Of a stretch of DNA of 22,514 nt, positions 1 to 22,514 are shown in pieces (position 1 is the first letter of the stretch; every line of letters starts with the position of its first letter). A program made the translations under genes and the position numbers. Source of the stretch: a virus. Under the pieces are notes generated by a model. That model ran no database searches, had not been told where the DNA came from, and was given only the letters and a program-made list of their open reading frames with translations. The stretch lies in IMG/VR virus record IMGVR_UViG_3300035070_002194, positions 1-22,514 of that record. The stretch is one strand, 5' to 3'.

Positions 1-44
1 TGTTACTTTTGGTAACACTTTCCGTTACTAATGGTAACACTTTT
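1..44. repeat. Two 22-bp tandem repeats with internal palindromes (operator- or iteron-like)
   Basis: Two adjacent 22-bp units share GTTACT-N2-TGGTAACACTTT. Each contains an inverted repeat with a 5-bp spacer: TGTTAC/GTAACA at 1-17 and CGTTAC/GTAACA at 23-39. The 22-bp period places both sites on one face of the helix, as expected for cooperative dimer binding. The array starts at the window edge, so more copies may lie to the left. The binding protein is unknown. Confidence 0.6.
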
Positions 45-68
45 CCTCTTTTTTATCTACTTTGTGTA

Positions 69-109
69 GTGTGTCGTGATTAGATAAGTGTGTGTCGTCA
101 ACAGATAAG
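69..109. repeat. Two 20-bp direct repeats upstream of the first gene
   Basis: Positions 69-88 and 90-109 share GTGTGTCGT, four variable bases and AGATAAG, with a 21-bp period. They lie 50-95 bp before the first start codon and overlap the -35 of a weak promoter candidate (TCGTCA 95-100, 17 bp, TGTAAT 118-123). They look like regulator sites for the rightward small-gene cluster. The promoter itself is a weak call. Confidence 0.5.
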
Positions 110-123
110 CATCATTGTGTAAT
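95..123 (+). promoter_or_regulatory. Weak sigma70-like promoter candidate for the left small-gene cluster
   Basis: TCGTCA (95-100, 4 of 6 to consensus) and TGTAAT (118-123, 5 of 6) are separated by 17 bp. Transcription would start near 130, about 33 bases before the first start codon at 163. The second 20-bp direct repeat covers the -35 box. The match is modest and no better candidate was seen in 1-162. Confidence 0.35.
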
Positions 124-162
124 GTCAATACAATAGACACCTCACTAACAGAGGATAATACA

Positions 163-396
163 ATGATTGATTTGAACTGGATACAAAAAACACTTGGCAA
201 ACACAAAATGTCATTTGTTGAGGATATAACCAACAATGGTGGAGTGCTAGACATAATGTTGACTGAAGGTTACAGAGTAGCAAATTATGATGAAACTTTA
301 ATTGTCATTGATTACTCTGATGGATCAATGAATAAGACAGCAATTAAAGAGGAATTGAACTGGCGGTTTAGCCAGATTGAGAGCTACTTATTGTAA
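163..396 (+). CDS. Small protein of unknown function (77 aa)
   Basis: First gene of the rightward small-gene cluster. The start is ATG 163, preceded by GAGG (151-154) with an 8-nt spacer. An upstream TTG in the same frame (115) lacks a ribosome site and lies in the repeat region, so it was not used. The protein is acidic and soluble, with a central stretch rich in D, Y and T and a short C-terminal helix (KEELNWRFSQIESYLL). It has no membrane segment and no recognised motif. Genes like this at the edge of a phage early region are often host-takeover or anti-defence factors, but nothing in the sequence shows that here. Confidence 0.7.
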   Translation: MIDLNWIQKTLGKHKMSFVEDITNNGGVLDIMLTEGYRVANYDETLIVIDYSDGSMNKTAIKEELNWRFSQIESYLL

Positions 397-421
397 CTAT
401 TTAACAACTAGGAGTAACAAC

Positions 422-604
422 ATGGACAACCTTACTTACAACCAAAAAATCAGAAAAGCTGGAATCAATATTATTCGAACCAACACAAGGCTCCTCGACC
501 GTAAGTTAGTTTTTATGGAATACAAAGGCAAACGCATTAGGCGCCCAATGCAGCCAAGCGAAGCCGTTGAATTGATAAAAGAAGAGTTTGGCCTTGAAAT
601 ATAA
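422..604 (+). CDS. Small basic protein of unknown function (60 aa)
   Basis: Start chosen at ATG 422 behind GGAG (411-414) in the cassette TTTAACAACTAGGAG. An upstream in-frame start at 377 would overlap the previous gene and lacks this site. The product is rich in K and R (NTRLLDRKLVFMEYKGKRIRRPMQPSEAVELIKEEFG) and is predicted soluble. The last 20 residues look like a short acidic helix. The charge could suit nucleic-acid binding, but no fold is recognised. Confidence 0.7.
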   Translation: MDNLTYNQKIRKAGINIIRTNTRLLDRKLVFMEYKGKRIRRPMQPSEAVELIKEEFGLEI

Positions 605-624
605 CTAAAGTGTATAGCTATAAT
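594..624 (+). promoter_or_regulatory. Internal sigma70-like promoter
   Basis: TTGAAA (594-599) and a perfect TATAAT (619-624) are separated by 19 bp. The -35 box overlaps the end of the preceding gene, and transcription would begin about 15 bases before the gene at 648. The spacer is at the long end of the usual range, which lowers confidence. Confidence 0.45.
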
Positions 625-647
625 TTAACAACTGGGAGTAACAAACA

Positions 648-854
648 ATGAAAATTAGAATTGATTATACACTTGATGTAGACCCTAAAGTCATTAAACA
701 GTTAATGCAACAAACGTTGTTAGCTGATAGCGATGAACCCATTAGGGATTTTGTAAGGTCGCACGTAATTAGTGGCGGTGTTAGCGTTATGTCTGAGGCT
801 TTATATAACGCGGGTTTACCAGATGCCGTTGACGTTATCAAGACAAACATTTAA
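648..854 (+). CDS. Small protein of unknown function (68 aa)
   Basis: ATG 648 follows GGGAG (634-638) in a TTTAACAACTGGGAG cassette. The sequence begins with a short beta-like stretch (MKIRIDYTLDVDP) followed by predicted helices (KVIKQLMQQTLL; VSVMSEALYNAGLPDAVDVI). It has no membrane segment, no cysteine and no known motif. Its stop codon is part of the TTTAACAAC sequence that opens the next intergenic cassette. A promoter candidate lies just upstream (594-624). Confidence 0.7.
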   Translation: MKIRIDYTLDVDPKVIKQLMQQTLLADSDEPIRDFVRSHVISGGVSVMSEALYNAGLPDAVDVIKTNI

Positions 855-875
855 CAACAAGCAGAGGATAATACA

Positions 876-1199
876 ATGAAAAAGCCAACGCAACATGAGT
901 TCTGCGCTCTGACAACTGACAGTATCGAGTCATTAGAAAACGAATTATCCGCTATCGTAAGCCGCATCGAGCAGCGCAAAGATAATTTAGTCTCAAAGGC
1001 AGGCTTTTGCGCCAATAGCACTATAGAAGGTTTGTGTGACGGGTCTATCAGCGTGACGACCGATGAAGAGCGTGACCGGATTCATGAAATCAAACAAGAG
1101 TTAATGTCACGCACAGGCGAGATAATGGAAAATGCCAGAGCGCGTAATTTAGCAAGACGCGCGGCGAAGAAGGCATTACGTCAAGCAAGCAGAGGATAA
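876..1199 (+). CDS. Helical charged protein of unknown function (107 aa)
   Basis: ATG 876 is preceded by the repeated start cassette CAGAGGATAATACAATG. The protein is largely alpha-helical: an N-terminal helix with spaced leucines and isoleucines (residues about 16-34, SIESLENELSAIVSRIEQRK) and a strongly basic C-terminal tail (ARARNLARRAAKKALRQASRG). A coiled-coil dimer with a nucleic-acid-binding tail is plausible but unproven. The two Cys are not arranged as a zinc site. Confidence 0.7.
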   Translation: MKKPTQHEFCALTTDSIESLENELSAIVSRIEQRKDNLVSKAGFCANSTIEGLCDGSISVTTDEERDRIHEIKQELMSRTGEIMENARARNLARRAAKKALRQASRG

Positions 1200-1205
1200 A
1201 TAACA

Positions 1206-1412
1206 ATGACTACTCAACAGCTTTTCAACCAGTTAGATCAAGACAGTTTTAACGTGGGCACTACAATGTTGGAAATTGGTGGATATAAGGTTAGACAGCG
1301 AACCCAATGGAATTTTGGCAGTAGTGGAAAGGGGACTACTACTCGATGGGAAGTAGACGGTAAGCGTATTTCCAAGGCGAGCCTCGCTGAGTTATTAAAC
1401 GTAACTTTTTAA
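1206..1412 (+). CDS. Small basic protein of unknown function (68 aa)
   Basis: Starts six bases after the previous stop. The ribosome site GAGG lies within the end of the preceding gene (CAGAGGATAAATAACAATG), so the two are probably translationally coupled. A mostly beta sequence (GYKVRQRTQWNFGSSG, TTTRWEVDGKRISKASLAELL) includes a Gly/Ser/Thr loop. The pattern resembles a small beta-sheet protein ending in a helix. No family recognised. Confidence 0.7.
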   Translation: MTTQQLFNQLDQDSFNVGTTMLEIGGYKVRQRTQWNFGSSGKGTTTRWEVDGKRISKASLAELLNVTF

Positions 1413-1435
1413 CAACACAAACAGAGGATAATACA

Positions 1436-1591
1436 ATGAATAACGCATTAAAGATCAAAAAAGCAAAAGAGGCCAAAGCAGAGGCGCGTAGAGAGTTTAT
1501 CACAGAGTTTATATGCTGGACTATCTTACTACCACTGGCAGGCATGACACTGGCCCTATTCATGGCGATAGCCACTATCATACTACTGTAA
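1436..1591 (+). CDS. 51-aa single-pass membrane protein
   Basis: ATG 1436 sits behind the same CAGAGGATAATACAATG cassette as its neighbours, which supports translation. Residues 1-24 are highly charged (NNALKIKKAKEAKAEARREF), and residues about 26-51 form one long hydrophobic segment ending at the stop codon. This is a tail-anchored small membrane protein. Phage early membrane peptides of this kind include superinfection-exclusion and membrane-poisoning factors, but nothing here decides the role. Confidence 0.65.
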   Translation: MNNALKIKKAKEAKAEARREFITEFICWTILLPLAGMTLALFMAIATIILL

Positions 1592-1601
1592 GGGGAATAC
1601 A

Positions 1602-1754
1602 ATGGTTGAAGCTAAACCCAATCTCAACAACAAAAAAGACATGAAACAATTTAATACCGTAAGAGAGGCCGTTGACTACTTAAATGAGATAACAGGCTTT
1701 GCAATGGACGCAGAGAGCTGGCGACTAATCGGAAAACTGCGACTAATACTATAA
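1602..1754 (+). CDS. 50-aa protein of unknown function
   Basis: ATG 1602 begins 10 bases after the preceding stop, with AGGGGAATACAATG as ribosome site and spacer. The product (MVEAKPNLNNKKDMKQFN, TVREAVDYLNEITGFAMD) has a predicted helix in the middle and a basic C-terminus (WRLIGKLRLIL). It is the last gene of the rightward cluster and is followed directly by the terminator at 1759. No homology recognised. Confidence 0.6.
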   Translation: MVEAKPNLNNKKDMKQFNTVREAVDYLNEITGFAMDAESWRLIGKLRLIL

Positions 1755-1758
1755 AATT

Positions 1759-1784
1759 AAGGGGCTATCACAGCCCCTTTTTTT
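1759..1784. terminator. Intrinsic terminator, probably bidirectional
   Basis: AAGGGGCT (1759-1766), loop ATCAC and AGCCCCTT (1772-1779) form an 8-bp stem followed by a T-run to 1784. On the other strand the stem is followed by TTAATTTT, so it can also stop leftward transcripts. It lies exactly between the convergent small-gene cluster and the leftward operon, and overlaps the last stop codon of the latter. Confidence 0.88.
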
Positions 1785-2022
1785 AACCCTGCTCCGTTTT
1801 AATTAATCTTTTTAAATACCATTCAGCCTTTTGCAGAGACTCAACACCGCCTTTCTCTTTATAACGCCATAGGTACTTCATGCAACAAGCCTTACAGTGT
1901 GCCGCGAACTCTGCCCGAGTCATACTAGCTTCAATCGCGTCGATGCATTCAACCTTCCCTTGATAATGCGATGGATTGTTAACATTGCAATTCCCTGCCA
2001 TTTCATTTTTAATTAACGCCAT
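1783..2022 (-). CDS. DUF3310 family protein (79 aa)
   Basis: Contains the DUF3310 signature: NPSHYQGKVECIDAIEAS (residues about 16-33), AAHCKACCMKYLWRYKEKG and the closing VESLQKAEWYLKRLI. This short domain is common in phages and also occurs at the end of T7 gp1.7, a nucleotide kinase, but alone its activity is unknown. A strong AGGAGGTA precedes ATG 2022. It is the last gene of the leftward operon and ends inside the terminator hairpin's T-run. Confidence 0.85.
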   Translation of the reverse strand: MALIKNEMAGNCNVNNPSHYQGKVECIDAIEASMTRAEFAAHCKACCMKYLWRYKEKGGVESLQKAEWYLKRLIKTEQG

Positions 2023-2024
2023 TT

Positions 2025-2057
2025 TACCTCCTAATCTTTTGCCTCTGTGGATATATC
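2025..2057 (-). repeat. Copied gene-junction cassette, copy A
   Basis: 33-bp unit combining the end of one gene (encoding STEAKD), the stop codon and the GGAGGTA ribosome site of the next. Copy B is 2316-2348 (two differences) and copy C is 2803-2827 (one difference over 25 bp). Confidence 0.75.
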
Positions 2058-2309
2058 GCTAAGGTACTTAGCATCAATATCAAACAATAATTTTAGAACT
2101 CTACTAGCGGCATCGTTAGCAACTGCATAGCTATTTATACCCTCAGAATAATTGTCTCGTTCTAACTCTGCATCCTCAATCGCATCCAAACACATGTTTG
2201 CTATACGGCAATGCCAACTGTGAGCATAACTCCCTTTTTTACTAGGGTTACCATCGAGCTCCATTGCTTGTGCTATCACAATTGCTTTTCGTACTGTTTT
2301 ATCGTCCAT
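2031..2309 (-). CDS. Small acidic protein of unknown function (92 aa)
   Basis: Strong GGAGGTA site before ATG 2309. The sequence is predicted all-helical (KTVRKAIVIAQAMELDG; CRIANMCLDAIEDAELERD; NDAASRVLKLLFDIDAKYL). The last residues, STEAKD, are encoded by a 33-bp sequence also present almost unchanged at 2316-2348, and in shorter form at 2803-2827. No family recognised. Confidence 0.7.
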   Translation of the reverse strand: MDDKTVRKAIVIAQAMELDGNPSKKGSYAHSWHCRIANMCLDAIEDAELERDNYSEGINSYAVANDAASRVLKLLFDIDAKYLSDISTEAKD

Positions 2310-2315
2310 CTTTAC

Positions 2316-2348
2316 TACCTCCTAACCTTTTGCCTCTGTGGATGTATC
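2316..2348 (-). repeat. Copied gene-junction cassette, copy B
   Basis: Matches copy A at all but two of 33 positions. Here the coding half is not in frame: the upstream membrane-protein gene stops at 2347, at the cassette's edge. A +1 frame would read DTSTEAKG then stop. The gene upstream may therefore have replaced or frameshifted an older reading frame. Confidence 0.7.
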
Positions 2349-2565
2349 AATATTTTTTAACAAAAACCTCAACCAGAACCCAATAAGCCACCCACAATAA
2401 ATTGAACAAGAGCAACAATTTTGTAAAAGTTGAAAATGCAGGAATCACACTAGGCCAAAACAAAATCAACACAATGGTTCCAACAAAACATAAGCCCGAA
2501 ACTATCATTCCAACAAAACATAAGCCCGAAACTATCATGAATATAAAATTAACCCAATCTTTCAT
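2347..2565 (-). CDS. 72-aa membrane protein with an exact internal duplication
   Basis: Start chosen at ATG 2565, directly behind TTAGGAGGTAAGAAG. A longer reading frame upstream has no such site and overlaps the next gene. Nearly the whole protein is hydrophobic, with two or three membrane segments: about residues 8-30, 30-45 and 48-66 (FTKLLLLFNLLWVAYWVLVEV). The decapeptide MIVSGLCFVG occurs twice in a row, encoded by an exact 30-bp tandem repeat. Membrane protein of unknown role. Confidence 0.7.
   Translation of the reverse strand: MKDWVNFIFMIVSGLCFVGMIVSGLCFVGTIVLILFWPSVIPAFSTFTKLLLLFNLLWVAYWVLVEVFVKKY
2478..2537 (-). repeat. Perfect 30-bp tandem duplication
   Basis: Two identical adjacent 30-bp units (2478-2507 and 2508-2537) inside a membrane-protein gene. 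The unit is a multiple of three and keeps the frame, doubling MIVSGLCFVG in the membrane segment. The lack of any difference points to a recent event. Confidence 0.9.
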
Positions 2566-2593
2566 CTTCTTACCTCCTAATTGATTACTGTAT

Positions 2594-2797
2594 TTATTGT
2601 TCCAGCCGCATTCGATTATAAAATTCTTCTTCTTCCTTAAAATGGTTTTCGGCCATACAACAATGTCCGTTGACAAGTTCAGCATATTTCCAATTTTCTT
2701 CTATCAGAGAGTTTAAGCCTACTTCTGACATAGCCATGACTGAACCATTTTCATATGTAGGAGCGCCGCACATGCCACACCTATATCTATTTGCCAT
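2594..2797 (-). CDS. Small Cys-rich, probably zinc-binding protein (67 aa)
   Basis: GGAGGTAGGAAG precedes ATG 2797. The N-terminus carries RCGMCGAPTY (C8-x2-C11), and a second cluster GHCCMAENH (residues about 44-52) supplies two Cys and a His, enough for one zinc knuckle. The C-terminus is acidic and helical. Zinc binding is inferred from the spacing only. No named family recognised. Confidence 0.65.
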   Translation of the reverse strand: MANRYRCGMCGAPTYENGSVMAMSEVGLNSLIEENWKYAELVNGHCCMAENHFKEEEEFYNRMRLEQ

Positions 2798-2802
2798 CTT
2801 CC

Positions 2803-2827
2803 TACCTCCTAATCTTTTGTCTCTGTG
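2803..2827 (-). repeat. Copied gene-junction cassette, copy C
   Basis: Shares 24 of 25 bases with copy A (2025-2049). It covers the end of the gene at 2809, its stop codon and the ribosome site of the gene at 2594. Confidence 0.7.
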
Positions 2828-3039
2828 TAAACGTCTCCGTCAGCAACATTAACCATCGTTTCCACTTGAATGTGGCTCGCGGAAAACACTTCTGCTAATG
2901 CTTTTAATCCTTTCGCATTCTCAATCAAACCTTCAGCAATGCTCGACATTGTTCCCACCACGCTTTTATCAAATTTTACGCCAGTAAATGTGCAGTTATG
3001 AAATTCAGCCGCATTTTTTTCATTATTTTCATTTGTCAT
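2809..3039 (-). CDS. Small protein of unknown function (76 aa)
   Basis: ATG 3039 follows TTAGGAG. The N-terminal part resembles a short strand pattern (FHNCTFTGVKFDKSVVG), followed by a helix (SIAEGLIENAKGLKALAEVFSAS) and a final YTETKD encoded in copy C of the junction cassette (2803-2827). It has its own promoter cassette upstream (3064-3091). No family recognised. Confidence 0.65.
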   Translation of the reverse strand: MTNENNEKNAAEFHNCTFTGVKFDKSVVGTMSSIAEGLIENAKGLKALAEVFSASHIQVETMVNVADGDVYTETKD

Positions 3040-3063
3040 TTTTAAATCTCCTAATTAATATTT

Positions 3064-3091
3064 ATTTTAAACCTACTATCGGTAGTGTGAA
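3064..3091 (-). promoter_or_regulatory. Leftward promoter in duplicated cassette, copy 1
   Basis: Read leftward: TTCACA (3091-3086), a 16-bp spacer and TAAAAT (3069-3064). The surrounding 3048-3117 is about 70 bp almost identical to 3319-3388. The spacer holds the small inverted repeat CTAC-N5-GTAG, a possible operator. It would drive the genes from 3039 leftward. Confidence 0.6.
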
Positions 3092-3117
3092 TACCTATAT
3101 CCACTAAATTTTAAACA

Positions 3118-3309
3118 TTATGCCTCCCACTTAAAATGTTTATTTCGGCCTTCTTGAAAACCGTAATTCCAAGCCATGAAAGCCTGTGTTTCATTTTTAC
3201 AATAAGGGTTGGTTAGCTCTGTTCGGTTTTGTAGCCCATGACCATACCCCTGTTCATAAGCAACACAGATAGCCAGTGTTTCATCATCAATCATGGTGTC
3301 TTTTTCCAT
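3118..3309 (-). CDS. RMF-like small protein (63 aa)
   Basis: Residues about 16-52 (AYEQGYGHGLQNRTELTNPY, then AFMAWNYGFQEGRNK) follow the pattern of ribosome modulation factor: A-x2-x-GY-x2-G, a polar turn, NPY in place of CPY, then an aromatic W-x2-G helix. RMF dimerises 70S ribosomes in gammaproteobacteria, and phage relatives are annotated without proven function. The start ATG 3309 has a GGAGAGAG site; ATG 3294 is an alternative. It is expressed from its own promoter cassette (3335-3362). The similarity was judged by eye. Confidence 0.6.
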   Translation of the reverse strand: MEKDTMIDDETLAICVAYEQGYGHGLQNRTELTNPYCKNETQAFMAWNYGFQEGRNKHFKWEA

Positions 3310-3334
3310 CTTTACTCTCTCCTAATCAATATTT

Positions 3335-3362
3335 ATTTTGAATCTACTGTCGGTACTGTCAA
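3335..3362 (-). promoter_or_regulatory. Leftward promoter in duplicated cassette, copy 2
   Basis: Read leftward: a perfect TTGACA (3362-3357), a 16-bp spacer and CAAAAT (3340-3335). It lies in the 70-bp cassette 3319-3388, duplicated at 3048-3117 with about eight differences. Copy 2 has the better -35 and copy 1 the better -10. It would drive the RMF-like gene and those beyond. Confidence 0.6.
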
Positions 3363-3398
3363 CACCTATATCCACTAACTTTTAAACACTACTACTTC

Positions 3399-4565
3399 CT
3401 AATATGGTGTTACCGTTGATCGCTCAACCTCGCCATGATCAACGTGATATGTGATTGAATGTGCCGCCCTTTTAGACACAAATCCACCTCTAGCCGCGTA
3501 AGCATCTCTAGCCGCGAGCGTTGGGTGTCTCTCCGTGATAGCCCCCCCGCCCTCTGAAATATGCGCCTCAGAGTGATGGTAATGCCCTGTGTGAATGTAA
3601 CAATACTCTGTATCACCCCACATTGACCTGTAACGCGGCTCACTGGCGAATAACTGGGGTAACTGTGCGTTCTTCTTTTTGTGACCATGATGGAAGCCTA
3701 ACATGATCTTACCATGTTGGTGTGCATAATAAGGGAACTCAGTATCGTCAACCTCTAGCCTATCATTATTTCTATAAATCTGCTTGGCCGCTTTTCTGAG
3801 CCATGCGCTACCGTACTCGTCGTGGTTTCCCTCGCACACAATGATCTTTACCTTTGAAAACTTGGTCAACATCAACTCAACACAACCCATCATAATGATC
3901 ATAGATAGTTCAATCATCTTAGAACTTCGGCTATCCGCGTCTAAAAGGTGTCCACTAGCAGGCGTAACTGCCTTTAACGAATCAAAGTGCAAGAAGTCAC
4001 CCTGTAAGTTTAATATGCCTACCTCAGAGGCAGGCGAATTAGCAACCAACTGATTAACCGCTTTGAAGGCTGTACTCTCAGCAATTTTAACGTCCCAATC
4101 ACCGCCAGTTTCAGCCTCCCAAGCATACATTCCCAAATGATAGTCAGTTAGTGTAATTAGCGTACACAAGTCCTCATTAGCCACGCTAGGCGGCTCAATT
4201 ACAGGCGCAGGTAGCCACTTATAATTCTCTATGGCGTTTAGCATAGTCTCAATAGCTAATTTTTTGTCTGGCGATTGCTTCACCCACTGTAAGCCCACAC
4301 TACCGTCAGCCTTGTATGCCGTACTGACACCAGTTACCCCAAACCCACTAGCCGTTTTATGTATCAAGTCAGACTCAGGCTCATAACCGCCTGTAGCAGA
4401 CTTATTTCTCGCGCAGGTAATCGCTTGTGTAATCGCAGTTTTTGACTTACCGAGCGCATCAGCCGCTTTGCGGTGGCTACCATGCTCTATCACCGCCTCA
4501 ACAGCCTCAATTTGCTTATCAGTCAGACGACTATAAACCTCTCGCAAATAAATCAAGTTATCCAT
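3399..4565 (-). CDS. Helix-turn-helix / calcineurin-like metallophosphoesterase (388 aa)
   Basis: The C-terminal two thirds is a binuclear-metal phosphoesterase with all signature blocks: DYH (D141, H143), GD (189-190), GNHDE (246-250), FHHGH (291-295) and HTGHYHH (325-331). The family hydrolyses phosphodiesters or phosphomonoesters; phage members are often annotated as metallophosphatase or DNA exonuclease, and the substrate here is unknown. Residues 12-50 form a helix-turn-helix (KQIEAVEAVIEHGSHRKAAD, ALGKSKTAITQAI), suggesting DNA targeting. ATG 4565 was chosen over a longer start because it follows AGGAGAGAGTG. The first 61 bases are copied inside the YopX gene at 5020-5080. Confidence 0.85.
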   Translation of the reverse strand: MDNLIYLREVYSRLTDKQIEAVEAVIEHGSHRKAADALGKSKTAITQAITCARNKSATGGYEPESDLIHKTASGFGVTGVSTAYKADGSVGLQWVKQSPDKKLAIETMLNAIENYKWLPAPVIEPPSVANEDLCTLITLTDYHLGMYAWEAETGGDWDVKIAESTAFKAVNQLVANSPASEVGILNLQGDFLHFDSLKAVTPASGHLLDADSRSSKMIELSMIIMMGCVELMLTKFSKVKIIVCEGNHDEYGSAWLRKAAKQIYRNNDRLEVDDTEFPYYAHQHGKIMLGFHHGHKKKNAQLPQLFASEPRYRSMWGDTEYCYIHTGHYHHSEAHISEGGGAITERHPTLAARDAYAARGGFVSKRAAHSITYHVDHGEVERSTVTPY

Positions 4566-4767
4566 CACTCTCTCCTGTTGGTGGTTCGGGAAGTGGCATC
4601 CAGTGAGTAATAAGTTCAATTTCTACGCAAGAAGGTCCACAAATCATAGGTTCAAAAAAACCGTACTTTTTAGAATAACCCATGCAATCCACAGCCCCAC
4701 ACGCACAAACCAATACCCAATCAAATTTTGGATCTGGAAGTTTTTCTTTAACACTTATCCACTTCAT
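4558..4767 (-). CDS. DUF551 family protein (69 aa)
   Basis: Matches DUF551: an N-terminal WISVKEKLPDP, a central strand with VLVC and a C-terminal THWMPLPEPP. This family is widespread in phages and prophages and its function is unknown. ATG 4767 was chosen behind GGAGAGAGTG; the adjacent in-frame GTG (4770) is less likely. The end overlaps the start of the metallophosphoesterase by 8 bases, which suggests coupling. Several Cys (CACGAVDC) could bind metal, though this is not a family trait known to me. Confidence 0.85.
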   Translation of the reverse strand: MKWISVKEKLPDPKFDWVLVCACGAVDCMGYSKKYGFFEPMICGPSCVEIELITHWMPLPEPPTGESDG

Positions 4768-5203
4768 CACTCTCTCCTAATAGCTCAGGGTTTTCGTATA
4801 TGTTACCTATCACTTCTAAATCTCCTACACTACCAAAATATATAAATGTATCTTCTTGGTCATGAAGGAACCAATGTATATCAATAACTTTCAAATACCC
4901 CTTAATTGGAGCACCGCGTTTCTTTCCAGTAACGATATCACCCTCATAAATTTCAACGTCTTTTTTATCTTTCATGCCGCTGTATTGCCTTCGGGCTACT
5001 AGGCTGTATTTATTAATCGCCTCAATCTGCTCGTCAGTCAGACGACGATAAACCTTTCGCAAATAAATCAAGTTATCCATGAAGCGCTTGTTCTTATCTC
5101 TTTCGGCGTTGCCCTTCTCAATTTCGTCAAGCGTGTAGCGTAGGTCTATCAGTTGACCTGTTTCGTTGTGTTGGTAAATGTAACTAAATTTAATTTCCCG
5201 CAT
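4748..5203 (-). CDS. YopX family protein carrying a foreign segment (151 aa)
   Basis: The ends match the YopX family: MREIKFSYI at the N-terminus, YSGMKDKKDVEIYEGDIV (residues 74-91) and EVIGNIYENPEL near the C-terminus. YopX proteins are common small phage proteins of unknown function. Residues 42-62 (MDNLIYLRKVYRRLTDEQIEA) are not YopX-like; they match the first 21 residues of the metallophosphoesterase at 4565, in the same frame. ATG 5203 follows AGGAGAGAGTG (GTG 5206 is the alternative), and the 3' end overlaps the DUF551 gene by 20 bases. Confidence 0.82.
   Translation of the reverse strand: MREIKFSYIYQHNETGQLIDLRYTLDEIEKGNAERDKNKRFMDNLIYLRKVYRRLTDEQIEAINKYSLVARRQYSGMKDKKDVEIYEGDIVTGKKRGAPIKGYLKVIDIHWFLHDQEDTFIYFGSVGDLEVIGNIYENPELLGESDEVDKC
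5020..5080 (-). repeat. In-frame copy of the metallophosphoesterase 5' end inside yopX
   Basis: The 61 bases 5020-5080 match 4505-4565 at all but five positions. Both copies are read in the same frame, starting at MDNLIYLR. In the source gene this is the true N-terminus; in the YopX gene it is internal (residues 42-62). Confidence 0.85.
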
Positions 5204-5206
5204 CAC

Positions 5207-5280
5207 TCTCTCCTTTAATTAGTAGCCCGTTGTCGCCACAGGTGGGCTAGTCCTGCTCACTAGGGAAAAGGAACCCTTGG
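5207..5280 (-). other. Structured intergenic stretch
   Basis: 74 bases between the SSB-like gene and the YopX gene. TAGCCC (5223-5228) pairs with GGGCTA (5244-5249), with an inner TGT/ACA pair. A second possible stem, CTAGT/ACTAG (5247-5263), overlaps it, so the two are alternatives. It has no T-run and no convincing promoter. It could affect mRNA processing or stability between the recombination genes and the small-gene tail. Confidence 0.35.
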
Positions 5281-5580
5281 CTAAAACGGAATATCGTCGT
5301 CAAAATTATCTTGCTGTGGCGCTTGTGGTGCTTGTTGTGGTGCTTGTTGATCTTGATCAGTGTAGAACACCTTTACATTACCCAGTATAGGCGTTTGCAA
5401 TCCCTGATCTCGTTCTTTTTTGTCTAGCGACTGGGAGATAAAACCATGATCGCCATACTCGTTTGTTTCATCGGTATTGATAAAGGTAGTCAAGTCCAAG
5501 TATGTACCTTTCTGGCCTGCGTACAACCTTTTTTTGTCGATCTTTGTTACATCAATTTTTACGCTTAATCCAATTCTCAT
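5281..5580 (-). CDS. Single-stranded DNA-binding protein (99 aa)
   Basis: The C-terminus DNFDDDIPF is the classic acidic SSB tail that recruits replication and repair partners, linked by a flexible Q/A/P-rich stretch (residues about 76-91). The N-terminal 75 residues have alternating strand character that fits a compact OB-fold, shorter than E. coli SSB. It follows the exonuclease with an ATGA overlap (5577-5580). Together with that gene and the Erf protein it forms a recombination set in which SSB coats resected strands. The OB-fold assignment is inferred from pattern and context. Confidence 0.75.
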   Translation of the reverse strand: MRIGLSVKIDVTKIDKKRLYAGQKGTYLDLTTFINTDETNEYGDHGFISQSLDKKERDQGLQTPILGNVKVFYTDQDQQAPQQAPQAPQQDNFDDDIPF

Positions 5581-6188
5581 TTAATCTTCTCCATCGTTGT
5601 TAAAATAATATCTACAGACTTGTCAATCTCAACCTGTAGCTTTGCTAAAAATTCATCGTCCCGCATAACAGGAATCAACAAGGGTTTTACTTTGGGGTGA
5701 TAGGCAAACAAATCCCAAGACTGTGCGCCAGTTATCAACATACACCCCTGAACCTGCTGAAAATAAGCGATTTTAAAAGTATCGGGGTTTAAGTGATACT
5801 TGACCATCGTACTTGCTTTAGGGCATTTAATCTCTAACCCTGAAACTATTTTTTCATTCTGATAAATAACACCGTCAGGACTGCAACCATACTCGCCAGA
5901 ATCATGCAAAATAAAACCATGCTCGGTGACATCAACATCATGGATAAACTCATAGGCTTTCCGCGCCTCTGGCTCTAGCTCGTTGCCGCGTTCCATATGC
6001 TCATTGGTGTAAAAAGAGTCTGACTCGCCAGTTAGCCGCTCACCAATTAACTCATGTACATAACCCACAGATTGCTTTGACGGTTCACCCTTTGTCGTCA
6101 CTAGCTTTTTAAAGTTACTAGCAGAGGGCTTGCCAAGCCGAGATGCAAGCCATTCATCTGAACCCTGTTCGTGGTTTAAAATAATCAT
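5577..6188 (-). CDS. YqaJ-type phage exonuclease (lambda Exo-like, 203 aa)
   Basis: PD-(D/E)XK nuclease of the YqaJ/lambda exonuclease family. QGSDEWLASRLG at residues 8-19 is the typical opening, GNELEPEAR (68-76) carries a conserved Glu, SPDG (103-106) gives the metal-binding Asp105, and EIK (119-121) is the catalytic E-x-K. It digests one strand of dsDNA from 5' to 3', leaving a 3' strand for the annealase. It lies between the Erf gene (ATGA overlap at 6185-6188) and the SSB gene. Length and motifs are complete. Confidence 0.92.
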   Translation of the reverse strand: MIILNHEQGSDEWLASRLGKPSASNFKKLVTTKGEPSKQSVGYVHELIGERLTGESDSFYTNEHMERGNELEPEARKAYEFIHDVDVTEHGFILHDSGEYGCSPDGVIYQNEKIVSGLEIKCPKASTMVKYHLNPDTFKIAYFQQVQGCMLITGAQSWDLFAYHPKVKPLLIPVMRDDEFLAKLQVEIDKSVDIILTTMEKIK

Positions 6189-6760
6189 TTTTTAGCCTCC
6201 AAAGCCTTTACAACTCGCTCATAATCATTGGCTAAAATATCTTTAATATCACCCACCTTGAACCAACTCAAAAACTTAAACCGATCTGACTTCGTTTCAT
6301 CAAGTAACTTCTCAATGGTTATTATTTGATTATCAGAAATAGTCCTGACTTCGCTTCTATTCTCGTCTCCGCGCAACATTGCCGCCTCCGCATCATCATC
6401 TGCAACTGGTATCCCTGCGATGGATTGCAAAGCGTACCGTCTTGCGTACGTTATTGCAGACCCAAATGATTGAGGGTCTTTTTTAACCGTTGGCAACGTG
6501 TATTCCATTTCAAGGTATTGACCAGAAACGTGCATTAATCTAGTTGATACGCCAACGCCATGCTCGTTACTAATTGGGAATTGGGTATAACTCAACCCGT
6601 TATCGGAAAACGGTTGTTTGATTGCCTTAATAACTGACGTTATATCAGCATATTTTGATTTAAAGAAAGGGTTAGATGAATCCTTAACAACGCCCCCCAT
6701 TTGTCCCTGAGCATTACATAGTGCTTTAGCTAACTCATTGATTAATTCGCTTGATTTCAT
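6185..6760 (-). CDS. erf: Erf family single-strand annealing protein (191 aa)
   Basis: Residues 1-130 match the Erf family (prototype P22 Erf): an N-terminal helix, the SNPFFKSKYADITSVIKAIK block, a central strand region, and QSFGSAITYARRYALQSIAG (about 97-116), the most conserved Erf motif. A linker and a small C-terminal helical domain follow. Erf forms rings that anneal complementary strands, here presumably those produced by the neighbouring exonuclease, for circularisation and recombination of phage DNA. It has an ATGA overlap with the gene upstream and a TGATG-type junction with the exonuclease. Confidence 0.92.
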   Translation of the reverse strand: MKSSELINELAKALCNAQGQMGGVVKDSSNPFFKSKYADITSVIKAIKQPFSDNGLSYTQFPISNEHGVGVSTRLMHVSGQYLEMEYTLPTVKKDPQSFGSAITYARRYALQSIAGIPVADDDAEAAMLRGDENRSEVRTISDNQIITIEKLLDETKSDRFKFLSWFKVGDIKDILANDYERVVKALEAKK

Positions 6761-6912
6761 TGTTCACTCCTTGCTGTTTCCATCTGTTCAATCATGTATC
6801 GGAACGCATAACCCATATCATACGCTTTGGACTCACCCTCTTTATGCGGATAGCCTTTGCTGGCATCATAATCCCCGCGATCAATGTCATTTAAAAACTC
6901 TTTATCATCCAT
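6757..6912 (-). CDS. 51-aa acidic protein of unknown function
   Basis: ATG 6912 lies behind AAAGGAGAAAGAAA, and the stop codon overlaps the Erf start as ATGA (6757-6760), so the frame is built into the operon. The sequence (MDDKEFLNDIDRGDYDASKG, GESKAYDMGYAFRYMIEQME) has Gly-Tyr repeats: SKGYP, then AYDMGYAFRY. This resembles small phage proteins with GY motifs, but no function is known. It may help couple translation of erf. Confidence 0.7.
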   Translation of the reverse strand: MDDKEFLNDIDRGDYDASKGYPHKEGESKAYDMGYAFRYMIEQMETARSEQ

Positions 6913-7450
6913 TTTCTTTCTCCTTTGAATTTAAATAGTCTAGTAGAGGCTGGACGTTCTTTTCATCAGTAAGGACTGGGTAGCCGTGAACACCGCAAAA
7001 AGTCCAGCACTTATCCCAAAGACCTTCCTCATAATTAAAATAAATTTCATATTTAACCTGTTGATCATCTTTCCAATACACCACTTGATCAGGCTCAAGG
7101 TTGATCACGGCTTGTAGCACCATGTTGTAACGGCTTTGGTACTGGGCGGCTTTTTCTGCTTGTTCGCGGGTTTTGTAGACGTTGTGGTGTTTTAGCAATT
7201 CCTTGTCTAGCTGGTCGCCCCTCCAGTCTGTCACTTGCACAGTTCCGTCACTACCCACAAAATAATACTTGTCGCCTTTCTTCGGCTCCCAAACAATGCT
7301 TGTGGGCTGGGGTTCGGGTTCTTTTTTATCGGTGGTTAATTCTTCAAGCCTAGATTTCATCTTGTACATTAGGCATTGTTCTTTCCCATCACCTAAGAAA
7401 GCCATGTCTAAAAACTCGTCAGCTTTTTCTAACAATTCTTTATCGTTCAT
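6905..7450 (-). CDS. Phage protein of unknown function (181 aa)
   Basis: Start chosen at ATG 7450, overlapping the preceding stop by one base (TGATG), behind GGGGGTGAG. A GTG one codon earlier is the alternative. The N-terminal 45 residues are helical and charged. Residues about 53-105 (WEPKKGDKYYFVGSDG, then a YKTREQAEKAAQY helix) match a common phage pattern, W-x-P-x2-G-x2-Y-x6-G ending in a T/R-EQAE helix, of unknown role. The C-terminal 70 residues are rich in W, Y and D. Probably soluble. Confidence 0.75.
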   Translation of the reverse strand: MNDKELLEKADEFLDMAFLGDGKEQCLMYKMKSRLEELTTDKKEPEPQPTSIVWEPKKGDKYYFVGSDGTVQVTDWRGDQLDKELLKHHNVYKTREQAEKAAQYQSRYNMVLQAVINLEPDQVVYWKDDQQVKYEIYFNYEEGLWDKCWTFCGVHGYPVLTDEKNVQPLLDYLNSKEKENG

Positions 7451-8061
7451 CACTCACCCCCATCAGCGTTTAAAAAAGCATCGCGGATATCTTTCCAAGC
7501 CGCAGCCCTAGCCGCAGCCCAAACCGCCCAAGCCGCAGCCTCAGCATCCCAAGCCGCAGCCCTAGCCGCATCCCTAGCCGCATCCTTAGCCGCCCAAGCC
7601 GCAGCCCAAGCCGCATCCCAAGCCGCATCAGCCTCAGCCGCATCCCTAGCCGCATCAGCAACTTCTTCCCAATCTTCTGGTGTTGCACTCTGATAATCTC
7701 GGTGCAAATCAATGACAGGCTGTACCACGCCATATTTATCATGGGGCAAGGCAACCTCCAACACCCCGATCATGAAGCTGTGATAAAGGGCATCAAAATC
7801 CTTAACCGTTTCCATCTTCTCAGCAAACTGAACATGCCAATCTTTAGCGTATTTTTCTGGCAGGCTCTCAAATACTTTTTCTTGAAGTCGATGTGTCCAT
7901 TCTTTATATCCTGTTGATCTCGCTAATGCTGCAAAATCATAGGGATCATTTCCATAGTCGCGATTGAAACAGCCAACCGAACACGTTTGCCAAGCACCCT
8001 GCACCAACATATCTCCAGCTTGATGCCGTTTTGCCATTTCTAAAAAAGATTCTTTAATCAC
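7450..8061 (-). CDS. Protein with an Ala/Trp-rich repeat helix (203 aa)
   Basis: Starts with GTG 8061, overlapping the previous stop (TAGTG) behind AGGAGGTGA. Residues 1-130 are an ordinary soluble domain with several Trp and Cys. Residues 134-189 are almost wholly A, W, D, R and E, with Trp at 148, 152, 156, 171, 178, 181 and 189, mostly spaced 3, 4, 7 or 8 apart, so they line one face of a long helix. The DNA is a degenerate array of AGCCGC-like hexamers. Function unknown. The helix could oligomerise, bind membrane, or be a fast-evolving repeat. Confidence 0.75.
   Translation of the reverse strand: MIKESFLEMAKRHQAGDMLVQGAWQTCSVGCFNRDYGNDPYDFAALARSTGYKEWTHRLQEKVFESLPEKYAKDWHVQFAEKMETVKDFDALYHSFMIGVLEVALPHDKYGVVQPVIDLHRDYQSATPEDWEEVADAARDAAEADAAWDAAWAAAWAAKDAARDAARAAAWDAEAAAWAVWAAARAAAWKDIRDAFLNADGGE
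7501..7660 (-). repeat. Degenerate hexanucleotide array coding the Ala/Trp helix
   Basis: About 160 bases built from AGCCGC, AGCCCA, AGCCCT and CATCCC units in varying order. It encodes AA, WA, RA and DA dipeptides on the minus strand. It is much richer in G and C than its surroundings, and copy number is likely to vary between related phages. Confidence 0.8.
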
Positions 8062-8387
8062 TACTCACCTCCTAGCTGTGCTTTATGATCGTTAATAATT
8101 TCATTAAGTGCGCTTTCCAAATACAAATAAATAGCGTTACGGTATTCCGTATGCAATTCACCGCCAACATAGTAACCGTATATGTATGCTATCCACTCTA
8201 GGTAGTTGTCGCGGTCAACAAGCGGTGGCAGGATATCGTCGCACCAGTTGAAATCGTTTTCCAAAAACGCGATACAAACTAAATCTTTTTCTGTGTCAGA
8301 GTAGTCTATCAGGTCACGATTTTCAAAATCTCTAAACCAAGTAGCGGCTTTTATGACAGCTTTGCGGGCTTCTTTGGTGTAATTCAT
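8061..8387 (-). CDS. First gene of the leftward operon, unknown function (108 aa)
   Basis: ATG 8387 follows AAAGGAGAG and lies about 30 bases below the leftward promoter. The protein is acidic and aromatic-rich (ATWFRDFENRDLIDYSD; NYLEWIAYIYGYYVGGELHT), predicted alpha-helical and soluble, ending GGE like its downstream neighbour. Its position, immediately leftward of the control region, is where lambdoid phages place antitermination or host-takeover genes. It does not resemble N protein (no Arg-rich N-terminus). Unknown. Confidence 0.75.
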   Translation of the reverse strand: MNYTKEARKAVIKAATWFRDFENRDLIDYSDTEKDLVCIAFLENDFNWCDDILPPLVDRDNYLEWIAYIYGYYVGGELHTEYRNAIYLYLESALNEIINDHKAQLGGE

Positions 8388-8400
8388 GTAACTCTCCTTT

Positions 8401-8432
8401 CAGTGATTTACCGTTTACTATACAGTGTTTAC
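8401..8432. promoter_or_regulatory. Operator-like direct repeats at the leftward promoter
   Basis: CAGTGATTTAC (8401-8411) and CAGTGTTTAC (8423-8432) are direct repeats 22 bp apart. They flank the -10 box of the leftward promoter. They are the most likely binding sites for the Cro-like protein encoded just to the right. Confidence 0.5.
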
Positions 8433-8444
8433 GTTTTGTGTCAA
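8417..8444 (-). promoter_or_regulatory. Leftward early promoter (PL-like)
   Basis: Read leftward: a perfect TTGACA (8444-8439), a 16-bp spacer and TATAGT (8422-8417, 5 of 6). Transcription would start near 8410, giving a short leader before ATG 8387. It is the strongest promoter match in the window and drives the recombination operon. Confidence 0.75.
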
Positions 8445-8451
8445 CCCCCTA

Positions 8452-8480
8452 TTGCAAATTCATTGCTTAGGGTATATTAT
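8452..8480 (+). promoter_or_regulatory. Rightward early promoter (PR-like)
   Basis: TTGCAA (8452-8457), 17 bp, then TATTAT (8475-8480, 5 of 6); TATATT at 8473-8478 is an alternative -10. Its -35 lies 7 bp from that of the leftward promoter, so the two are back to back. It drives the Cro-like, replication and nin-like genes. Confidence 0.6.
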
Positions 8481-8507
8481 GTAATCTCAATTAACGGAGG
8501 TGACAAA

Positions 8508-8615
8508 ATGAACATACAAAAATCTTTAACGCATCTTATGAAACAGAGTGGGTACAGAAAAATGAACATACAAAAATCTTTAACGCATTTTATGAAAAAG
8601 AGTGGATACACGCAG
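8508..8615 (+). repeat. 54-bp tandem duplication at the regulator's 5' end
   Basis: 8508-8561 and 8562-8615 are two adjacent 54-bp copies, each starting with ATGAACATACAAAAATC. They differ at several positions near the ends, so the event is older than the 30-bp duplication at 2478. The unit keeps the frame. Confidence 0.9.
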
Positions 8616-8768
8616 GCAGACATAAGCAGGCTTGCTATCCTAAACCCTGCTACTGTTTCATTAGTGATTAACGGCCACAGAGACCCTACCTGTAAGACCA
8701 TAGAAAAGCTGTCTGATTTGTTTGAAGTTAAGGTATCTGAGTTTATAGCGGCAGGTGAGCGTGGATAA
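8508..8768 (+). CDS. Cro/C1-type helix-turn-helix regulator with duplicated N-terminus (86 aa)
   Basis: GGAGG (8496-8500) and a 7-nt spacer define ATG 8508. Residues 19-86 are a complete XRE-type domain: first helix SLTHFMKKSGY, helix TQADISRLAIL (35-45), recognition region NPATVSLVINGHRDP (46-60), and the C-terminal helices TIEKLSDLFEVKVSEFI. Residues 1-18 repeat residues 19-36 because of a 54-bp tandem duplication, so the ancestral protein probably began at what is now Met19 (ATG 8562). It likely represses the two divergent promoters. No larger CI-like repressor occurs in the window. Confidence 0.85.
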   Translation: MNIQKSLTHLMKQSGYRKMNIQKSLTHFMKKSGYTQADISRLAILNPATVSLVINGHRDPTCKTIEKLSDLFEVKVSEFIAAGERG

Positions 8769-9510
8769 GCCGTCTTACTACGCTATTATCCCTGCCAGTG
8801 TTAGATATGATGATACTCTCTGCCCCAATGCTAAACTGCTATATGGCGAGATAACCGCTTTATGCAACAAAGAGGGGCGGTGCTGGGCGGGGAACGCCTA
8901 TTTCGCCAACTTGTACGGAGTCAGCAAGGTATCTATCTCAAAATGGGTGCGCCAGTTGGTTGATGCAGGGTGTATTGAAAGTGAAATACAGCACGCGGAG
9001 GGTAGTAAAGAAATCTTAAATAGGTATATAACTTTAGTTAATGGGGGTATTAAAGAAAAGTTAAGTACCCCACAAAGAAAAGTTAATGACCCTATTAAAG
9101 AAAAGTTTAAAGATAATAATACAGTTAATAATACAACTAATATTACAGTTAATAATAATGATCATTTTGATGCTTTTTGGTCTGCTTATCCTGTTAAAAA
9201 GGGAAAGTTAGCCGCAAGGAAAGCATGGGATAAGTTGAAGTTAAGTGACGATGTTGTTAAATTGATTGCTGAAAACATGAAGGCTAGAATGGATGCGGGG
9301 GAATGGGATGATAAACAATACATTCCACACCCTGCTACGTTTTTAAATGGTAGGCGCTGGGAGGATGAAGTGGGACCTAGAAAGCAATCTATCAGGCAAA
9401 ATTCTATTATGAATGATAGGTCATGGGCTGAAAATACGAGCATTAGAAAAAGAAATATTGAAGATGCGTTAACGGATACATCATGGGTTACGGGAGGATG
9501 CGATGGTTAG
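8755..9510 (+). CDS. Replication initiator / replisome organiser (O-like, 251 aa)
   Basis: Residues about 17-80 are a winged helix of the HTH_36 type (CPNAKLLYGEITALCNKEGR, then VSKVSISKWVRQLVDAGCIE). The C-terminal part, FDAFWSAYPVKKGKLAARKA and IPHPATFLNGRRWEDE (about 145-205), is the domain seen in phage replication proteins and DnaT-like primosome proteins, thought to contact the host helicase system. An Asn/Thr-rich linker joins them, and its DNA holds iteron-like repeats. The start is GTG 8755 or GTG 8761 (MDKPSYY, which fits the family better). It overlaps the regulator gene. Confidence 0.82.
   Translation: MSVDKPSYYAIIPASVRYDDTLCPNAKLLYGEITALCNKEGRCWAGNAYFANLYGVSKVSISKWVRQLVDAGCIESEIQHAEGSKEILNRYITLVNGGIKEKLSTPQRKVNDPIKEKFKDNNTVNNTTNITVNNNDHFDAFWSAYPVKKGKLAARKAWDKLKLSDDVVKLIAENMKARMDAGEWDDKQYIPHPATFLNGRRWEDEVGPRKQSIRQNSIMNDRSWAENTSIRKRNIEDALTDTSWVTGGCDG
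9052..9160 (+). other. Candidate replication origin inside the replication gene
   Basis: Three direct repeats of AAAGAAAAGTTAA lie at 9052-9064, 9074-9086 and 9097-9109 (the last with one change), spaced 22-23 bp, one per two helical turns. They are followed by a very A/T-rich stretch (9110-9160) containing ACAGTTAATAATA twice (9121 and 9145). Iterons plus an A/T-rich unwinding region within the initiator gene is the lambda ori arrangement. The protein translated here is a low-complexity linker. Confidence 0.6.
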
Positions 9511-9802
9511 TAAGAAAAATAATATACAAAAATCTGTATATGTGGGCGAGTGCAATGATAACTTTAAGCATGGGGAAGCGTACAACTACGGTTATATCGA
9601 AACTGTAACTGGCATTCCTGCAAAAATATTAGTTTCTAGGTTCAATCGGCACAGAACGCGAAACCACTTAAAGGTTAATGAGTTTTCAGAATCATTGTTA
9701 TTGCCTGTTGAGGAACGTAAACCGTTTGTTGTAACGTCTGTGTGTGAAACGAGCATGGAAAAACTTTCCGCTTACTGGTTGAGGCAAAAGCTATGCCATT
9801 AG
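9503..9802 (+). CDS. Protein of unknown function (99 aa)
   Basis: ATG 9503 overlaps the end of the replication gene by 8 bases, with GGGAGG (9492-9497) ahead. The sequence starts basic (KKNNIQKSVYV) and has an Arg-rich centre (ILVSRFNRHRTRNHLK). It occupies the place where lambda has the helicase loader P but is far too short, and no AAA+ motif is present. It may be an accessory replication or regulatory protein. The stop overlaps the next start. Confidence 0.65.
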   Translation: MVSKKNNIQKSVYVGECNDNFKHGEAYNYGYIETVTGIPAKILVSRFNRHRTRNHLKVNEFSESLLLPVEERKPFVVTSVCETSMEKLSAYWLRQKLCH

Positions 9803-10215
9803 GATTTACTGTAAACAGTGATGATAGGCTAGAGCATTTTAAAAAAATGGTTGAGGAATTGTATCAAGAAAAAAAGTACATTCGATTCCACTATTTTTTA
9901 ACCAAGCCGCGAACCCCTTTACAAAATGATGCTATGTGGGCGTTTTGTGGAGAGATCGCTAACAAGTGTAACGATGCGGGGTACTGGCTAAAAATGACTA
10001 GCCCAGTATTGACTAAGGAAGTGGAAATACCTTGGACAAAAGACAACGTAAAAGAAAGAATGTGGAAGCCTGTACAGGACTCGCTGTATCCAAAGGCAAA
10101 GAGTTCTACTAACCTTGGCACGGTGGAGCTATCAAAGGTAGCAGAGGTGCTATCAAATTATCTGTGGGAACACCACAAAATATGGGTGCAAATGGGGAAA
10201 GACAATGGCAATTAA
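9793..10215 (+). CDS. NinB-like recombination protein (140 aa)
   Basis: Resembles NinB (lambda Orf), which binds ssDNA and SSB and helps load recombinases: the RTPLQNDAMWAFCGEIANKC block (residues about 40-59), a central W-x-K/MWKPV region (MWKPVQDSLYPKAKSSTNLG) and a helical C-terminus (VAEVLSNYLWEHHKIWV). It is slightly longer at the N-terminus than typical NinB. Position right after the replication genes and before an HNH/NinG-like gene fits a nin region. Similarity was judged by eye from these motifs. Confidence 0.65.
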   Translation: MPLGFTVNSDDRLEHFKKMVEELYQEKKYIRFHYFLTKPRTPLQNDAMWAFCGEIANKCNDAGYWLKMTSPVLTKEVEIPWTKDNVKERMWKPVQDSLYPKAKSSTNLGTVELSKVAEVLSNYLWEHHKIWVQMGKDNGN

Positions 10216-10597
10216 GCTAGAGGCTTGCGATACATGGTGCAGTAAGGTTGTTAGACAGAAAGCTAATTACACTTGTGAATACTGCGGCAAGCAGGACAGT
10301 AGAATGGAGTGCTGTCACATTCACGGACGCAGGGCTAAGTCTGTTAGGTGGAGTTTAGACAACCTTTTGTGTCTGTGTAGCCACCATCATAGGTACTTTA
10401 CTGAAAACCCTACAGAGTTTACAGAATGGCTAAGGGAAGAATACTTAGGTAAGGGTCACATGGAAATGTTATTAGAAAAGAAAAATATTTTAATGCCGAC
10501 CAATAAAAAACTTAGGGCAGAGATTGCCAAACATTACAGGTTAGAGCTTCGGAAGATGGAGCAAGACCCTAGCTACGAACCTGTTTCATATAACTAG
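10205..10597 (+). CDS. HNH/NinG-like zinc-binding recombination nuclease (130 aa)
   Basis: Residues 8-62 carry a zinc/HNH layout: an N-terminal DTWCSKVVRQKANY helix as in NinG (Rap), C24-x2-C27, the CHIHGRR strand (H38, H40), N53, and C56-x-C58 with H60-H62. NinG/Rap is a branched-DNA endonuclease of lambda recombination; HNH enzymes cut DNA with one metal. The C-terminal half is helical and charged. The start overlaps NinB by 11 bases. HNH endonuclease and NinG-like labels both fit and I cannot separate them. Confidence 0.7.
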   Translation: MAIKLEACDTWCSKVVRQKANYTCEYCGKQDSRMECCHIHGRRAKSVRWSLDNLLCLCSHHHRYFTENPTEFTEWLREEYLGKGHMEMLLEKKNILMPTNKKLRAEIAKHYRLELRKMEQDPSYEPVSYN

Positions 10598-10606
10598 GAG
10601 AAAGTG

Positions 10607-10837
10607 ATGAAGATCCTACATGAATTACTTAAAGACTGTGAGCAACACAACCTGCATGAGCATAAAGAAACCTTGCTAAATATTGTTGAATCAGTGATGT
10701 ACCTAGATGCTGTACCCAGTAAAGCAAGGGGGCAAGTGGATGATCTATGGGCTGAGGTTAAGATAGAGATAGAAGAATTGCAGACACCACCTACAGAAGA
10801 ACAAATAGGGTTGCTTCATCCAAATTTTAATGTATAA
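10607..10837 (+). CDS. Small acidic protein of unknown function (76 aa)
   Basis: AGGAG (10596-10600) with a 6-nt spacer favours ATG 10607 over GTG 10604. The sequence is helical and acidic (HELLKDCEQHNLHEHKETLL; DDLWAEVKIEIEEL), with no membrane segment and no recognised motif. It is the last gene of the rightward early operon, before a structured intergenic stretch and the terminator. Confidence 0.65.
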   Translation: MKILHELLKDCEQHNLHEHKETLLNIVESVMYLDAVPSKARGQVDDLWAEVKIEIEELQTPPTEEQIGLLHPNFNV

Positions 10838-10870
10838 TAGGTTTTGTGTTAACTTCCAGTTACACAATCT

Positions 10871-10925
10871 CTTAGGACTCGTGCTGTAACACGGTTACTA
10901 AGCATTGACTGCGTCAACAGTCAAT
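10871..10925. other. Two adjacent inverted repeats in the early/late junction
   Basis: The first (10871-10902) pairs CTTAG with CTAAG outside and CGTG with CACG inside around a 6-base loop. The second (10904-10925) pairs ATTGACTG with CAGTCAAT around CGTCAA. They fill a 120-base gap with no open frame. They could be RNA stems of the early transcript, or a protein-binding or attachment site. No tRNA fold was seen. Confidence 0.45.
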
Positions 10926-10957
10926 ATTGTTATTTGCATGTATTACTCCCCTGTTTG

Positions 10958-10983
10958 GCCCCTATTTTTAGGGGCTTTTTTTT
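10958..10983 (+). terminator. Strong intrinsic terminator of the rightward early operon
   Basis: GCCCCTA (10958-10964), loop TTTT, TAGGGGC (10969-10975), then eight T. It acts on the plus strand only; on the minus strand the stem is not followed by T. Leftward late transcription could therefore run through it into the replication genes as antisense. Confidence 0.9.
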
Positions 10984-10991
10984 GGTACAAT
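10983..10991 (+). promoter_or_regulatory. Extended -10 promoter candidate
   Basis: TGGTACAAT fits the extended -10 consensus TGn-TATAAT with one change. No -35 is visible, as is usual for this class. Initiation would fall about 7 bases on, at the ATG of the next gene. Confidence 0.4.
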
Positions 10992-10997
10992 ACAAAC

Positions 10998-11273
10998 ATG
11001 AGTCAAAGCCTACTAAAAAGAATTGGCGTATCTGGTTACAACAAACCTAAACGCACTCCTAGCCATCCCACAAAGTCACACGTTGTTGTGGCTAAATCTG
11101 GCAACCAAGTCAAGACTATACGCTATGGTCAGCAAGGTGTATCTGGCGCAGGCTCTAATCCAAAGACCGAAAAACAAAAAGCTAGGCGCAAATCATTTAA
11201 AGCAAGACACGCAAAGAACATAGCCAAAGGCAAAATGTCTGCGGCATACTGGGCTAATAAGAGTAAATGGTAA
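10998..11273 (+). CDS. Small basic conserved phage protein (91 aa)
   Basis: ATG 10998 has no Shine-Dalgarno sequence and follows an extended -10 box by only six bases. The N-terminus (MSQSLLKRIGVSGYNKPKRT), the middle (KTIRYGQQGVSGAGSNPKTE) and the C-terminus (KSFKARHAKNIAKGKMSAAY, then WANKSKW) match, from memory, a family of short basic proteins in marine podoviruses; function unknown. It is strongly positively charged throughout, which suits DNA or RNA binding or packaging with DNA. Confidence 0.75.
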   Translation: MSQSLLKRIGVSGYNKPKRTPSHPTKSHVVVAKSGNQVKTIRYGQQGVSGAGSNPKTEKQKARRKSFKARHAKNIAKGKMSAAYWANKSKW

Positions 11274-11431
11274 TGAAAGGTTTATACGCGAACATACATG
11301 CTAAGAGAAAGCGAATTAAGGCCGGTTCTGGCGAGGTTATGAGGAAAGCAGGGGCAAAGGGTGCGCCCACAGCAAAAGCCTTTAAACAGTCTAAAAAGAC
11401 CGCTAAGAGCCTACTTAATAAGGCCAACTAA
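11273..11431 (+). CDS. 52-aa very basic conserved phage protein
   Basis: Starts within the previous stop (TAATG at 11271-11275), so it is translationally coupled. The sequence MKGLYANIHAKRKRIKAGSG, with MRKAGAKGAPTAKAFKQSKK after it, is nearly all K, R, A and G. Such a protein follows the 91-aa family in other marine phages from memory, always unassigned. Its last 17 bases overlap the end of the convergent endolysin gene. Confidence 0.75.
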   Translation: MKGLYANIHAKRKRIKAGSGEVMRKAGAKGAPTAKAFKQSKKTAKSLLNKAN

Positions 11432-11756
11432 CTGCGGTTGTTTCCCTGTCGTCTACATGAATAAAAGATTTGTGAACACCTATACCCTTAAATCCCATCT
11501 CGTAGGCGTGTTTTTGGATGATGTATCTTTGGTTTCCGTGTAACGCTCTAATGTCTGCGGCAATACCTTGGGCGTGAGTTCCCGCTTGGGGCTTTCTTTT
11601 TTCAATACTGTGCCGTGGACTGCGATAGCCGCTCGTGATGATAAAGGGAAATCCGCAACGGTGGCGTAATTCGTCCAATCGTGCGAGGAAGTCTGGACAC
11701 ATTTCATTTTCGCCAGTCTCCTGACAGTTAAAATCTTCTAGCTTAAAGTATCTCAT
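11415..11756 (-). CDS. M15 family peptidase endolysin (113 aa)
   Basis: Peptidase M15A fold: SGYRSPRHS (42-50), THAQGIAADI with zinc ligands H61 and D68, the helix HAYEMGFKGIGV, and FIHVDDR with the third ligand H100. The fold cleaves peptidoglycan stem peptides (D-Ala-D-Ala or L-Ala-D-Glu type; the bond cannot be told from sequence). It is the last gene of the late operon, overlaps the holin gene as ATGA (11753-11756), and has no signal peptide, so it depends on the holin. The reading frame is complete. Confidence 0.9.
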   Translation of the reverse strand: MRYFKLEDFNCQETGENEMCPDFLARLDELRHRCGFPFIITSGYRSPRHSIEKRKPQAGTHAQGIAADIRALHGNQRYIIQKHAYEMGFKGIGVHKSFIHVDDRETTAVSWPY

Positions 11757-12112
11757 TTCTTTTTTGATGCAATCACACCCTCAAACGCACCACCACCAAA
11801 ATAAAACCCTACGATAGTAAGCATTATCCAGTCTATTTTAAACGCCTGTATAATCTTAGTAACATCGTCCGTAGAGTTTCCAGCAAAATATAAAGTCAAC
11901 ACCATGATGTAACTGGCTACAAACGTCAAAGCAAAGATAATCGCTAGATAGCGTTGTGCAATCTTAAAAGGGGCGTAGGCAGATAATAGGTCAGTCTTGG
12001 CCTTGGTGGTGGCCTTGATCTGTTCTTCGTCAGAGGTATGCAAGTCGTCAATTAACTTGAACCCCTTGGCAATCACATCGCCATTGCCTAATATGCTACT
12101 GAGAATACCCAT
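11753..12112 (-). CDS. Three-TM holin of gene-transfer-agent type (119 aa)
   Basis: Matches the GTA_holin_3TM pattern: an N-terminal amphipathic part (residues 1-45) with DLHTSDEEQIKA, TM1 (about 54-76, YLAIIFALTFVASYIMVLTL), a polar loop, and TM2/TM3 (about 94-112, WIMLTIVGFYFGGGAFEGVI) with a basic C-terminus. Immediately upstream of the endolysin with an ATGA overlap, it is the best holin candidate of the lysis block. The ribosome site is weak, which fits delayed low-level synthesis. Confidence 0.82.
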   Translation of the reverse strand: MGILSSILGNGDVIAKGFKLIDDLHTSDEEQIKATTKAKTDLLSAYAPFKIAQRYLAIIFALTFVASYIMVLTLYFAGNSTDDVTKIIQAFKIDWIMLTIVGFYFGGGAFEGVIASKKK

Positions 12113-12121
12113 TACTTTTCT

Positions 12122-12601
12122 TTACGCTTCCCTATATAATGGGCCATTGCATTTACGCAAGCCAACGCTAGAGCCACGAAACCCAGAATATTCAATAGCA
12201 GTTCCAAAACTTCCAGATTCCTTTGTAAGAATAGCGCATACCATCAGATAGTATGCAGTCCATGTATAGGCGTAAATAGATTCTACGGCAAAGCCTGCTA
12301 TTGTGGTAATGCCTAAGTACCAAGTAGTGTAAAAAGAACACTGTAAAGCGACTAATACAAGGCACATAACTTGAAGTTTTAAAGCCAATCTATTATGTTC
12401 TAATTGTACAGCATTAAGCATTAGACAAATACCTGTACCCTCGGACAGTGCGCTAAGTAAAAAAAAATAATCAGGGTGCAACGTAACGTAATTGCTAATC
12501 AATATCGCGCTAACTGTAAAGGTTAAGGCAATCATTTTGTTGCTTTGGCTTCTTTGCGCTAGGCTTAGGGCAACCAATAAGCAACCTAACAGCGGTGTCA
12601 T
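12122..12601 (-). CDS. Multi-pass membrane protein of unknown function (159 aa)
   Basis: Four to five hydrophobic segments: about 3-15, 22-38, 46-62, 76-92 and 95-122. The last 35 residues are polar (GFRGSSVGLRKCNGPLYREA). Its ATG overlaps the stop of a 16-codon frame as ATGA (12598-12601), so translation is probably coupled to that peptide. It lies in the lysis block but is too long and multi-pass for an ordinary holin. It could be a second holin, an antiholin, or a membrane protein of another role. Confidence 0.65.
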   Translation of the reverse strand: MTPLLGCLLVALSLAQRSQSNKMIALTFTVSAILISNYVTLHPDYFFLLSALSEGTGICLMLNAVQLEHNRLALKLQVMCLVLVALQCSFYTTWYLGITTIAGFAVESIYAYTWTAYYLMVCAILTKESGSFGTAIEYSGFRGSSVGLRKCNGPLYREA

Positions 12602-12648
12602 TTTTTCACTTTCTTTTTTTTCTTTGGTGGGTAGGTAGGGCTAGGCAT
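12598..12648 (-). CDS. 16-residue Pro/Lys peptide frame
   Basis: MPSPTYPPKKKKKVKK starts at ATG 12648 behind AAGGA with a 7-nt spacer and ends in an ATGA overlap with the next gene. The ribosome site, the spacing and the overlap together argue that it is translated. The run of lysines could act in itself as a charged peptide, or the frame may serve only to feed ribosomes onto the membrane-protein gene. Confidence 0.5.
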   Translation of the reverse strand: MPSPTYPPKKKKKVKK

Positions 12649-12651
12649 AAT

Positions 12652-12858
12652 TTAATCCTTATCAGTTTCGTTAATTCGTTGTCTAATCATTATAACAGAA
12701 AGGCAAATACCCGCAACTAGAGAAACAGCCTGTAAGATAGGGTTTAATGTGAGGTCTATCCACCCTGCCAAGTCAAAGCCGTTAGCCGCCGCGCTTGCTA
12801 CAACGGCGGTTTCTACAGTAGATTTAATCTGCGGATTTTCTGTTAATGTTTTAATCAT
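12652..12858 (-). CDS. Small membrane protein, holin-like (68 aa)
   Basis: The N-terminal 24 residues are polar (MIKTLTENPQIKSTVETAVV), followed by an alanine-rich helix and one strong membrane segment (about 38-60, LNPILQAVSLVAGICLSVIM), then a basic and acidic tail (RQRINETDKD). Size and layout fit a class III-like holin or spanin-type accessory. The start overlaps the previous gene's end as ATGA. Confidence 0.65.
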   Translation of the reverse strand: MIKTLTENPQIKSTVETAVVASAAANGFDLAGWIDLTLNPILQAVSLVAGICLSVIMIRQRINETDKD

Positions 12859-13049
12859 TTTTCTGCCATTGACTGCGTAGTTTGATACCGAAAGAATATA
12901 CCGCCCATTCCAAATAGAATACTAGCTAACATGATAGCCTCGGCAGATAAGTTCAGCTGTAAAACGTACACTTGTAGAGCCGCCAAGGTTATCCCAAAGA
13001 CCTGCCAACGGTTGCTACGACTACGCCAAAATTGTTTTAACTTGTCCAT
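12855..13049 (-). CDS. Small two-TM membrane protein (64 aa)
   Basis: ATG 13049 behind AAGGA. A basic N-terminus (MDKLKQFWRSRSNRWQ) is followed by two hydrophobic segments (about 18-32, FGITLAALQVYVLQL, and 37-54, AIMLASILFGMGGIFF). This looks like a class II holin and is the first of the four membrane genes before the endolysin. The true lytic holin cannot be told from sequence alone. Confidence 0.65.
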   Translation of the reverse strand: MDKLKQFWRSRSNRWQVFGITLAALQVYVLQLNLSAEAIMLASILFGMGGIFFRYQTTQSMAEK

Positions 13050-13058
13050 AATAATTCC

Positions 13059-13778
13059 TTATGGTGTTGGTAAAAATGAGTATTTGTATGCGGAACTAGT
13101 AACATTGCCTGTTACCCATAAGCTAGTCCCGTCCCACGCAAGTCCGTAAGGATTTCCCTCTTGGCTTGCTACGTTAAAATTAGTGCCTGTATATACGCCC
13201 GCAGAGGTGTATTGATATACATTATCTGACGATGTACCCACTACCCAAAAATGAGTCCCGTCCCATGCAATATCGTGAGGATTTCCCTCTTGACCTGCTA
13301 CGCTAAAGTTAGTGCCTGTGTATACTCCTGCTGAAGTATATTGATATACCGCATCTGTCTGGCTCTCCACTACCCAAAAATGAGTCCCGTCCCAAGTTAA
13401 ACCATTAGTAGTAGTGCCTGATAGACTAAAGAACGTGCTTTGATATACCCCTGCTGTGTTGTATTTTTCAGCCCTATTATTTGAGGCCCCAATATTTCTT
13501 AAAACCCATAAAAACGTACCGTCAAACGCTATACCTTGCGCTCCACTACCAACGAGAAAAGAAAAATTATCATAAACGCCTGCGGAAGTGTACCTGTATA
13601 GTTTGCCAGACGCAGTTCCAACCACCCAAAAATATGTCCCATCCCAAGTTATGCCTCTTGGTGATATATCTTGAGCAGATATGTCAAAGCTGGTGCCGCT
13701 GTATTGCCATGACTTAGGCCCACCGCCACGACCTACAGCCTTGCCAATCGAGAATGCGCTTAAGTTAGCGTTAATCAT
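13059..13778 (-). CDS. Beta-propeller repeat protein, probable tail adhesin (239 aa)
   Basis: ATG 13778 overlaps the previous stop as ATGA; a longer start would run into the upstream gene. From residue about 44 a unit of about 43 residues repeats: [IL]-[TA]-[WF]-DGT-x-[FL]-WV, an acidic turn, then YxYTSAGVY. Four full copies and a half copy are seen; the N-terminal WQYSGTSF pairs with the last half copy as in velcro-closed propellers. A five-bladed propeller is inferred. The gene lies just after the spike-base-like gene, so a receptor-binding or fibre-tip role is likely. Confidence 0.72.
   Translation of the reverse strand: MINANLSAFSIGKAVGRGGGPKSWQYSGTSFDISAQDISPRGITWDGTYFWVVGTASGKLYRYTSAGVYDNFSFLVGSGAQGIAFDGTFLWVLRNIGASNNRAEKYNTAGVYQSTFFSLSGTTTNGLTWDGTHFWVVESQTDAVYQYTSAGVYTGTNFSVAGQEGNPHDIAWDGTHFWVVGTSSDNVYQYTSAGVYTGTNFNVASQEGNPYGLAWDGTSLWVTGNVTSSAYKYSFLPTP
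13150..13407 (-). repeat. 129-bp tandem repeats (two most similar blades)
   Basis: 13150-13278 and 13279-13407 are adjacent 129-bp units coding nearly the same 43 residues. Shared tracts include GGATTTCCCTCTTG and ACCCAAAAATGAGTCCCGTC. The near-identity points to recent unit duplication and a potential for blade-number change. Confidence 0.8.
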
Positions 13779-14038
13779 GCTATTAGAGCGTGTATGCCAG
13801 TAGCAGTAGTGCCAGTAGATAGCACACGCTTGACCGAACAAATAAGATAAAAGTTATCGGGGACAGCAACCGTCCTAGACACTCCATCTACGTTGTGAAA
13901 AGTCACGTTACCCGCGCCCGTAATGTATAGCCCTATACCTACACTAGATAGGTCTGTGCTGTCGTTTGGGGTGACAGGTAGCATATCAGTTACGCTACCG
14001 TTTAAATGTCCTCGTTTTCCTTCAAATGGATTGCTCAT
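13775..14038 (-). CDS. Spike-base-like protein (87 aa)
   Basis: GAGGT precedes ATG 14038. The pattern LPVTPNDSTDLSS (20-32), GIGLYITGAGNVTF and the end VKRVLSTGTTATGIHAL match the RCAP_Rcc01079 spike-base family known from the Rhodobacter gene transfer agent, where it anchors head spikes. It sits between the tailspike and the propeller protein, both of which may attach through it. The match is by eye on characteristic motifs. Confidence 0.7.
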   Translation of the reverse strand: MSNPFEGKRGHLNGSVTDMLPVTPNDSTDLSSVGIGLYITGAGNVTFHNVDGVSRTVAVPDNFYLICSVKRVLSTGTTATGIHALIA

Positions 14039-14045
14039 AAATACC

Positions 14046-16628
14046 TCAAATAATAATATAATTGTATACTTGATTATTGCCAGTGTTGTGATTCACCGTA
14101 AAACTTTCACCCTCTACAACAGAGGTAACAAACGCTTCTAGCCCTGCATAAGCAGACGAATACCGAGGAACCAGAACAATTCTGCTTGCAGAAGTGGCAT
14201 TATCATTATTAACAACGGTTGACGTTTGATTCACAGCAAGATTAAACGTGCCACCCATAGGGTCATTCCCTATTGTGGTAGAGGTCACATCAATATCGCC
14301 ACCTGATAAAACTTTGGTAGGTTCTTGCATATTTCCTACAAAACTACACCCAACAAATTGATGCAAGCCACCAGTAGCAAACGCTCCAAAGTTTTGCGAC
14401 ACGACTGTAATTCTAATCTTATCGTTAAAGGTAGCACCTGATGTTAAAGTTATCACGCCACCTACCCCAGCATTAGGCGCAACAGTGTAATCCGTAGTTA
14501 AAGTAAGCAAGTTTCCATTTTTAACTACTCTTAGGTCGGCGGTATTAGTAGGGTCAAAGTTATATGCGAACGCTGTTTGAGCCGCAGTAGCATAATAAGT
14601 ATCTGACAAGCTATCAGGCGCTCCACTAATAACAATTTCATCTCCCGCGTTTTGCGTTCCAGTATTAATTGTTACGTTGCCGCCAGCACTACCCACTCCT
14701 GAGACAGTATAATCGGTAGTTAGCGTTAGCGGTGTACCTCTGCGCTCAACCCGAATATTTGACGCGGAATTAACTTTAAAAGTATAAGGGAACACTGTCT
14801 GCCCTTGAGTAGCTACAATAGTATTTTTAGCCCTAGTTCTAGTGTCATAAATATTGGTGTTAGTAATCTTGCTACGTCCAGACTCTAAGAATATACCTGC
14901 CCTATTTACACTGTCAGACAAAAGGTTATTATTAAATACTTCACAATCAGACACGGTAACATCGGGCAAGTTTAATTGCATTCCTGATCGCAAGTTTTCA
15001 TAAACTTTACATGATTCTATTCTATGGCCTACGCCAGATTTTAAATAAATTGCAGGGCCATAAGAACCCGTCACTTTACAGCCAATAAGGTGCAACCTTT
15101 CGCAGTTTGCTAGGTTTGATATACCGTACCTAAAACTAGCATTGGGTAAATTTTCTCCGTTACCCTTACAGTACAAACCTATAATAGTAACATCGCTAGA
15201 GCCAGTAACAGTTAACCCTTCGTAGTTGTTGTCCTCTGACGAGCCTCCCAACAATAAGGTTCTTGATGCGTTTGATGCCTCCCTGTCGTGACCAATATTA
15301 ATTCCAGTGTATCCAGAATTTCGGGACGTAGGGGCAATAATTTGAGAGTCCTCGCAGTTGACCGTAAGGTTTGATAGCTCGTTACCATCTAAGGTATCGC
15401 TAGATGATACAGCCCTAAGCCCTCGCGTGTGACCTATACCGCTTCCCCATTGGTTTCCCGCCGTATAACAGCGTTCCGTCATTGAATCAAGGTTGCCACC
15501 AAACACAATGCCGCAACCAATATTATAATTAGCTTTAACATTAATACACTTATTGCGTACTGAGTCTACCGCACTTACGCCATCTGGGTCGCCCTCAAAC
15601 CAAACCCCTGCGCCCCAGTTTCCGGGCTGGGCTGTTAAAATAAAGTTCTCAATAGTCACATTATTTATAGAGCAATTTACAGATTTATCCAGCTTAATGC
15701 CTGCCCTGTAAGCTGTAATAATAGCCCACGCTGACCCTGAGTATTGTTTGAATTGACTAACCGCTGTATCGTAAAACGTATCGCCATCTTGTAATGCAGA
15801 GCCATTAGTTCTAGTTGTAGGCTCGGTAGCACTACGGCCTTGATAACCTGCGGCAATATTGTACCCGCCGTCAAGGTAACCATCACCACTAATAATTACA
15901 TTGCTTACGTTTGCGCCCGTAATTAACGGGGTGTCAGTAACGGTCAAAGATGCCTTTAAAGTACCCTCAATTAATAGCTTAGTATTGTTTGTTACTGTAA
16001 GAGTAGTAGCCAAGTAAACAGACTGAGCAGAGAGCAAAACCCACACTCCATTACTACCGTTTATTGCCGCTTGTATAGCCGCTGTGTCGTCGGTAACGCC
16101 ATCACCAACAGCTCCAAAATCCTCGACCGCAATTACCGCATGAGTCCCACTAGGGGGTAGCATTTTGACCGCCCCGTCTGCACCAAAGCCTAGAGCTTTA
16201 TTAGCCCTGCTTGAAGCTACTGGCAAAGCCATGTTTACCGTGCCTAGATCGGTCTGCGGTTTTCTAATAGTAGCTAGAATAGACGTAGCCATTTGCTGTA
16301 GTGCAATGTAGGATTTATTTACATCGCCGTTTACATCAGCGGCTAAGAAGTCGCCTGAGTTCTGGTAGTTAGTAGTTCGATCAATAGGCATATCAAGATA
16401 CACTGACAAGGTGTCGCCTGTAGTAGCGCCTACGTTTAACGTGACGTTACCGCCGTAACTACCTATACCGCTAACCGTGTAATCATTGCCAGCGCCTAGT
16501 GTTAGCGTTACGCCGTTCTTGACAACCTTTATATCAGTGTCGGATAATGCGGTAAACGTATACGGGAAGACGGTTTGACCGCTTGTAGCCGTATAATCGT
16601 TTCTTGTAGTTGCCGCTGTTAATGTCAT
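14046..16628 (-). CDS. Beta-helix tailspike / tail fibre with three copies of an attachment module (860 aa)
   Basis: Residues about 15-115 are like the T7 gp17 N-terminal domain that fixes the fibre to the tail. At 168-177 DFGAVGDG begins a pectate-lyase-type beta-helix that extends to about 590, the usual fold of capsule-degrading spikes. A short insert (about 258-300, with RTNGSALQDGDTFYDT) looks like a known carbohydrate-adhesion-type motif. The attachment module QTVFPYTF...LTLTTDYTV then recurs at about 606-670 and 680-745. The C-terminus carries a beta region. GAGG 8 bases before ATG 16628. Confidence 0.85.
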   Translation of the reverse strand: MTLTAATTRNDYTATSGQTVFPYTFTALSDTDIKVVKNGVTLTLGAGNDYTVSGIGSYGGNVTLNVGATTGDTLSVYLDMPIDRTTNYQNSGDFLAADVNGDVNKSYIALQQMATSILATIRKPQTDLGTVNMALPVASSRANKALGFGADGAVKMLPPSGTHAVIAVEDFGAVGDGVTDDTAAIQAAINGSNGVWVLLSAQSVYLATTLTVTNNTKLLIEGTLKASLTVTDTPLITGANVSNVIISGDGYLDGGYNIAAGYQGRSATEPTTRTNGSALQDGDTFYDTAVSQFKQYSGSAWAIITAYRAGIKLDKSVNCSINNVTIENFILTAQPGNWGAGVWFEGDPDGVSAVDSVRNKCINVKANYNIGCGIVFGGNLDSMTERCYTAGNQWGSGIGHTRGLRAVSSSDTLDGNELSNLTVNCEDSQIIAPTSRNSGYTGINIGHDREASNASRTLLLGGSSEDNNYEGLTVTGSSDVTIIGLYCKGNGENLPNASFRYGISNLANCERLHLIGCKVTGSYGPAIYLKSGVGHRIESCKVYENLRSGMQLNLPDVTVSDCEVFNNNLLSDSVNRAGIFLESGRSKITNTNIYDTRTRAKNTIVATQGQTVFPYTFKVNSASNIRVERRGTPLTLTTDYTVSGVGSAGGNVTINTGTQNAGDEIVISGAPDSLSDTYYATAAQTAFAYNFDPTNTADLRVVKNGNLLTLTTDYTVAPNAGVGGVITLTSGATFNDKIRITVVSQNFGAFATGGLHQFVGCSFVGNMQEPTKVLSGGDIDVTSTTIGNDPMGGTFNLAVNQTSTVVNNDNATSASRIVLVPRYSSAYAGLEAFVTSVVEGESFTVNHNTGNNQVYNYIII

Positions 16629-16658
16629 TTTGTAGCCTCAATAGTTCTGTTGATTATA

Positions 16659-19600
16659 TCATAAATCTTGCGCGGATTCTTCTATCTTGTCAAAACCCAT
16701 TCTAAACCCTGACAAATTTTGGTACGGTATAAGTCTGCGAATAGCCCGAATGTCTGAGTCTGTCATTTCTTCACCTGACGATACTGCATTAGCGGCTTGT
16801 ATGGTAGTAGTTAGCAACCCGCCAAATGTTGGCCCAGCTAAATTTTCAGCGATAGACTTATATACTTGTTTAGATGCTGGCGTACTAGTACCCAACATCG
16901 GCCTCAATCCTGCCGAGTTGCTAGATATTTTTTCAACAAATGCGTTTACTTCTGATAGCACCCCAATAGCGCCAGACCTGTCGATACCCTCCATTACCCA
17001 TACGGCAGGGTCGTCGCTTATTTCTCTACCAGATTCTTTTTGCTTTAAGAAATAAGTAAAAGCCCCCATCCCTACAAGCATTGCAAAGCCACCAATAGCG
17101 TTGTGGTCTTGTCCTTGCAAGGACGCAATTACCATTCTTTGATTTGTAGAAAGTATAAAAGATTTAAACTGCCCTATTGTTTGCCCCATAGGTCTTGACA
17201 TAAATAAAGGCTTTTCCTGTCCCGGAACAACGATTACTCTGTCGCTTTCTTTTCTTACAGCCGCGCCCCACATTCTTTCTAGGTCTGGTCTGTCCCAATT
17301 CTTTGCGTTAGTAATCCACACGCCATTGGTTTTTTCGCCATATTTTTCGACTTGCTCCCACATATCTTGAGCCGATTGCTTGTTAATTCCTAATCTTTCT
17401 AGGCGCTTGTCAAACTTTCCTTTTTGCAAGCTATCAAATACAGAGGTTTGCATGGTTACAGCGTGAAGTTGTTTCATGCCAGCAGTCCATCTATCTAGCA
17501 GATTAATTCTACCAAAATTGCGCGAGGCGCTACTAAGGCCCCGCTCAAAGGCGGTATTGCCTTGTGCGTAATCTGCTACGTCTGCAATAATGGCTGACCG
17601 ACGAGTAAGCGCAACGGAGCCAATACCATACCTTTTGCTTTCTGCCGCTGAAACATTAAATGCCTTTGTGTTTGCTATTAAAGGAAGCAAGCCGTTTTTA
17701 AAAGTTTTTACAAATCCTTCGGCCATAAAAACACGCGCAACATCGGGAAAGCTAGTAACAGTTACCCCGCCCAATAAGCGCAAATAGTTTAAATCCCTAG
17801 AGGCTCGCATAGTGCGAGTAAAAATATTATCTTCGGTGTAGCCGTAAACACCACGCAAGCGGTCTCTCATTCCAGCAATATTTCTAATATCTTGCTCTCT
17901 TTGCTTTTCTAGCTTTTGCTGTTGCTTTGGAGTCAAGGACGCATCATTTTTTTTCTTAGCATACCATGAATTAATGTCTTTTAGTTGGTCAGTCATATTT
18001 ACATCGCCAAACATTTTTACTAGCTCTACATCGCCAGACACGTTTTGCAAAAATCTTGGGCCTAAAATTTCAATGTCATTTTCTAAAAATTCTTCAACTA
18101 ATTCGTCTGGTATTTGAAAAACGCGATTTCTTAATGGGCCTCGTAGCGCGGTTCCAGATATACCTTGATTATTGACTCCACCACCTTTTGAGCCAGCCCC
18201 TAACTTCCAATCATAAGGCAATCGCCCGTCTGGACTGCCTTGTATTCGTTGCGCTATTTCTTCGGCTAACGCTTCATAATCTTGCCGCTCAAAATCCATG
18301 CCTTTCTTAAATTTAGCCTTGTCGATAATTTTTTGCAATTCTGCTTGTTCTTTTCCTGTCGCTTTTCCAACTTGAGCAGAAGCCGCTTTTGCTTTTTCAT
18401 ACAATTTAACGTCTTGACCTTCTAGCCAATCAGACACCTTAATCACAAATTGAGGGAAATTGGTTGAAATTTTATTTTTATTCCACACTCTATTCAAATA
18501 ATTATTGGCTGTCGAAACGTCAACATCTTCTGGCAATAGCCTTTGTTCAATCATTTCTTTTTTCATGGGGTCGTACAATTCTTTTACCCAAGAATCAGCC
18601 GATGCTTTTACTTCGGGTATGTTACTTTTTCCCGTTCTGATTGCTGTAGATACAGCCTCACTAAATTGCTTGCGCGTCATTTTGCCGCCAGCTTTTTTAT
18701 ACTGCGCTAACAGATTAGCGTGTTGCTCTACTGCAATTCCTAGTTTTCCTGCGTGTAAACCTGCTAATTGACCCGCTGACTGAACTGCCTCCCCATCCAT
18801 TTTAATGACGTTTTCTGCTAACAAATTAGCTGTAATTCTAGTAGCAGGGGCCGCACTTGTGATTGTGCTTGCTACAGGGTCCCAAGGCATTAGCTTTAAT
18901 AAGCCTTCGGCTAACTTGCCAGATACTTGTTGATCCCCCCTAGCTTTAGCCGCGCCTATGCTCCCGCCGCTTAAAGGCTCGTTAGTTGTCGGGTTGATTC
19001 CGTCTGCAATTTTAGGTTCTACGTTCATTGTGTCTTCTACAGCGTCCACAAAAGCCTTGTCTGCTCCCGCCTCCGCTAACTTGCTGGCTGTTGCCCCTAG
19101 CACCCCACCAAGTAACATTCCTCCCGAAATATTAATTGCAGACTCGCCATAAGTTCTAGTCAACTGCTGAGTATGTAGCGCCGCTTCTTGAATAGCAGTA
19201 TCAATACCTACTACAGAACCAGTAACCGCCGCACCACTTAAAATGCTTTTTCCTGCTCGATAAGTATTTAATGCTACGCCACCTACAGACAGCAAAGACA
19301 ATGGGTCGGCCATCATTACAGGAAGCCCTACTACAAAAGAAGTAGCCCCACCCTTAGCCATAATTTCTCTATCGCGCCGTTCCTTAGCAATCTGTTTTCT
19401 AACCGCTTCAATTTCTTGATCGTCGTCAGCAAAAATAGCGGCAGATACGAACTGCTCGTCTAGCTTTTCTGCCTCGGTAAACTGAGCATAAGCATCAAAT
19501 GTGCTATTGTCTTTAGTATCTGGCAAGCCCACTTCTTGATTGACAAAACTGCCAATTATGTTTTCTTGCCGAAAAAACGCCCCAGCAATTTCGCTAACGC

Positions 19601-19685
19601 TAGGCTTGCCTTCTGTAGGCAAAGCAGAAGTTACAGCCGACTTATCGCCGTATAATTGTGTTGCGGGAGATTGCGACCAGCCCAT
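16659..19685 (-). CDS. Large internal virion protein (gp16-like DNA ejection protein, 1008 aa)
   Basis: Very long, with hydrophobic, Gly/Ala-rich stretches at about 112-165 (GGATSFVVGLPVMMADPLSL, with more after it) and near 910-930 (FAMLVGMGAFTYFLKQ), separated by charged helical regions. The size, order and position fit T7 gp16, which with gp14 and gp15 crosses the cell envelope to deliver DNA. No lysozyme-type transglycosylase domain was seen at the N-terminus, unlike T7. Starts at the stop of the previous gene (TAATG). Function is inferred mainly from order and size. Confidence 0.7.
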   Translation of the reverse strand: MGWSQSPATQLYGDKSAVTSALPTEGKPSVSEIAGAFFRQENIIGSFVNQEVGLPDTKDNSTFDAYAQFTEAEKLDEQFVSAAIFADDDQEIEAVRKQIAKERRDREIMAKGGATSFVVGLPVMMADPLSLLSVGGVALNTYRAGKSILSGAAVTGSVVGIDTAIQEAALHTQQLTRTYGESAINISGGMLLGGVLGATASKLAEAGADKAFVDAVEDTMNVEPKIADGINPTTNEPLSGGSIGAAKARGDQQVSGKLAEGLLKLMPWDPVASTITSAAPATRITANLLAENVIKMDGEAVQSAGQLAGLHAGKLGIAVEQHANLLAQYKKAGGKMTRKQFSEAVSTAIRTGKSNIPEVKASADSWVKELYDPMKKEMIEQRLLPEDVDVSTANNYLNRVWNKNKISTNFPQFVIKVSDWLEGQDVKLYEKAKAASAQVGKATGKEQAELQKIIDKAKFKKGMDFERQDYEALAEEIAQRIQGSPDGRLPYDWKLGAGSKGGGVNNQGISGTALRGPLRNRVFQIPDELVEEFLENDIEILGPRFLQNVSGDVELVKMFGDVNMTDQLKDINSWYAKKKNDASLTPKQQQKLEKQREQDIRNIAGMRDRLRGVYGYTEDNIFTRTMRASRDLNYLRLLGGVTVTSFPDVARVFMAEGFVKTFKNGLLPLIANTKAFNVSAAESKRYGIGSVALTRRSAIIADVADYAQGNTAFERGLSSASRNFGRINLLDRWTAGMKQLHAVTMQTSVFDSLQKGKFDKRLERLGINKQSAQDMWEQVEKYGEKTNGVWITNAKNWDRPDLERMWGAAVRKESDRVIVVPGQEKPLFMSRPMGQTIGQFKSFILSTNQRMVIASLQGQDHNAIGGFAMLVGMGAFTYFLKQKESGREISDDPAVWVMEGIDRSGAIGVLSEVNAFVEKISSNSAGLRPMLGTSTPASKQVYKSIAENLAGPTFGGLLTTTIQAANAVSSGEEMTDSDIRAIRRLIPYQNLSGFRMGFDKIEESAQDL

Positions 19686-21835
19686 TATTTTATTTCCTGT
19701 GGTGCGCGAGTGTAAGCAGGATATGCGTCAGTGTATTGATAATCAGTAGCTAACGCATCTTGACCAACTTGTTTAATGCGTTCTTTTTCAGATTTTAACA
19801 TAGCCTGATATTCGTCTGTTGGATTCCACCGATCAAACACAGCCCCATCTTCTGCAATAAAACTAGGGCGCAACAAAGTTCCATCGCTGGTTAAAATAAC
19901 CACGGAATAATCTGGCTCACCTTTAGCGGCTAACCTTGATGTTGTATCATCACTCTGCAAAAAGATTCCGCTTTTTTCAAACTGAATTCCTTGCGAGGCA
20001 TACTCGTCTTTCAAAGCGTTGTAAATATCGTCTTTAATATACTCGACACTGCCGTTAACGGCGTAATATAACTCGGGGGCGTTCCTCATTAGGCCAAAAC
20101 TAGAATTAGTCCAATTCGCCTTCATGTTAGCCATAGCCTTGTTTTTTGCGCCTTCCTCTGTACTGCCAGCCAAGAAATAAGACTCTACCAACTCTTTGTA
20201 GTCCGCAACCATCTGACTACCGCCGATAGAGTTAGCATCAAAGTCTTGAAACCATCCTGTAAACTCGCTTTCAATTTCGTCAGCATATTTGTTTTCAAAA
20301 GACTTCTTATTGTCAGCTAGATATTTTTTTCGCGCTTCAACCATTGAGGCATTGGCAGGATCGGTTTGGTCGTTTGCGTTAGCTATTGCCTTTTCTGCGT
20401 CCATGTACTCCATGTTAAATGCTACTTGTTCAGCAAAAACCGTTTCTCTAGGAGTAAATGCATTACCCATACCTGCAATTTGCAGAATCCTATCCATAGT
20501 ATTAGCGGCACTTTTAACCAAAGCCGCATCCCCGCTAACCAAATTATTCCTAAATTCTGTTTTCATGTCGGTAGGAACGTAGCGCGTACCCGCCACTATT
20601 TCTGCTTGTACAACTTCTCTTGCCATAGGGTCAGGCGGTAAGTTAGACGACACTGTTTCATAATAATCATCTACTGCGCCTTGCGTTAAAGGCTCTGAGG
20701 TAGGATTGCCGTTTATAGCCGCAATAGTATTGTTAATGTTTGTTTGCTTAGTTATGTCAGAAGTAAATTGCGCGTTTACATAATTGCGATATTTTATTAA
20801 TTCTTCTTCCGTAGAAATTAACCCTTCTTTAAACATAGCATCAATTTCAGCAAAAGCATTCTCAGAAGATATGCCGCCCGTTTTAATGCTTTGAACTAAG
20901 TCTGCTTTTCTTAACATTTCTGCGCTAGATAATTGATTTTGCTCGGCAGTATATTGTCTTGCTTCGTCTTGTACTCTAGCTTCTAAGGTTTGAATTAAGG
21001 AGTCTTTTTGCGCCGCACTCAAATCAGCAATTTCACCCGAAGACTTTAAGGCATCTACAAAACCTTGCGCTTGCTGTAATCTTTCAGCAGTTGGCAAATC
21101 CTCACTTAACAATGTTCTGTCTAACTCGCCTAGTTTAGACTGTATAGCAATAGTGTCTTTTAAGGTTTCAATTTTTTTAACTACTGACTCGGCGTTCAAA
21201 ACCCCTGCATCTACGCCGCTTTGCAAGTCTGCCGCGTAGGATAATAGCGCCTTGTCGCCGCTGTCAAAATTTCCGTTTCTATACAAATTAGATATTGTAT
21301 CTTCTTCGGCCATAGCGCCTGCAAGCAGATTAGCCGCTATTTGGTTGTCGGATTTTTTCTTGGCCGCAGAATTTATCTGCCGCACTACATCAGCATTAGC
21401 TTGATTGTAATACTCTGATACAATAAAGCGCGTTTCTTCGTCAACATTGCCAAGCAAGCCTTTTATAGATTCGTTGGCAACCTGCTGGTATTTATCCAAA
21501 TTATCGGGGTGCAATTCTTGAGCCTTTTGGAGCGCGTCTTTTACATCAACATTTAAAGACTTTTGATAGGCGGCTTGCGCCACTTGATTATATTGTGCGC
21601 TTCCAAACTCCAATACACCCCGCTTTTCTACAGGACGACCTTCCTCAATGGCCTCTCTAGCCTCTCTAAGAGCTTCTGCGGGCGCTTCTGATTCAGCCTT
21701 AGCTTTGCCTACCCCTACAGCTAAACCCCTTACACCGTCAGCTATGCCCGCTAAAGCCTTCATGCGATTACCCACAGTAGGGTCTACACCCGTAGGTGTA
21801 AGCAAGCCATATCGTTTTATTGGTTTAATAGCCAT
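19685..21835 (-). CDS. Internal virion protein (gp15-like, 716 aa)
   Basis: Nearly all-helical, rich in A, Q, E, K and N, with many heptad-like stretches (KAKAESEAPAEALREAREA, LSYAADLQSGVDAGVLNAES). No membrane segment, no catalytic motif. Size and place between a gp14-like and a gp16-like gene fit T7 gp15, the tube-forming middle part of the ejection machine. Both ends overlap its neighbours by one base (TAATG). Sequence similarity to T7 itself is not visible. Confidence 0.7.
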   Translation of the reverse strand: MAIKPIKRYGLLTPTGVDPTVGNRMKALAGIADGVRGLAVGVGKAKAESEAPAEALREAREAIEEGRPVEKRGVLEFGSAQYNQVAQAAYQKSLNVDVKDALQKAQELHPDNLDKYQQVANESIKGLLGNVDEETRFIVSEYYNQANADVVRQINSAAKKKSDNQIAANLLAGAMAEEDTISNLYRNGNFDSGDKALLSYAADLQSGVDAGVLNAESVVKKIETLKDTIAIQSKLGELDRTLLSEDLPTAERLQQAQGFVDALKSSGEIADLSAAQKDSLIQTLEARVQDEARQYTAEQNQLSSAEMLRKADLVQSIKTGGISSENAFAEIDAMFKEGLISTEEELIKYRNYVNAQFTSDITKQTNINNTIAAINGNPTSEPLTQGAVDDYYETVSSNLPPDPMAREVVQAEIVAGTRYVPTDMKTEFRNNLVSGDAALVKSAANTMDRILQIAGMGNAFTPRETVFAEQVAFNMEYMDAEKAIANANDQTDPANASMVEARKKYLADNKKSFENKYADEIESEFTGWFQDFDANSIGGSQMVADYKELVESYFLAGSTEEGAKNKAMANMKANWTNSSFGLMRNAPELYYAVNGSVEYIKDDIYNALKDEYASQGIQFEKSGIFLQSDDTTSRLAAKGEPDYSVVILTSDGTLLRPSFIAEDGAVFDRWNPTDEYQAMLKSEKERIKQVGQDALATDYQYTDAYPAYTRAPQEIK

Positions 21836-22272
21836 TAGGTTTTTTCCGATTTGTACGTTTGATAAGTTTGCAAGCCGCCCTCTAACAAAGTAGAAGCCGC
21901 GTTTAAGTTAGCCGCACTTCTTGCCATTTTACCCTGCCGCCTTAACTGGCCTTGTTTTAGCCTTTCGCTTAATCCTATCATGCCTTCACTTGCGCTAATA
22001 GCTTTGGCACTTTCTAGGGCTATACTAGCGGGAGTACCCTCAGTTGCTATGCCACTAGCCGCTAATGCCGCATTGTTAGCCGCTAACTGTGCGTTTAACT
22101 GTTCTCGGCGCTGTAGCTCCCGCCCTTGTGCCGCTATTCTTTCCTCCTCGGCTTGACGGTCGAGTTCTTCTTGTTGCGCTTTACCCGCTTCGATTGCGCC
22201 ATACGCGCTAACTGCCGTAGAAGTTGCCGCTAAAGCTGTAGCCGCGTACTTAGCTAATATTGTAAAAATCAC
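21835..22272 (-). CDS. Small internal virion protein (gp14-like, 145 aa)
   Basis: Starts GTG 22272, overlapping the previous stop as GTGA. The N-terminal hydrophobic helix (residues about 3-26, FTILAKYAATALAATSTAVS) is followed by a highly charged, Ala/Gln/Arg-rich helical body (EELDRQAEEERIAAQGRELQ, NAQLAANNAALAASGIATEG). This is the pattern of gp14-type internal virion proteins, which insert in the outer membrane during ejection. It is first in the gp14-15-16 order. Confidence 0.75.
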   Translation of the reverse strand: MIFTILAKYAATALAATSTAVSAYGAIEAGKAQQEELDRQAEEERIAAQGRELQRREQLNAQLAANNAALAASGIATEGTPASIALESAKAISASEGMIGLSERLKQGQLRRQGKMARSAANLNAASTLLEGGLQTYQTYKSEKT

Positions 22273-22508
22273 GATGATTCTACCTCGAATTGAATTGCTT
22301 GCAAGTGAAAAGGGGCCGCATCTGGCACAGTAATTCTAGGTGCTACGTTAATGCCCCACCCGTTTCCACCGTTGTTATTTTCTATAATACCACTTTTAAC
22401 CTTAAATGGCGTACCCAATGGGCTATCAGAAGAATCGCCAAAGTTTCTGACAGGTACAGGGTTTCCGTCAATATAAATGCCGCCGCTTTGATACACTCGT
22501 AAATTCAT
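22269..22508 (-). CDS. Small protein of unknown function at the window edge (79 aa)
   Basis: ATG 22508 is the first start visible, but the frame stays open to the window edge, so the true start may lie further right. The sequence is polar, rich in G, N and P (GIYIDGNPVPVRNFGDSSDS; GINVAPRITVPDAAPFHLQA), with beta-like strands. It precedes the gp14-like gene and overlaps it. It could be a small tail or tail-tube-associated protein. No family recognised. Confidence 0.6.
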   Translation of the reverse strand: MNLRVYQSGGIYIDGNPVPVRNFGDSSDSPLGTPFKVKSGIIENNNGGNGWGINVAPRITVPDAAPFHLQAIQFEVESS

Positions 22509-22514
22509 GTTAGT

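Follow-up and report, generated by a model that had tools for sequence, protein, structure and literature searches.

A probable in-gene replication origin in a phage genome, with dyad iterons that covary with the recognition helix of the initiator

Introduction

The layout in which a replication origin lies inside the gene of its own initiator is already known from phages and plasmids. In lambda and the Stx phages the origin is in-gene, O binds as dimers, and the iterons are bent (PMC7466680). The four 18-bp iterons of lambda each consist of two inverted arms flanking an A-run (ATCCCTC-AAAA-CGAGGGAT), and the gene for the P loader lies downstream. At oriL of SPP1, gp38 binds direct repeats within gene 38, and there is an A/T-rich unwinding element (PMC6316719). 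The organizers of Tuc2009 and TP901-1 bind direct repeats in their own genes, which serve as the origin (PMC8965321); the Tuc2009 sequence record likewise carries a note describing the in-gene repeats as an organizer-bound origin.

Among plasmids and satellites, the RepA_N replicons (pSK41, pTZ2162, and the PLE satellites) have a winged-helix N-terminus and a C-terminal domain that varies by host genus. Their iterons lie inside the initiator gene and are semi-palindromic direct repeats, each of which has arms that converge on a poly-A tract, and in pSK41 the origin is centrally placed within rep (PMC7145576, PMC5703833). In the staphylococcal plasmid pPR9, a phage-type HTH_36 N-terminus and its origin region have been swapped into a pSK41-type Rep, and the pPR9 mini-replicon works (PMC5703833).

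In the present study, a locus of this layout was investigated in a phage of about 41 % GC. The whole stretch of DNA analysed, referred to here as the window, is 22,514 bases of an IMG/VR virus record.

Comparison with described systems

The candidate origin of the window is lambda-like in plan and RepA_N-like in iteron design, and by Pfam it is neither family. A first-pass annotation of this DNA had proposed the lambda ori design with repeats that are different and shorter. The plan is indeed close to that of lambda, since in both the iterons and an A/T-rich stretch are found in the middle of the initiator gene, with an N-terminal DNA-binding domain encoded before them. The description of the repeats needs correction: they are 16-bp dyads, in units of 22-23 bp, and like the lambda units they are inverted repeats around an A-run; they are closer still to RepA_N iterons, whose definition they fit by lying in the initiator gene and having arms that converge on poly-A.

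At the protein level, lambda O and the window initiator have PHROG families 678, 345, and 391 in common. Lambda O matches both PF04492 (Phage_rep_O) and TIGR01610 whereas the window initiator matches neither, direct profile alignment of the window initiator with the lambda O N-terminus gave no match, and, in contrast to lambda, no P gene was recognised directly downstream. Likewise, PF06970 (RepA_N) is absent among the Pfam matches of the window initiator up to E 0.1, and the best PDB fold match, the RepA-DNA complex 5kbj, is weak (E 7.4e-3; TM 0.28 by query, 0.51 by target).

The nearest experimental support for origin function in the window would come, by analogy, from pPR9 (compared by description), the Rep of which shares with the window initiator an HTH_36 N-terminus with an adjacent origin region, in the window a putative one. 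Orf269 of the lactococcal phage phi31 matches phrog_270 (8.6e-62) and has almost the same iterons, GGTATTAAAGAAAATTTTAATACC, as the window, in another recognition-helix context and with another C-terminal end. The Tuc2009 rep (L411) and r1t ORF11 (L412) have repeats every ~11 bp without dyads, unlike the 22-23-bp dyads of the window, therefore there are at least two iteron designs among in-gene phage origins. The N-terminal domains of the Tuc2009, r1t, and TP901-1 replisome organizers also differ from that of the window. Unlike the window, SPP1 (compared by description) has an additional oriR and its own loader and helicase.

The initiator gene and its protein

The initiator gene (8755..9510, + strand) is an ORF encoding a protein of ~250 amino acids. 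Its start is the GTG at 8755 or, by homology, 8761, relatives beginning M-D-K or M-D-N; residues are numbered here from the serine codon at 8758. The protein matches PF13730 (HTH_36) with E 1.1e-10 and 41.5 bits, against a curated cut-off of 25, and phrog_270, 'replication initiation protein', with E 3.2e-45 over residues 4-214. By these family matches, it belongs to the HTH_36/phrog_270 group of phage initiators.

A winged helix had been expected in this protein and is present in the AlphaFold model. This N-terminal domain, residues 7-93 (8776..9036, + strand), is conserved across all 99 clusters of relatives described below, and its pLDDT is in the range 82-93 at most positions as far as residue 80 and drops at the wing, the strands of which are residues 73-79 and 86-93. 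The recognition helix is modelled at residues 57-70 (8926..8967, + strand) and contains the columns with the highest mutual information in the covariation analysis; the likely specificity residues K57, V58, S61, and K62 correspond to alignment columns 50, 51, 54, and 55.

Between the winged helix and the C-terminal domain, residues 97-132 (nt 9046-9153) are modelled with low confidence, mean pLDDT being 34-37 over residues 101-130. The repeats and the A/T-rich stretch had been placed in codons for a low-complexity linker, in agreement with these values, and the linker that carries them is predicted to be disordered.

The C-terminal domain (9160..9507, + strand) is mostly helical in the AlphaFold model, and cluster comparison reveals that relatives with the same candidate origin have unrelated domains here. 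The suggestion of a DnaT-like tail could not be confirmed. The C-terminal part has no Pfam or NCBIfam match, there is no DnaT among the 50 PDB fold matches listed, and a separate structure model of this part was poor; the only PHROG names that touch the question are 'primosomal protein' and 'replication initiation protein' families. The tip of the protein, IEDALTDTSWVTGG (9457-9507), is found again as L-T-D-[TR]-S-W-[AV] in ~10 further clusters, and lambda O ends in a similar stretch, LDLTNTDWIYGVDL. The tip is possibly a short helicase- or loader-binding motif.

Iterons and the A/T-rich element

Three 13-bp direct repeats at a spacing of 22-23 bp had been reported in the first-pass annotation. 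The spacing is correct (22 and 23 bp), and two copies of AAAGAAAAGTTAA are present, at 9052-9064 and 9074-9086. The third copy, at 9097-9109, is AAAGAAAAGTTTA, so the exact match common to the three copies is limited to the 11-mer AAAGAAAAGTT. The reading of the unit as a plain 13-bp direct repeat was rejected. The true unit is longer, ~22 bp, and consists of a G- or C-run, in most cases TA next, then one arm, AAAA or another A-rich core, and the inverted arm, so that the three copies form 16-bp imperfect dyads around AAAA.

On the + strand, iteron 1 is TTAAAGAAAAGTTAAG (9050..9065, with the core AAAA at 9056-9059), iteron 2 is ACAAAGAAAAGTTAAT (9072..9087), and iteron 3 is TTAAAGAAAAGTTTAA (9095..9110), which a dyad scan identified as a clean dyad, TTAAA-GAAAAG-TTTAA. 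A G-run stands before iteron 1 (9043..9047), a C-run between iterons 1 and 2 (9068..9071), and another C-run between iterons 2 and 3 (9090..9092); in L011-type relatives, there is a C-run in the first of these places and a G-run in the last. The dyad scan and the relatives also point to a possible degenerate fourth unit, TATAACTTTAGTTAAT (9027..9042, + strand), in phase and 23 bp 5′ of iteron 1; this unit is uncertain, being weak in the window and clearer in the relative L028. There is no second iteron array within the 22,514-base window.

When codons were shuffled synonymously with the protein fixed, an exact triple 11-mer within 60 bp arose in 68 of 20,000 shuffles, and the only other triple exact 11-mers within 60 bp in the window are in an Ala/Trp-rich gene near 7500-7600. 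Judged from this one sequence and with the protein as given, the repeats are no more than modestly improbable, therefore it is the comparison across relatives that carries the case.

The iteron array is directly adjoined on its 3′ side by a putative A/T-rich unwinding element (9111..9160, + strand) with 12-bp repeats, TAATANTACARY, at 9114, 9126, and 9138. The A/T-rich stretch had been noted to have a repeat pair of its own, and this pair, ACAGTTAATAATA, was found at 9121-9133 and 9145-9157, within the 12-bp array of 9114-9157. Of all 22,465 50-bp windows, the one that begins at 9108 has the lowest stability by nearest-neighbour energies. The word AATANTACA is present in the A/T element of 63 of the 80 clusters with a clear iteron, with copies 12 or 15 bp apart. 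It is kept even in genes of 55-57% GC (L093 and L405 among others) and in genes with unrelated C-terminal domains, and may represent more than plain A/T-richness. At the protein level, the A/T element gives N-x-T repeats, with 140 of 141 in one frame. Because the region was anchored on AATANTACA, the codon-bias evidence for ACA in this element is partly circular, and the codon identity between clades was relied on instead.

Selection on the DNA across relatives

A first comparison was made with 73 viral and 10 genomic relatives. The interval between units is 22-24 bp in 146 of 155 intervals, and the same layout is found with other arms, such as GGAAG/CTTCC, GTGACA/TGTCAC, TTGACG/AGTCAA, and CCCAAG/CTTGAG. 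For codon identity, the window and L003-L005 (clade A) were compared with L006-L028 (clade B), the domains of which are 55-68% identical. Where the amino acid is the same, the two clades use the same codon in 93.7% of cases in the iterons; the figure is 99.7% for the A/T element, but 48.1% for the N-terminal domain and 39.4% for the C-terminal one. None of 20,000 random codon draws reached the identity seen in the iterons. These comparisons argue clearly for selection at the DNA level on both the iterons and the A/T element.

The iterons are not bound to one reading frame. In the window, iteron 2 encodes Q-R-K-V, while iterons 1 and 3 encode K-E-K in another frame, and iterons are present in two or three reading frames in 51 of 80 genes, a count made with a loose unit-calling threshold (10/16 matches).

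The 5-bp words GGGGG (9043-9047) and GACCC (9088-9092), which precede iterons 1 and 3, are swapped between L006-type and L011-type loci, although these are close relatives. The peptides GGI and DPI exchange places between these types while the iteron cores stay. Across the family, G-runs and C-runs seem to be interchangeable, with left flanks of 68 G-type and 115 C-type. A conserved hairpin was rejected as a general explanation for the swap, as in many relatives the runs are all of G or all of C, and inversion was rejected because the A-tracts keep their strand. In the Campylobacter jejuni plasmid pFORC_083_2 (L419), there are TTAACGCAGACGTTAA-type dyads without an A-tract, thus the poly-A core is not indispensable.

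Covariation of the iteron arms with the recognition helix

The set of relatives was extended with more viral contigs, annotated phages, and ~990 prokaryote genomes to 360 genes, which form 99 clusters at 88% identity. The first automatic chain finder was too strict (102 of 212 genes at p <= 0.01, with many plain arrays missed) and was replaced. The layout of the window, with dyad iterons every 22-24 bp after the N-terminal domain and then an A/T element, is shared by 80 of the 99 HTH_36/phrog_270 clusters, and the iterons in these 80 were called without any recognition-helix information. The clusters span Firmicutes, Bacteroidetes, Spirochaetes, and marine viruses; with the Treponema protein as the seed, there was no match in the viral contigs.

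The arms are symmetrical at position 4 in 76 of the 80 clusters (37 when shuffled) and at position 6 in 66 (23 when shuffled). Among 86 N-terminal columns, the highest mutual information with the arms is for columns 51, 55, 54, and 50, all of which are in the recognition helix. At column 55 (K62), Arg is found with C at arm position 4 in 56 of 60 half-sites, and Lys with A in 52 of 54. Val or Ile at column 51 is found with A at position 6 in 43 of 44, and Arg, Glu, or Lys with G in 49 of 50, while at column 54 Ser is found with T at position 7 in 96 of 114 and Arg with G in 12 of 12. For control sites from the C-terminal region, the largest z was 3.4, compared with 15.6 here.

As the 80 clusters are related to each other, these counts are of non-independent events. 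This kinship was addressed in two ways. Partial Mantel r was 0.60 when controlling for the rest of the domain, with none of 2000 permutations above 0.19, and, with training restricted to clusters below 60% identity, prediction of the position-4 base reached 0.88, the majority base giving 0.29. It had been proposed that relatives would keep the repeats at the DNA level or change them with the winged helix, and this is what is seen: the repeats are kept as DNA in relatives that share the N-terminal domain, and they have changed where the recognition helix has.

A small held-out set of 13 plasmid-borne loci was fetched afterwards, of which L414 was identical to training data, leaving 12. In these, 11 of 14 half-sites followed the pairing of Arg with C, and 7 of 10 followed the position-6 rule; the rule of Lys, Asn, or Thr with A held in only 2 of 10 and is unsupported, with one of the failures (L419) being a wrong iteron call. 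Across the sequences compared, the Arg-to-C rule is thus well supported, and the other residue rules depend on context.

No residue-to-base table for HTH_36 initiators was found in the open-licence literature, and within the literature searched the present table is new. An in-gene origin holds lock and key in one reading frame, which makes each sequenced relative a natural binding experiment; 80 clusters sufficed to pick the likely specificity residues without bench data. The result yields point predictions for natural proteins and natural sites and, if the code holds, sequence could be enough to read the compatibility of origins in many phages and phage-like plasmids. A joint reading is put forward tentatively, as a proposal rather more apt to fail than to hold: a partial HTH_36 code, in which column 55 would specify arm position 4 (Arg for C:G, Lys for A:T), column 51 position 6, and column 54 the outer pairs, combined with AATANTACA as a second recognition element that, like the DnaA-trio, would be specific for single strands.

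Function of the locus

The iteron-type origin that had been annotated inside the initiator gene is supported by the DNA-level conservation in relatives and by the covariation. Based on these, the region 9043-9160 is very probably an initiator-bound in-gene origin, the origin activity of which we infer. As an explanation of the locus as a whole, an in-gene replication origin with initiator dimers on the dyads opening the A/T element is strongly favoured.

In this origin, dimers of the winged-helix N-terminal domain would bind the three dyad iterons, one per approximately two helical turns. The recognition helix would read the iteron arms, as is strongly indicated by the covariation, and each unit probably introduces a bend through its A-tract. 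By analogy with lambda O and RepA_N, the nucleoprotein complex may open the A/T-rich repeats beside it, and recruitment of the replicative helicase may fall to the C-terminal domain.

Because the origin is in linker codons, the N-terminal domain and origin can move as one module, joinable to different C-terminal domains. Among 20 C-terminal groups, TTAAAG arms are found with seven, and the largest group has 17 different arms. In the RepA_N replicons of PLE satellites, the N-terminal domain and origin are likewise exchangeable (PMC8263062). The window and its relatives suggest that N-terminal domain and origin behave as an exchangeable cassette here also.

It is improbable that the dyads, although bound by the initiator, are chiefly an autoregulatory or incompatibility (handcuffing) site, with replication starting elsewhere. 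The array is in the middle of the gene rather than at its promoter and directly next to the A/T element, which is nearly invariant and has the lowest stability in the window; the window has no second array, and an in-gene array is the origin in all of the well-studied relatives by design. What weight this alternative retains comes from the covariation, which speaks for recognition and not for origin activity, and from the fact that initiators often repress their own synthesis through iteron binding.

The dyads could also be sites for another protein, such as the small HTH regulator (8508-8768) or a host factor; there is a Cro/CI-type HTH gene directly upstream of the initiator, and A/T-rich origins commonly bind host factors. 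This is very unlikely, however, as across the 80 clusters the arms vary with the initiator's own recognition helix to an extent beyond general relatedness, and the array is kept in relatives with other upstream genes (SSB, HNH nuclease, and ERF).

Least probable of all, and rejected as a full explanation on the grounds of frame change, codon identity, and covariation, is that a repetitive, low-complexity peptide linker gave rise to the repeats as a by-product; although two of three copies encode K-E-K, the N-x-T repeats keep almost entirely to one frame, and synonymous shuffles can reproduce the triple repeat, the middle copy is read in the other frame, GGI and DPI trade places over an unchanged DNA core, synonymous sites are frozen, and changes in the arms are symmetrical and go along with those in the recognition helix.

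Neighbouring genes and other features of the window

Many relatives of the initiator have a DnaC-like loader or DnaB helicase adjoining or near it. Among the Pfam, PHROG, and NCBIfam matches in the window, no helicase loader was recognised adjoining the initiator; in its place there is a 99-aa protein (9503-9802) without a family match, beyond which are NinB-like and then NinG-like genes. In the other arm of the early region, an ERF single-strand annealing protein and a YqaJ nuclease form a pair (5577-6760, - strand).

Repeats were also observed outside of the initiator gene. The start of the upstream HTH regulator gene contains a 54-bp near-perfect tandem duplication (8505-8610), which repeats MNIQKSLTH...SGY. 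A protein encoded at 7450-8061 (- strand) has an Ala/Trp/Arg/Asp-rich repetitive tail, with DNA of 70% GC and 9- to 45-bp repeats. A 129-bp tandem repeat of 2.1 copies (82%) is present at 13125-13394, in the ORF 13059-13841 (- strand); the encoded protein, made of W-D-G-T-x-[FL]-W-V-type repeats, is perhaps a beta-propeller-like fibre part.
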